A stretch of 49,079 bases of DNA from Oscillospiraceae bacterium (GTDB lineage Bacteria > Bacillota > Clostridia > Oscillospirales > Oscillospiraceae). Under the pieces are notes generated by a model. The model made no database searches and had not been told where the DNA came from. It saw only the letters and a list, made by a program, of their open reading frames with translations. This document shows, piece after piece, positions 1 through 49,079 of this stretch. The translations under genes were made by a program, and so were the position numbers. Location: NCBI GenBank assembly GCA_017409205.1, contig JAFQTF010000025.1:1-49079 (forward strand), given 5' to 3'. Each line of letters starts with the position of its first letter. Position 1 is the stretch's first letter.

Positions 1-415
1 GGATGAAGCGGCGGTAGCAGTCGTAAGCCCAGCGGGGGTTGCCGGACTTGGTGGCCAGAACTTCCACAACGTCCTCGTTCAGACCCAGGTTCAGGATGGT
101 GTCCATCATGCCAGGCATGGAGGCGCGGGCGCCGGAACGGACGGAGACCAGCAGGGGGTTCTCCTTGTCACCGAACTTCTTGCCGGTGATGGCTTCCAGC
201 TTTTCAACATATTCCATGATCTCAGCCTGAATATCATCGTTGATCTTCCGGCCATCTTCATAGTACTTGGTGCAGGCCTCGGTGGTGATGGTGAAGCCCT
301 GAGGGACAGGCAGGCCGATGTTGGTCATTTCGGCCAGGTTGGCGCCCTTGCCGCCCAGCAGCTCACGCATTTTGCCGTTGCCTTCGGTAAACAGGTAAAC
401 GTACTTGTGAGACAT
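1..415 (-). CDS. ppdK: Pyruvate phosphate dikinase, N-terminal part (cut by window edge)
   Basis: The gene runs off the left edge, so only the first ~138 residues are visible. They begin [19 protein letters not shown] and continue with [10 protein letters not shown] and a PVPQGF segment, the characteristic start of the ATP-binding domain of PPDK, which interconverts pyruvate, ATP and Pi with PEP, AMP and PPi. A GAAAGGGG ribosome binding site lies just upstream of the ATG at 415. The catalytic His and PEP-binding domains are outside the window. The cytoplasmic enzyme is common in anaerobic gut Clostridia for glycolysis with PPi. The family call is firm. Confidence 0.95.
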
Positions 416-498
416 ATAATACCCCTTTCAATCTTTGCAGGTGAGTCATTTTCACCTGATAATTTACATTTTTGGATTCTTTACAAGAATGCCCATAC

Positions 499-527
499 AG
501 TATACCATGGTGTTTTGAAATTTGCAA
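499..527 (-). promoter_or_regulatory. Promoter of ppdK
   Basis: On the minus strand TTGCAA (522-527) and TATACT (499-504) are separated by exactly 17 nt. The resulting leader of about 75 nt carries a perfect 7-bp hairpin (CAGGTGA/TCACCTG, 438-458) before the ribosome binding site. The stretch 416-693 holds nothing else apart from the terminator at 655-685. Confidence 0.7.
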
Positions 528-654
528 ACATTTTTCTTGATATTTTTCCAATTTTTTCAGGATAATAAACGATTTCGGCTGTCTATTCCCAAGTATCCGA
601 AAATGCGTCCGCAAAGACTTCCCATCGGCTGCGCTCTGCTTCCGGTTTTGCAGC

Positions 655-685
655 AAAAAGACGGCGGAGCCTTCGCTCCGCCGTC
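655..685 (-). terminator. Rho-independent terminator after the DUF89 gene
   Basis: GACGGCGGAGC and GCTCCGCCGTC form an 11-bp stem with a CTTC/GAAG loop, followed on the minus strand by TTTTT. It lies 9 bp beyond the stop of the DUF89 gene and ends the murI-to-DUF89 string. Confidence 0.85.
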
Positions 686-693
686 AGGGGGAA

Positions 694-1566
694 TCACTTT
701 TGTTCTCTGATCAGCATGGGGGTAAACATGGGGTGGCCGAACTTGGTCACGAACCGCTGGCATTTGATGAGGAATGCGTAGTAGACGTTATACCCACAGC
801 CGAACATGGTCTCGGTATTGGCCATACCCTTGGCAATGATCACATCCGCCGCCTTCAGGGCTTCCTCCGCCTCCGGACTCAGCTGATCCAGCTGCGTACC
901 TGCCACCCGGTTTCCGTTATCGATCACCGGGAAGGGGATGCCCACGGCAGCCGCATCCTCCCGGGTGGCATCGTTCTGGGTAACCGCGCCCCGGACACAG
1001 AAGGTGATGGCGAGATCGGGATACCGCTTCCCAATCTCCTCGGCAAAGAGCCGGTCAAAGCCGATCTCACCGGCATTGTCCGTCAGGTACAGCAGGCGGC
1101 TTCCCGTCTCCAGATCCCGGCACAGTGCCTCATAATTCGCCCGGTCCAGCTCCATTTCCAGCGCATCATCCAGCATCTGCTCCAGCTTGTCAAAGCTGAC
1201 CTGCCCCTGCAGGGCGCCAAAATCCAGATAATTGCCCAGTATGGAAAACTGCAGTCCGGCAAACACCGGGTCGGGCGCCCCATGGATCTTCTGCCGGATC
1301 TGATCCAGCCGCTCCAATACGAACCGGTTGGAGTCCAGTTTTTCCTGCCGGAACCGGTCGATAGGCAGACCGTACATCTCATGGAGCAGGTCGGCCACCG
1401 CCGGACTGAACCAGGGGGAGGAGACACCCTCCGGGGCATCGATATACAGCTGCATCAGCCGTTTGGCAAAGGCCATGGCCTGCTCCTCGGTGCCCAGAGG
1501 ACGAACAAGCTCCAGATTCCGCTTCAGATAACACTGCAGGCAGCAGGTATCAACGGCAATGCTCAT
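694..1566 (-). CDS. DUF89 / ARMT1-like damage-control phosphatase family protein
   Basis: The 290-residue protein matches the bacterial DUF89 family, metal-dependent phosphatases proposed to remove damaged or toxic phosphometabolites. The N-terminus has the Cys-containing TCCLQCYLKR segment typical of the subfamily. A central LTDNAGEIGFD supplies the conserved Asp-Asn metal ligands, followed by KGMANTET, an analogue of the conserved KGxxNxE motif. Length is normal. The ATG overlaps the stop of yhcH by 4 nt (ATGA), implying translational coupling. The substrate cannot be read from sequence; neighbours (uridine kinase, HAD phosphatase) suggest a housekeeping role in phosphorylated-metabolite clean-up, which is inference. 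Confidence 0.85.
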   Translation of the reverse strand: MSIAVDTCCLQCYLKRNLELVRPLGTEEQAMAFAKRLMQLYIDAPEGVSSPWFSPAVADLLHEMYGLPIDRFRQEKLDSNRFVLERLDQIRQKIHGAPDPVFAGLQFSILGNYLDFGALQGQVSFDKLEQMLDDALEMELDRANYEALCRDLETGSRLLYLTDNAGEIGFDRLFAEEIGKRYPDLAITFCVRGAVTQNDATREDAAAVGIPFPVIDNGNRVAGTQLDQLSPEAEEALKAADVIIAKGMANTETMFGCGYNVYYAFLIKCQRFVTKFGHPMFTPMLIREQK

Positions 1567-2003
1567 TTCACTTTCAGCTTTACAACGACCTTGACGAAGT
1601 CATTGGGAACATCCAGGTGACGGCCGGGCATGTGGGCATCCTCGGGGAAAGCCACATAGCAGACGCCCTCGTTGATGGTCATGTACTCGAACTTGCCGGA
1701 GTACTTGCCCACGTCCTTGGTCTCGTTGAACTCACCCACCAGCTCGCAGTCAGCCAGGTCAGCCCAGCCCATGACTTCCTTGCCCTTGACGATATACTGG
1801 ATATCCAGATAATTGCGGTGAGCCTCAGCCACATCGGGAGCCTTGGTGCCCTGCACGGCAATGAAGAAACGGTTGCCGTTGGACAGAGGATAGTTCTTCT
1901 TGTCCTCGTACTCGGTCAGGGCGTTGACGGCATCGAAAGCCTCGTCAATGCCGGGCAGCAGAGAAGCATACTTCTTGATATCTTTCCAGGGACATACGAT
2001 CAT
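1563..2003 (-). CDS. YhcH/YjgK/YiaL family protein (possible N-acetylneuraminate anomerase)
   Basis: This is a 146-residue cupin-like protein of the YhcH/YjgK/YiaL (DUF386) family. It contains a Y-L-D-I-Q-Y motif and a GVCYVAFPEDAHMPG metal-site segment. E. coli members act on sialic acid as anomerases. The start at 2003 is chosen because GAAAGGAAGT lies 7 nt upstream; an upstream in-frame start would add 22 unconserved residues. It is the fourth gene of the murI-udk-HAD-yhcH-DUF89 string and overlaps DUF89 by 4 nt. The sialic acid locus lies 20 kb away, so a link to it is possible but unproven. Confidence 0.8.
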   Translation of the reverse strand: MIVCPWKDIKKYASLLPGIDEAFDAVNALTEYEDKKNYPLSNGNRFFIAVQGTKAPDVAEAHRNYLDIQYIVKGKEVMGWADLADCELVGEFNETKDVGKYSGKFEYMTINEGVCYVAFPEDAHMPGRHLDVPNDFVKVVVKLKVK

Positions 2004-2073
2004 AGTGATTACTTCCTTTCTAAAATACAGGCAGCGCCTGAAAAATGACGTATTTTGGGGGCCCGACAAGCTT

Positions 2074-2697
2074 TTACAGCTTCAGCAATTGTGCAAAGGA
2101 ATCCACCTTGGCAGCATATCCTGCCGGGACACCGAAGCCATAGGTGCACCAGATGAACGGCACCTCTGCCTCCAAAGTTGCCTCGTAGTCGCCCTGGGTA
2201 TCTCCCACATAGGCGCAGGCACCAATATTGTATTTCTCCATCAGGGTGCGGATGGTCTTTCCCTTGCTGGTGCCGGTATCGCCAAAGCACAGGTGGCCCT
2301 CGATATATTCCGTCAGTCCCAGCTTTTCCATGCACAGTTCGGGATAGCCCTGCTGGCTGTTGCTGACAATGAAGAGTCGGTACTGTTTCGCCAGCTCCGC
2401 CACGGTTTCCCGGATGCCGGGATAGCCGATCCGACAGGGATTCTCTTCCAGATACCGGTTCTCTGTGGCCATGCACCGTTCCATCAGCGCATAACGGTCA
2501 TTTTCGGGAATGGAGGCCAGGATGGCATCGGCGATCTCCGTCATGACCTTGCCGAAAAGGGGCTTTAAATCCTCAGCGGTAACACACAGGTGGTCCAGTC
2601 CCTCGGCCTTCAGCTGGATATTGTAGCCTTCGGCCACCAGCGCCCGGGAATCCCACAGTGTTCCGTCAATGTCGAAAATCAGGCTCTCGTATTTCAT
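2074..2697 (-). CDS. HAD-family hydrolase (phosphoglycolate phosphatase-like)
   Basis: This 207-residue HAD phosphatase has motif I FDIDGTLWDS at residues 8-17, motif II around VSNSQQ, a lysine in SKGKT and a YVGDTQGDYEA motif IV. A helical cap lies between motifs I and II, so it belongs to the C1-cap type. It probably dephosphorylates a small sugar or nucleotide phosphate. The start overlaps the end of udk by 4 nt, and a 70-nt gap separates it from yhcH downstream. The exact substrate is unknown. Confidence 0.85.
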   Translation of the reverse strand: MKYESLIFDIDGTLWDSRALVAEGYNIQLKAEGLDHLCVTAEDLKPLFGKVMTEIADAILASIPENDRYALMERCMATENRYLEENPCRIGYPGIRETVAELAKQYRLFIVSNSQQGYPELCMEKLGLTEYIEGHLCFGDTGTSKGKTIRTLMEKYNIGACAYVGDTQGDYEATLEAEVPFIWCTYGFGVPAGYAAKVDSFAQLLKL

Positions 2698-3317
2698 GCT
2701 TCCTCCAGATGCCGGCGGATCCGGCCCACGATCATATCCAGCGCCACATAATTCCGTCCGCCTTCCGGCACGATGATGTCGGCAAACTTTTTGCTGGGTT
2801 CCACATACTTTTCGTGCATGGGCTTGACGGTATTCTGGTACTGATCCAGCACGCTTTCCAGCGTGCGGCCCCGCTCCCGAACGTCCCGCAGGATCCGGCG
2901 GCCCAGACGGATATCTGCATCGGTATCCACAAAGACCTTGATATCCATCAGGTCCCGCAGCTCCCTGTTCTCGAAAATCAGGATGCCTTCTACGATAATC
3001 ACCTTCTCCGGAGTGATGCGGATGGTATCATCGGAGCGGTTATGGACAGTAAAATCATACACCGGGCAATCGATGGCTTCGCCATGGCGCAGAATATCCA
3101 GATGTTTTGCCATCAGGTCTGTCTCCAGTGCAGCAGGTTCATCGTAATTCAGCAGGCATCTCTGCTCATAAGTCAGATCATCATGACGCTTGTAGTAATT
3201 GTCATGGCTCAGCACCGTGACCACATCGGAAAACTCTGTGATCAGGTTGTTCATCAGGGTGGTCTTGCCGCTGCCGGTGCCGCCGGCGATGCCGATTACC
3301 AGGATTTTTTTCTCCAT
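2694..3317 (-). CDS. udk: Uridine kinase
   Basis: This 207-residue P-loop kinase has GGTGSGKTT at residues 12-20, then the SHDNYYKRHDDLTYEQR segment and the YDEPAALET/YDFTVHNR uridine kinase motifs. It phosphorylates uridine and cytidine in pyrimidine salvage. The ATG at 3317 follows GAGAGGTAGAGAG, which overlaps the murI stop; the upstream in-frame start lacks a ribosome binding site. It sits between murI and a HAD phosphatase and is translationally coupled to both. Length is normal. Confidence 0.93.
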   Translation of the reverse strand: MEKKILVIGIAGGTGSGKTTLMNNLITEFSDVVTVLSHDNYYKRHDDLTYEQRCLLNYDEPAALETDLMAKHLDILRHGEAIDCPVYDFTVHNRSDDTIRITPEKVIIVEGILIFENRELRDLMDIKVFVDTDADIRLGRRILRDVRERGRTLESVLDQYQNTVKPMHEKYVEPSKKFADIIVPEGGRNYVALDMIVGRIRRHLEEA

Positions 3318-3321
3318 CTCT

Positions 3322-4092
3322 CTACCTCTCATTCAGAAGATCATACGCCCGCCGGATCAGCTCCGGATCGTTTTTGCTGTTTTCCAGGATCAGTTCTCCC
3401 CTGCCCTCTTCCAGCAGGTCTGCATTCCGCAGCCGCCGCCGGGTCTCCCGGGCGGTGCCATCGCCTCCGTCCAGCAGCACCACCCCATCTCCCAGCACAC
3501 GGGAAATGGCCTTTGCTGCCAGGGGATAATGGGTGCAGCCCAGCACCACCGCATCCAGCTTCCCGATATGGGGAGCCAGCAGCTGCCGCAGCAGGACATC
3601 CATCTCCGGGCTGTCCAGTTTTCCCGCCTCCACCAGCTGCACAAGTCCCGGCATGGGGATCTTGCAGATGGTGCAGTTTTCGTCAAAGCGGTGCAGCAGG
3701 GTATCAAATTTCTCCTCCCGCAGTGTTACCTCCGTAGCCATAACGCCGATGCGGCCTCCGGGATAATGGTCCGCTGCCACCTTCAGAGCCGGCTCGATGC
3801 CGATAACGATCAGCTCAGGATACTTCTCCCGCAGCTCCCTCACCGCCGCAGCCGTAGCCGTATTGCAGGCAAGCACCAGCGCCTTCAGTGGTTTCTCCCC
3901 CAGCAGTCTTTCCGCTGCCGCCAGGGTCAGATCGCGGACCTCCTCCGTTGACCGTGAGCCATAGGGGGCATTGGCGCTGTCACCGAAATACAGATACCGT
4001 TCTCCGGGCATCAGCCGCAGCAGATGCCGCAGCACACTGATGCCACCAAGACCGGAATCAAACACCGCAATATAGTCCCTTTTGCCGCTCAT
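3322..4092 (-). CDS. murI: Glutamate racemase
   Basis: The 256-residue enzyme interconverts L- and D-glutamate for peptidoglycan. FDSGLGG (11-17) gives the active-site Asp and Ser. The two catalytic cysteines are in ACNTAT (C76) and GCTHYP (C186). Length and order are canonical. It ends in TAG, the only amber stop I found among the recognised backbone genes; this matters for the TAG codons at 47.9 kb. It is first in a five-gene minus-strand string and starts only about 30 bp from the end of a repeat element. Confidence 0.95.
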   Translation of the reverse strand: MSGKRDYIAVFDSGLGGISVLRHLLRLMPGERYLYFGDSANAPYGSRSTEEVRDLTLAAAERLLGEKPLKALVLACNTATAAAVRELREKYPELIVIGIEPALKVAADHYPGGRIGVMATEVTLREEKFDTLLHRFDENCTICKIPMPGLVQLVEAGKLDSPEMDVLLRQLLAPHIGKLDAVVLGCTHYPLAAKAISRVLGDGVVLLDGGDGTARETRRRLRNADLLEEGRGELILENSKNDPELIRRAYDLLNER

Positions 4093-4121
4093 GCCCTCAC
4101 CTGCCGAACTTCATGATGCTG

Positions 4122-4533
4122 TAAATGATCGTTTAGCTTACGAAGGTTCTGCCTGTACTTTTCTTGCTCCTGCAAGAAAAGTACCAAAAGAAGCAGGCAC
4201 AATGGGTCCTGTAAGTCGCGCTCCCGCGCGCCCCAGCCGTCCCCTTGTGAATCCCCCGGCCGCAACGCCGTAGGCGCCGGAGCACCTTAACTCAGATCCT
4301 GATTTGGGCGAAATATTCCGATTTCTGCCCAAATGGGGTGGTGCTGAGAACGGATGGGCGGAAATCGGTACATTCCCGCCTCCGTGTTAAAACCTGCCGG
4401 CCTGACAGCACAGGAGGGGGCTTCTTAAGGGGGACGGCTTATTGAAAAGTCCCCCTTAGGACGACTTCTTTGGTTACTTTCTTGTTCGGTGACAAGAAAG
4501 TAACATATCCTTGCTAAGATAAACGATCATTTA
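4122..4533. repeat. Terminal-inverted-repeat intergenic element, copy 1
   Basis: The ends are TAAATGATCGTTTAGCTTA (4122-4140) and, inverted, TAAGATAAACGATCATTTA (4515-4533), 18 of 19 matching. The interior is a chain of hairpins: TACTTTTCTTG...CAAGAAAAGTA near the left end, a TTTGGGC...GCCCAAA stem in the middle, GGGGGAC...GTCCCCC, and TTACTTTCTTG...CAAGAAAGTAA near the right end. Near-identical sequence recurs at 38101-38511 (inverted) and 39610-40072 (direct). No transposase is inside. The reading frame shared by the other two copies is closed here by a stop (CAA TAA). Confidence 0.9.
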
Positions 4534-4640
4534 TCTTTTTTATATCTTATCAAAAATCTGCGCGGGTTGCAATGCTCCGTTGACTTTTTCCTCCGGATTT
4601 GATATGGTGGAATCAACAAAAAATCATGGGAGGAATCTGT

Positions 4641-5174
4641 ATGAACCGCTATCTGTTTGTTATTGATTACCAGAACGACTTCGTTGACGGAGCTTTGGGC
4701 TTCCCCGGTGCGGAAAAACTGGACGGCCCCATCGCAGAGAAGATCCGCGCCTACGGCAAGGGCCATGTTCTCTTCACCCGGGACACGCATTTTGAAAACT
4801 ACCTCTCCACCCGGGAAGGAAAGAACCTTCCGGTCCGGCACTGCATCAAGGATACCCAGGGCTGGCAGGTATACGGCGAGACCGCCAAGGCACTTCGTGA
4901 GGTGGAAGCAAAGGCCATCGACAAGCTGGTGTTCGGCATGGATGTGACGGATCCCGCCACTGCCGCCGTGCTTCCGGAGTCCGCCGCGGAGATCGAGCTG
5001 GTGGGTCTGGTCAGCAATATCTGTGTGGTAAGCAACGCCGTGGTCCTGCAGAGCAAATACCCCGAGGCCACCATCATCGTGGATGCCGCCTGTACCGATT
5101 CCTTTGACAAAGCCCTTCACGAAAAGGTGCTGGATGTGCTGTCCGGCTTCCAGGTGAAGGTCATTAACCGGTAA
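4641..5174 (+). CDS. Isochorismatase-family cysteine hydrolase (nicotinamidase-like)
   Basis: The 177-residue protein has FVIDYQNDF at the start (catalytic Asp), a TRDTHF strand, LPVRHCIKDTQGW and GLVSNICVVSNAV carrying the expected nucleophilic Cys. This is the D-K-C layout of cysteine hydrolases such as nicotinamidases. The HCIKxTxGW segment favours a nicotinamidase-type role in NAD salvage, but the substrate is not certain. The start at 4641 has GGGAGGA 8 nt upstream. It is a single gene, closed by a strong terminator. Confidence 0.85.
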   Translation: MNRYLFVIDYQNDFVDGALGFPGAEKLDGPIAEKIRAYGKGHVLFTRDTHFENYLSTREGKNLPVRHCIKDTQGWQVYGETAKALREVEAKAIDKLVFGMDVTDPATAAVLPESAAEIELVGLVSNICVVSNAVVLQSKYPEATIIVDAACTDSFDKALHEKVLDVLSGFQVKVINR

Positions 5175-5176
5175 CC

Positions 5177-5214
5177 AAAATGAGCCTGCTGAAGCGTTCA
5201 GCAGGCTCATTTTA
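5177..5214 (+). terminator. Terminator after the cysteine hydrolase
   Basis: A perfect ATGAGCCTGCTGAA stem pairs with its inverted copy around a short GCG loop and is flanked by AAAA and TTTTA, so it can act in both directions. It begins 3 nt after the stop codon. Confidence 0.85.
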
Positions 5215-5230
5215 TGTATTGCTGCACTGA

Positions 5231-5267
5231 TAAATGATCGTTTATGCGGGCAGTGCATAAATCATTG
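5231..5267. repeat. Minimal palindrome related to the TIR element
   Basis: TAAATGATCGTTTATGC is followed at once by an inverted GCATAAATCATT, forming a hairpin around GGGCAGT. It looks like the two ends of the 410-bp element joined with the interior lost. The rest of 5268-5470 shows no gene or recognisable motif. Confidence 0.6.
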
Positions 5268-5470
5268 TGCAATTGTCACTGGCAATCGATATATTGGGAT
5301 TCGCTGCAAAGAGCACCGCCGCTGACAATTCGAGACTTTGGTGCAGTACTCATCCTACGTCCTTTCGCTCGCCCGATTCGGCAAAACTCAAAAAACGGTG
5401 GATTATTTATGTCGTTTCGTATCGGGCTGACCACCCATTGGTGCTGGATGACGGGTGCAGTTCAGGCCCG

Positions 5471-5494
5471 AAAAACCTGCAGGGGTTCCCCTGC
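5471..5494 (-). terminator. Terminator of the AEC transporter gene
   Basis: On the minus strand GCAGGGG-AA-CCCCTGC is followed by AGGTTTTT. It abuts the stop codon of the transporter gene at 5495. Confidence 0.75.
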
Positions 5495-6403
5495 TTACAG
5501 CATCACCATCAGCAGCGTCACGATGATGACGATAGAGATCACGATGGCCACGGAATTGATGGCACTGGACAGACCCACATCCTCCTTCAGTTCAGCGGTA
5601 AATACAGGAATGGCAGAGCCAATGGGGCTGAAGGCCAGAATCACCAGTGTCTGCCGCACCTCCAGATCAAAGGGCAGCAGGAAATAATAGCAGGCTGCCA
5701 GAATGGCGGCAATGCCGAACCGGACGGACAGGATCCGCACCATGGCGCCGAGCTTGCTTCTGTCGCCGGACAGCTTGAAACCCACGCCGATCATCAGCAT
5801 GGCAAGGAAGGCATTGGCATTGCCCAAAATCTCCGCAAAGGAAACGATCGCCTTCGGCGGCGTCAGGCTGTTCAGATTCAGGAACACCATCACCACATGG
5901 GTCAGAAAGGGGATGGAGGTCAGGGGAGCTTTCAGCATACGCTTTACATCCACCCTGCCGCCCTCCTTCACCGCCCGGCAGACACCGAAGGAGCCGCCCA
6001 GGCACACGAAGGAATTGCCCACATCAAAGAGGCTGGTGGTCAGCACGCCCACAGGGCCCAGAAAACTCTGGGTAAAGGGCAGTGCAAAGGTGCCGATGTT
6101 ATAGCCCGGCAGATTCAGCATATCGAAGGCCATTTCCGCCCGGGAATGTTTCTGCCGCAGAAGCCAGCCTGCGGTCATATAGATCACGCCGCCTCCAAGA
6201 CCCAGCAGCGCCAGCGTCAGCATGGAAGCATCGATGGGTTTTCCGGCTGAGGAGGCCAGAATGGCCGCCGGGAGGGTGATTTTGATCACGACCTTCGACA
6301 GAACACCGAAGGTTTCCGGCCCGAAAAAGCCGGTGCGGCGCAGAACATAGCCAAGGATGATGATGGCCACGAAGCAGCCCGCACGGATGAGAATATCCAG
6401 CAT
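5495..6403 (-). CDS. AEC family (auxin efflux carrier-type) transporter
   Basis: The 302-residue membrane protein has about ten hydrophobic segments in two halves, starting LIRAGCFVAIIILGYVLRR, with an LNLPGYNIGTFALPF crossover segment in the first half and FSPIGSAIPVFT in the second. This is the fold of AEC permeases such as malate and auxin-type exporters. It probably exports an organic anion; substrate unknown. It is last in the string GNAT-rlmD-DMP19-lipoprotein-AEC, 15 bp after the lipoprotein gene, and ends at a terminator. Confidence 0.85.
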   Translation of the reverse strand: MLDILIRAGCFVAIIILGYVLRRTGFFGPETFGVLSKVVIKITLPAAILASSAGKPIDASMLTLALLGLGGGVIYMTAGWLLRQKHSRAEMAFDMLNLPGYNIGTFALPFTQSFLGPVGVLTTSLFDVGNSFVCLGGSFGVCRAVKEGGRVDVKRMLKAPLTSIPFLTHVVMVFLNLNSLTPPKAIVSFAEILGNANAFLAMLMIGVGFKLSGDRSKLGAMVRILSVRFGIAAILAACYYFLLPFDLEVRQTLVILAFSPIGSAIPVFTAELKEDVGLSSAINSVAIVISIVIIVTLLMVML

Positions 6404-6418
6404 AGTCCCCCTCCGAAA

Positions 6419-7153
6419 TTACGCGACAGGATAAAACAGCTCCAGCAGGCTCCAGGTATTGTCCTCCACAAAGCTTGCCAGCGTCAGGGTCACTCTGTAG
6501 CGGCCCAGATCATAGTCAAAGATCTGCAGGGTGTAATAGGGTACGCCCTGCATGACAGAGGACATGTGCAGCGCAGAACGTTCCTGGCCCAGGAAGGTCA
6601 CGGTGACCGGTTCCAGAGTCCCCACTTCGATGCCGGCCTGGGCATAGGCTGCCACCAGCTGATCCTTCTGCTGCAGGGTAGCCTCCAGGATCTCGCTGTC
6701 ATCCAGCATGGCCATGGCGATCCGCTCCTGCATGGTCTGCTTCTGGTACAGCACATTCATGGTCACCATAATATCGGCATTTTCCGCCATCATATCGGTG
6801 AACTGCTCCATGCCTTCCATGCTGTCACCAATTTCAGTTCCTTCCAGAATCTCCTGAACGTTGCCGGGCAGCTCCTGCAGTTCCTCTGCACTGTAGAATG
6901 TCCAGCTGCTGTCCAGATCGCAGGCGTAGCCGGTATATTCGTTGATGTAGGTGCCGCCATCCATGCGACCCATGCTGACGGGATCTTCGGCTTCCGGAAG
7001 CGCCGTTTCCTCCGCTGCTACGGTGCCGGTAACAGGGGCAACCGTTTCCACGGAATCATTCTTCAGGGTGCCCGTAACGGACTGCTCCAGTGCGTCGCCG
7101 CAGCCTGCCAGCAGCAGGGACATCACCAGCAGCAATGCAAGCATCTTTTTCAT
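6419..7153 (-). CDS. Secreted lipoprotein of unknown function
   Basis: The 244-residue protein starts MKKMLALLLVMSLLLAGC, a lipoprotein signal with the lipid-modified Cys at 18. The mature part has an acidic linker (residues ~25-75), then a domain containing EYTGYACDLDSSWTFYS and an aromatic C-terminal strand-rich region (SALHMSSVMQGVPYYTLQ). The layout resembles small membrane-anchored sensor-like proteins of Clostridia, but I do not recognise a named family. Start at 7153 chosen for the signal peptide and the GAGG upstream. It lies 108 bp after the DMP19-like gene and 15 bp before the transporter. Confidence 0.75.
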   Translation of the reverse strand: MKKMLALLLVMSLLLAGCGDALEQSVTGTLKNDSVETVAPVTGTVAAEETALPEAEDPVSMGRMDGGTYINEYTGYACDLDSSWTFYSAEELQELPGNVQEILEGTEIGDSMEGMEQFTDMMAENADIMVTMNVLYQKQTMQERIAMAMLDDSEILEATLQQKDQLVAAYAQAGIEVGTLEPVTVTFLGQERSALHMSSVMQGVPYYTLQIFDYDLGRYRVTLTLASFVEDNTWSLLELFYPVA

Positions 7154-7261
7154 TCGCAATACCTCATTTCTGTTTATTGTACCGCCTCCGGCGGTTTCTC
7201 TCATTTCCCGGCCTTGCCTCATGGTGCGTATCTCCCCGTTGCCGGGTTTCCATGGGGGCAA

Positions 7262-7660
7262 TCACAGCTGCATGGTCCGGGCGTAATCTTCCAGCAGTTC
7301 CATAAGCAACCGCTCATGGACATAGAAAAAATCGTCACATTCTTCAAACAGCGCATCATTTTCATCGTCACAGATGTCTTCCTGCCCGGAAAAGGCTTCG
7401 TAGCAACGCTGCAGATTGCTGCGCAGCGGCTCCGGCAGCACTGACAGCAGCACCTGCGTCTCGGCCTTCAGGTCACCGCAGTTGGCAGTATTGAAAAAAT
7501 ACTGGCTGTGGCCCCCATTATTGACCTCTGCCTCATAATTCATCAGCTGCGCATAGGGTGCTGCCGCCTGCCCCTCCGCCCAAAGCTGCCACATCCGGTT
7601 CCATTTTTCTTCCGCTTCTGTCAGTTTCTTCTTTTGGGCAAAGAAATCAAAGATACCCAT
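7262..7660 (-). CDS. DMP19-like (DUF4375) domain protein
   Basis: The 132-residue cytoplasmic protein has MNYEAEVNNGGHSQYFFN around residues 40-57, the E-x-N-G-G-x-x-Q-[YF]-F signature of the DMP19/DUF4375 family. In Neisseria DMP19 is described as a DNA mimic; whether clostridial members do this is unknown. The C-terminal part is very acidic (EDICDDENDALFEECDDFF), in keeping with that idea. The start lies 1 nt after the rlmD stop, so the two are co-translated. Confidence 0.7.
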   Translation of the reverse strand: MGIFDFFAQKKKLTEAEEKWNRMWQLWAEGQAAAPYAQLMNYEAEVNNGGHSQYFFNTANCGDLKAETQVLLSVLPEPLRSNLQRCYEAFSGQEDICDDENDALFEECDDFFYVHERLLMELLEDYARTMQL

Positions 7661-7661
7661 A

Positions 7662-9014
7662 TCAGCACTCCCTCACCAGCGTAACCACGCTCTCCACATG
7701 GGAGCATCTGGGGAAGAGGTCTGCGGCCATGGCGTTTTTCAGGCTGTAGCCACGCGCCTTCAGGAGAGCCACGTCTCTTGCCAGGGTAGCCGGATCACAG
7801 GAGACATAGACGATCCGCCGGGGACTCATACGGTGCAGGGCCTCGATGGTATCGGCATTCAGGCCCTTTCTGGGCGGATCCACCACCACCACATCAGGGT
7901 GTACGCCGTTCTTTTCCAGTTCCAGGGCGGCCTGACCTGCATCACCGCAGAAAAATTCTGCGTTTTCAATGCCATTGCGTCTGGCATTGTCCCTGGCATC
8001 CGCAACCGCCTGGGGAATAACTTCAACACCGATGACCTTTCCGGCAGCACCTGCCATGGCAAGAGTGATGGTGCCCACGCCGCAATACAGGTCGAGAACC
8101 AGGTCTTCCTTTGTAATCTCTGCCTGCGAAATGGCTGCCTGATACAGCCGTTGGGCCTGATGGTGGTTCACCTGATAGAAGGACCGGGGACTTAACCGGA
8201 AGGTAAGACCGCAGAGGGTATCCTCGATATAGCCGGGGCCATGGAGGGTGATAAATTTATCTCCCAGAACAGCATTGCCTTTTTTGGTGTTGACAGACAG
8301 CACCAGGGTGGTAAATCCGGGGATCCGCTCCAGCCGCTTCAGCAGTTCCTCCACCCTGGGCAGCTTGTCGCCGTTGCATACCAGGCACACCAGCACCTGA
8401 CCGGAAACAACACCCCGGCGAACATAGATGTGCCGCAAAAGGCCCTTGTGGGCAACTTCGTCATATACTGTCACGCGGTATTGGTTTACATAATCCATCA
8501 CCGCATCCTTGACGGCATCTGTCTCTTCCGGCAGGATCAGGCATCGTTTGTTTTCCACCACATCATGGGTGCCTGCCCGGAAGAAGCCGGCATAGGCCCG
8601 GCCCTTTTTCTGGGACACGGGGTACTGCGCCTTGTTCCGGTAGCCATGGCAGGTAGGGGCCGACAAAATGGGTATTTCCGTGAGGGCTTCACCCCCCAGA
8701 CGGTTCAGGCAGTTTCTCACCCGCTCCGCCTTCAGCCGGGTCTCCTCGGCATAGTCCATGTGCCAGAAATCACAGCCGCCGCAGAGCTTTGCCACAGGAC
8801 ACTCCCGGTTGCAGCGGTGGGGAGACCGTTCCAGGATCTCCACGATTTTGCCGGCAGCCCAGGTTTTCTGGGCCTTTTCAATACGGACCGTGACACGTTC
8901 CCCGGCGATGGCATTGGGAATGAACACGGCGCAGCCCTCGATATGGGCAACACCCTGTCCCTCGGAGGTGTAGTCCGTGATGACGGTTTCATAGATCTGA
9001 TTTTTGATCAGCAT
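7662..9014 (-). CDS. rlmD: 23S rRNA (uracil-C5)-methyltransferase, RlmD/RumA family
   Basis: The 450-residue protein has an N-terminal TRAM domain (residues 1-62), four iron-sulfur cysteines at 68, 72, 78 and 81 in CNREC...LCGGC, then a SAM-dependent methyltransferase domain with LDLYCGVGTITLAMA, DPPRKG and VSCDPATLARD carrying the catalytic Cys. It adds a methyl group to C5 of a uracil in 23S rRNA. Clostridial paralogues of this family differ in target position, so the exact base is not certain. It overlaps the upstream GNAT gene by 7 nt. Confidence 0.88.
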   Translation of the reverse strand: MLIKNQIYETVITDYTSEGQGVAHIEGCAVFIPNAIAGERVTVRIEKAQKTWAAGKIVEILERSPHRCNRECPVAKLCGGCDFWHMDYAEETRLKAERVRNCLNRLGGEALTEIPILSAPTCHGYRNKAQYPVSQKKGRAYAGFFRAGTHDVVENKRCLILPEETDAVKDAVMDYVNQYRVTVYDEVAHKGLLRHIYVRRGVVSGQVLVCLVCNGDKLPRVEELLKRLERIPGFTTLVLSVNTKKGNAVLGDKFITLHGPGYIEDTLCGLTFRLSPRSFYQVNHHQAQRLYQAAISQAEITKEDLVLDLYCGVGTITLAMAGAAGKVIGVEVIPQAVADARDNARRNGIENAEFFCGDAGQAALELEKNGVHPDVVVVDPPRKGLNADTIEALHRMSPRRIVYVSCDPATLARDVALLKARGYSLKNAMAADLFPRCSHVESVVTLVREC

Positions 9015-9490
9015 TCGGTATCCTCCAAAGATGCTTCCATATAGATCTTCCGGGGTCTCATGCCCCGGCTTTCATAGAATTTCATGGCATTGTCATTGCC
9101 GCACCAGACGTTTAAGGTGACGCTGCGGCAGCCGATGGATCTGGCGTAGTCGCACACACAGGCATAGAGTTTTGAGGCAATACCCTGACCCCGGCAGTCT
9201 TCGTCCACACACAAATCATCAATGTAGAGGCTCTTCACATCCCGCAGGACTGTATTGTCCTTCACTTCCTCGATCATGCAGAAGCAATAGCCCAGCAGCT
9301 TTCCATTCTCGACAGCCGCGAAAATGGGCCGGGTACCATCCTGCAGGATCTCCTCCAGCTCTGCCTCATTGTATTTCTGGGCCCCGGACCGGAACAGATC
9401 GGGACGGATCTGGTGGTGGACTTCCCCCACCTGCTTTAATAATTCGATCATACCGGGGATCTCGCTTTTGGTTGCCAGCCGGATTTCCAT
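9008..9490 (-). CDS. GNAT family N-acetyltransferase
   Basis: The 160-residue protein shows the GNAT fold: N-terminal substrate region (1-75), the acetyl-CoA loop DEDCRGQGIASKL (R/Q-x-x-G-x-G/A type) and a C-terminal NVWCGNDNAMKFYESRGM typical of motif B. It transfers acetyl groups to an unknown amine. It leads the rlmD string and overlaps rlmD by 7 nt. The ATG at 9490 has AGGAGCC upstream. Confidence 0.85.
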   Translation of the reverse strand: MEIRLATKSEIPGMIELLKQVGEVHHQIRPDLFRSGAQKYNEAELEEILQDGTRPIFAAVENGKLLGYCFCMIEEVKDNTVLRDVKSLYIDDLCVDEDCRGQGIASKLYACVCDYARSIGCRSVTLNVWCGNDNAMKFYESRGMRPRKIYMEASLEDTEC

Positions 9491-9512
9491 AACAATCAGG
9501 CTCCTTTCTGTG

Positions 9513-9607
9513 ATAAATGATTGTTTCGCTTTCTATGAGATAACGTACTTTTCTTTCCGAATCAAAAAAGGACATGTAACCGTCGTGTTAGATATACAAT
9601 CATTTAT
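9513..9607. repeat. Short TIR element (95 bp)
   Basis: ATAAATGATTGT (9513-9524) and ACAATCATTTAT (9596-9607) are perfect 12-bp inverted repeats with the same core as the 410-bp elements. The interior keeps a trace of the GTACTTTTCTT segment. It reads as an internally deleted member of the family, placed between the GNAT gene and the radical SAM gene. Confidence 0.75.
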
Positions 9608-9708
9608 TTTCATAATTATTTATCATAGCACAATTTTTGCATCCCGTAAACCCGGGGTTGAGAAAAGTCAAAAAAACTGTTATCCTATACCCAAAGGATG
9701 TGACGCTC

Positions 9709-10566
9709 ATGAATTATGTAAACTGCAAGCTTTGTCCCCGGCAATGCGGTGTTGACCGTGCAGCCGGCCAGACCGGCTTCTGCGGATGTCCCGGCACTGC
9801 TCTGGTGGCGAAAGCCATGCTCCACAAATGGGAGGAACCGGCGCTGGCCGGAAACGGCGGCAGCGGCGCTGTCTTCTTCGGCGGCTGTACGCTGCGGTGC
9901 AAGTACTGCCAGAATACCGCCATCAGCGGCCATGCCGCCGGAAAAGCCATGACCCACCCGGAACTGCGGACACTGTTTGAAGCGCTCATCGCAAAGGGTG
10001 CAGAAAATATCGACCTTGTGACCCCCACCCATTTTCTGCCGGACATTCTGCCTGCTCTGGAACCGAAGCTCCCTGTTCCGGTGGTCTACAACTGCGGTGG
10101 CTACGAGCGGGTGGAAACGCTGCAAAAGCTGGAAGGAAAGATCGATATTTACCTGCCGGATCTGAAATATGCCGATGCCCGGCTGGCCTCCGCCCTGTCC
10201 GGCGCCGGGGACTATTTCCCCGTCGCCACCGCCGCCATCCGGGAGATGGTACGTCAGACCGGCCCGGTGCAGTGGGATGGGGATAAAATCGTAAAGGGTG
10301 TCATCATCCGCCACCTGATCCTGCCGGGCTTTGTGGGCAATTCCCTGAAGGTTCTGGACTGGATCGGCGAAACCTTTGCCCCCGGCGAGGTGCTGGTGAG
10401 CCTCATGCGGCAGTATACCCCCATGGGCGGTCTGCCCGCTCCTCTGGACCGCCGGGTGACGGACGAGGAATACAACGCGGTCCTGAGCTGGATGTACCTG
10501 AATGATCTGGAGGGCTTTACCCAGGAAGCAGACTCCGCGGACAAGGGATTTATCCCGGATTTTTAA
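9709..10566 (+). CDS. Radical SAM protein, pyruvate formate-lyase activase-like (COG1313 type)
   Basis: The 285-residue protein has an N-terminal Cys cluster (CKLCPRQCG...GFCGC, residues 5-25) and the radical SAM motif CTLRCKYC (~63-70) in GGCTLRCKYCQN. The C-terminal part carries a VKGVIIRHLILPG strand and SLMRQYTPMG, both characteristic of the PflA-like COG1313 group. Its substrate protein is not known. The start at 9709 has AAAGGA 8 nt upstream; an upstream in-frame start has no ribosome binding site. It stands alone between a short repeat and the folate-transporter leader. Confidence 0.85.
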   Translation: MNYVNCKLCPRQCGVDRAAGQTGFCGCPGTALVAKAMLHKWEEPALAGNGGSGAVFFGGCTLRCKYCQNTAISGHAAGKAMTHPELRTLFEALIAKGAENIDLVTPTHFLPDILPALEPKLPVPVVYNCGGYERVETLQKLEGKIDIYLPDLKYADARLASALSGAGDYFPVATAAIREMVRQTGPVQWDGDKIVKGVIIRHLILPGFVGNSLKVLDWIGETFAPGEVLVSLMRQYTPMGGLPAPLDRRVTDEEYNAVLSWMYLNDLEGFTQEADSADKGFIPDF

Positions 10567-10575
10567 TGCTTTCTC

Positions 10576-10604
10576 TTTACAACGCCCCGGTTTTCGTGTA
10601 TAGT
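10576..10604 (+). promoter_or_regulatory. Promoter of the folate riboswitch/transporter transcript
   Basis: TTTACA (10576-10581) and TATAGT (10599-10604) with a 17-nt spacer. Transcription would begin about 10611, at the first base of the riboswitch-like leader. Confidence 0.75.
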
Positions 10605-10608
10605 AAGG

Positions 10609-10716
10609 GCAGTACAGAGTAGGAGATCCCGCGTGAAGTGCCGCCAGAATGGGGAGTTGTAGGGCGGACGAAGGATCGCAAGATCCGCGATGGGATGTCC
10701 GCACCCGCTGCGCTCA
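10609..10716 (+). promoter_or_regulatory. Tetrahydrofolate (THF) riboswitch
   Basis: The leader contains GAGTAGG, GCGTGAAGTG, a GCCGCC...GGCGG helix around AATGGGG, then ACGAA, a GGATC-GCAA-GATCC hairpin, GGGATGT and CCGC near the 3' end. These occur in the order expected for the THF aptamer of Clostridia. The gene downstream is a folate-family ECF transporter component, the usual partner of this riboswitch, and a terminator hairpin follows before the start codon. Assigned from motif order and context, without a covariance search. Confidence 0.82.
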
Positions 10717-10764
10717 CAGGATTTTCCAACCCACGGAGAAACCATACGCATGGAATACTCATAC

Positions 10765-10800
10765 TCCCCCAGCGGTCGCTGCCGCCGGGGGATGTTTTTT
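10765..10800 (+). terminator. Riboswitch-controlled terminator before folT
   Basis: TCCCCC pairs with GGGGGA around an inner GCGG/CCGC stem and is followed by TTTTTT, 58 nt ahead of the start codon. Its position between aptamer and gene indicates control by premature termination when folate is plentiful. Confidence 0.85.
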
Positions 10801-10857
10801 CCTGCGTTTCCTGGGGTCAGTGGATTTGTCTGTCCGAATATTCAGGAGGGATGATCC

Positions 10858-11934
10858 ATGTCCAAAGTCAACAAAACAACCAACCTTTACAAAACCCCGT
10901 TTTCCCGGGCCTACTGGCAGGATGCCTGTGCGGAGCTGAAGGACACCAAAATGCTGGTGTTCGCTGCCTTCATGGTGGCCCTGCGGGTGGCTATGAAACT
11001 CATCGCCATTCCCCTGGCCCCCAATCTGAAGATCAACACCGCATTCCTTGCCAACGCTCTGGGCGCCATGGTCTTCGGACCGGTGGTGGCCGCCGCCTCC
11101 GCTCTGGTATCCGATGTACTGGGCGTGCTGATCAGCGGCGATATCTACTTCCCGCCCTTCGCCCTGACCGAGATCGCAGGCAGTATGATCTTTGCCCTGT
11201 TCCTTTACCGGGCAAGGCTTACCCCCACCCGGGTAATATTAAGCCGGTTCTGCATCTGCCTGTTCGTCAACGTGTTTTTGCAGACCCCCATTATGATGCT
11301 GTACTACAAAGTCATGATGGGCGGCGCCAGCTATGTGCTCACCATTCCCCAGATCATCAAGAACCTGTTCATGTTCCCCATTGAATCTGTGGTGCTGACG
11401 CTCTTCCTTGTTGCCATTCAGCCGCTTACCTACCGGATGAAGCTGACCTATGATCCGGGCCGCAAAGCGGCGCAGCCGGCCTGCGAACCGGAATCCAGAG
11501 GTCTGTTCTCCTCCCGGCAGATCGCCCTGCTGGTGCTTCTCTTTGTCTTCGGCTGCGGCTGTGTCACCGGATATCTCTTCTACCACTATGACACCACCTC
11601 TCTCACCACCGGCTACACCACCGAGGAACGGGCGGAAAAGAATCAGCAGATGGACCATATCATCGAGCAGACAGAGGATACCGGGATCGATACCCACCAG
11701 TCTGTTTCCATCATCGAATCCGCCTACAGGCCCTTCCTGAGCCGGGAGACCACCTACAATGTGGCTTACTATGCCGTGGAGGGAGAAGTAACCGATGACC
11801 TGTGGGAACTGAAAAAAACACCGGCCTCCAAGCATAAGGCTCTGACCCGTGTGGGCGAAGCCGTGATCGTGATGAATGACCGGGCAGCAGAGATCCTAAG
11901 CATCACATATACCCCGCTGAACTGCGACCACTAA
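10858..11934 (+). CDS. folT: Folate-family ECF transporter S component with extra C-terminal domain
   Basis: Residues 1-205 are a typical FolT S component: five to six membrane segments with MVALRVAMKLIAIPL, LANALGAMVFGPVVAAASALVSD and the FPPFALTEIAGSMIFALF segment. It binds folate and pairs with a shared ECF energy module, which is not in this window. The protein is 358 residues, far longer than the ~170-210 of usual S components. Residues ~206-358 hold one more membrane segment (QIALLVLLFVFGCGCVTGYL) and an external domain of unknown role. AGGAGGG precedes the ATG. Expression is under the THF riboswitch. Confidence 0.85.
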   Translation: MSKVNKTTNLYKTPFSRAYWQDACAELKDTKMLVFAAFMVALRVAMKLIAIPLAPNLKINTAFLANALGAMVFGPVVAAASALVSDVLGVLISGDIYFPPFALTEIAGSMIFALFLYRARLTPTRVILSRFCICLFVNVFLQTPIMMLYYKVMMGGASYVLTIPQIIKNLFMFPIESVVLTLFLVAIQPLTYRMKLTYDPGRKAAQPACEPESRGLFSSRQIALLVLLFVFGCGCVTGYLFYHYDTTSLTTGYTTEERAEKNQQMDHIIEQTEDTGIDTHQSVSIIESAYRPFLSRETTYNVAYYAVEGEVTDDLWELKKTPASKHKALTRVGEAVIVMNDRAAEILSITYTPLNCDH

Positions 11935-11943
11935 ACAAAATGA

Positions 11944-11973
11944 CCCCGGCAGGTGATCCTGCCGGGGTTTTTC
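11944..11973 (+). terminator. Terminator after folT
   Basis: CCCCGGCAGG-TGAT-CCTGCCGGGG followed by TTTTT, 9 nt after the folT stop. Confidence 0.9.
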
Positions 11974-11980
11974 TGTTTCT

Positions 11981-13726
11981 TTACTTCAGGCTGTACTTGG
12001 CGGCGTAGTCCTTGTACTGCTGGGCGAAGTTCTCGTTCTCCACACGGGCAGAACGGAGGGCTTCGTGCATATTCATGTTGTTATGGGCCATATCCACGAC
12101 ACAGCCGGCGATATTGGAGCAGTGGTCGCCGATACGTTCCAGGGCAGTCAGCAGATCGGACCAGACGAAACCGGTCTCGATGGAGCAGGTGCCCTGCTGC
12201 AGCCGCAGGATGTGGTGGATGCGGAGCTTCTCCTTCAGGTCGTCAATGACCTGTTCCAGAGGCTCCACCCGGAATGCCATTTCCAGATCGTTGTTCCGGA
12301 AGGCGGTGAAGGACAGGCTGATGATCTCGTCAACGGCCTTGATGAGGATCCGCAGCTCATGCCATGCGGCACTGGAGAAGGCGAATCCCTTTTCCTGCAG
12401 TTCTTCAGCAGATTCCAGAATATTCAGGGAGTGGTCGCCGATGCGCTCGAAGTCGTTCAGCGCTTTCAGCAGAACAGCTGCCTCGGCGCTGTCCTGTGCG
12501 CTGATCTTCAGACCGCTGAGCTTCACCAGATAGCTGCCCAGCATATCCTCGTAGTGGTCGGTGCGATCCTCACCATCCCGGACAGCCTGAGCCAGCTCCG
12601 GAGTCAGCTCACCAAAGGCAGAGGCGCTGTCCCGGAATACCTTCCGGGCGCAGTCGGCCATTTCGCCGGTGAGGACACGGCAGCGTTCCAGCGCCACGGG
12701 AGGCGTGGTCAGCAGACGCTCGTCCAGCTCGGAAACAGCCTCGGGCTGCTTGGCGTCGGGTACCAGCCGGCATACCAGCTTTTCCAGCAGATTGCCGGAG
12801 GGCAGCAGCAGTGCGGTGCAGAGAATATTGAACACGGTGTGGCAGATGGAGATGCCCAGATGGGTAGCACCCTCTCCCAGGATAGCAGGAGAGAACAGGG
12901 CACTGACTGCCAGGAACAGAATCAGGCCAATCAGAGTACCAATGATATTGAACATCAGGTGAACATAGGCAGCCCGCTTTGCGTTCTTGGTAGCGCCCAC
13001 AGAGGACAGCATGGCGGTAACGCAGGTACCGATATTCTGACCCATGATGATGGGGATAGCCGCGGCATAGCTGACGGCGCCGGTGGCAGACAGAGCCTGC
13101 AGAATACCAACAGAGGCAGAGGAAGACTGAATGACAGCAGTCAGCACAGCGCCGGCAATAACGCCCAGCACAGGATTGGTGAACAGCAGGAACAGGTCGG
13201 TGAACCAGGCCTCATCCCGCAGACCCTTCACCGCGCCGGACATGGTATCCATGCCGAACATCAGCACGGCAAAGCCCAGCAGGATCATGCCGATATCCTT
13301 CTTCTTGCTGTCCTTGATGAACATGTAATACACAATGCCGATCAGAGCCAGGATGGGGGTAAAGGAAGTGGGCTTTAAGAGCTGGATGAAAATGCTGTCA
13401 CCTTCGATGCCGCTCAAGGAAAGCACCCAGGCGGTGACGGTAGTACCCACGTTTGCACCCATAATGACATTGATGGCCTGTCCCAGGGTCAGCAGACTGG
13501 AGTTGACGAAGCCGACCACCATGACCGTGGTGGCAGAGGAGGACTGGATGACGGCAGTCACCGCCATACCGGTGAGGAAGCCCATCATACGGTTGGTGGT
13601 GAGTTTGCCCAGCAGTGTACGCAGGGAATTGCCGGCAGCCCGTTCCAGAGATTCGCCCATTACGTTCATACCGAACAGGAACAGGGAAAGACCGCCAATC
13701 ATGGTTAGAATATCAAATATATCCAT
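11981..13726 (-). CDS. Na/Pi cotransporter family protein with PhoU-like domain
   Basis: The 581-residue protein has an N-terminal membrane half (1-~310) with two repeated QSSSATTVMVVGFVN / QSSSASVGILQAL segments, the hallmark of sodium-dependent phosphate symporters (NptA/YjbB type). The C-terminal ~220 residues are helical and PhoU-like, with the repeated LNDFERIGDHSLNI and LTALERIGDHCSNIA metal-binding motifs. It imports or exports phosphate with Na+. It is a single gene. The 5' end overlaps the read-through tail of the ribbon-helix-helix ORF by 14 nt. Confidence 0.92.
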   Translation of the reverse strand: MDIFDILTMIGGLSLFLFGMNVMGESLERAAGNSLRTLLGKLTTNRMMGFLTGMAVTAVIQSSSATTVMVVGFVNSSLLTLGQAINVIMGANVGTTVTAWVLSLSGIEGDSIFIQLLKPTSFTPILALIGIVYYMFIKDSKKKDIGMILLGFAVLMFGMDTMSGAVKGLRDEAWFTDLFLLFTNPVLGVIAGAVLTAVIQSSSASVGILQALSATGAVSYAAAIPIIMGQNIGTCVTAMLSSVGATKNAKRAAYVHLMFNIIGTLIGLILFLAVSALFSPAILGEGATHLGISICHTVFNILCTALLLPSGNLLEKLVCRLVPDAKQPEAVSELDERLLTTPPVALERCRVLTGEMADCARKVFRDSASAFGELTPELAQAVRDGEDRTDHYEDMLGSYLVKLSGLKISAQDSAEAAVLLKALNDFERIGDHSLNILESAEELQEKGFAFSSAAWHELRILIKAVDEIISLSFTAFRNNDLEMAFRVEPLEQVIDDLKEKLRIHHILRLQQGTCSIETGFVWSDLLTALERIGDHCSNIAGCVVDMAHNNMNMHEALRSARVENENFAQQYKDYAAKYSLK

Positions 13727-14081
13727 AACATTCTGCCTTTCTATGGTTTTGGATAAAATCTATTTTACCAAATCTGAAACCAAATGTGAATACCCAGAAT
13801 GTAAAAATCTGCGTAAAAATCTTTTCACCTGCTGCCGGAAAACAAAATACAAAAAAGCAGCGGCGCTGCCGCTGCTTTTCCTTATTTTTGCCGGCTTTCA
13901 CATTGATATCAGGATTGATCATACCTTCAATTTTCCCATTGACCTGTTCAAAGGCACGGATATTCTCCCGGATTGGTACAAGCACATGGCTGTTGGCGCT
14001 GCGGCCTTCGTAGTTGGCCACATAGCTGAGCTTGTCCAGCATTTCCTCTTCAATTCGGATCGGGAAACGCTTTACAGCCAT
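13713..14081 (-). CDS. Ribbon-helix-helix (Arc-type) protein with read-through tail
   Basis: Residues 1-~53 (MAVKRFPIRIEEEMLDKL then YVANYEGRSANSHVLVPIR and FEQVNGKIEG) match small Arc-type DNA-binding proteins: a basic strand followed by two helices. Such proteins normally end soon after FE..HGKI. Here the frame runs on for ~65 residues, through a perfect terminator hairpin (13850-13880) and into the Na/Pi gene start. A one-base shift before the hairpin would give a TAA at 13882-13884, so an indel near the end is likely and the tail is probably not natural. The start at 14081 lacks a strong ribosome binding site. Confidence 0.6.
   Translation of the reverse strand: MAVKRFPIRIEEEMLDKLSYVANYEGRSANSHVLVPIRENIRAFEQVNGKIEGMINPDINVKAGKNKEKQRQRRCFFVFCFPAAGEKIFTQIFTFWVFTFGFRFGKIDFIQNHRKAECYGYI
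13850..13880 (-). terminator. Terminator of the ribbon-helix-helix gene
   Basis: GCAGCGGC-GCT-GCCGCTGC, followed on the minus strand by TTTTTT and on the plus strand by TTTT, so it can work in both directions. Confidence 0.85.
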
Positions 14082-14210
14082 GCACACAACTCTGCGAATA
14101 TATGTCAAAGCGGCCGGAACCGGAATATTCCGGAGGTTACCTGTCCGCCTGTGAGGAAATGGATCATGCCCTGACAGCCCTGGCATGGAATCGACCCAGA
14201 TAATGCCCAT

Positions 14211-14241
14211 GAAAAAACCCGGCAGAGGAACTCTGCCGGGT
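14211..14241 (-). terminator. Terminator of murA
   Basis: ACCCGGCAGAG pairs with CTCTGCCGGGT around GAA; the minus strand continues into TTTTTTC. It starts 8 bp beyond the murA stop. Confidence 0.9.
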
Positions 14242-14248
14242 CTGCACG

Positions 14249-15514
14249 TTAATCTTCAATTCTGCGAATATCCGCACCCAGAGCAGTGAGCTTGCGGACA
14301 AGGCTCTCGTAGCCCCGCTCCACAAAATGGATGTGCTCCACATGGGTCACACCTTCGGCTGCCAGACCGGCAATCACCAGCGCCGCGCCTGCCCGGAGAT
14401 CGTGGGCACAGACCGTTGCGCCCCGGAGCTTTTCCACACCGGTGACAGTGGCTGTCTTGCCGCTGATCTTGATATTGGCACCCATGCTTTCCAGTTCGGC
14501 ACAGTATCCGAAGAACCGGGTCTCATAGACGCTCTCCGTCAGACGGCTGACGCCGTTGGCCAGAGCCATACAGACGCAGACCTGAGCCTGCATATCTGTG
14601 GGGAAGCCGGGATAGGGACGGGTCTTGACGGTACTGCGACGCAGCTTTCCTGTACGGATGACCCGGATGGAATCATCGTAATTGATGACCCGGGCGCCCA
14701 TTTCCTGCAGCTTGGAGGTGATGCACTCCATGTGCTTGGGAATGACATTCTGCACCAGCACATTGCCGCCGGCGGCGGTAACGGCTGCCATGTATGTACC
14801 AGCCTCGATCTGATCGGGGATGATGGTATAGGTGCCGCCGTGCAGGGCATTGACGCCCCGGATCTTCACGGTATCGGTACCGGCGCCGGTGATCCGTGCG
14901 CCCATGGTATTCAGGAAGTTGGCCAGATCCACGATGTGGGGCTCCTTGGCCGCATTCTCGATGATGGTCTGACCGGGAATCAGGCAGGCTGCCAGCATGA
15001 TGTTGATGGTGGCGCCGACGGACGCCATGTCCAGGCTGATCCGGTTGCCCTGCAGGCCCTCAGGACCGGGCTCCAGTGCTACAAATTCATCGGTGTCATC
15101 CACATCAGCGCCCAGCAGCAGGAAGCCCTTGATATGCTGGTCGATGGGGCGGGAAGCAAAGCTGCAGCCGCCGGGCAGCGCCACCTTGGCCTTGCCAAAC
15201 CGGCCCAGCAGGGCGCCCATCAGATAATAGCTGGCCCGCATCTTGCGCACCAGATCCGGATTGGGTTCGGTGCACTGGACACCGGTGCAGTCGATCTCCA
15301 GGACATTCCGCTCGGGGCAGGTGATCTTGGCACCCATCTCGTAGAGAATGTTTCCCATTGCGTCGATATCGGAAATATAAGGCACATTCTCGATCCGGCA
15401 TTTGCCGCTGACCAGCAGCGTTGCAGGCAGAATGGCCACAGCCGCGTTCTTCGCGCCGCTGATGGTGACGGTGCCATTCAGGGGCTTGCCGCCATTAATA
15501 ACATATCTGGCCAA
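14249..15514 (-). CDS. murA: UDP-N-acetylglucosamine 1-carboxyvinyltransferase
   Basis: The 421-residue enzyme catalyses the first committed step of peptidoglycan synthesis, adding enolpyruvate from PEP to UDP-GlcNAc. SGAKNA (K22/N23) binds substrate, the PEP-binding Cys is C117 in LPGGCSFASRPIDQH, and FPTDMQAQ carries the catalytic Asp. Cysteine at 117 predicts normal fosfomycin sensitivity at this residue. Length is canonical. It lies 92 bp downstream of the rRNA methyltransferase gene and ends at a strong terminator. Confidence 0.95.
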   Translation of the reverse strand: MARYVINGGKPLNGTVTISGAKNAAVAILPATLLVSGKCRIENVPYISDIDAMGNILYEMGAKITCPERNVLEIDCTGVQCTEPNPDLVRKMRASYYLMGALLGRFGKAKVALPGGCSFASRPIDQHIKGFLLLGADVDDTDEFVALEPGPEGLQGNRISLDMASVGATINIMLAACLIPGQTIIENAAKEPHIVDLANFLNTMGARITGAGTDTVKIRGVNALHGGTYTIIPDQIEAGTYMAAVTAAGGNVLVQNVIPKHMECITSKLQEMGARVINYDDSIRVIRTGKLRRSTVKTRPYPGFPTDMQAQVCVCMALANGVSRLTESVYETRFFGYCAELESMGANIKISGKTATVTGVEKLRGATVCAHDLRAGAALVIAGLAAEGVTHVEHIHFVERGYESLVRKLTALGADIRRIED

Positions 15515-15606
15515 GGATATCCTCTCCTTGCGTTGAATTCATTTCAGTGCGTATGCTAAAGTAGTATATCACATTTTCCGGATTATGTAAAGGCTTATTC
15601 GTATTT

Positions 15607-16896
15607 TTACCGCCGCAGGCCCTTTGGATAATGATTTTTTAGGCGAATTCCGTCACCTTTGCCCCATCCGATGGAGAATTCTCCGGCTTTGACGAGGCAC
15701 CAGCCCTTTTTCTCCGAGGGGATCACATCGCCGTGGAGATAGGCTTTCGTTTCTTCTCCCTCCGGGGACAGGCTTTGGGTACAGCTGCAGTCCTTCAGCC
15801 ACAGGGCCAGAGCATGGGCAGGCTCGAACCGGCCCTTCTTCACTTCTCCCAGCTCCAGACCGGGGCGAAGCACCTTCAGTCCCCGCAGCTGGGGCATCTC
15901 TTCCGGAGCCCAGAAAAGGTTCTGTCCAAAGCAGACCGCTTTTCCCTCCGGCAGGGAGATCCCCAGTTCCTTGGCAAAACTGAGCCATTCTTTGGGCAGC
16001 TTTTCCCCCTGGGCAGAGGGTATGTCTTCCTCTTCGCCTCCGGACTTTTTCAGCACGGCGGCAAAATGGCCTTCGCCCAGCAGCTTATGGGGCCACATCC
16101 GGTGGCTGCCGTTTTCCCCGGGAACAAACCAGGGGGTCTGCAGGATTTCCGGTGCAAATTCCGGATGGCTTTCCAGAAACGCAGCAACTGCCTGCTCATC
16201 CTCCTCCGGCGCAAAGGTGCAGGTGGAGTACACCAGCCGTCCTCCGGGCCGAACCAGCTGCGCGGCATTGTGGAGGATCTCGGCCTGCCGCCGGGCGCAC
16301 ATTTCCACCGTGTCCTGGCTCCAGTCAGTGACGGCAGCCTCCTCCTTGCGGAACATGCCCTCGCCGGAGCAGGGGGCATCCACCAGAACCCGGTCAAAGA
16401 AACCGGGCAGCCGTTTTGCCAGATTGGCAGTTTCCTCGTTGGTCACCAGGGCATTGCTGACCGCCATCCGTTCGATGTTCCGGGACAGGATCCTGGCCCG
16501 CTTGGGACTCCATTCGTTGCACAGCAGGAAGCCCTTTCCCTGCATCCGTCCGGCGATCTGGGTGGTCTTGCCGCCGGGGGCGGCACAGAGGTCACAGATC
16601 CTTTCACCAGGTTGCGGATCCAGCAGGGCAACCGGCGCCATAGCGCTGGCTTCCTGCAGATAGTATACGCCGGCCTCGTGATAAACGTGCAGACCAGGCC
16701 GGGAATCCGGGTCATAATAGTAGCCCTCCGGCTCCCAGGGAACCGGCTCCTTTACAAAAGGCAGCTCCGGTGCCGTTCCCTTCAGGGGATTGAACCGCAG
16801 TGCCACTGCCCGGGGCCGCTCCAGGCTGGCAAGGAAGGAATCATATTCCTCCCCCAGCTGATATTTTATTCGTTCCAGAAATGCTTCCGGCAGCAT
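15607..16896 (-). CDS. RsmB/RsmF-family rRNA (cytosine-C5) methyltransferase
   Basis: This 429-residue NOL1/NOP2/Sun protein has an N-terminal RNA-binding part with RFNPLKG, a SAM domain with CAAPGGKTTQIA (~107-118) and VDAPCSGEGMFRK, the catalytic Cys in VYSTCTFAPEEDE, and a C-terminal domain of ~130 residues (GLKVLRPGLELGE...) as in RsmF. It methylates a cytosine of 16S rRNA or possibly tRNA; the position cannot be read here. It lies upstream of murA on the same strand. Confidence 0.88.
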   Translation of the reverse strand: MLPEAFLERIKYQLGEEYDSFLASLERPRAVALRFNPLKGTAPELPFVKEPVPWEPEGYYYDPDSRPGLHVYHEAGVYYLQEASAMAPVALLDPQPGERICDLCAAPGGKTTQIAGRMQGKGFLLCNEWSPKRARILSRNIERMAVSNALVTNEETANLAKRLPGFFDRVLVDAPCSGEGMFRKEEAAVTDWSQDTVEMCARRQAEILHNAAQLVRPGGRLVYSTCTFAPEEDEQAVAAFLESHPEFAPEILQTPWFVPGENGSHRMWPHKLLGEGHFAAVLKKSGGEEEDIPSAQGEKLPKEWLSFAKELGISLPEGKAVCFGQNLFWAPEEMPQLRGLKVLRPGLELGEVKKGRFEPAHALALWLKDCSCTQSLSPEGEETKAYLHGDVIPSEKKGWCLVKAGEFSIGWGKGDGIRLKNHYPKGLRR

Positions 16897-16982
16897 AACA
16901 TATCCTCCGATGGTTGTTTCTATTCAGTATAGCACAGGTGCGGTCCGCTTTCCACCGTTTCCCCGCCCCGGTCGGTAATATA

Positions 16983-17090
16983 ATAATCGTTCAGCTTACA
17001 AAGCGGCGAAGCCGCAATACCTTCCCCCGTGGGAAGCGATAAGGCGCTCCGGCGCCACAGCAACCTTCATAAGAGAAACGGTCATTTTCC
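16983..17090. repeat. Degenerate short TIR element
   Basis: AATAATCGTTCAGCTTA at the left and TAAGAGAAACGGTCATTTT at the right are eroded versions of the 19-bp ends seen elsewhere. The interior of ~70 bp has a GGCG..CGCC-type hairpin (GGCGCTCCGGCGCC). Its right end contains the stop codon of pmbA (AAATGA on the minus strand). Confidence 0.55.
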
Positions 17091-18419
17091 GGCGATGGTG
17101 AGGCCCTGCACCAGCGTGGTGGGGGCGCCTACAGTACCCATGCCGGGGAACGTCAGGTCATCCGCCAGACAAACGATATTTTTCAGCAGATCATAGAAAT
17201 TTCCTGCCACGGTGAAGGACTTCACCCGGGCTGTTTTCACACCGTTCTCAAGGAGGAAGCCTGCGCTTTGCAGAGAGAAATCACCGGATACCGCGTTGGC
17301 ACCGGCATGCAGGCCCCCAAGTGCGTTGATATACACGCCGTTCCCCGCCTTTTGCAGCAGTTCCTCTTCGGTCACACTGCCAGGGGACAGATAGAGCGTA
17401 AAGGGCCGGATCCCCACGGGAGAATCATAATTGGCCTTGGCGGCATTACCGGTGGTCTCCCGGCCCGCCAGCGCCGCATTTTTCAGATCATACAGCAGCG
17501 TATTCAGCCTTCCGGCAGAAATGACCTCCTTGCGGAAGGTGGGACTGCCTTCGGCGTCAAAGCTGCGCTGCAGGAAACAGCCGGGGTATGCGGGATCATC
17601 CACCACCGTCACGCAGGGTGCCGCCACGGTGTTTCCCTCCTGTCCTGCCAAACGGCTCAGACCCTTCCGGACATTTTCCGCGGAGAAAATGCTGGAAAAG
17701 GCAGACAGCAGATCACTCATAGCCTCCGGATCAAACACCACCGGATACTGACCTGTGGGAGCCGGTTCACCGCCCAGACTTGCCAGCGCTGTCCGGACCG
17801 CCTTCTTCGTCAGGCTCTCCGTGTCGATGGCATCCAGCTTCCCCAGCGCGATCTGATAGTCATTGGCCATTTCCTTTCCATCGGAGACAACTGCACCTGC
17901 CACCAGTCCCACCAGAGTAGTCTCATCCCGCAGATCAAGTCCCCGGGAATTGTAAATGGCGATCTCGCTGCGCTCCGCCACACCCTGGGTGGTGCAGCCA
18001 TCAATGACGCCGGGATCCGCAGCATAGAGCTGCTCCTGAACAGCCAGCACCTTGGCCACCAGCGCTTCCGCGGAGGGAAGTTCCGGCCGCGGCGCAGTCA
18101 GTTCTTTGTAAACCTTGCCCCCTTCGCCCAGAAACACCGGCTCTGCCGCCTCCAGACAGGCAGCATTGTCCAGCGCACGCTCCACCACCAGTTGTGCCGT
18201 CTCGGCGCTGAGACATTCCGTGGAGGCATAGCCCATCCTGCCGCCGCTGATACAGCGGAAGCAGACGCCACCCTCCAGCGCACCGGAAAACTGATTGATC
18301 TCATGCTGATAGGCAGATACCGAGGTGGATTCCGCCGTCTGATAGTAAAGTTCATAATCGGCAACGCCCAGCGCTTCGCAGCGGGCGAACACGTGATGCT
18401 TAAACTCCTGAAAATTCAT
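17082..18419 (-). CDS. pmbA: TldD/PmbA family protein, PmbA-like subunit
   Basis: The 445-residue protein lacks the HExxxH zinc motif of TldD and aligns with PmbA/TldE: SVSAYQHEINQFSGALEGG near the N-terminus, NYDSPVGIRPFTLYLSPG and GLHAGANAVSGDFSLQSAG in the C-terminal part. PmbA and TldD form a heterodimeric protease that trims small peptides and unfolded substrates. It follows tldD with a 12-nt gap. The stop codon lies inside the end of a repeat element. Confidence 0.92.
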   Translation of the reverse strand: MNFQEFKHHVFARCEALGVADYELYYQTAESTSVSAYQHEINQFSGALEGGVCFRCISGGRMGYASTECLSAETAQLVVERALDNAACLEAAEPVFLGEGGKVYKELTAPRPELPSAEALVAKVLAVQEQLYAADPGVIDGCTTQGVAERSEIAIYNSRGLDLRDETTLVGLVAGAVVSDGKEMANDYQIALGKLDAIDTESLTKKAVRTALASLGGEPAPTGQYPVVFDPEAMSDLLSAFSSIFSAENVRKGLSRLAGQEGNTVAAPCVTVVDDPAYPGCFLQRSFDAEGSPTFRKEVISAGRLNTLLYDLKNAALAGRETTGNAAKANYDSPVGIRPFTLYLSPGSVTEEELLQKAGNGVYINALGGLHAGANAVSGDFSLQSAGFLLENGVKTARVKSFTVAGNFYDLLKNIVCLADDLTFPGMGTVGAPTTLVQGLTIAGK

Positions 18420-18431
18420 GCCGTTTCCCCC

Positions 18432-19811
18432 TTATCTGCCGCCCACGGTGATGCTGCTGACCCGGATCAGAGGCTGGCCCACATTGGTGGGGACGCTGCC
18501 GCTGGAGGAGCCGCACATACCCTGGCCCATGTCCAGGTTGGTGCCTACCATATCGATATTTTGAATGATCTCGCTGCCCTTGCCCACCAGACAGGCGCCG
18601 CGAACCGGCTCACAGATGACGCCGTTGCGGACCATATAGCCTTCGTTGACGGAAAAATTGAATTCGCCGGTGACGGGGTTCACACTGCCGCCGCCCATAT
18701 CCCTGGCATAGAGGCCATACTCCATGGAGGCAATGATATCCTCATTCCCGTCCTCGCCGGGGGCAATATAGGTGTTTGTCATCCGGGAAGTCGGCGTATA
18801 GGCGTAGCTCTGGCGGCGTGCATTGCCGGTGGATGCCATCCCCATCCGGCGGCCGTTAAATTTGTCCACCATGTAGGATCTCAGGATGCCGTTTTCGATC
18901 AGCACGTTCTTCCGGGCCGGCGTACCCTCGTCATCAATGTTGATGGAACCCCAGGCGTTGGGGATGGTGCCGTCATCAATGGCGGTCACTTTGGGAGAGG
19001 CAATCTGCTGGCCCAGCTTGCCTGCAAACTGGCTTCTGCCATAGGCAACGCCGGAAGCCTCCAGCGAATGGCCGCAGGCCTCGTGGAAAATCACGCCGCC
19101 GAAGCCATTCTCAATGGCCACAGGCATGATTCCGGCGGGACAGTAGCCTGCATTTACCATGGTCACAGCCTGACGGGCTGCTTCCCTGCCCACCTCTTGA
19201 GGCAAAATGGTTTCAAACATCTCCAGACCCATTTTTCTGCCGGGGCGGCTGCCGCCGGTTTGGGTCTGTCCCTCCTTTTCCGCCACAGCCTCAATGGCGA
19301 TCCGGGTACGGATCTGGCGGTCCTGAGTCAAAAGCCCCTCTGAATTGGCGATCTGGATCCGGTGGTCCACCTCCGCCAGCGTGCCGCTGACCTGAGAAAT
19401 GCAGCTGTCATACTCCCGGGCCCCAAAATAGCCCTCTTTCAAAATGGCCACCTTTTCCCGGTTGGAAACCGAACTGGGGACGATCTTTACCGGATGGATG
19501 TCCCCAAAGATCCGCTCCTTCAGCACGATATCCATGGGAGCGGTTCCTTCGCCAAGGGCACCGGCAGCCTTTTCGGCACAGGCAAGGAGCCCTGATTCGC
19601 TGGTATCCACTGTGGATGCCATGACGCTGCGCATGCCCTTATAGACCCGTACGGCAGCACCGGCAATAACAGTATCGCGGATGGCATCCACGGCATCGGA
19701 AATCATGTGAATGGAATGATTGACGGTATTTTCTGCAAAAAGCTCTGCATAATCGCCTCCGGTGGAGAGGGCTTTCTGCAGAACGCGGCAGCAGGTTTCT
19801 CTGGAAATCAT
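18432..19811 (-). CDS. tldD: Metalloprotease TldD
   Basis: The 459-residue catalytic subunit has the zinc motif HEACGH at 243-248 in GGVIFHEACGHSLEASG, followed by INIDDEGTPARKN and FNGRRMGMASTGNARRQ, all typical of TldD. With PmbA it forms a cytoplasmic zinc protease. First of the two-gene pair; upstream it diverges from the S-layer-type gene across a 168-bp gap with no other feature seen. Confidence 0.94.
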   Translation of the reverse strand: MISRETCCRVLQKALSTGGDYAELFAENTVNHSIHMISDAVDAIRDTVIAGAAVRVYKGMRSVMASTVDTSESGLLACAEKAAGALGEGTAPMDIVLKERIFGDIHPVKIVPSSVSNREKVAILKEGYFGAREYDSCISQVSGTLAEVDHRIQIANSEGLLTQDRQIRTRIAIEAVAEKEGQTQTGGSRPGRKMGLEMFETILPQEVGREAARQAVTMVNAGYCPAGIMPVAIENGFGGVIFHEACGHSLEASGVAYGRSQFAGKLGQQIASPKVTAIDDGTIPNAWGSINIDDEGTPARKNVLIENGILRSYMVDKFNGRRMGMASTGNARRQSYAYTPTSRMTNTYIAPGEDGNEDIIASMEYGLYARDMGGGSVNPVTGEFNFSVNEGYMVRNGVICEPVRGACLVGKGSEIIQNIDMVGTNLDMGQGMCGSSSGSVPTNVGQPLIRVSSITVGGR

Positions 19812-19979
19812 GATTCGGCTCCTTTTTCTGGGTGAATTGTGTTTATGTTACTATGAATCAACAGCAATTTCAAGTGAACTGTTCCCCGCTGATATATTTT
19901 TTATCCGGAAAGAAAATGAATAAATCTTCCCCGGCTGGCAAACAATACCACCGGAAATCTTTTCTCTGGAGGTATCATC

Positions 19980-21167
19980 ATGTTCCGAACCCGTGTCACA
20001 TCTATCCTTGCGGCGCTGCTGTGCCTTTCCGTCCCGGTTCTTCCGGCCGCCGCGTCAGAAATCTCCTGCGACAGTGTTTACTGTTTCTCGCCAGCGGATT
20101 TCTCCGAAGACGCCGATCTGACAGGCATCTGCATCACTGCGCTCCCCTCTCCCAATATCGGCACCGTCATGCTGGGCACCCGTGTCCTGCATCCCGGTGA
20201 CATCCTTACGGCCGACCAGGTCAGCCGGATGACCTTCTGTCCCCTGCGCACCGAGACAGACCGCAGCGCAGCCGTGGGCTATCTTCCCATTTATGAGGAC
20301 TGTGTGGCCCCCGCTTCCAGCCTGTCCATTGCCGTACTGGGCAAGGAGGACAAGGCTCCGGTTGCAGAGGATCTGGCCGTTGAGACTTACAAGAATCTGC
20401 CCCTGACTGCCCGGCTGAAGGTTTCCGACCCGGAGGGCCAGTCCCTGACCTTCACCGTCTCCCGGCAGCCCCGCCGGGGTACCGTCACCATCGCAGAGGA
20501 CGGCAGTTTCACCTATACGCCCAAAAAGAATAAGGTGGGTGTGGACTCCTTCACCTATACCGCTGCAGACCCCGCCGGGAAAGTCAGCCGTGAGGCCACC
20601 GTCACCGTCACCATCCTGAAGCCCACAGCCAATGTGCAGTACACGGACACCATCGGCAGGGAGTGCCGCTTTGCCGCAGAGTGGATGCGCAGCACCGGGA
20701 TCTTCGCCGGGGAAACCCTGGCAGGAAATGCCTGCTTCAGTCCTGACCGGGAAGTGACCCGGGGAGAATTCACCTCCATGCTGGTAAAGGCACTCGATCT
20801 GCCTGTGGATGAGGAAGTCAGCTTCACAGGCTATATCGATGAGATCCCCGGCTGGCTGCAGCCCTATCTGGCGGCCGCAGTCCGCTCCGGCCTTACCGCA
20901 GGACTGCCTCAGCAGGAGGTCTTCGGCGCCCAGGAATCCATCACCGGTGCGGAGGCTGCCGTCATGCTGCACAATGCGCTGGATCTGACCGTTTCCGGCG
21001 AAGCCTGCACCCACCAGAACACGCCAGTCTGGGCCGAGGATTCTCTGGCTGCTCTCTCCGGCGGTGGTATGCTGCTGGATGCTTCCGCTGTCCTGACCCG
21101 GGGCGATGCCGCAATGCTTCTGTACCAGGCCGTAAAACTTCAGGAAACATCTGTCTTTACAGAATAA
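19980..21167 (+). CDS. Secreted protein with Ig-like and S-layer homology regions
   Basis: The 395-residue protein begins with a signal peptide (residues 1-~25, ending PAAAS). Residues ~130-215 form a cadherin-like Ig domain (PVAEDLAVETYKNLPL... GTVTIAEDGSFTYTPKKN), the tandem type found in surface proteins. Residues ~225-390 are two or three degenerate S-layer homology repeats (FSPDREVTRGEFTSMLVKAL; FGAQESITGAEAAVML; LTRGDAAMLLYQAV). It is therefore probably held non-covalently on the cell wall. GGAGG precedes the ATG. Transcribed alone and closed by a hairpin. Confidence 0.82.
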   Translation: MFRTRVTSILAALLCLSVPVLPAAASEISCDSVYCFSPADFSEDADLTGICITALPSPNIGTVMLGTRVLHPGDILTADQVSRMTFCPLRTETDRSAAVGYLPIYEDCVAPASSLSIAVLGKEDKAPVAEDLAVETYKNLPLTARLKVSDPEGQSLTFTVSRQPRRGTVTIAEDGSFTYTPKKNKVGVDSFTYTAADPAGKVSREATVTVTILKPTANVQYTDTIGRECRFAAEWMRSTGIFAGETLAGNACFSPDREVTRGEFTSMLVKALDLPVDEEVSFTGYIDEIPGWLQPYLAAAVRSGLTAGLPQQEVFGAQESITGAEAAVMLHNALDLTVSGEACTHQNTPVWAEDSLAALSGGGMLLDASAVLTRGDAAMLLYQAVKLQETSVFTE

Positions 21168-21175
21168 CAGAAGCA

Positions 21176-21208
21176 TAAAAAAGCACCTGCCGAAAGGCAG
21201 GTGCTTTG
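21176..21208. terminator. Bidirectional terminator between converging genes
   Basis: AAGCACCTGCC-GAAA-GGCAGGTGCTT with A and T tracts on both sides, lying between the S-layer-type gene (plus) and the ROK-like gene (minus). Confidence 0.85.
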
Positions 21209-21220
21209 GTGCTACAGGAT

Positions 21221-22600
21221 TTACTTGATCTGGGGCAGGGAGGCAGCGGCAACAGCCTGACCAACGCGGCGCATCTTCTCGTCGGGCAGGGTAACGGTGC
21301 ACTTGGCAGCCAGTTCGGGATACTCTTCAGCCAGAATGTCATTGCAGACCTTCAGGATGGTATCGCCGCCCTTGCCGGACATGACGCGGCCCATCAGCAT
21401 GATGTAGTCCAGATCATAGAACTGGGAGTACAGCACTACGGTGTAACCGAAGTAAGCGCCGATGGTCTCGAAAATAGCCTGGGCTCTGGGATCGTCGGCC
21501 TCCATCAGCTTCTGGACAGCCTTCAGCTTTTCAGCCAGGGACAGGCTCTCGTCCAGCTCGATACCAGCAGCGGGGCACAGCTTGATAACGGCATCCTGAG
21601 AGAAGTACTTACAGCCAACGCCGAAGTCGAAGGACCACTCGTCCTGCATGGCACCGGGCTGCAGGTCAACGGGAGCAAAGGCCAGCTCATTGATCCAGCC
21701 CAGCACGTTCTTGTCAGCATCGACGTAGCCGACAGCCTCAGAGGTGCCCATAGCCAGACCCATCATCTTGCCCTTGCCCAGACCCATGGCACCGGCCAGA
21801 GCAGAAACGTCACCGTCGTTGGCAACCACCAGGGGAACATCACCGATGGCAGCAGCGGCACGGGTGTAGATGGTCTTGACCTTGTCCCAGTTGCTGCGGG
21901 GAACCTTGATGAACAGGGAAGCCACGCGGGGCTCATTGTCAATGTAGTCGCCAGCAGAGGAAACGCCGATGGCGTCAACTCTGGGCATCTTGGAGGCGGC
22001 AGTCTTGAAAGCTTCCAGAATGTGGCCGTAGTGGTAGTCGGGATCCTCATTCAGCTTGGGGAACCAGATAACTTCCTCAGAGTAGACACACTCACCGTCG
22101 ATGACAGCGGAAACCTTGCGGTCGGATCCGCCAGCGTCGAAGCCGATGCGGCAGCCGTCCATGTGGCCGCCCATGGGGACAGCGGTTTCGTTGGCGGCGG
22201 GGCACTCTTCCAGAGGCAGATCAATGATCTCCAGGACCTTTTCATACAGCTGGTCAACAAAGGTGAAGTCGAATTCACGCTCGCCGCCGACCTTGTATGC
22301 GGCCTGCAGCTTCTTTGCCAGATCGGAGCAGCCGCAGATGAAGACCTTGAAGCCGCCGATGGACCACAGCAGGAACTTCACATAGCGCTCCACATAGCGG
22401 TAGTCAGCTTCTGCCATTTCGGGGGTGCCGTGGATGAAGGTCTTGTGAACGGAAATCTGACCATTGTCACGCTCAACAGCGATGGCAATGGGCTGCTTGG
22501 CGTCCTTCAGATAAGCAGCGCGCCAGACGCCGAAAGGAATAAAGGTGGGATCCAGCTTGGGGGCATGGTTCATCTGATATTCAATGCCTAAGTACTGCAT
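21221..22600 (-). CDS. ROK-like sugar kinase/ASKHA protein
   Basis: The 459-residue protein carries an ASKHA phosphate-1-type motif (IGFDAGGSDRKVSAV, about residue 155) and downstream segments VVANDGDVSALAGAMGLG and GLAMGTSEAVGYV as in ROK sugar kinases. It has ~150 extra N-terminal residues and no obvious winged helix, so it is not a standard ROK regulator. In the sialic-acid context the natural guess is N-acetylmannosamine kinase or a sensor of it. That guess is inference; the family placement is moderate. It is the last gene of the locus, after ydcF. Confidence 0.7.
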   Translation of the reverse strand: MQYLGIEYQMNHAPKLDPTFIPFGVWRAAYLKDAKQPIAIAVERDNGQISVHKTFIHGTPEMAEADYRYVERYVKFLLWSIGGFKVFICGCSDLAKKLQAAYKVGGEREFDFTFVDQLYEKVLEIIDLPLEECPAANETAVPMGGHMDGCRIGFDAGGSDRKVSAVIDGECVYSEEVIWFPKLNEDPDYHYGHILEAFKTAASKMPRVDAIGVSSAGDYIDNEPRVASLFIKVPRSNWDKVKTIYTRAAAAIGDVPLVVANDGDVSALAGAMGLGKGKMMGLAMGTSEAVGYVDADKNVLGWINELAFAPVDLQPGAMQDEWSFDFGVGCKYFSQDAVIKLCPAAGIELDESLSLAEKLKAVQKLMEADDPRAQAIFETIGAYFGYTVVLYSQFYDLDYIMLMGRVMSGKGGDTILKVCNDILAEEYPELAAKCTVTLPDEKMRRVGQAVAAASLPQIK

Positions 22601-22704
22601 GGGAAATTCCTCCTCATAGTTTTGAATGATGGTTTCATTATACCACAGAATCGACAGGCCGCAATAGCATTATCGACTCTGCTTTTGCACATTTTCACGA
22701 AAAA

Positions 22705-23355
22705 TCATCTGGCCAGCTGCTTGTCGTAGCCCATGGCCACCAGCTTGTGGTAAGCCTCCCAGCACCGTTCCGGGATCTCCTGCGGGATCTGGTAGCCCAG
22801 TCTGGCATAGAGGTCCATCCGCTGGAAATCCCCCACAATGACAGAAATGGAAGCCTCCTCCGTCATGCCCTGCTCCTTCGCAGAGGCCAGATATTCAGGG
22901 ATGGTAACCTGGGGAGAGGTAACTGTAAAGTTCAGCTCCGGCCAGTAAACACCAAGGGCAGAAACGATGCGCCGTTCCATAAAGGGCTGGTGGACACCCA
23001 ATACATGATCATGGGGAATTCCCTGCTTCTCAAAGATCTCCCGCATGAAATCAATATTTTCCTTGGTGTTGGTGGACTTGTCCTCCAGGATAATATCTTC
23101 CCCTGGAACACCACAGGCCATGGCAACCTTTGCAAACCGGACGGCCTCCGGCTCTGTAAACAGACGGGAAGTATTCCGGCCCAGGCCGCCGGTGAACAGG
23201 ATCTTCGGGGCATAGCCCTGGTGGTAAAGTTCTGCAGCCCGGCGGGCAATGTTGGTATTGAAATTACCAAAGCCCACAATGCAGTCCGCTTTTGCCGGGG
23301 TCTGATGCATACCCAGGTAGTCCCAAATAATCTGTAACGGTTCTAAAAATTCCAT
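22705..23355 (-). CDS. YdcF/ElyC-type DUF218 family protein
   Basis: The 216-residue protein shows the DUF218 pattern: ADCIVGFGNFNTNIARRAAELY (G-x-G then R...A...L), ILFTGGLG, then DIILEDKSTNTKENI. Members bind nucleotides or act in envelope metabolism, with few known functions. No signal peptide or membrane segment, so cytoplasmic. It starts just 10 bp beyond a strong terminator after nanA, so it depends on read-through or a promoter of its own. Confidence 0.8.
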   Translation of the reverse strand: MEFLEPLQIIWDYLGMHQTPAKADCIVGFGNFNTNIARRAAELYHQGYAPKILFTGGLGRNTSRLFTEPEAVRFAKVAMACGVPGEDIILEDKSTNTKENIDFMREIFEKQGIPHDHVLGVHQPFMERRIVSALGVYWPELNFTVTSPQVTIPEYLASAKEQGMTEEASISVIVGDFQRMDLYARLGYQIPQEIPERCWEAYHKLVAMGYDKQLAR

Positions 23356-23364
23356 AAAATCTCC

Positions 23365-23395
23365 AAAAAACCGCCAGGGAATCCTCCCTGGCGGC
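23365..23395 (-). terminator. Terminator between nanA and the YdcF gene
   Basis: CCGCCAGGGA-ATCC-TCCCTGGCGG, followed on the minus strand by TTTTTT, 11 bp after the nanA stop. It separates the transport/lyase part of the locus from ydcF and the ROK-like gene. Confidence 0.85.
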
Positions 23396-23405
23396 TTTCA
23401 AAACA

Positions 23406-24332
23406 TTAGCAGTACTTTGCCAGGGCAGCGGTGATCATAGCGACGCACTCGTCAGCGATGGCGTAGTCGCTCTCGATCAGCTCGGCCAGAGGTGCACGGA
23501 CAGAGCCGCAGTCGGGGCAGCCCATCTTGCGCAGGCATTCCTTGATCATGGCGTACATGTTGCCATGGCCGGAGCACAGCTTATAGATGATGCGGCAGCA
23601 CTCGTTCTGGATGTCCAGAGCGGTAGCCAAGTCGCCTGCCTTCACCAGCTGGTACAGCTTGATGTACAGCTTGGGCATAGCGCCGTAGGTGCCGCCGATG
23701 CCGCCGGTGGCGCCCATGACCAGACCGGAGATCAGCTGCTCATCGGGACCATTGAAGACGACAAATTCCTTGCCTGCCTTGATGGCCTCGTCACGCCACA
23801 TCTGGATATCCTGAGTAGCGGGAGAGGAGTTCTTGACGCCAACCACCATGGGGTTCTTCATCATTTCATTCAGCAGACCGGTGGTCAGGGCAACGCCTGC
23901 CAGCTGAGGAATGTTGTAGATGATGAACTCGGTGTTGGGAGCAGCAGCGCTCATGTCATTCCAGTACTTGGCAATGGCATAGGGAGGCAGCTTGAAGTAG
24001 ATGGGAGGAATGGAAGCAATGGCATCCACGCCCAGGGATTCAGCATGGGCAGCCAGCTCGCAGGACTCAGCAGTGTTGTTGCAGGCGATGTGGGCGATAA
24101 TGGTGATCTTGCCCTTGGCAACTTCCATAACAGCTTCCAGAACGGCCTTGCGCTCGTCCTTGGTCTGGTAGATGCACTCGCCGGAGGAACCGCCAACGTA
24201 CAGGCCGTTGACGCCCTGGTCGATGAACCACTGGGTCAGAGCCTTGGTGCGCTCGATGGAGACTACACCGTTTTCGTCATAGCAGGCGTACAGGGCAGGA
24301 ATAATGCCTTCGTACTTCTTGATGTTCTTCAT
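23406..24332 (-). CDS. nanA: N-acetylneuraminate lyase
   Basis: The 308-residue (beta/alpha)8 aldolase of the DapA/NanA family has GLYVGGSSGE (43-52), Tyr139 in IIYNIP and the Schiff-base Lys167 in VGVKNSS, at the places seen in sialic acid lyases (Y137/K165 in E. coli). GGIGGTYGAMP further supports NanA over DapA. It splits N-acetylneuraminate to pyruvate and N-acetylmannosamine. It follows the two permease genes with a 29-nt gap and is followed by a terminator. Confidence 0.9.
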   Translation of the reverse strand: MKNIKKYEGIIPALYACYDENGVVSIERTKALTQWFIDQGVNGLYVGGSSGECIYQTKDERKAVLEAVMEVAKGKITIIAHIACNNTAESCELAAHAESLGVDAIASIPPIYFKLPPYAIAKYWNDMSAAAPNTEFIIYNIPQLAGVALTTGLLNEMMKNPMVVGVKNSSPATQDIQMWRDEAIKAGKEFVVFNGPDEQLISGLVMGATGGIGGTYGAMPKLYIKLYQLVKAGDLATALDIQNECCRIIYKLCSGHGNMYAMIKECLRKMGCPDCGSVRAPLAELIESDYAIADECVAMITAALAKYC

Positions 24333-24361
24333 AATATGTTTTCTCCTTTTGAAGTTGGAAA

Positions 24362-25312
24362 TTAGCCCTTGACGGCACCCATGGTGATGCCCTTGGTGAA
24401 GTACTTCTGGAAGATCAGGAACACGATGATGATGGGCACGGAGGCCAGCGCAGCACCGGCCATCAGCAGACCATAGTCGGTGGAGGATTCGCCCTGCATG
24501 GTGGCGATACCCAGAGAGATGGTCAGGTTCTTGTTGGCGGTCAGCATAATCAGCTGCATGAAGTAGTCATTCCAGGAGTTGATAAAGGTAAAGATGGCGC
24601 AGGCGCCGACACCGGGCTTGATCATGGGGAACATGACATCGGTGAAGGTCCGCCACTCGGAAGCGCCGTCGATGCGGCAGGCTTCCACCATTTCGGTGGG
24701 GATGCCCTCAGCAAACTGCTTTAAGAGGAACACGCCAAAGGGCCAGCCAACGATGGGGAAGATAACTGCCCAGATGGTATCATACAGGCCCAGAGAGTTC
24801 ATCTCCCGCAGCAGGGGGATCAGAATGACCTGCTTGGGCAGAGCCATGGCGCAGACCACCAGAGAGAAGATAATGGTCTTGCCCCAGAACCGCTTCTTGG
24901 CCAGAACATAACCGGCCATGGCTGCGGTCAGACAAGTCAGCAGCATGGAGGTAACAGACATAAACACGGTGTTCAGCAGCCAGCGGATGGCGGCAGGAAC
25001 GGTGGGACCGGTGATGACCAAGGTCTTGCCCAGACGGATGATATACTTACCAAAGGTAAGCTGCAGGGCCGGGATAGTGATATCAAACAGAGGCGCAGAG
25101 CGCTTGCTCATCAGCTTCTCAATGTTGGCAGTGGTCCATTCGGTGGGCCACCACACGGGCTGGCTGGCATTGATCTCCGCACCGGTCTTGAACATACCGG
25201 TGATGATCCAGTACAGGGGGAATGCGAACAGGAATGCAACAATGGAAACCAGAACGGCAGAAGCGATGCGGTAGATCTTTTCATACTGCTGGGATCGATT
25301 CAGATTGTTCAT
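24362..25312 (-). CDS. Carbohydrate ABC transporter permease (MalG type)
   Basis: The 316-residue protein has six membrane segments and the EAA loop VEACRIDGASEWRTFTDVMFPMIKPG, where the ATPase docks. It belongs to the CUT1 class (MalG/UgpE). A C-terminal KYFTKGITMGAVKG is typical of the class. It lies between the other permease (12-nt gap) and nanA. No ATPase gene is present in the locus, so a shared MsmK-type ATPase elsewhere is expected. Sialic acid is the likely substrate from context. Confidence 0.92.
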   Translation of the reverse strand: MNNLNRSQQYEKIYRIASAVLVSIVAFLFAFPLYWIITGMFKTGAEINASQPVWWPTEWTTANIEKLMSKRSAPLFDITIPALQLTFGKYIIRLGKTLVITGPTVPAAIRWLLNTVFMSVTSMLLTCLTAAMAGYVLAKKRFWGKTIIFSLVVCAMALPKQVILIPLLREMNSLGLYDTIWAVIFPIVGWPFGVFLLKQFAEGIPTEMVEACRIDGASEWRTFTDVMFPMIKPGVGACAIFTFINSWNDYFMQLIMLTANKNLTISLGIATMQGESSTDYGLLMAGAALASVPIIIVFLIFQKYFTKGITMGAVKG

Positions 25313-25324
25313 ATCCGCACCTCC

Positions 25325-26236
25325 TTACTTTTCCTGTCCGGCCTTGAACTGAATGGCGGACAGGATGGCAATGATGATTGCCAGAATGACGCCCATGGCA
25401 TTGCCGTAACCGTAACGGTAGAGCTTAAAGGCGTTGTAATAGATGTAGTACATGATGGTCATGGTGGAGTTATTGGGACCACCGGAGGTCAGCAGCTGGA
25501 TCAGTGCGAAGCACTGGAAGGAGTTGATGGTGGTGATGACCAGGATGTACAGGGTAGTGGGCATCATCTGGGGCCACTTGATCTTCCAGAAAGCCTGCAT
25601 GGGAGTGGCACCGTCCACTTCGGCAGCCTCCACCAGGGACTTGTCCACGTTATCCAGAGCGGAAACGTACAGAACGATGGGCTGGCCCACAGAGGTGGTC
25701 AGCAGGATCAGGATAATGCACCACAGGGCATACTTTTCATCACCCAGCCAGTTGATGTTCTTATCGATGACACCCAGAACATCCTTGCCCAGATAGTTGA
25801 AAATACCATAGTAGTTGTTGAACATCCACTTCCAGACCACGGTAACAGCAACAGAGCCGGTGACCACGGGCAGGTAGAAAATGCAGCGGAAAGCAGAGGT
25901 AGCCACAACGGGCATCTTTGCAATGGCAGAAGCCACCCACAGAGAGAATGCACAGGTGACAGGCACAGACACCACAACGATGATCATGGTGTTCTTCAGG
26001 GCCTTCCAGAAAACAGGATCGTTGAACAGCTCCTTATAATTTGCGAAGCCGATAAACACATCTTCGCGGCCCATGGTGGCATCGAAGAAGCTGGTGTATA
26101 CACACATGAACATGGGATACACCACGAACATGATGAAGAACAGCAGGAAGGGTGCCAGGAACAGGTAGGATGTCACTGTTTCCCGCATCATCAGCTTGCG
26201 GCTCCTCGCATTCAAAACAACGTTTTTGGTTGCCAA
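25325..26236 (-). CDS. Sugar ABC transporter permease (MalF/UgpA type)
   Basis: The 303-residue protein has six membrane segments, starting TVTSYLFLAPFLLFFIMFVVYPM, and the EAA loop VEAAEVDGATPMQAFWKIKWPQMMP. It pairs with the MalG-type permease downstream. AGGAGGA precedes the start. It is separated from the binding-protein gene by 199 bp containing two hairpins. Confidence 0.92.
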   Translation of the reverse strand: MATKNVVLNARSRKLMMRETVTSYLFLAPFLLFFIMFVVYPMFMCVYTSFFDATMGREDVFIGFANYKELFNDPVFWKALKNTMIIVVVSVPVTCAFSLWVASAIAKMPVVATSAFRCIFYLPVVTGSVAVTVVWKWMFNNYYGIFNYLGKDVLGVIDKNINWLGDEKYALWCIILILLTTSVGQPIVLYVSALDNVDKSLVEAAEVDGATPMQAFWKIKWPQMMPTTLYILVITTINSFQCFALIQLLTSGGPNNSTMTIMYYIYYNAFKLYRYGYGNAMGVILAIIIAILSAIQFKAGQEK

Positions 26237-26370
26237 GGATATCCTCCTCTCATACTTTCAGCAGAAGAAAAGCGAATAAATCTTGCGTCCCCTCCCGGGG
26301 CAGATGGCTATGTCCGCAGAGCGGACACATTACCTATTCGCTCTTCTTCCGGTTCTTTCCATTTTTGATA

Positions 26371-26406
26371 AATGCCCCTCCCCTCGGAAGGGAAGGGGCA
26401 TTTTTT
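26371..26406 (-). terminator. Hairpin between binding-protein gene and permease genes
   Basis: TGCCCCTCCCCTC pairs with GGGAAGGGGCA, with poor T tract on the minus strand (ATTTAT). Such a hairpin after the binding-protein gene is commonly a partial terminator or RNA-stabilising end that keeps binding-protein mRNA in excess over permease. A second small hairpin (TGTCCGC-AGA-GCGGACA) lies at about 26311-26330. The 26237-26435 gap has no gene. Confidence 0.6.
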
Positions 26407-26435
26407 AGATTATGAAAGCTTGCTCAGCCAGGGAA

Positions 26436-27791
26436 TTAGCCGTTGGCCTCAGCAGCCCAGGTAGCAACAGCGGTAGCGATGTCTTCACCGGAGCCGACAG
26501 CCTGCAGCATGTTCCACCATGCGGTACGAGCCTCAGCCCAACCGGTGGTGACCTGGTAGTAGTCACCCAGCATGGGCATCAGGACGTTGTACTCGTTCAT
26601 GATAGCGTTGTCAGCCCAGATACCGGACAGGTCAGCGCCTTCAGCGGTCTCGCGGACTGCGAAGTAGTTGGCAGCCTTGACAGCGTCTGCAGTGGCAGCG
26701 GAGTCGCACATGTACTTGATGAAGGTCTTGGCAGCAGCAACCTTGGCGTCATCGCCGTTGTTGAAGATACCGAAGCCCCAGATACCGCCGCACAGCTGAG
26801 GAGTAGCGTCGGAGGGGAATGCCATGAACAGGATGTCATCGCCGGAAGCGGTCTTCTCAGCGCCGGTGCCAGCGGTATTGGGATCCAGCTGCTGGGCAAT
26901 GTTCCAGCAGAAGGCCATGTTCAGAGTGCCGTTGTAGAACAGAGCGATCTCGTCGCCGCCAACGATACCGGCGTCGAACTCGATGCCTTCGCAGTCAACC
27001 AGGGTCTGCAGAGCAGCAACGTTCTCAGCGGAATCCCAGGTGTAAGCGGTGTGCTCAGCGTTGGTGAAGGTGCCGCCGTTCAGGTTGTTAACCAGAGCAC
27101 GGGTGCCCTGGTCGCCGCCCTGGCCGCCGCAGAAGACAGCGCCGACCTGAGCGCCGGTGTAAGCGTAAACAGCGTCAACAGCTGCCAGGAAATCAGCAAC
27201 GGAGTTCCAGGTGTGGGTCTCTTCGTTCAGGTACTGCATTGCGCCTGCAGCCTCGAAGACGGTCTTGTTGATGGCCATGCAGTGAGCGGTCATGACCAGG
27301 GGGTACTCGTAGATAGCGCCGTTGGTGCCGTAGCATGCAGCCAGAGCAGCAGGATTCAGCTCAGCAACGTCTTCAGCGACCAGGATGTCGGACAGGTCGA
27401 CCATCAGGCCCTTTTCGCCCCAGTTGGCGACCAGACGCTCGGGACCTTCCATGATCAGGTCGGGAGCAGCGCCGGCTTCGATAGCGGTGTTGACCTTGTC
27501 GTCGCCGTCGGTGTAGTTCAGGTACTCAACGGAAACCTTGATGCCGGTCTCAGCTTCGAAAGCAGCCAGCAGGCCGTCAACGGTCTCCTGGTTGCCCCAA
27601 CCACCGATGGGATAGGTCCACAGGGAAATTTCGGTAGCAGCAGCGGGAGCAGCGGGTGCGGCTTCGGTAGCAGCGGGAGCCTCGGCCACGGGAGCCTCGG
27701 TTGCGGGAGCCTCTTCGACGGTCTCGACGGAGCAAGCAGCCAGAGACAGCACCATGACGAGGGCCAGCAGAAGTGCGATTAACTTCTTCAT
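26436..27791 (-). CDS. Extracellular solute-binding lipoprotein of the putative sialic acid ABC transporter
   Basis: The 451-residue lipoprotein has signal MKKLIALLLALVMVLSLAAC with lipobox Cys at 20, an Ala/Pro/Glu-rich linker (to ~52), then a family 1 binding-protein domain with EISLWTYPIGGWGNQETVDGL, DLIMEGPERL and GIWGFGIFNN. The overall layout matches sialic acid or N-acylated sugar binding proteins that lack an ATPase partner in the operon. The start has TTAGGAGGAAAACAA upstream. It is the first gene of the transport/lyase operon. Confidence 0.88.
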   Translation of the reverse strand: MKKLIALLLALVMVLSLAACSVETVEEAPATEAPVAEAPAATEAAPAAPAAATEISLWTYPIGGWGNQETVDGLLAAFEAETGIKVSVEYLNYTDGDDKVNTAIEAGAAPDLIMEGPERLVANWGEKGLMVDLSDILVAEDVAELNPAALAACYGTNGAIYEYPLVMTAHCMAINKTVFEAAGAMQYLNEETHTWNSVADFLAAVDAVYAYTGAQVGAVFCGGQGGDQGTRALVNNLNGGTFTNAEHTAYTWDSAENVAALQTLVDCEGIEFDAGIVGGDEIALFYNGTLNMAFCWNIAQQLDPNTAGTGAEKTASGDDILFMAFPSDATPQLCGGIWGFGIFNNGDDAKVAAAKTFIKYMCDSAATADAVKAANYFAVRETAEGADLSGIWADNAIMNEYNVLMPMLGDYYQVTTGWAEARTAWWNMLQAVGSGEDIATAVATWAAEANG

Positions 27792-27913
27792 TTGTTTTCC
27801 TCCTAATTAATTGTGTATGCTCAACGGCTTTCGCCGCAAAAGCCGGAATATGATCCCTGTCCGGGAAATTGGCATTTTCCGCAGAATACAAATCCTGAAC
27901 AAATACCACGTTT

Positions 27914-27942
27914 ATATTAGTTCAACCCAGTTCTCTTGTCAA
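27914..27942 (-). promoter_or_regulatory. Strong promoter of the sialic acid operon
   Basis: On the minus strand TTGACA (27937-27942) and TAATAT (27914-27919) are spaced by 17 nt. The leader to the binding-protein ATG is about 115 nt. The rest of the 27792-28104 gap holds operator-like palindromes described separately. Confidence 0.8.
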
Positions 27943-27951
27943 CCTTTGCCG

Positions 27952-27964
27952 GGAAATTATTTCC
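27952..27964. promoter_or_regulatory. Operator-like palindrome GGAAAT-T-ATTTCC
   Basis: Perfect 6-bp arms around one base, 9 bp upstream of the -35 box of the sialic acid operon promoter. The GAAAT half-site recurs in ATTTCGAAAT just upstream of the rpiR promoter. Candidate binding site of the RpiR regulator (inference). Confidence 0.45.
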
Positions 27965-28056
27965 GACCGCTTAATATATTTGTAAATTGCTTACAAATCC
28001 AGCACTTCCATTTTTTGTATTATGACGAAGGAAAAAATATGCCATTTATCATTTCC

Positions 28057-28074
28057 TATGATATACTTATCATA
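28057..28074. promoter_or_regulatory. Palindrome upstream of the SGNH hydrolase gene
   Basis: TATGATA-TACT-TATCATA, perfect 7-bp arms, 30 bp before the ATG. It contains a TATACT that could be a -10 box, so a regulator bound here would block transcription. No clear -35 box is seen. Confidence 0.4.
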
Positions 28075-28104
28075 TAGGATTTGTAAAATTGGGAGGGTTT
28101 TTCC

Positions 28105-28764
28105 ATGAAAAAGCATATCGTTTGTCTGGGTGATTCCAATACCCACGGCTACTGCGCTGACCCTGCGGACTGCCTGGACGGCGGCATCCGTTTCACCGAG
28201 GAACAGCGCTGGACCCAGCTGCTGCAGAAGCATCTGGGCGATGAATACCTGGTCATCGAAGAGGGCCTCAGCGGACGCACCACATGTTTTGACGATCCCA
28301 TCCACGAAGGTCTCAATGCGCTGAACTATATCTATCCCTGCCTGAAGAGCCATGAATTCGTGGATCTTCTGATCATCATGCTGGGTACAAATGATACCAA
28401 GGACCGTTTCTATGCCAGCGCCGCCTGTATCGCACTGGGCATGGCGCGGCTGGTGAAGAAGGCCCAGGCCACAGAATGCTGGGGCGGTAAAAAGCCCAAC
28501 ATTCTGGTCATTGCGCCGCCTCACATCGGGGAAGGTATGCTCTCCAGCCCGGTAGCCGCCACCATGGGCACCGGCTGCGTGAAAAAGTCTCAGGAACTGG
28601 CCAGATACTACAGGGAGCAGTGCGACCTGTGCGGCGTTCACTTCCTGGATGCCCAGGATCTGGGTGCCGAGTTCAATACCGTGGACTATATGCACCTGAC
28701 CGCCAGGGGCCATGCCACCCTGGCTGCAAGCCTCGCCAGCGCCGTTCCCGACCTCATCAAATAA
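28105..28764 (+). CDS. SGNH/GDSL hydrolase (probable carbohydrate acetylesterase)
   Basis: The 219-residue protein has block I CLGDSNTHGY with the catalytic Ser (about 11), the Gly in the SGR segment, block III IMLGTNDTKD and block V DYMHLTARGHA with the catalytic Asp-x-x-His. No signal peptide, so it works inside the cell. In this setting it may remove O-acetyl groups from sialic acid or amino sugars. GGGAGGG precedes the ATG. It is transcribed divergently from the transport operon and ends at a terminator. Confidence 0.87.
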   Translation: MKKHIVCLGDSNTHGYCADPADCLDGGIRFTEEQRWTQLLQKHLGDEYLVIEEGLSGRTTCFDDPIHEGLNALNYIYPCLKSHEFVDLLIIMLGTNDTKDRFYASAACIALGMARLVKKAQATECWGGKKPNILVIAPPHIGEGMLSSPVAATMGTGCVKKSQELARYYREQCDLCGVHFLDAQDLGAEFNTVDYMHLTARGHATLAASLASAVPDLIK

Positions 28765-28765
28765 T

Positions 28766-28815
28766 CAAAAAAACCGCAGGGGCAGTACAGCTGTGCCCCT
28801 GCGGCTTCTTTATTC
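28766..28815. terminator. Bidirectional terminator between SGNH and yesL genes
   Basis: CCGCAGGGGCA-GTACAGC-TGTGCCCCTGCGG with A and T-rich flanks, shared by the two converging genes. Confidence 0.85.
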
Positions 28816-29433
28816 TTCGGTTTCCTCCGGCATATAGGGCCGGAACATGGGCTCGATAAACAGTGTGGAGATCAGTGCCAGCAGTGCCGGCAGGAAAAAC
28901 AGCGGAAAAATATACCGGACGCACAGATAAATGCCTGCTGTATTCAGCATGCCCAGCCCCACCGTCAGAGGCAGGTTCGCCATGCCCAGCCGGAAGGTAT
29001 TGGCAAGCAGCACCAGCGTGGGATTCTCAAACCGGCTCAGCTGGGGAAACAGGATGCTGCCGATGCCCACGATCACCACCGCCGCGAAGGCAAAGCCTGC
29101 GAACACCGCCCAGGACACATTGCCCCACACGGCATGATTCCAGATCTGAATACCGCCCCACAGCAGCAGTCCGCCGCCCGCCAGCAGCACCAGCGTCGGT
29201 ACCAGCCCCGCCTTCCAGTTCTGCCGGAAGGAATAGGCAAAACGCTGCCAGGGATGCTTGTCCCCTTTCCGGAAGCAGCGGTACACCGCATCATACAGTG
29301 CAGCAAAGGATGCGCCGGCAGTAACCACCGGAAAACAGCCCATCAGCCAGAACAGGCTGAGGAAGATCACATCAGTGATCTGGGTCATGGTGATCATCAG
29401 GGGGCTGTCAGGCTTGAGAAGATTGCGAAACAT
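28810..29433 (-). CDS. YesL family (DUF624) membrane protein
   Basis: The 207-residue protein has five membrane segments, with DVIFLSLFWLMGCFPVVTAG near the start and the ALYDAVYRCFRKG and FRQNWKAGL loops typical of DUF624/YesL. These proteins are often found beside sugar ABC transporters in Firmicutes; their job is not known. The start at 29433 has GGAGGT 8 nt upstream; the 13 residues upstream lack support. Confidence 0.82.
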   Translation of the reverse strand: MFRNLLKPDSPLMITMTQITDVIFLSLFWLMGCFPVVTAGASFAALYDAVYRCFRKGDKHPWQRFAYSFRQNWKAGLVPTLVLLAGGGLLLWGGIQIWNHAVWGNVSWAVFAGFAFAAVVIVGIGSILFPQLSRFENPTLVLLANTFRLGMANLPLTVGLGMLNTAGIYLCVRYIFPLFFLPALLALISTLFIEPMFRPYMPEETEE

Positions 29434-29511
29434 AACACATACCTCCAGGTCATTCTGGGCCCATTGTACCACACATTTTTTTCAATGTCACCGGAAAAAG
29501 AAAAAAGTTTT

Positions 29512-29553
29512 ATTTCGAAATTCAGTTGCAATCGTTCCTCAAAATGATATTAT
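29512..29553 (+). promoter_or_regulatory. rpiR promoter with adjoining ATTTCGAAAT palindrome
   Basis: TTGCAA (29526-29531) and TATTAT (29548-29553) with a 16-nt spacer; ATTTCGAAAT (29512-29521) lies 4 bp upstream of the -35 box. The same GAAAT/ATTTC arms appear upstream of the transport operon promoter, suggesting shared control and autoregulation (inference). Confidence 0.5.
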
Positions 29554-29624
29554 ATAAGATAATGCCGTTCTATGTAAACTAAAGGAATATTTCCCCGGCA
29601 CGGCTTTCAGAAAGGAGTTCCCGG

Positions 29625-30485
29625 ATGGTCGAACAATACATCAACATCCTGGAGCGTATCCACGCTTCTTACTATCAGCTTTCCGCCGCTGAGCGAAAGG
29701 TTGCTGACTATGTGCTGTCCCAGCACACACAGGTACAGTTTATGTCCATCACCCAGCTGGCCGATGAATGTGGTGTTGCCGAGGCAACGGTCTCCCGGTT
29801 CTGCCGCAGCCTGGGACTGAAGGGCTTCAACGCCTTCAAGCTGGAAATGGCCCGCCATGTGGCCACCGCAAACGCCACCGGCTATATTGCGCCCCGCCGG
29901 GTCGATTCCGGTTCTCTGGATGGACGCTGTCTGGAAGCAGCCCGTCTGGCTCAGGAGGCCATTCAGCAGACCATCGACCTGATACAGCCCCAGAACATCG
30001 AGAAGGCTGTTTCCCTGTTTGAGCGGGCAAACAAGGTCCTGTGCATGGGCTCCGGCGGCAGCATGGTGCTGGCTCAGGAATGTGCCCACCTGTTCTCCAC
30101 CGTTACCAATAAGTTCTTCGCCGTGAATGATTCCCACATGCAGATCTCTGCCGTTGCCACCATGGATCCCGGAGACGTAGTGTTGCTGTTCTCCTATTCC
30201 GGCGCCACCCACAACGGTATCGCTGTGCTGGAGCAGGCCAAGGTCCGGGGCGTTCCCTCCATTCTGGTGACCCGTTATCCCAAGTCCCCTGCTGCGCAGC
30301 TGGCAGATGTGGTGCTGCACTGCGGCTCCAATGAAACGCCCTTCCAGTTCGGCTCCGTTCCGGCCAAGGTGGCCCAGCTGGTGCTGCAGGATATTCTGTT
30401 CCAGGAATACATGCACCGCAACCGGGAATCCAGTGATGCAAATCTGCAGCGCATCGCCGCTGCCCTGTCGGAAAAACATGTATGA
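29625..30485 (+). CDS. MurR/RpiR family transcriptional regulator
   Basis: The 286-residue protein has an N-terminal RpiR helix-turn-helix domain (1-~77, with LSAAERKVADYVL and LADECGVAEATVSRFCR) and a C-terminal SIS sugar-phosphate-binding domain (~125-260, with VLCMGSGGSMVLAQE and LLFSYSGATHNG). RpiR proteins of this type control sialic acid and amino-sugar genes in Firmicutes, responding to ManNAc-6-P or GlcN-6-P. Its stop overlaps the lrgA start (ATGA), so regulator and lrgAB are co-expressed. AAAGGAG precedes the ATG. Confidence 0.92.
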   Translation: MVEQYINILERIHASYYQLSAAERKVADYVLSQHTQVQFMSITQLADECGVAEATVSRFCRSLGLKGFNAFKLEMARHVATANATGYIAPRRVDSGSLDGRCLEAARLAQEAIQQTIDLIQPQNIEKAVSLFERANKVLCMGSGGSMVLAQECAHLFSTVTNKFFAVNDSHMQISAVATMDPGDVVLLFSYSGATHNGIAVLEQAKVRGVPSILVTRYPKSPAAQLADVVLHCGSNETPFQFGSVPAKVAQLVLQDILFQEYMHRNRESSDANLQRIAAALSEKHV

Positions 30486-30838
30486 AATATTTATCCCAAT
30501 TCTGTATCATTCTGGCTTTCACCCTCGTTGGTGAAGCGCTGCAGCGGCTGCTGCCGCTGCCCATCCCCGCCTCCGTGTGGGGACTTGCCCTGCTGTTCAT
30601 CGCCCTGTGCCTCGGCATCGTAAAACCGGAACAGGTGAAGGATGCTTCCGCATTCCTGATCTCCATCATGCCGGTGATGTTCGTCTCCCCCGCCGTGGGC
30701 ATCGTGGAAAACTGGGATCTGATCAGCAGCCGGCTGCTCCCCATTTTCCTGCTGCTGGCAGCCTCCACCTGCCTGACCTTCGGAATCAGCGGACGGGTCA
30801 CCCAGTGGCTTATGCAGAAGGGAGGCCGCCATGACTGA
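30482..30838 (+). CDS. lrgA: CidA/LrgA family protein
   Basis: The 118-residue protein has four membrane segments, with LPLPIPASVWGLALLFIALC (P-x-S/G-hydrophobic signature) in the second. It is the small subunit of LrgAB-type systems, described either as holin-like proteins or as a pyruvate uptake/export facilitator (PftA). It overlaps rpiR upstream and lrgB downstream, so all three are translated as a unit. Confidence 0.88.
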   Translation: MKYLSQFCIILAFTLVGEALQRLLPLPIPASVWGLALLFIALCLGIVKPEQVKDASAFLISIMPVMFVSPAVGIVENWDLISSRLLPIFLLLAASTCLTFGISGRVTQWLMQKGGRHD

Positions 30839-31520
30839 GCTGCTTTCCATCGGTATTCTGCCGGTTGCCCTGACCCTGATGGCTTTTCTGGCCGGTCAGA
30901 AGCTGCAGCAGAAGCTGAAATCCCCGCTGCTGAATCCCATTCTGGTGGCCGTGGTTCTGGTGCTGGGCTTCCTGTTCCTGACCGGAATGTCGGTGAGCAG
31001 CTATAAGGCCGGTATGAACACCATTTCCTGGCTGCTGACCCCTGCCACCGTGTGTCTCGCCGTTCCCATGTATGAGCAGTTCCGGATCCTGAAAAAGAAT
31101 CTTCCCATGATCCTGGCCGGTGTGGCTGCAGGTGCAGTTTCCTGCCTGATCATGGTTGCCGTTTTCGGTATTCTGGTGGGCTTTGAGCCGGTGCTGACCG
31201 TCTCTCTGCTGCCCAAATCCATCACCACCGCCATAGGCGTGGCCCTCAGCGAAATGACCGGCGGCATGACCGGCGTCACCACCGCCGCCATCGTCTTCAC
31301 CGGAATTTTCGCCAGCATCATGGGCCCGGCCTTCTGCCGGCTGTTCCGGCTGACTGACAAAGTCGCCCAGGGTGTTGCCTTTGGCACCGCAGGCCATGTC
31401 ATCGGTACCTCCAAAGCCAATGAGCTGGGCGCCCTCACCGGTGCTGTCAGCAGCCTGTCTCTGGTGGTCGCCGGACTTCTGACCGCAGTTCTGCTGCCTC
31501 TGATGGTCAATCTCATCTGA
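30831..31520 (+). CDS. lrgB: LrgB family protein
   Basis: The 229-residue partner of LrgA has about seven membrane segments, with LLTPATVCLAVPMYEQF and SLLPKSITTAIGVALSE, both strongly conserved in LrgB/PftB. The AFGTAGHVIGTSKANE motif is also present. Given the adjacent N-acetylneuraminate lyase, which releases pyruvate, a pyruvate-transport role fits better here than autolysis control, but this is inference. It ends at a strong terminator. Confidence 0.9.
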   Translation: MTELLSIGILPVALTLMAFLAGQKLQQKLKSPLLNPILVAVVLVLGFLFLTGMSVSSYKAGMNTISWLLTPATVCLAVPMYEQFRILKKNLPMILAGVAAGAVSCLIMVAVFGILVGFEPVLTVSLLPKSITTAIGVALSEMTGGMTGVTTAAIVFTGIFASIMGPAFCRLFRLTDKVAQGVAFGTAGHVIGTSKANELGALTGAVSSLSLVVAGLLTAVLLPLMVNLI

Positions 31521-31526
31521 TCTCTT

Positions 31527-31554
31527 CCCCGCCGTTCACACGGCGGGGTTTTTC
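31527..31554 (+). terminator. Terminator after lrgB
   Basis: CCCCGCCGT-TCAC-ACGGCGGGG followed by TTTTT, 6 nt after the lrgB stop. Confidence 0.9.
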
Positions 31555-31586
31555 TGTCCGGGTTTTCCTTTCTGCGAACAAGCCTC

Positions 31587-31615
31587 TTGTCCGGCAATGA
31601 AATACATGCTATACT
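31587..31615 (+). promoter_or_regulatory. Promoter of the PHP-domain surface protein gene
   Basis: TTGTCC (31587-31592) and TATACT (31610-31615) with a 17-nt spacer, about 35 nt before the chosen ATG at 31651. Confidence 0.65.
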
Positions 31616-31650
31616 TTATTGGAAAACATCATTTTGTCGAGGTTTTAACT

Positions 31651-34600
31651 ATGTATTCCTCTATTTCCCTCCGATTTGCATCCCTTTTTCTGGCTGTTGC
31701 GATCTGCCTCTCCTGGCTGCCCTCCGGCGTCCTGGCAGAGGAGCTGCCGGATGTGACGGATCCGGCAGTTGAAGAAACGATCCTGCCGGAAGAAACGACA
31801 CAGCCTGCCGCAGAGCCAGCAGAAACTGCACCATCCGATTCCGGTTCCACCGAACCGGAAATTCCGGAAGAAGCCGACCCCGCCGTTCCGGAAACCACAG
31901 AGGCTCTGCCGGAGGAAACCGTTCCGGCGGATACCCTGCCGGAGGAAACCGACCCCGCAGATCCCCTGCCGGAGCAGCCCCTTCCTGACGAGCCCGATCC
32001 CGGGGAATCCCAGCCGGAACAAACGCTTTCCGCCGATGACGCCGCCATGATGCGCCTTTCCCCGGATCCCCTTGGCCCTGGACTGTATTTCGGCCAGTTC
32101 CACGCGCACAGCAGCTTTTCCGACGGTACTGTGACGGCAGATGCTGCATTTGCCGGTGCATCACAGGAGGGCCTGGATTTTCTGTTTCTGACGGATCACG
32201 GCGATTCCCTGACCCAGGAGGACTGGGCCTCCGGAAAAGCAGCCGCAGAGGCCGCCTTCGCCACCGGCTTTGCCGCCGGCTTCGGCTATGAAATGAACTG
32301 GCCTGCCCGGATGCAGCTTGGTCACATCGGTGTCTTCGGCACCTCCGGCTTCTGCAGCTGGCAGGCAGGCTATGACGCCTATGACGGTGCTCTGGAAAAT
32401 TTCTACACAGCCATGGCGTCCACCCCCGGCGCTTTGGGCCAGTTCCATCACCCCGACAGTCACTACGGCAATTTCTGTGATTTTTCCCATTACTCCCAAG
32501 CCGCCGACAGCTTCATGGTGTTGCTGGAAACCGATGGCTCCACGGAGTCCTATGTCAAGGCGCTGGATGCCGGCTGGCATCTGGCTCCCTCCTGGGCCTC
32601 CGGTTCCCGAACCGGAAGCTTCGGCAACGGAAGAACCGCAGTCCGGGCGGAGTCTCTGACGGAACAGGGAATCTGTCAGGCTCTGCGCAGCCATCGGGTC
32701 TATGCCACTGCTGATCCGGATCTGGAGATCGCCTATACCCTGGACGGCCATGACATGGGTTCCCGGCTGGAACGCCGCACACTGGGAGATACCGCGGATA
32801 TCACCGTTTTCCTCCAGGATCCCACCGATGCCGCAGCAGAACAGGTGGAAGTCATTGTAGAGGGCGGCGCGGTTCTGGCTGCCCAGACACCTGTCGGCGC
32901 CGCTGCCACGCTTTCCTTTTCCCTTTCCCCCAACCACGCCTACTATTTCCTGCGGGTCACCCAGCCGGATGGAGACATTGCCCTCACGGCGCCCATCTGG
33001 GTCAGCCATACCGAAGATCTGGGCATTGCATCCATGACCTGCGAAACCCCCGTTCCGGTGCAGAACGAACCTTTTACCCTGAATTTGTCCCTCTATAACC
33101 GGGAGCCTGCCGACTTCATCGTGGAGAGGCTGGAAATTCTGGCCGACGGCCATGTGATCTTCACGGATACCGGGCTGGCCGGCATCCCCGCCAACAGCGA
33201 CCTGAGTTACCGCCTCAGTGTTTCCTGCGGCTGCATGGGCCAGACCCGGATCACCGCAAAGCTGATCGGCACTCTGGAGGGAGAGCCCCGGGCTTATGAG
33301 ACCGCCCTGAACCTCAGCTTCCGCCAGTCCTCACTGGTGACGGATATTCTGGTGGATGGAAGCCACGGCAATGCCGGCACCCAGGAGCTGACCCTTCTGA
33401 CGGATCTTGCAGCAGAGCATGATATCCGGGTGAGGGTCGCGGAGGAGATCAGCGCCGATTCTCTGGACCTGTGCCGTTTCCTGGTGGTCACAACCCCGCA
33501 GATCCCCTTCTCCGATACCTTCCTGGCGATCCTTTCCGATTATGCAGCCGCAGGCGGCAGCATCATACTCTGCGGCCAGGCAAATACCGGAGAAGAGGAT
33601 GAAACTGCCTTCCAGCTGAACCGGATCCTGTCCTCCCTTGGTGCTTCCCTGCGGCTTCAGCCGGATGCTCTGGGAACCGATGCGCCTCTTTACCCCGCCG
33701 AATTCAACATGGAATCCCCCTGGTGCAGCGGTATTTCCAAAAATCAGGTCTACCGTCTTGCCAATGCCTGCACCGTCCATCCCGGCGGCGGACAATGGCT
33801 GGTAAAGGAAGAAAATGTGGTTCTCGCCTGCGAAGAACTGCTGTCCGGCGGCACGGTATTTGCCTGCGGCAGCCTGTTCTTCTCAGATGACAACATTCCC
33901 GCGCCGGAAACCCGCTGGAAGGAACCCTATGCCAACCGCACCATTTTACGGAATCTGCTGAATATCGGCGGAGAAACCCTTCCTGTCAGCACCATTGCCC
34001 AGGCCCGTTCCGGAGAATCCGGCCAGCTGTTCCGGATCCGGGGCTTCGTCACCGCAGGCACCTCCAATCCTTACAATACCTTCCCCGAGACCCTGTACCT
34101 GCAGGATGACACCGGCGGCATTGCGGTGATGCCCTTTACTGCCGAAGGCATCCGGGTGGGTACGCCGCTGGAGGTCACAGGATATGCAGAAATCCGGGAC
34201 GGCTGCCGGATCCTGAAACCCATCTCCCACGAAATCCTGGATGCCGCCATGTATCAGTACCAGCCCCGCACCGGCAGCTGGGAAACGCTGCTGGACTATG
34301 CCGAAAACGGCGGCATGCTGGTGGAGATCGAAGGGATCTGCGATGGTGTTCTCTTCCGGGACGACGGAACGCTTTCCGGTATCCTTCTGAAAAATGAAGC
34401 AGGCCAAACTGCCAGGGTCCTGATCGAAGACGGTATTTTCTCCGGAGCCAGCGGTGAAAACACCCTCCATGAGGAGATCCGCAGCGGGCGCAAGATCCGG
34501 GCCATGGGCCTCCTGCATCTGACCCCTGCCGGCGAAACTGTCATCCGGGTTCGAAACTGCGAGGAAGTGGTCTATGTGCCCCCCAAAACCTACATCAATC

Positions 34601-34692
34601 CCAAAACCGGCGACCCCATTGCTGCAGCTTATGCTGCCATGTCCCTGTCCGCAGCAGCTCTGATCCTGCTGAAAAAGAAAAAAGCCATATAA
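31651..34692 (+). CDS. Large surface-anchored PHP-type metallohydrolase with OB-fold domains
   Basis: The 1013-residue protein has a signal peptide (1-~29), a Pro/Glu/Thr-rich linker (~30-125) of PEET/PEQP units, a PHP-like phosphoesterase domain (~145-370) with metal ligands in FHAHSSFSDG (H151/H153), TDHGD (D182/H183) and a FHHPDSHYGNF segment, a beta-rich domain (~375-560), a Rossmann/GATase-like region (~565-770), then two OB-fold-like segments (~785-960; LFRIRGFVTAG, LYLQDDTGGIAVM). The C-terminus has NPKTG (983-987), a hydrophobic stretch and KKKK, a sortase-type anchor. Domain names after the PHP part are from pattern only. Substrate unknown, probably an external phosphoester. Confidence 0.78.
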   Translation: MYSSISLRFASLFLAVAICLSWLPSGVLAEELPDVTDPAVEETILPEETTQPAAEPAETAPSDSGSTEPEIPEEADPAVPETTEALPEETVPADTLPEETDPADPLPEQPLPDEPDPGESQPEQTLSADDAAMMRLSPDPLGPGLYFGQFHAHSSFSDGTVTADAAFAGASQEGLDFLFLTDHGDSLTQEDWASGKAAAEAAFATGFAAGFGYEMNWPARMQLGHIGVFGTSGFCSWQAGYDAYDGALENFYTAMASTPGALGQFHHPDSHYGNFCDFSHYSQAADSFMVLLETDGSTESYVKALDAGWHLAPSWASGSRTGSFGNGRTAVRAESLTEQGICQALRSHRVYATADPDLEIAYTLDGHDMGSRLERRTLGDTADITVFLQDPTDAAAEQVEVIVEGGAVLAAQTPVGAAATLSFSLSPNHAYYFLRVTQPDGDIALTAPIWVSHTEDLGIASMTCETPVPVQNEPFTLNLSLYNREPADFIVERLEILADGHVIFTDTGLAGIPANSDLSYRLSVSCGCMGQTRITAKLIGTLEGEPRAYETALNLSFRQSSLVTDILVDGSHGNAGTQELTLLTDLAAEHDIRVRVAEEISADSLDLCRFLVVTTPQIPFSDTFLAILSDYAAAGGSIILCGQANTGEEDETAFQLNRILSSLGASLRLQPDALGTDAPLYPAEFNMESPWCSGISKNQVYRLANACTVHPGGGQWLVKEENVVLACEELLSGGTVFACGSLFFSDDNIPAPETRWKEPYANRTILRNLLNIGGETLPVSTIAQARSGESGQLFRIRGFVTAGTSNPYNTFPETLYLQDDTGGIAVMPFTAEGIRVGTPLEVTGYAEIRDGCRILKPISHEILDAAMYQYQPRTGSWETLLDYAENGGMLVEIEGICDGVLFRDDGTLSGILLKNEAGQTARVLIEDGIFSGASGENTLHEEIRSGRKIRAMGLLHLTPAGETVIRVRNCEEVVYVPPKTYINPKTGDPIAAAYAAMSLSAAALILLKKKKAI

Positions 34693-34699
34693 AATGACA

Positions 34700-34730
34700 A
34701 ACGCCGCAGGATAGCTCCTGCGGCGTTCTG
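34700..34730 (+). terminator. Terminator after the PHP surface protein
   Basis: ACGCCGCAGGA-TAGC-TCCTGCGGCGT, 9 nt after the stop. T tract weak (TCTG), but flanking A tract allows it to serve the converging phospholipase-like gene as well. Confidence 0.7.
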
Positions 34731-34735
34731 CATGT

Positions 34736-35509
34736 TTAGTGGAAGGCCGCGTCAAACAGCTCCCCCAGGGGGGATCCGGTCTCCCGATAGTCGGTCAGCT
34801 GGCGTGCCATCTCCGGATATACTTCCAGCGCACGGCTGCAGCAGGCTACCATGGCGTCATCCAGATGCATGCACCTGTGATTGGCGTGATCCGGCATCAT
34901 CTGATGGGCAAACCCACCCTTCATGGCTTTCTGCAAAAGCTTCGCCGTTCTGCGCTTGGGGGAAGCAAACCGCCGGGTCCAGAACATCAGACTGCTGTGG
35001 GCAGAATAGACATTGGCTGCCGTAGCAGGCGGGAAGAACTGGGCAACGGTAACGCACTCGCCCCGGGTCAGCTTCAGACTGGCGCTGATATCCTGCGTGT
35101 GGGCAGGCATTTTGCCATCCTGGCACAGAAGGTGTCGGTCCAGCTCTACTTCCAGTTCTGTCCGGCTGATGCCCTGAGCCATGGCATCCCGGAACAGAGG
35201 GGACAGCTGGGTGTTGAGACAGTAGCTGCCCAGCAGACCATACAGGCATGCAATACCGCCTTCAGAGGGATTCTGCTTCTGCAGTTCACAGGCCTGGGTG
35301 AAGAATTCCCGGCCGGTCATGCTTCCATACGTATGGTACAGCTCTCTTACTGCGCTGCGCAGCATGGGCTGATAGTAGAAAAACAGGTCGATTCCATGAA
35401 GGCCGCCGTTGTACAGCCGACGGAACCGCTGAATGGGCCGCTGCTGGGCCTGCGGCAGGGTGCGCAGAGCTTCCGCGCCGAAGCGGTGCAGAGCATAATT
35501 TGCGGGCAT
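34736..35509 (-). CDS. Zinc-dependent phospholipase C-like family protein
   Basis: The 257-residue protein matches clostridial relatives of zinc-dependent phospholipase C: HRFGAEAL near the N-terminus, LYNGGLHGIDLFFYYQPM (the L-Y-x-x-G-x-x-G-x-D-x-x-F-Y motif with His and Asp metal ligands), a QDISASLKLTRGE segment and MMPDHANHRCMHLDDAM near the C-terminus. No signal peptide is seen, so it is likely cytoplasmic or a metal hydrolase of different substrate. The start at 35509 has GGAGG at the right distance, whereas the GTG three codons earlier overlaps it. Confidence 0.75.
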   Translation of the reverse strand: MPANYALHRFGAEALRTLPQAQQRPIQRFRRLYNGGLHGIDLFFYYQPMLRSAVRELYHTYGSMTGREFFTQACELQKQNPSEGGIACLYGLLGSYCLNTQLSPLFRDAMAQGISRTELEVELDRHLLCQDGKMPAHTQDISASLKLTRGECVTVAQFFPPATAANVYSAHSSLMFWTRRFASPKRRTAKLLQKAMKGGFAHQMMPDHANHRCMHLDDAMVACCSRALEVYPEMARQLTDYRETGSPLGELFDAAFH

Positions 35510-35664
35510 AGGGGTCACCTCCGGAAAGTTTCGACTATTTTACATCATCCGTCCGGGTTTTTCCAGTGGTTTTCCGTAAATTTTGTTTGAATTCTCGGAT
35601 TTTTCCGCCGTTGCAATGAATTATTTCCTGTGATATAATGGTAAAAACTTCCTCGAGGTGTGTT

Positions 35665-36813
35665 ATGGAAACCAAAAAACTGTATTATGTAGACCCCCAC
35701 ATGGCACAGTTCTCCGCCCGGGTACTGTCCTGCAAAGCCGGGGAAGCGAATTTCGAAGTGATTCTGGATCAAACCGCTTTCTATCCGGAGGGCGGCGGCC
35801 AGGCTGCCGATACCGGCACGCTGGGAGGCGTCCGGGTGCTGGATACCCGGGAGAAGGATGATGCCATCATTCATTTCTGCGATGGAGCCCTGACGGTTGG
35901 GGACACGGTGGAAGGCATCATCGACTATGACCTCCGGTTTGACCGGATGCAGCAGCACACCGGCGAGCACATCGTCTCCGGCCTTATCAACGCCCGCTGG
36001 GGCTTCCACAACACCGGCTTTCACATGGGCACCGAGTCTACCACCATCGATTTTGATGGAGTGATCCCGCCGGAGGCGCTGCCCGGTATTGAGCTGCAGG
36101 CCAACGAGGCAATCTGGAAGAATCTTGCTGTCCGATGCTGGATCCCCACTCCCGATGAACTGCCTGGTGTCGCCTACCGCACCAAGCGGGCGCTGCCCTG
36201 GCCGGTGCGGATCGTGGAGGTGCCGGGCTATGACAGCTGCGCCTGCTGCGGCACCCATACTGCCTTCACCGGCGAGGTGGGTCTTATCAAGCTGCTGTCT
36301 GCCATTCCCTTCCGGGGTGGTACCCGGATGGAAATGGCCTGTGGCAGACGGGCCCTCAACATCCTGAACACCGCCTTTGAGCAGAACCGGCAGGTCTCTC
36401 AGGCCTTCTCGGCCAAAATGCAGGAGACCGGTGAAGCCGCCCGGAAAATGAACGAAGCCCTTGCCGCCCAGAAATACCGGATCACCGGGCTGGAAAAGCA
36501 GATCTTTGCCGGTATTTCTGCCGGTTACGCCGAAAAAGGCGATGTGCTGCATTTCGAAGAAGGACTGGACAATGTGGCCGTCCGGGAACTGGCAGACGCC
36601 ATTGCAGGCTTGTGCGGCGGCACCGCAGCCGTATTCAGCGGCAGCGATGAAAACGGCTATGCCTTCTGTCTGGTATCCCGCAGCGGCGATCTGCGTCAGC
36701 TGGGGAAAGAGATGACCAAGGCCCTCAATGGCCGGGGCGGCGGCAAGCCCATCTTCCAGCAGGGCAGAGTATCTGCCTGCCGGACACAGATTGAAGAATT
36801 CTTCCGCAAATAA
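35665..36813 (+). CDS. Alanyl-tRNA editing protein, AlaX type with DHHA1 domain
   Basis: The 382-residue protein has the second additional domain of alanyl-tRNA synthetase: TAFYPEGGGQAADTG, the zinc motif HTGEH (98-102) and CCGTH (194-198). A coiled segment (~240-285) and a C-terminal DHHA1-like domain with FSGSDENGYAFCLVSR and GRGGGKPIFQQG follow. It hydrolyses Ser- or Gly-tRNA(Ala) formed by mistake. The ATG at 35665 has GAGGTG upstream. Single gene. Confidence 0.92.
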   Translation: METKKLYYVDPHMAQFSARVLSCKAGEANFEVILDQTAFYPEGGGQAADTGTLGGVRVLDTREKDDAIIHFCDGALTVGDTVEGIIDYDLRFDRMQQHTGEHIVSGLINARWGFHNTGFHMGTESTTIDFDGVIPPEALPGIELQANEAIWKNLAVRCWIPTPDELPGVAYRTKRALPWPVRIVEVPGYDSCACCGTHTAFTGEVGLIKLLSAIPFRGGTRMEMACGRRALNILNTAFEQNRQVSQAFSAKMQETGEAARKMNEALAAQKYRITGLEKQIFAGISAGYAEKGDVLHFEEGLDNVAVRELADAIAGLCGGTAAVFSGSDENGYAFCLVSRSGDLRQLGKEMTKALNGRGGGKPIFQQGRVSACRTQIEEFFRK

Positions 36814-37148
36814 AACCACACAGGGTGATCCCACATCTGCCCCGACACAGCCGATACATCCATTATGATCACCGGCGCCAGCGTCACCGGGTACCGCAGG
36901 ATCCCGGGACCGAACGCCGGGCGGCTGCGGTGATGCCGTCCATAGACATGGTGCGATCCGTCTTGCCGGGACAGAATCGGATCATTACCCACAAATGTCA
37001 ATCAGGCAGCCCTTACGGGCTGCCTGAAATCGTTGCTGAGAGACATCGGTATAACCTGCGCAGGCGCTGCACCCGGCCAAGGTCTGTACGAAAGGCGCGA
37101 GGATGCGGTTGCACCTCACCTGATGACTGATCCATCAGACCACCCGGT
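36814..37148. other. Intergenic stretch between alaX-type gene and cysK
   Basis: The 335 bp separate two converging genes. The only clear structure is a perfect hairpin CAGGCAGCCC-TTAC-GGGCTGCCTG at 37003-37026, without a T tract. A GCTGAGAGAC...AACCTG segment near 37034-37060 recalls a TPP-box fragment but lacks the rest. Base composition is coding-like, so a decayed gene is possible; none could be named. Confidence 0.5.
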
Positions 37149-38078
37149 TTATGCAAACATGGCAGTGGACAGATACCGCTCGCCGGAGTCGGGCAGCAGG
37201 ACCACAATGGTCTTGCCCTGGTTTTCCGGCCGCTTTGCGATCTCCAGCGCCGCCCACAGGGCACCGCCGGAGGAAATACCGGCCAAAATGCCTTCCTCCC
37301 GGCCCAAACGGCGGCCGCAGGCATAGGCTCCCTCCAGAGGGCAGGTCACCACTTCATCCACAACGCTCATATCCAGGATCTCGGGCACGAAGTTGGCGCC
37401 GATGCCCTGAATGCCATGGGGGCCTGCCGTGCCTTTGGTCAACAGGGGAGAATCTGCAGGCTCCATGCCGATGATCTGTACAGAGGGGTTCTTCTCCTTC
37501 AGATACCGGCCTGTACCGGTGATGGTGCCGCCGGTGCCAATGCCTGCCACAAAAATATCCACCCCGCCGTCTGTGTCGGCCCAGATCTCAGGGCCGGTGG
37601 TCCGGTAATGGGCGTCCGGATTGGCGGGATTCACAAACTGTCCGGCAATGATGGCGCCGGGGATCTGCGCTTTCAGGGCTTCGGCCTTTGCAATGGCACC
37701 GGACATTCCCTCTGCACCGGGAGTCAGCACCAGCTCTGCGCCAAAGGCGGTCATCAGCTTCTGCCGCTCGATGCTCATGGAGTCGGGCATGACGATGATG
37801 CAGCGGTAGCCCCGGGCCGCAGCAACACAGCACAGACCAATGCCGGTATTGCCGGAAGTGGGTTCGATGATCGTGCTGCCGGGCTGCAGCAGACCCCTGT
37901 TTTCCGCATCTTCAATCATGGCCAGACCCACACGGTCCTTGGCGCTTCCGGCGGGATTCATACCCTCCACTTTGGCCAGCAGGCGGACGGACAATCCATC
38001 CTTTTTCTCGATATTGCAAAGCTCCAGCAACGGCGTGCCGCCGATCAGCTGGGAAACGGATGTTTTGATATTTGCCAT
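37149..38078 (-). CDS. cysK: Cysteine synthase (O-acetylserine sulfhydrylase)
   Basis: The 309-residue PLP enzyme makes cysteine from O-acetylserine and sulfide. PLP-lysine 47 is in NPAGSAKDR; TSGNTGIG and the GIGTGGTITGTGRYLKE phosphate-binding loop are present. GISSGGALWAALE near the C-terminus completes the family set. It lies divergent to cysE, with a 411-bp repeat element between them, so the two genes probably form one pathway but separate transcripts. Confidence 0.95.
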   Translation of the reverse strand: MANIKTSVSQLIGGTPLLELCNIEKKDGLSVRLLAKVEGMNPAGSAKDRVGLAMIEDAENRGLLQPGSTIIEPTSGNTGIGLCCVAAARGYRCIIVMPDSMSIERQKLMTAFGAELVLTPGAEGMSGAIAKAEALKAQIPGAIIAGQFVNPANPDAHYRTTGPEIWADTDGGVDIFVAGIGTGGTITGTGRYLKEKNPSVQIIGMEPADSPLLTKGTAGPHGIQGIGANFVPEILDMSVVDEVVTCPLEGAYACGRRLGREEGILAGISSGGALWAALEIAKRPENQGKTIVVLLPDSGERYLSTAMFA

Positions 38079-38100
38079 AATGAAACCTCCAATGAACCTG

Positions 38101-38511
38101 TAAATAATCGTTTAGCTTAGCAAGGAGATGTTACTTTCTTGTCTCCGAACAAGAAAGTAACCAAAGAAGTCGTCTTAAGGGGGACTTTTCAAAAAGCCGT
38201 CCCCCTTAAGAAGCCCCCTCCTGTGCTGTCGGGCCGGCAAATTTTAACACAAAGGCGGGAATGTACCGATTCCCGCCCATCCGTCCTCAGTACCACCCCA
38301 TTTGGGCAAAAATCGGGACATTTCTGCCCAAATCAGGATCTAAGTTAAGGTGCTCCGTACTGACGGCGATGCGGCCGGGGGATTCACAAGGGGACGGCTG
38401 GGGCGCGCGGGAGCGCGACTTTCAGGACCCCTTGTGCCTGCTTCTTTTGGTACTTTTTTGCAGGAGCAAGAAAAGTACAGGCAGAACCTTCGTAAGATAA
38501 ACGATCATTTA
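38101..38511. repeat. Terminal-inverted-repeat intergenic element, copy 2 (inverted relative to copy 1)
   Basis: Ends TAAATAATCGTTTAGCTTA (38101-38119) and TAAGATAAACGATCATTTA (38493-38511). Interior nearly identical to the reverse complement of 4122-4533, with the same chain of hairpins. A TTG-started 69-codon frame (38139-38348) is shared with copy 3 and is described in findings; its coding status is doubtful. It occupies the gap between divergent cysK and cysE. Confidence 0.9.
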
Positions 38512-38560
38512 TCGCTGTAAAGATATTTCAAATTATACATCCCACTTCGACGGGTGTCAA

Positions 38561-38589
38561 TTGACTTTCTTTTCCTTCTATGGTAAACT
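38561..38589 (+). promoter_or_regulatory. Promoter of cysE
   Basis: TTGACT (38561-38566) and TAAACT (38584-38589) with a 17-nt spacer, 28 nt before the chosen start. It lies just outside the repeat element. Confidence 0.65.
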
Positions 38590-38617
38590 AATGTCCATCA
38601 CGCAAGGAGGGAACGCC

Positions 38618-39562
38618 ATGAACCCCATCGAACAGCAAATTGAAGGCATTGTTGACAACATTCTGCTGGATTACTGCCACGGGAGGGACATCGACAAGAT
38701 GGATCTGTTCCAGCACCCCGACAAAGCTGTCATAATCGATATGATCGGCAAGCTCATGCGGATCATTTATCCCGGCTCCGCCCGGGACAAGACCTACCGC
38801 ATTTATAACGCCCGGCATAATCTGTCCATGCTCATCGAAGATGTCATGTACAATCTGAACAAGCAGATCACCCTCGTACTGAAAACCCAGCTGGACGAAC
38901 AGACTGCCGCCGAACGGGCGCAGCAGATCAGTCTGGCATTTTTCCGCTCCATTCCCGGTGTCCGGGCCATCGCCCAGACCGATGTGGAAGCCTTTTACGC
39001 CGGTGACCCGGCGGCCTACAGCGTGGACGAGATCATTTTCAGTTATCCCGGCCTGTTTGCCATCACTGTTTACCGGCTGGCCCACATTCTGTATGAGCTT
39101 GGCGTTCCCATGCTGCCCCGGATCATGTCCGAGCACGCGCACTCCATCACCGGTATCGACATCCACCCCGGCGCCACCATCGGCAAGTATTTCTTCATCG
39201 ACCACGGCACCGGCATCGTCGTGGGCGAAACCACCAATATCGGTGACCATGTGAAGATCTATCAGGGCGTTACCCTGGGCGCACTGACCACCCGGGGCGG
39301 CCAGAGTCTGAAGGGCAAGAAGCGTCATCCCACCATCGAGGATCACGTCACCATCTACGCCGGCGCCTCTATTCTGGGCGGTGCCACCGTCATCGGCCGG
39401 GAATGTGTCATCGGTTCCAACGTATTCATCACCCATTCCATCCCTGCCTGCACCACCGTCAGCGTCAAAAGTCAGGAACTGCAGATGAAGACCAGAAACT
39501 GCAGCGGCGACTGCTCCCGGTGCGAAAACAAGCTGGAACCCTTCTGGGAAGATCAGAAATAA
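38618..39562 (+). CDS. cysE: Serine O-acetyltransferase
   Basis: The 314-residue enzyme acetylates serine with acetyl-CoA for cysteine synthesis. After an alpha-helical N-terminal domain of ~160 residues come left-handed beta-helix hexapeptide repeats: ITGIDIHPGATIGKYFFIDH (catalytic Asp/His), VVGETTNIGDHVKIYQGVTLG and KKRHPTIEDHVTIYAGASILG. The longer N-terminal domain matches the EpsC-type anaerobic serine acetyltransferases. A C-terminal Cys pair (CSGDCSRCENK) is unusual and might bind metal. AAGGAGGG precedes the ATG at 38618. Pairs with cysK. Confidence 0.93.
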   Translation: MNPIEQQIEGIVDNILLDYCHGRDIDKMDLFQHPDKAVIIDMIGKLMRIIYPGSARDKTYRIYNARHNLSMLIEDVMYNLNKQITLVLKTQLDEQTAAERAQQISLAFFRSIPGVRAIAQTDVEAFYAGDPAAYSVDEIIFSYPGLFAITVYRLAHILYELGVPMLPRIMSEHAHSITGIDIHPGATIGKYFFIDHGTGIVVGETTNIGDHVKIYQGVTLGALTTRGGQSLKGKKRHPTIEDHVTIYAGASILGGATVIGRECVIGSNVFITHSIPACTTVSVKSQELQMKTRNCSGDCSRCENKLEPFWEDQK

Positions 39563-39566
39563 CATT

Positions 39567-39599
39567 CAGTGCGCACCCACCGGGTGCGCACTGTTTTTC
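39567..39599 (+). terminator. Terminator after cysE
   Basis: CAGTGCGCACCC-ACC-GGGTGCGCACTG followed by TTTTT, 4 nt after the stop. Confidence 0.92.
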
Positions 39600-39609
39600 T
39601 GAATATTTA

Positions 39610-40072
39610 AAAATGGTCGTTTCTCACCCTATTGGATGGAATATACTTTTCTTGTTTCTGCAAGAAAAATACCAAAAGGATGCTGAGTTGCTTGCTCAAC
39701 GCCGTGCCAAGAGCTGAGCCTATGCCCGGTTGCGCTTTGCACACGCCTGTGGGCGCAGCCGCAAGCAAAGCCGTGCCCTTTGGAAATCCTCAGTACGCAT
39801 CGCCGTAAGCACCGGCGCACCTTAACTTAGATCCCCATTTGGGCAGAAATGTGCCGATTTCTGCCCAAATAGGGTGGTGCTGAGAACGGATGGGCGGGAA
39901 TCGGTACATTCCCGCCTTCGTGTTAATATCTGCGGGCCTGATGGTTCAGGAGGGGGATATACAAGGGGGACGGCTTTTTGCAAAGTCCCCCTTGTATCGG
40001 CTTCTTTTCGCCCTTTTCTTGCCGAAACAAGAAAAGGGCATACATCCGTTTGGTAAGATAAACGATCATTTA
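39610..40072. repeat. Terminal-inverted-repeat intergenic element, copy 3
   Basis: The right end TAAGATAAACGATCATTTA (40054-40072) is identical to copies 1 and 2; the left end (AAAATGGTCGTTTCTC) is eroded. The right half matches copy 1 in direct orientation; the left half (to about 39800) diverges, with a different GC-rich segment, so it is probably a mosaic or older copy. The right end supplies the TGA stop of tcdA. A minus-strand frame (39822-40085) shares a protein stretch with copy 2. Confidence 0.85.
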
Positions 40073-40788
40073 CCTGCCCTGGCAAGGTCTTTTATGACCT
40101 CGCCGGCCAGGATCAGACCTGCTGTGCCGGGAACGAAGGCCACACTGCCGGGAATCTGCCGCTTGCCCAGTGCCGCCGCCTCTTCCTCCCAGCCGGTGGG
40201 GGTCAGGGCCTCCTCCTGGGAATAGACCACCTTCAGATGTTTGATGCCCCTTTTCCCAAGCTCCTTCCGCATGATCCTGGCCAGAGGACACATGGAGGTT
40301 TTGGAGATATCCGCCACCTGAAAGGCCGAAGCATCCAGCTTGTTGCCGGTGCCCATGCAGCTGATAATTGGGGTGCCTGCTGCGTAAGCCTGCTGTACCA
40401 GTGCCAGCTTGCCGGTGACGGTATCGATGGCATCCACGATGTAATCATAGTTTGTAAAGTCAAATCCTGCCGCGGTTTCCGGGGTGTAAAACACCTGGTG
40501 TGTCCGGACAATGCACACCGGATTGATATCCAGGATCCGCTTTCTGGCTGCCTCCACCTTGGGAATCCCCACAGTGGAATGGGTGGCCAGAATCTGGCGG
40601 TTGATATTGGAAACACTGACGGTATCATTGTCGATCACATCGATCTGCCCGATGCCGGCCCGGGCCAGAGCCTCCACAGTATAGCCGCCCACGCCTCCTA
40701 TGCCGAACACCGCCACCCGTGCCTGCCGCAGCCGGTCTACAGCATTTTCTCCCAGCAGCATGGCAGTGCGCAGAAACTGTTCGTTCAT
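40066..40788 (-). CDS. tcdA: tRNA threonylcarbamoyladenosine dehydratase
   Basis: The 240-residue E1-like protein has the ATP-binding GIGGVGGY (29-36), IDNDTVSVSNINRQ and VDAIDTVTGKLALV as in TcdA/YgdL. It cyclises t6A to ct6A at tRNA position 37. A CMGTGNKLDASAFQVADI segment matches TcdA rather than ThiF/MoeB. The stop codon is inside the terminal repeat of the adjacent element, so the last codons may have been reshaped by insertion. Confidence 0.92.
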   Translation of the reverse strand: MNEQFLRTAMLLGENAVDRLRQARVAVFGIGGVGGYTVEALARAGIGQIDVIDNDTVSVSNINRQILATHSTVGIPKVEAARKRILDINPVCIVRTHQVFYTPETAAGFDFTNYDYIVDAIDTVTGKLALVQQAYAAGTPIISCMGTGNKLDASAFQVADISKTSMCPLARIMRKELGKRGIKHLKVVYSQEEALTPTGWEEEAAALGKRQIPGSVAFVPGTAGLILAGEVIKDLARAGK

Positions 40789-40802
40789 ATTCTTTCCTCC
40801 GA

Positions 40803-40832
40803 TAAAAAAGGCTCTCCTATGGAGAGCCTTTC
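40803..40832 (-). terminator. Terminator after the DUF1292 gene
   Basis: AAGGCTCTCC-TAT-GGAGAGCCTT, followed on the minus strand by TTTTTTATC. It lies between the DUF1292 gene and tcdA. Confidence 0.9.
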
Positions 40833-40836
40833 CTTT

Positions 40837-41127
40837 TTAGTCTTCAAACTCCAGAACGTCCTGGAACTTCTCCTTGAAAATGGCGTAGACGGCATCCAGC
40901 TTTGCTTCATCCGTAACAGCCAGATAATTTTCGTTCTCCTCGTCCACAGGCTCCACTTCCAGAATCACAATCTCGGCAGCTTCCTCTTCCATGGGCAGCA
41001 GCACCAGATATTCCTTGCCCTCATATTCGATGCAGTCCAGATATTCAAATTCCACATCCTTGCCGTTTTCATCGGTGAGGGTGAGGACGCTGACTTCTTC
41101 CTCAGGGATCAGGTTTTCGTTCTCCAT
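40837..41127 (-). CDS. DUF1292 (UPF0473) family protein
   Basis: The 96-residue acidic cytoplasmic protein has VLTLTDENGKDVEFEYLDCI followed by Y-E-G-K-E-Y-L-V-L-L-P, the DUF1292 pattern found in nearly all Firmicutes. The family lies near alaS/yrrK genes in many genomes, with unknown function. AGGAGGAACC precedes the ATG at 41127. Encoded alone, with a terminator after. Confidence 0.85.
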   Translation of the reverse strand: MENENLIPEEEVSVLTLTDENGKDVEFEYLDCIEYEGKEYLVLLPMEEEAAEIVILEVEPVDEENENYLAVTDEAKLDAVYAIFKEKFQDVLEFED

Positions 41128-41239
41128 GATGGTTCCTCCTTATGTTGGTTGATTTCTGATTGAATTATACCCTATCCGGTGCAGAAAAGCAAGGAAAATC
41201 ATGGATGCCGCAATCGCAAAACCTTAATATTTCCTACTC

Positions 41240-41268
41240 TTGAAAATCGCGGAAAACCATGTTAAAGT
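41240..41268 (+). promoter_or_regulatory. Promoter of the PPIase/C39-like lipoprotein gene
   Basis: TTGAAA (41240-41245) and TAAAGT (41263-41268) with a 17-nt spacer, 33 nt before the ATG. Confidence 0.65.
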
Positions 41269-41301
41269 AATGAAATAAGACGAAATAAAGGATGATCCCG
41301 T

Positions 41302-43341
41302 ATGCGAAATCAATTAGCAGCGCTGCTGCTGTGTGTACTTCTTGCGATGGGCCTGACTGCCTGTGGGAGCGATGGTCCCGAACCTCACGCAGAAACAGCT
41401 GAAACCACCGAAGCCACCATTCCCGCCACAGTCCCCGCAGATGGAAATCCGGAGGATGTGACCTGCCGGGGCAGCTACTCCGCCGACGATGATGCCATCG
41501 CCGCCGCGGCAGATATCGTGGTTGCATCCATGGAAGGTGCCAACCTCACCAACAGCCAGCTTCAGATCTACTACTGGCTGGAAGTGGCTGACCACCGGAT
41601 GTCCGATCATCCCCAGCAGCCGGATTACAGCCGGAGCCTGGATACCCAGACCTGCCCTTTGGATACCGGTGTCAACAGCTGGCAGCAGTATTTTCTGGAC
41701 AGAGCCCTGACCGCCTGGCATGCCCATCAGGCGCTGGTGCTGATGAGCGAAGCCGAAGGTGTTCCCACTGAGGAGGCATACAAGCCTGATCTGGAAAAAC
41801 ATGCGGAATATATGACTGGTATGCCTGCCACCACATACCTCTACGGATGGGAGAAAAGCTATTCCCCCAACCGCCTCCATCAGGCCTATCTGGATTCTGT
41901 GCCTGATCTGCTGAATACACTGGCTTCTGACAACGGGTTTGCAGACAACGATGCCCAGGCAAGGGCCATTGCCGGTGCCGGTGCCTCCGGCCGGGATCTG
42001 ATCAGCTATACCCATACGGCAAATCTCGCTTACATGTACTTCACGGAAATGGGCTATCATTTTGAACCCACTGCCGAAGATATAGAAGCCTGGTACCGTG
42101 AGAACAGTGCGCTCTGCCCCGGCGCTGCCGAAAAAACCGTGGATATCCGCCATATCCTGATGATTCCTGACGGTGTCTGCGCCGCTGACGGCACCGTTAC
42201 CGCCGGTGATGACGCGTGGAACGCCTGCCTGGAACAGGCGGAGGAGCTGGTAACTCAGTGGCAGACCGCCGTTAAAAAAACCCGCTTCGCCAAGTATATC
42301 CCCGATCAGGTCGCCGAGGCCCGGTTCTCTGAGTTTGCCAAAAAGAATTCTCAGGATCCTGGTTCCAGCCTCATCGGTGGTCTGTACGCAAACATTCGTC
42401 AGGGCCAGCTGGCGCCGGAGCTGGATGCCTGGTGCTTTGAAGACGCCCGTCAGTACGGCGATTCCGCCGTGATCCGCAGTTCCGCCGGATATCACATTCT
42501 CTTCTTCGCCGGTTCCACCGAGGGCTGGCAGACAGAAGCCGAAGCCGGTCTTCTGGCCCGGATGTATACCGATCTGGTAACGGATGCCATGGCACGCTAT
42601 CCCATGGATGCGGACTACAGCCTTATCCGTCTGGGTCAGGCAGAGGACAACGGTTCCTTCGTCACAGCCTCCGACCTGCTGTACCCCGATGTGGCCCATG
42701 AACGGTTCCCGGATATGCCGCTGTACCTGCAGCAGGACTACCCGGAAGCCATGTACGGCGACTACAAGCTCAGCTCCCACGGCTGCGGCATCACCACCCT
42801 GGCCATGCTGGCCAGCTACATGACGGACCAGGAGCTGACTCCCCCGGAACTGGCCGCCCGGTACGGCTACTACTGCGGTGTCCGGGGTACGGAGATTGTC
42901 CTCTTCGACAACACCCCGGCAGAAATGGGCTTCCATCTGGTAAAGCGGAGCTACAACTGGGAGGAAATGGATGCCGCACTGAAAAACGGTCAGGTAGTGG
43001 TCTCCCTGCAGACCGCCGGCTACTGGACCCGGGGCGGACATTATCTGGCCATGATCGCCCTGAATGAAGACGGCCGCTATGTGGTCCGGGATTCCAACCT
43101 TTACAACTACAAGCGGATCTCCGCCCATGAGGGAGACTCCCACACCCGCGGCAGCATCAGTCCTGCCAGCCAGTATTACTGGATCTACGAAAAGAAAGTC
43201 ACCTCCATCCCCACCTGCACCCGCTGCGGCAGCGGTCAGACAGGCGCTCCGGAGATCCTGTTCCGGTCTGCCTATCACTGTGAAAAGTGCCTGGCCGCCA
43301 TGAACCGCAGAGGAAATTTCCTGACAGGCATCAGCGGATAA
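41302..43341 (+). CDS. Lipoprotein with parvulin-like and C39-like peptidase domains and a Cys-pair tail
   Basis: The 679-residue protein starts with a lipoprotein signal (LTAC, Cys21) and a Thr/Pro/Glu-rich linker. Residues ~65-270 resemble the helical chaperone arm of SurA/PrsA-like proteins, and ~285-400 a parvulin rotamase (VDIRHILMIP; FAKKNSQDPGSSLIGGLYAN; SSAGYHILFFAG). Residues ~480-610 look like a papain/C39-type peptidase: Cys495 in SHGCGITTLAML, His580 in RGGHYLAMI, Asp597/Asn599 in VVRDSN. The last ~45 residues carry two CxxC pairs (CTRCGSG, CEKC) like a zinc ribbon. It acts outside the cell. The combination is unusual. Confidence 0.75.
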   Translation: MRNQLAALLLCVLLAMGLTACGSDGPEPHAETAETTEATIPATVPADGNPEDVTCRGSYSADDDAIAAAADIVVASMEGANLTNSQLQIYYWLEVADHRMSDHPQQPDYSRSLDTQTCPLDTGVNSWQQYFLDRALTAWHAHQALVLMSEAEGVPTEEAYKPDLEKHAEYMTGMPATTYLYGWEKSYSPNRLHQAYLDSVPDLLNTLASDNGFADNDAQARAIAGAGASGRDLISYTHTANLAYMYFTEMGYHFEPTAEDIEAWYRENSALCPGAAEKTVDIRHILMIPDGVCAADGTVTAGDDAWNACLEQAEELVTQWQTAVKKTRFAKYIPDQVAEARFSEFAKKNSQDPGSSLIGGLYANIRQGQLAPELDAWCFEDARQYGDSAVIRSSAGYHILFFAGSTEGWQTEAEAGLLARMYTDLVTDAMARYPMDADYSLIRLGQAEDNGSFVTASDLLYPDVAHERFPDMPLYLQQDYPEAMYGDYKLSSHGCGITTLAMLASYMTDQELTPPELAARYGYYCGVRGTEIVLFDNTPAEMGFHLVKRSYNWEEMDAALKNGQVVVSLQTAGYWTRGGHYLAMIALNEDGRYVVRDSNLYNYKRISAHEGDSHTRGSISPASQYYWIYEKKVTSIPTCTRCGSGQTGAPEILFRSAYHCEKCLAAMNRRGNFLTGISG

Positions 43342-43354
43342 TATACAGATCAGC

Positions 43355-43381
43355 AGGCCATGTCCCAACGGGACATGGCCT
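43355..43381 (+). terminator. Hairpin after the lipoprotein gene
   Basis: AGGCCATGTCCC-AAC-GGGACATGGCCT; long perfect stem but no T tract directly after it. A second hairpin (43391-43423) lies just downstream. Confidence 0.6.
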
Positions 43382-43390
43382 GTGCTTGTC

Positions 43391-43423
43391 AAAAAACACG
43401 CCTGACAAAGTCAGGCGTGTTTC
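43391..43423. terminator. Terminator of the Spo0A-like gene (bidirectional)
   Basis: AACACGCCTGA-CAAAG-TCAGGCGTGTT; the minus strand continues TTTTTTGAC. It lies 4 bp beyond the stop of the Spo0A-like gene. Confidence 0.88.
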
Positions 43424-43426
43424 TGT

Positions 43427-43678
43427 TCAGAAATTGGCAACCTCAGAAGACTTCAGCTGAAGCTGCAATTTGTCTGCGATAAGCGCGATAAATTCGGAAT
43501 TCGTGGGTTTTCCCTTGGTGTTGCTCACAGTATAGCCAAAGAACCTTTGCAAGGTATCCAGATCCCCTCTGTCCCAGGCTACTTCGATGGCGTGTCGGAT
43601 GGCCCGCTCTACTCTGGACGGCGTGGTCTGGAATGTTTTCGCCACCTGGGGGTACAATACTTTGGTGATGGCGTTCAC
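43427..43678 (-). CDS. Spo0A C-terminal DNA-binding domain only (truncated Spo0A-like)
   Basis: The 83 residues match the second part of the Spo0A effector domain: [51 protein letters not shown] and IADKL. The receiver domain and the first helices of the effector domain are absent. The only usable start is a GTG with poor ribosome binding site; the frame stays open ~120 nt further upstream without a start codon and with unrelated sequence. This looks like a gene cut at its 5' end at the boundary with the AT-rich island. A natural short Spo0A_C protein is the alternative. Confidence 0.75.
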
Positions 43679-44135
43679 GGGCTTGTCAGCCCGTTGGAGG
43701 GGCTTCCAGAAGTGGGTAATTTGGAAGGGTTTTTGTGAAGGATTGATAGCTTTATTCGTTGCCCGGTGTTTCCTTTCTTCATCGGGCTTGTAGCACTATT
43801 ATAGTAAATTCTAATTTTTAAGTCAAGTTTCATACCAATGAATACTTGAAAAAAGATTTTTCGGAACATTTCAAACCAAAAGCAGTGCTAAAAACCAATG
43901 AACTCTTTGGAAAAAACGATAACTAAAACTTTTATGAGAGTTTTGTAAAATCAAAAACCGTTATTTTCTAAAACACAAATAATAACTTTTTACTACTTAT
44001 GATCCAGAAGTGAACAAATCGATAAGTGGATTCAAACAACTCTGGAACAACTATTTTACAACTGCGGAAGTAAGGTCTGAAGTGCGCCGGAGCGATGCTC
44101 TGAGGCGAGTTAGGGCTGCCGCCACACCGAATTTT

Positions 44136-44168
44136 TAGCGAGGCATTTTTGCCTCGTTTTTCTTTTGT
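44136..44168 (+). terminator. Terminator-like hairpin before the paralog array
   Basis: GCGAGGCA-TTTT-TGCCTCGT followed by TTTTCTTTT. It would end any transcript entering the array from the left. Confidence 0.7.
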
Positions 44169-44194
44169 CTTTACAGAATACCAGTCATTCGAAT

Positions 44195-44225
44195 ATGACC
44201 GATTTTTCAGGAAGTATTATATAAT
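44195..44225 (+). promoter_or_regulatory. Promoter of paralog A, with leader hairpin
   Basis: ATGACC, 19-nt spacer, TATAAT, the same layout as the three following copies. The leader begins GGCACAAAGAGAGAGG and forms GAGG/CCTC (44241-44244 with 44254-44257). Confidence 0.65.
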
Positions 44226-44357
44226 AAAGGCACAAAGAGAGAGGAACACAACACCTCAGAAAACAACAACTCTTTAGTAAGAATCTAACCCAAATCAAAC
44301 AAAAACCAATCCAAAAGTAAGAACTTATTAACATCTTTTTATCAGGAGGAAAACAAA

Positions 44358-44690
44358 ATGAAGGTCAAGTTTAGTGAGAGATCTATTGAGGTAACAAAGA
44401 CTTTTGCAGTAAAGGCTTCCCACTTTGGTTCTGAGGAATACAATCTGCTGCGAACTGCGATGCAGGATTTGCCTGACTTTAAGTTAGTAATCAAGGCTGC
44501 CCCAAAGCGTCGCCAGCCTTACACGAAGGGTTTGACTTACGAATATATGTATTCCTATATTTCCGATGTCAATAAAGATGATTCTCTTATGAAAGAATAT
44601 ATGAAGCTGCGTGAGTATGGCTGCAATTACGGACAGATCCGAAAGTGGTTCTTAACGAGGTTCCCTGAGTTCAATAACTTCGCTGCTTAA
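44358..44690 (+). CDS. Array protein A (unknown family)
   Basis: The 110-residue basic protein is the first of four tandem paralogues. Shared features: FA in the N-terminal helix, EY..L, a P-[DSN]-[FY]-K segment, then YTKGLTYEYMYSYI and a C-terminal RKWFLTRFPEFNNF. This copy lacks the ~12-residue insertion before the WFL motif seen in B and C and ends right after it. No signal peptide or membrane segment. AGGAGGA precedes the ATG. I do not recognise the family. Confidence 0.85.
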   Translation: MKVKFSERSIEVTKTFAVKASHFGSEEYNLLRTAMQDLPDFKLVIKAAPKRRQPYTKGLTYEYMYSYISDVNKDDSLMKEYMKLREYGCNYGQIRKWFLTRFPEFNNFAA

Positions 44691-44710
44691 AGAAAACAAG
44701 TACCACAAAA

Positions 44711-44741
44711 ACGACAGGTTCTCAAAACGAACTGATATAAT
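44711..44741 (+). promoter_or_regulatory. Promoter of paralog B, with leader hairpin
   Basis: ACGACA, 19-nt spacer, TATAAT. The leader ACATAAAGAACAGGGG carries a GGGG/CCCC hairpin (44758-44761 with 44771-44774). Confidence 0.65.
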
Positions 44742-44813
44742 AGAGACATAAAGAACAGGGGAAAACAAAACCCCGAAACAAAAAAGAAAAATAAAATTTT
44801 GGAGGAAATAATT

Positions 44814-45203
44814 ATGTTTATCAATGAGAAGAAGATGGCTATCGAAATGACCAAGAAGTTTGCTGTCGCTGCCCATAAGTTTGGAACCCAGGAGTACAAG
44901 GATCTTCAGGAAGTCCGAAAGGATTACCCTTCTTACAAGGAGGTCATCGTTACCCGCAAAACTACTGCGAAGAAGGACAACTTCAAGGGGTTGACCTATG
45001 AATACATGGAAAAATATATTTCCAGCCATGACGAAGACGGCAAAATCATGGCAGAGTACCAGGATCTGCGTGGTCTGAGCGAACGCGCAAAGGAAGCACT
45101 GGCTGAGCCTTGTTCCTATCTGGAAATGCGAGCCTGGTTTTTGAAGACCTACCCCGCAATTGCTAAGTTCCATGAAGATCGTGAGAAGTTACTGGCAGCC
45201 TGA
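44814..45203 (+). CDS. Array protein B (unknown family)
   Basis: The 129-residue protein is the closest relative of C: both start MFINEKKMAIE and share KKF, GTQEY, DLQEVR, DYP, KGLTY, and an AEPCSY..M/V..WFLK motif. The rest differs by many substitutions, so duplication is not recent. Predicted helical and lysine-rich. GGAGG lies 8 nt upstream of the ATG at 44814. It has its own promoter and leader hairpin. Confidence 0.87.
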   Translation: MFINEKKMAIEMTKKFAVAAHKFGTQEYKDLQEVRKDYPSYKEVIVTRKTTAKKDNFKGLTYEYMEKYISSHDEDGKIMAEYQDLRGLSERAKEALAEPCSYLEMRAWFLKTYPAIAKFHEDREKLLAA

Positions 45204-45220
45204 TAACAGGTGCCAGTAAT

Positions 45221-45251
45221 ACGACAGATAATCTAAGATAGCTGATATAAT
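45221..45251 (+). promoter_or_regulatory. Promoter of paralog C, with leader hairpin
   Basis: ACGACA, 19-nt spacer, TATAAT. The leader CCATAAAGAACAGGGG forms GGGG-ACAA-CCCC (45268-45279). Confidence 0.65.
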
Positions 45252-45311
45252 GAAGCCATAAAGAACAGGGGACAACCCCACAAACAAAATATAAATTTGG
45301 AGGAAATAATT

Positions 45312-45707
45312 ATGTTTATCAATGAGAAGAAGATGGCGATTGAGGTTTCTAAGAAGTTTTATGCCGCTGCTAGCAAGTATGGTACCCAGGAATACAGAGA
45401 TCTTCAGGAAGTCCGACGCGACTACCCCAACTTCAAGGTGAGTGTCGTTACTCGTAAGGCAACTACCCAGAAAGACACCTACAAGGGTCTGACCTACTCC
45501 TACATGGAAACCTACATCAAGGCACACGACGATAATAAGAAGTCCATTATGGCTGAGTACGAAATGCTCCGCGGTATCTCTAAAGCGGCAAAGGATGCCC
45601 TGGCAGAGCCTTGCAGCTACAACGAAGTGAAAAACTGGTTCCTGAAGAAGTTTACTGAGATTGCGGATTTCCACAAGATGCGGGAAGAACTTCTTAAGAC
45701 CGCATAA
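45312..45707 (+). CDS. Array protein C (unknown family)
   Basis: The 131-residue paralogue of B shares the first 11 residues and the KGLTYSYMETYIKAH and AEPCSYNEVKNWFLKKF motifs. The leader and ribosome binding site (TTGGAGGAAATAATT) are also almost identical to B, so gene and leader were duplicated together. No known domain. Confidence 0.87.
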   Translation: MFINEKKMAIEVSKKFYAAASKYGTQEYRDLQEVRRDYPNFKVSVVTRKATTQKDTYKGLTYSYMETYIKAHDDNKKSIMAEYEMLRGISKAAKDALAEPCSYNEVKNWFLKKFTEIADFHKMREELLKTA

Positions 45708-45722
45708 ATTAGTGCCAGTAAA

Positions 45723-45753
45723 ATGACTGGTTCCGAGATTTGCAAAGTATAAT
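45723..45753 (+). promoter_or_regulatory. Promoter of paralog D, with leader hairpin
   Basis: ATGACT, 19-nt spacer, TATAAT. The leader ACATAAAGAACAGG carries a CAGG/CCTG hairpin (45768-45771 with 45777-45780). Confidence 0.65.
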
Positions 45754-45802
45754 TAAGACATAAAGAACAGGCCACACCTGATAAAAATTGGAGGAAAATA
45801 AA

Positions 45803-46303
45803 ATGATGAATCCCAAGAGCGCCATTAAGGTAAAGTACGCTGAGCAGCTGATCGAAATGAACACCACCTTTGCTAAGATGATTGAAAACCCCATGTCCGA
45901 TGAATACGCACTGCTCCAGAAGCTGAAGATGGAGAATCCCGGCTTCAAGGTTTGCAACCGCAAGATTAAGAGCAACCCTAACAAGGATACCTACAAGGGT
46001 CTGACCTATGCTTACATGAGAAGCTACATCATCACTCACGAAACCGAAGCAACCCGTGTAAATGTTCTGCATGACTTTGACGAACTGATCCTGATTTCTC
46101 AGTGCCACGGCAAGCGGCTGCGCTATCCCACTATCAAGAAGTGGTTCCTGGCTAAGTACCCTGAAGTCGCAAAGTTTGGTGTAGATACTGCCGAACAGGA
46201 AGAGAACAAGGAAGATGCATCCAAGAGCCAGAATGTGGTTCCTTTCTCCGCACCAAAGACTGTAGAAGAAAACGCTTCTGTCGAGCTTGACGAGGTTGTC
46301 TAA
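45803..46303 (+). CDS. Array protein D (unknown family, extended tail)
   Basis: The 166-residue member keeps the family core (DEYALLQKL, NPGFKV, YKGLTYAYMRSYIITHE, IKKWFLAKYPEVAKF) and adds a ~40-residue acidic, low-complexity C-terminal tail. It is the most divergent copy; the ATG at 45803 is used with GGAGGAAAAT upstream. A 46-codon gene follows 1 nt after its stop, so D is first of a short operon with the winged-helix gene. Confidence 0.85.
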   Translation: MMNPKSAIKVKYAEQLIEMNTTFAKMIENPMSDEYALLQKLKMENPGFKVCNRKIKSNPNKDTYKGLTYAYMRSYIITHETEATRVNVLHDFDELILISQCHGKRLRYPTIKKWFLAKYPEVAKFGVDTAEQEENKEDASKSQNVVPFSAPKTVEENASVELDEVV

Positions 46304-46304
46304 G

Positions 46305-46445
46305 ATGTTTACCGTAGCTGAGATGGAAATTATGTGCGATGAAATCTTGATGGCTGGGCATGGACTGACGGCTCAGGAACTCCATGCCCTACCTGAGAAA
46401 GAGATCATCAAACTGTACACCGCTTGCGATAGAAAGGACGAATGA
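46305..46445 (+). CDS. Small protein of 46 residues
   Basis: This short frame begins 1 nt after the stop of array protein D and overlaps the next gene by 4 nt (ATGA), so it is part of a coupled set. The sequence (MFTVAEMEIMCDEILMAG, then LTAQELHALPEKEI) is acidic and helical. No family recognised. The tight spacing on both sides is the main evidence that it is a gene. Confidence 0.6.
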   Translation: MFTVAEMEIMCDEILMAGHGLTAQELHALPEKEIIKLYTACDRKDE

Positions 46446-46789
46446 AGATGGCTGCCACTGTGCCGAACCAGAAAGTGGTTCATGTGAATCGGGATATGCC
46501 CGAAAAGAATGAAGGGAATTTTCTCCTTATCAAGAAAGAGAATCTGTATGCTGCATACAGAGATCTTAACGCCACCGCACTTTGCTTGTACCTGTACCTT
46601 GCCGGAAATATGAACGGATTCAATCTGGCATTCTCTCCAAAAGCAATCCATAATGAGATGGGTATGCCGGAATCCACTTGTCGGGATCAGTTCAATGTTT
46701 TGGCAAAGAAAGGGTATCTTGTACCCAAGCATGAGAAAAGTAATATATACGATTTCTATGAGATACCAAAAGAGAAAGAAAAGGCGTAA
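46442..46789 (+). CDS. Winged helix-turn-helix protein, replication-initiator/plasmid type
   Basis: The 115-residue protein has a winged-helix pattern: NFLLIKKENLYAAYRDL then LNATALCLYLYLAG, LAFSPKAIHNEMGMPESTC and FNVLAKKGYLVPK. The order (start strand, ALxLYLYL helix, recognition helix, KKGYL wing) is that of helix-turn-helix proteins in integrative elements and replication initiators of Firmicutes. It is expected to bind DNA; its role here, replication or regulation, is unknown. It overlaps the 46-codon gene. Confidence 0.75.
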   Translation: MKMAATVPNQKVVHVNRDMPEKNEGNFLLIKKENLYAAYRDLNATALCLYLYLAGNMNGFNLAFSPKAIHNEMGMPESTCRDQFNVLAKKGYLVPKHEKSNIYDFYEIPKEKEKA

Positions 46790-46806
46790 ACGGCTACCGT
46801 TTTTTG
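46788..46806 (+). terminator. Short terminator after the winged-helix gene
   Basis: AAACGG-CTA-CCGTTT with a T tract, overlapping the stop codon (TAA) of the winged-helix gene. Confidence 0.6.
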
Positions 46807-46895
46807 AAAGCGGGCGGCGTTTCTTCCCACGGCTCCCGTTGTAGAGCCACCGCAAGGGTTTAGAGAAATATATAATAAGAGAAAGTGGTGATAGA

Positions 46896-47050
46896 TATAA
46901 TATATATAGCGGGGCTGTTTAATCAAATCAGATTAAATGCTATGCCCCAAACTTCAAGTAATAGTGAACAGATAATTAGTCGATTTTTCCATAGACCGCA
47001 TACGCCTCCTTCGTCGGCTATGCTCATGGAAAAACGACTAATTTTTTGTA
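46896..47050 (+). promoter_or_regulatory. Leader with two long hairpins before the 73-codon gene
   Basis: TATAAT at 46896-46901 is followed by TATATATAG. Two stems follow: GGGGC..TTTAATC / GATTAAA..GCCCC (46911-46948) and a long AATTAGTCG-TTTTTCCAT type stem (46974-47050) that ends with TTTTTT, like a terminator 27 nt before the start codon. The leader therefore looks regulated, possibly by attenuation. No known riboswitch family recognised. Confidence 0.5.
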
Positions 47051-47076
47051 TTATTTCAGACGAAGGAGAAACGAAA

Positions 47077-47298
47077 ATGACTTTAGTTGATTATTATGAC
47101 AGACAGATTCCAGAATACTATCCAACTATGTACATGGATGGCTATACGCCAGAACAAATCCTCCATGCGGTTCACCGCAAAATGGTTCGTGAATACTTGG
47201 AGCGGGAAGCAGAGAAGGAAGCTGAAAGAAAAATTGAAAAACAGGTCAAAAAACAGATTGATTCAGCAATGAAGGATCTGTTTAAGGACTGGAAATAA
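47077..47298 (+). CDS. Small charged protein with coiled-coil tail
   Basis: The 73-residue protein starts MTLVDYYDRQIPEYYPTMY, continues with a YTPEQILHAVHRKMVREYL helix and a C-terminal heptad-like K/E-rich helix (EREAEKEAERKIEKQVKKQ). AAGGAG lies 9 nt upstream of the ATG. A longer in-frame start at 46885 would overlap the leader hairpins and is less likely. Such proteins occur in integrative elements; function unknown. Confidence 0.7.
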   Translation: MTLVDYYDRQIPEYYPTMYMDGYTPEQILHAVHRKMVREYLEREAEKEAERKIEKQVKKQIDSAMKDLFKDWK

Positions 47299-47301
47299 AG
47301 A

Positions 47302-47377
47302 GAAGCGGCAGCTTGCTTTACGATCAAACAACCCCTGTGAGGAAGATCGTGGAGCGGGCTGCCGCTTTTTTGTTTTC
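47302..47377 (+). ncRNA. Structured RNA resembling the 5' part of an IscB-type omega RNA (HEARO)
   Basis: The outer stem GCGGCAGC/GCTGCCGC and the inner stem ACGATC/GATCGT enclose a loop with CAAACAACCCCTGTGAGG; TTTTTT follows. The order CAAACAACC-CTGTGAGGAAGA-CGTG-GCGGG-CTGCCGC is what I recall of the IscB omega RNA (HEARO) 5' region. No iscB-like gene is in the window, and a T tract ends the element here. It could equally be the terminator of the 73-codon gene with chance likeness. A covariance search is needed. Confidence 0.45.
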
Positions 47378-47417
47378 TCTTGAAAAAGTTCTGAAAACGC
47401 CGTAAAAAGTGCTTATT

Positions 47418-47446
47418 TTGATTTTAATTAAAATTTTTGATATAAT
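47418..47446 (+). promoter_or_regulatory. Promoter of the 102-codon gene
   Basis: TTGATT (47418-47423), 17-nt spacer and TATAAT (47441-47446). The segment GATATAATATATATAG at 47439 is repeated exactly at 46895 upstream of the 73-codon gene, so both genes share promoter sequence. Confidence 0.65.
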
Positions 47447-47483
47447 ATATATAGAAAGTTAAGAAATACCAAAGGAGAAAATT

Positions 47484-47792
47484 ATGTATAAAAAAGTCAT
47501 TTACTTACCTTGGAGCGGTAACAGAAAGATTATGCAGTGGGACAGAGAAAACTATATTGACCTTCTGAAACAGTTTACGATTGATGAAATTGAGATTATG
47601 AATGACTATCTGGATGGAGAGGGATATGATGTTAAAGGGTTGAGCGAAACGCATGCAGAATATGTAGATAGTGTTCTGTTCACTTACATCAAAGACTGGA
47701 TAAAACTATTGATTGAAGAGGATCGTTATAAGGAAGCAACAGACCTTTTCTCTATTTACAGTTCGGTCATGGCAACCCGCCCGCTGAATTGA
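47484..47792 (+). CDS. Hypothetical protein of 102 residues
   Basis: The protein starts MYKKVIYLPWSGNRK and continues as an acidic helical protein with DEIEIMNDYLDGEGYDVKG and ATDLFSIYSSVMATRP. No family recognised. AAAGGAG precedes the ATG and a good promoter lies upstream. The interrupted GIY-YIG gene follows 26 nt after its stop on the same transcript. Confidence 0.72.
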   Translation: MYKKVIYLPWSGNRKIMQWDRENYIDLLKQFTIDEIEIMNDYLDGEGYDVKGLSETHAEYVDSVLFTYIKDWIKLLIEEDRYKEATDLFSIYSSVMATRPLN

Positions 47793-47818
47793 AAAATAAC
47801 TTTCAAGGAGGCGAGAAA

Positions 47819-48241
47819 GTGGCAAAGAATTATGTAGATAACACATACGAAATGCTGCGCCGAAGGGGATTATCCCCCAAATATGAACACCCAGGCATTT
47901 ACTGTATCAAACTGGACGATTAGATCGTTTACATAGGAAAAAGCGAAAATATGATGCGGCGGGTTGCAGAGCATTATGTTGGAATCCAGAAGGAAACAGA
48001 AAAGAAATACCGCATTTTATCTGAGGCGCACCGGAAAGGTCATTCCGTTACATTCGATGTGCTGTATGATGCCAAGGGCAAACGGTATGCGGAAATCGAA
48101 GAAGAAATCGGCAGCAAAGAGGGCGAGTTAATTCGTTAGTATCTGCCCGTGCTGAATACGCAGATTCCAAAAGCAGAGGATTGGCGCAAGTGGGATGTGA
48201 ACACCGTGGATGCTAGAGAAGTGCTGAAGGAGCTTCTGTGA
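47819..48241 (+). pseudogene. GIY-YIG nuclease interrupted by two in-frame TAG codons
   Basis: Reading from a GTG with an AAGGAGG site 7 nt upstream, the frame runs 140 codons to a TGA at 48241, with TAG at codons 35 (47921-47923) and 107 (48137-48139). Through them it reads GIYCIKLDD-x-IVYIGKS with GIY at 26-28 and YIG at 38-40, RR at 47-48, EGELIR-x-YLPVLN with the conserved Glu and Asn112, and TQIPKAEDWRKW. All key nuclease residues remain. Each TAG differs by one base from CAG (Gln). It is a pseudogene with two point mutations, or is read with suppressed TAG. Confidence 0.85.
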
Positions 48242-48507
48242 TCCTCCGTGTCTTTCCCTTCTGGATCGTCCTGACGGGCAGATTTGACGATTTGCGGAAA
48301 CAGGCGTGAAAACCGTTTTCCGAAATAAAAAGTCAACTTCGTGGGAGATTTGGTCAGATATACCCCCTATTGGAGAAACGAAAAATTTTTATCCCGAAAT
48401 TCAAAGATAGATCCCGATGGATAAAAAGAAGTTTTAAAGTTGAAAAAATCTCGTTGGGATCTGGAAAGAAAGATATAGGAATTTTATAAAAAAGATGTTA
48501 GAAAGTT
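48242..48507. other. Non-coding stretch after the GIY-YIG frame
   Basis: AT-rich with repeated purine runs. An AGATCCC/GGGATCT inverted pair spans about 48408-48460. No supported ORF, promoter or known RNA seen. Confidence 0.5.
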
Positions 48508-48540
48508 GAAAAGGAGGGGCAGCCGCAAACTGTCCCTCCC
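48508..48540 (-). terminator. Terminator of the Cro/CI-type regulator gene
   Basis: GGAGGGGCA...TGTCCCTCC, stem of about 9 bp with one mismatch; on the minus strand CCTTTTCAAC follows. 16 bp after the regulator's stop. Confidence 0.72.
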
Positions 48541-48555
48541 ACTGTTTTCAATGAA

Positions 48556-48762
48556 TCATTCCTTAACATATTCCAAAAGGTCTGCGGGCTGACAATCCAG
48601 AAGCTCACAAATCTTAGAAATATTCTGCAAAGAGATGTACTTATTCTCCCGCAAAGACTGGATCACACCCTCAGACAGAAGCTTTTCTTTTCTCAGTCTG
48701 TTGGTATTATAGCCAGCTTCTTTTAGTGCGGCGAGAATGTCAATCTTATAGACAACAGGCAT
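48556..48762 (-). CDS. Cro/CI-type helix-turn-helix repressor
   Basis: The 68-residue protein has the compact Cro/CI pattern: YKIDILAALKEAGYNTNRLR, EKLLSEGVIQSLRENKYI, SLQNISKICELLDCQPADLLEY. The last part is the standard end of small XRE-type regulators. The start at 48762 has GGGAGGAACC upstream; a longer frame lacks support. It faces three operator-like palindromes and a divergent promoter, so it is probably an autoregulated repressor of the element, as in phage or conjugative-element switches. Confidence 0.85.
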   Translation of the reverse strand: MPVVYKIDILAALKEAGYNTNRLRKEKLLSEGVIQSLRENKYISLQNISKICELLDCQPADLLEYVKE

Positions 48763-48817
48763 TGTGGTTCCTCCCTTCCTGGGGCTGCTAAAAAAGTGCC
48801 CCTTCTCCATTGTCCGT

Positions 48818-48846
48818 ATTATAGCATAAGATTACACAGAAATCAA
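48818..48846 (-). promoter_or_regulatory. Promoter of the Cro/CI-type gene
   Basis: On the minus strand TTGATT (48841-48846) and TATAAT (48818-48823), 17-nt spacer. The first operator overlaps the spacer and -35 box. Confidence 0.75.
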
Positions 48847-48923
48847 TGTAAAATATAAACATAATATTACACAGATATTTGTGTAATCTGCGAATTGAAA
48901 TTACACAGAAAACAGTGTATAAT
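48831..48923. promoter_or_regulatory. Three operator-like palindromes between divergent promoters
   Basis: O1 48831-48854, O2 48866-48887 and O3 48900-48923 all begin ATTACACAGA and close with a TGT-containing arm; O2 is ATTACACAGAT-ATTTGTGTAAT, 10 of 11 matching. O1 covers the -35 of the leftward promoter and O3 the spacer and -10 of the rightward one. The layout is that of a phage or ICE switch bound by the Cro/CI-type protein. Confidence 0.8.
48895..48923 (+). promoter_or_regulatory. Rightward promoter at the island switch
   Basis: TTGAAA (48895-48900) and TATAAT (48918-48923) with a 17-nt spacer, inside operator O3. Transcription would start near 48930, at the first base of the structured RNA candidate. 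Confidence 0.75.
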
Positions 48924-48929
48924 ACTATC

Positions 48930-49076
48930 AGAAGGTAAGGGAAGCCAACCGGAAGAAGCTACACGGGAGTAGGGTAGCAAGAGCCGAAAGCGTCCACAAA
49001 CTCAAGCCCATATCCTAGTGAGACGGAAGCCCCGTTGACATGACTTGAAGATGACTTGAGGGTTGGCAATCCCACC
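48930..49076 (+). ncRNA. Structured RNA candidate directly downstream of the rightward promoter
   Basis: A closing helix pairs GCCAACC (48944-48950) with GGTTGGC (49061-49067), extended by GGG/CCC across small loops. Inside are GCTAC/GTAGC (48958-48978), CTCAAG/CTTGAG (49001-49006 with 49055-49060), which enclose ACGG/CCGT (49023-49035). These nest without conflict, forming a junction of about 145 nt. No ORF or ribosome binding site lies in it. Some short stretches (GGTAGCAAG...GCCGAAAG) recall group II intron domain I, but I cannot assign a family. It may be a free RNA or a leader for genes beyond the window. Confidence 0.5.
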
Positions 49077-49079
49077 AAA

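Follow-up and report, generated by a model that had tools for sequence, protein, structure and literature searches.

Several kinds of integrative elements have been described that share features with the locus studied here. In gene-restoring islands, according to the accessible part of the Islander paper (PMC4383910), a tyrosine integrase is present, the targets are tRNA genes and the 3' ends of protein genes, and the restored target together with the displaced fragment marks the ends of the island. The GInt islands, as outlined in the portion of the source available (PMC5385486), carry a conserved operon of three integrases and a small protein at one end, in addition to variable cargo and flanking repeats. 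Elements that use sporulation genes as integration sites have been described as well, and the partial accounts that we consulted list skin in sigK, SPbeta in spsM, gin in gerE and yin in yabG. Finally, the integrative mobilizable elements of Firmicutes are small and include genes of replication type.

The elements that we report here, which we call AB elements after a conserved pair of proteins, present a combination of these features. They are similar to gene-restoring islands in the integrase and in the kind of targets, but, compared with what the accessible text of PMC4383910 covers, they are defined by a new protein pair plus a WYL regulator, and spo0A is one of their targets. The restored target at one end and the displaced fragment at the other were observed in 15 distinct relatives, and in the window only the displaced fragment is present. 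As in GInt, a conserved operon is located at one end of the element; however, in contrast to the three integrases given in the available portion of PMC5385486, a single one was present in each of the four layouts examined (L037, L046, L095 and L099), in all of which AB lies at the end far from the integrase. The use of a sporulation gene recalls the skin-type elements, but, as far as the partial accounts of these go, the AB element differs in that its target is spo0A, which in L037 is full-length while the element is integrated; because of this, excision is not needed to rebuild the gene. As regards integrative mobilizable elements, no relaxase was recognised among the best 25 of the 28 Pfam families listed for 58 element proteins (58 of the 172 candidate ORFs were scanned).

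Results

The window, that is, the whole stretch of DNA that was analysed, is an entire contig of 49,079 bp from an assembly of 1.76 Mb that is 76.6% complete. Its GC content, 0.50-0.62 before 43 kb, falls to 0.48 between 43 and 44 kb and to 0.38-0.44 beyond 44 kb, and it is in this AT-rich end that four divergent paralogous genes lie in tandem on the forward strand, with the positions and lengths that the preliminary description had given: copy 1 (44358-44690, 110 aa), copy 2 (44814-45203, 129 aa), copy 3 (45312-45707, 131 aa) and copy 4 (45803-46303, 166 aa, with a long C-terminal tail). The KGLTY and WFL motifs pointed out in that description are among the 25 columns that are invariant in the alignment of the four copies. 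The resemblance is not due to chance, since a profile made from the four copies also matches other genomes (best E=8.3e-52); in the search of the window's own assembly, the four paralogues were the only family matches. The view of old paralogues kept side by side was supported, with the correction that the tree separates two old lineages, with copies 1-3 in one (lineage A, in which copy 1 is divergent) and copy 4 in the other (lineage B), and copies 2 and 3 are sisters with 65% identity. The array of the window reads A, A, A, B, with three A-type genes of which two are sister duplicates.

The searches against Pfam, PHROG and NCBIfam gave no convincing model for the four proteins; neither a described family nor a domain of known housekeeping role was matched in these libraries, in agreement with the initial proposal of an unknown family. 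With the four-copy profile, relatives were found in 15 of the 200 genomes of the same bacterial family, the window's own genome counted, and none in three genus-mates (G049, G135 and G195). A richer profile detected them in 5 of the 391 genomes of the class and in 1 of the 398 of the phylum (the own genome is counted in both figures), and each of the four additional genomes presented two matches. When named genomes were scanned, 38 loci were obtained, 37 from MAGs or uncultured organisms; the remaining one belongs to the cultured strain Oscillibacter valericigenes An860, which seems to carry two complete elements (L092 and, judging by the identity of contigs, L037).

The loci contain 116 family ORFs, which correspond to 55 distinct arrays: 43 pairs, 4 triples, 7 singles and a sole quadruple, that of the window. 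One of the triples, L099, is really a pair, since two of its ORFs are the parts of a split A gene. The variable copy number for which a survey had been suggested was thus found, and elsewhere the copies are mostly not single and unordered, given that 43 of the 55 distinct arrays are ordered pairs. In the tree, which was rooted at the midpoint and whose bootstrap was not settled, 38 of the 47 first genes and one last gene were placed in one branch of 46 rows, and on the other side 46 of the 47 last genes were together with 9 first genes. The label changes amounted to 10 and 4, whereas the shuffles averaged 34.6 and 34.5, and none of the 500 was as low in either case. A second subgroup therefore has a first/last split of its own. 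Because pairs prevail and first and last genes separate in the tree, the unit is an ordered A-B pair. This usual composition, one A plus one B in fixed order, argues against the diversified specificity that had been suggested for the array.

Of 53 loci, 17 (with three duplicate pairs) have direct repeats on both sides of the array, and these represent 15 distinct elements with a repeat spacing of 6,977-11,268 bp. No repeat pair was found in the other 36 loci, many of which are cut by contig ends, and we did not accept as element ends three weaker pairs, those of L051 (16 bp), L083 (17 bp) and L084 (30 bp, lying at the edge of the locus). All 15 delimited elements carry the AB family, a WYL-domain gene and a tyrosine integrase; a RecE-C-terminal-like protein is present in 11 of them, a serine resolvase in 10 and a Cro-type gene in 10. 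An ORF of 119-239 aa follows B in all but one (14/15; the exception is L047). The families that vary among elements include Type III restriction, Fic, trypsin-like, TM2, S-layer and HNH proteins (58 of 172 candidate ORFs scanned, elements pooled). When the analysis is extended to the 24 well-flanked arrays, with at least 7 kb downstream and at least 3 kb upstream, both the WYL gene and the integrase are found in 19, and in 18 of the 20 that have two or more genes, the exceptions being L066 and L087, in which WYL or integrase is lacking. Among the singles, L070 has both genes, and L038, L040 and L051, which have neither, look like remnants; counting these singles, 6 of the 24 arrays deviate in some way. 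Taken together, these loci define a seemingly undescribed family of 7-11 kb elements of gut Clostridia, of which A and B are the signature genes.

Regarding the targets, seven elements are integrated in tRNA genes: six of these were called by ARAGORN (Val, Val, Leu, Thr, Cys and Pro), and the seventh is L092, in which no tRNA gene was called and whose repeat is nearly that of L047 (Thr). The targets in protein genes are a rubrerythrin/rubredoxin locus in four elements (L067, L085, L088 and L095), the 3' end of one unnamed gene in two (L069 and L073), a GAPDH-like gene (L049) and spo0A (L037); the names rubrerythrin, rubredoxin and GAPDH are those that we presume from reading the sequence alone.

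In L037, from Oscillibacter, a full-length spo0A adjoins the integrase and a displaced 3' copy is located 9,223 bp away, on the other side of the AB operon; the two copies of the repeat are identical in 129 of 131 bp, 122 bp of which are an exact match. The genus-mate L116, the single case in which an uninterrupted site was compared, is collinear without the insertion, and its bases 2506-2634 align to both copies of the repeat. In the window, the displaced 3' part of spo0A, encoding the DNA-binding domain, was found on the reverse strand at 43427-43678 (Spo0A_C, E=2.3e-31; TIGR02875 positions 185-261), with 91.6% identity over 83 aa to the Spo0A of a genus-mate. The DNA homology to the spo0A of relatives ends sharply at 43675, a position that we take as the putative left edge of the window's element. 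Another spo0A remnant is present in L089 (Anaerotignum), with its edge three codons further in than that of the window, and the edge of L037 is about 26 codons further in; the edges differ and therefore at least two places in spo0A have been used. The search that gave these three remnants covered 59 sequences, a number that includes duplicates and three sequences lacking an array. In addition, L070, L076 and L081 have a full but divergent spo0A upstream of the array, with an ORF of the integrase cluster between both in L081.

The contig stops at 49079, before the other end of the element, and the integrase, the WYL gene and an intact spo0A are absent from it. Five short DNA matches, in the same order, relate its 47.4-48.9 kb region to L037. 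In the window's genome assembly no Spo0A match over the cut-off was obtained; a 164-aa Spo0A-like ORF of contig C6 was considered as the missing half of the gene and rejected, as it covers the same C-terminal domain. The best match to the WYL gene elsewhere in this genome (contig C16) has 28% identity.

Downstream of copy 4 there is a small ORF of 46 aa (46305-46445, forward strand), which probably occupies the slot of the ORF of 67-85 aa that some relatives have between B and the HTH-like gene. The next gene (46442-46789, forward strand, 115 aa) is HTH-like and resembles replication initiators (phrog_270, E=1.7e-5), a label that relies on weak matches, those to HTH_36 and DnaD_N being below the Pfam cut-off, and that differs between element types. 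A small charged protein (47062-47298, forward strand) belongs to a cluster present in 14 loci; it was considered as a universal gene of the elements and rejected, since a motif search found it or its kind in 6 of the 15 delimited elements, plus the window. On the reverse strand, a Cro/C1-type regulator (48556-48810; HTH_26, E=1.2e-13) belongs to the cluster that is found in 10 of the 15 delimited elements, and beside it there are three copies of a TTACACAG-type repeat (48825-48920), a candidate operator. Part of this repeat region is also present in L037 (12930-12984).

That each copy has a promoter and a leader of its own is borne out at the level of prediction: a TATAAT and a small predicted hairpin can be read before every gene, and the shared upstream motif is degenerate in copy 1. 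All of them are on the forward strand. The region of copy 1 (44184-44257) comprises the degenerate motif at 44184-44203, TATAAT at 44220-44225 and a putative stem at 44241-44244/44254-44257; that of copy 2 (44700-44774), the motif at 44700-44719, TATAAT at 44736-44741 and the stem at 44758-44761/44771-44774; that of copy 3 (45210-45279), the motif at 45210-45229, TATAAT at 45246-45251 and the stem at 45268-45271/45276-45279; and that of copy 4 (45712-45780), the motif at 45712-45731, TATAAT at 45748-45753 and the stem at 45768-45771/45777-45780. The distance between motif and TATAAT, as read, is identical in the four. The motif scored 17.9 in copy 4, 13.5 in copy 2, 11.4 in copy 3 and below 10.5 in copy 1; the values of copies 2 and 3 are in the range where chance matches also occur, and with a threshold of 14 copy 4 alone would be clear.

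In the relatives, 36 of 56 aligned promoters have GTACCATTAAAACGACTGGT, ACGAC lying 20 nt ahead of TATAAT, and the start region is conserved as well; this set was chosen for ACGAC variants at the expected place, and some of its members score below 0 against the matrix. A fairer figure is given by the leave-one-locus-out scan, in which related loci are still included: at score 14 family genes were preceded by 31 sites, spread over 26 of 50 loci. Another 8 sites fell in other places, 5 of them with a -10-like box and located 0.4-0.8 kb upstream of an array; the control, one dinucleotide shuffle of 804 kb, gave 3 sites. In the second subgroup, whose AB proteins have diverged, another palindrome is seen by eye at the position of the motif. 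The shared motif of the AB promoters can be regarded as operator-like. As for the leaders, filtering of 58 distinct ones left 47, and 45 of these had a predicted hairpin near the start, of -2 kcal/mol or better, with a mean z of -2.9 against mononucleotide shuffles, and the stem sequences vary between leaders yet pair. In the window, the z values against dinucleotide shuffles were -4.44, -2.85, -1.66 and -1.08 for copies 1 to 4, two of the four hairpins being weak.

Concerning the proteins, the AlphaFold model of A (pLDDT 86, pTM 0.54) has a predicted beta-beta-alpha-alpha-beta part and a helical part. Both proteins are basic, with a median pI of 9.25 in first genes and 9.05 in last genes (47 of each). 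AB uses C-ending codons more often than the WYL and integrase genes of the same element do in 14 of the 15 elements (p=3e-4), a signal that is weak in the window's own copies. The dN/dS values were 0.025-0.425 in the 8 of 11 gene pairs for which they could be computed, copies 2 and 3 of the window being among the other three pairs; AB is under purifying selection where measurable, in all 8 computable pairs.

Discussion

The four orphan genes of the window turn out to be the signature of a recognisable family of mobile elements in gut Clostridia, which can be mined by means of the AB pair. AB is probably a core function of the integrative element that entered spo0A. On integration, the element replaces the 3' end of its target gene, as seen in L037, where spo0A is full-length, and the array of the window would have originated from one A-B pair by the addition of A copies, each with its own promoter. 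According to our proposal, A and B would be basic proteins that bind nucleic acids and are produced in abundance under a regulated promoter; together with the HTH-like protein encoded after them they would act in maintenance, either in replication of the excised circle or in excision. A core maintenance function, rather than variable defence cargo, is what most likely describes AB; that the pair serves replication or maintenance of the element in particular is a tentative reading, possible rather than probable.

Other explanations have to be considered. A and B could regulate transcription in the element by binding a conserved site in their own promoters, and would then not take part directly in replication or excision. 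A 20-nt motif conserved at a fixed distance from TATAAT and largely confined to AB promoters, the basic character of both proteins, and a second subgroup in which a different palindrome at the same place accompanies diverged AB proteins would all be expected from such autoregulation. However, there is no HTH match for A or B in Pfam, the fold search with the A model gave no convincing match, DNA-binding folds included, the site could be bound instead by the products of the WYL, Cro-type or HTH-like genes, and a repressor would hardly need the amounts of protein that strong leaders and adapted codons point to, so we regard autoregulation as rather unlikely. It is improbable, too, that A and B are excision factors, either directionality or accessory ones, for the integrase. 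The integrase accompanies AB in every delimited element, and no other excisionase-like gene was recognised in the layout of L037, but the integrases differ and the target sites are unrelated, yet AB remains in one family, when a directionality factor would as a rule follow its integrase. AB is also far from the integrase in the four layouts mentioned above.

The size of the elements, the integrase and the Cro-type repressor are features shared with phage satellites (PICI and others), and the RecE-C-terminal-like protein that 11 of the 15 elements carry is of phage type; on this reading AB would be packaging-interference or structural proteins. Against this, no capsid, terminase or portal protein, nor a packaging or capsid-interference gene, was recognised among the 25 PHROG and 25 Pfam families listed for 58 element proteins, and no relative appeared in viral contigs (three alignments) or in phage and plasmid records (one protein as query), which makes a phage satellite very improbable. 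As to a role of AB in defence, immunity or anti-defence with specificities that have diversified, along the lines suggested in the preliminary description, the divergent paralogues and the variable copy number are in its favour, and the elements do bear varied cargo, with Type III restriction genes in one of them. The A-B order, on the contrary, is fixed, AB is found in every one of the 15 delimited elements, the other genes being variable, and the computable gene pairs are under purifying selection. Moreover, PADLOC gave scattered matches and no consistent defence family: 13 models were hit, none by more than 3 of the 98 members (best E=4.4e-4). We consider defence hardly probable at all, and maintenance of the element continues to be the function that we prefer.

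A broader proposal, which we judge very improbable at present, is that these are a new class of small mobile element in which own conjugation and capsid are both absent, where A and B, with a new fold, would bind or compact the excised DNA so that it could be replicated and passively transferred, gene-transfer-agent particles being one example of a vehicle, and where the repeated use of spo0A would tie the element to the sporulation decision. Gene-transfer agents of the same bacterial families package fragments of 4.6-8.9 kb, as stated in the accessible part of the source (PMC12946183), and a link between this packaging and AB elements is speculation. What A and B offer for now is a protein family without a Pfam model or, for the predicted structure of A, a fold match in the searches made, and with a mechanism that may be put to experimental test.

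Another aspect to mention is the use of spo0A, the master regulator of sporulation, as an integration site whose 3' end is replaced by the element. A literature search by titles and the beginnings of abstracts found no paper on a spo0A attachment site or on this element family. In a survey of gut mobile elements, the Spo0A C-terminal domain is reported, in the part of the text available, as enriched in Firmicutes elements (PMC6907783). Displaced spo0A ends such as that of the window could explain part of this signal, in which case spo0A would not be cargo.

Gene content and promoters of the AB elements

Among the 15 distinct AB elements whose ends were set by direct repeats, the slot following the B gene is occupied by ORF types of like size (119-239 aa) which look unrelated to one another. 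The pattern is as though replication-type genes were exchanged at this position while the AB pair remained.

In the second subgroup, the common 20-nt promoter motif is replaced, upstream of the first family gene, by a palindrome located immediately 5' of TATAAT, and many of the leaders present an additional hairpin, with a CAAGA-type loop, just 5' of the ribosome site. Both features were recognized by eye (loci L038, L042, L043, L045-L048, L051 and L090). A T-box-like leader was also observed in L042 (6143-6369; E=2.7e-13, under the gathering score), at a position outside the AB element.

Elements possibly sharing a site or a genome

In L046, the stretch 5918-8782 holds a relaxase-like ORF (455 aa, the label being taken from reading its sequence), an excisionase-like ORF and an integrase. 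It adjoins the AB element and shares its tRNA, so that two elements are seemingly stacked there. Genome G155, if it corresponds to Oscillibacter valericigenes An860, would hold two complete AB elements, L092 at a tRNA and L037 at spo0A, in addition to the remnant L038. Identical proteins suggest that G155 is indeed this strain.

L037 also contains part of a repeat region of the window (48825-48920), in which a TTACACAG-type repeat occurs three times next to the Cro/C1-type gene. The window genome encodes a further Spo0A-C-terminal protein, 164 aa long, on a separate contig (G000:C6:1122-1571; loci L052 and L060); it is distinct from the displaced 3' fragment of spo0A in the window.
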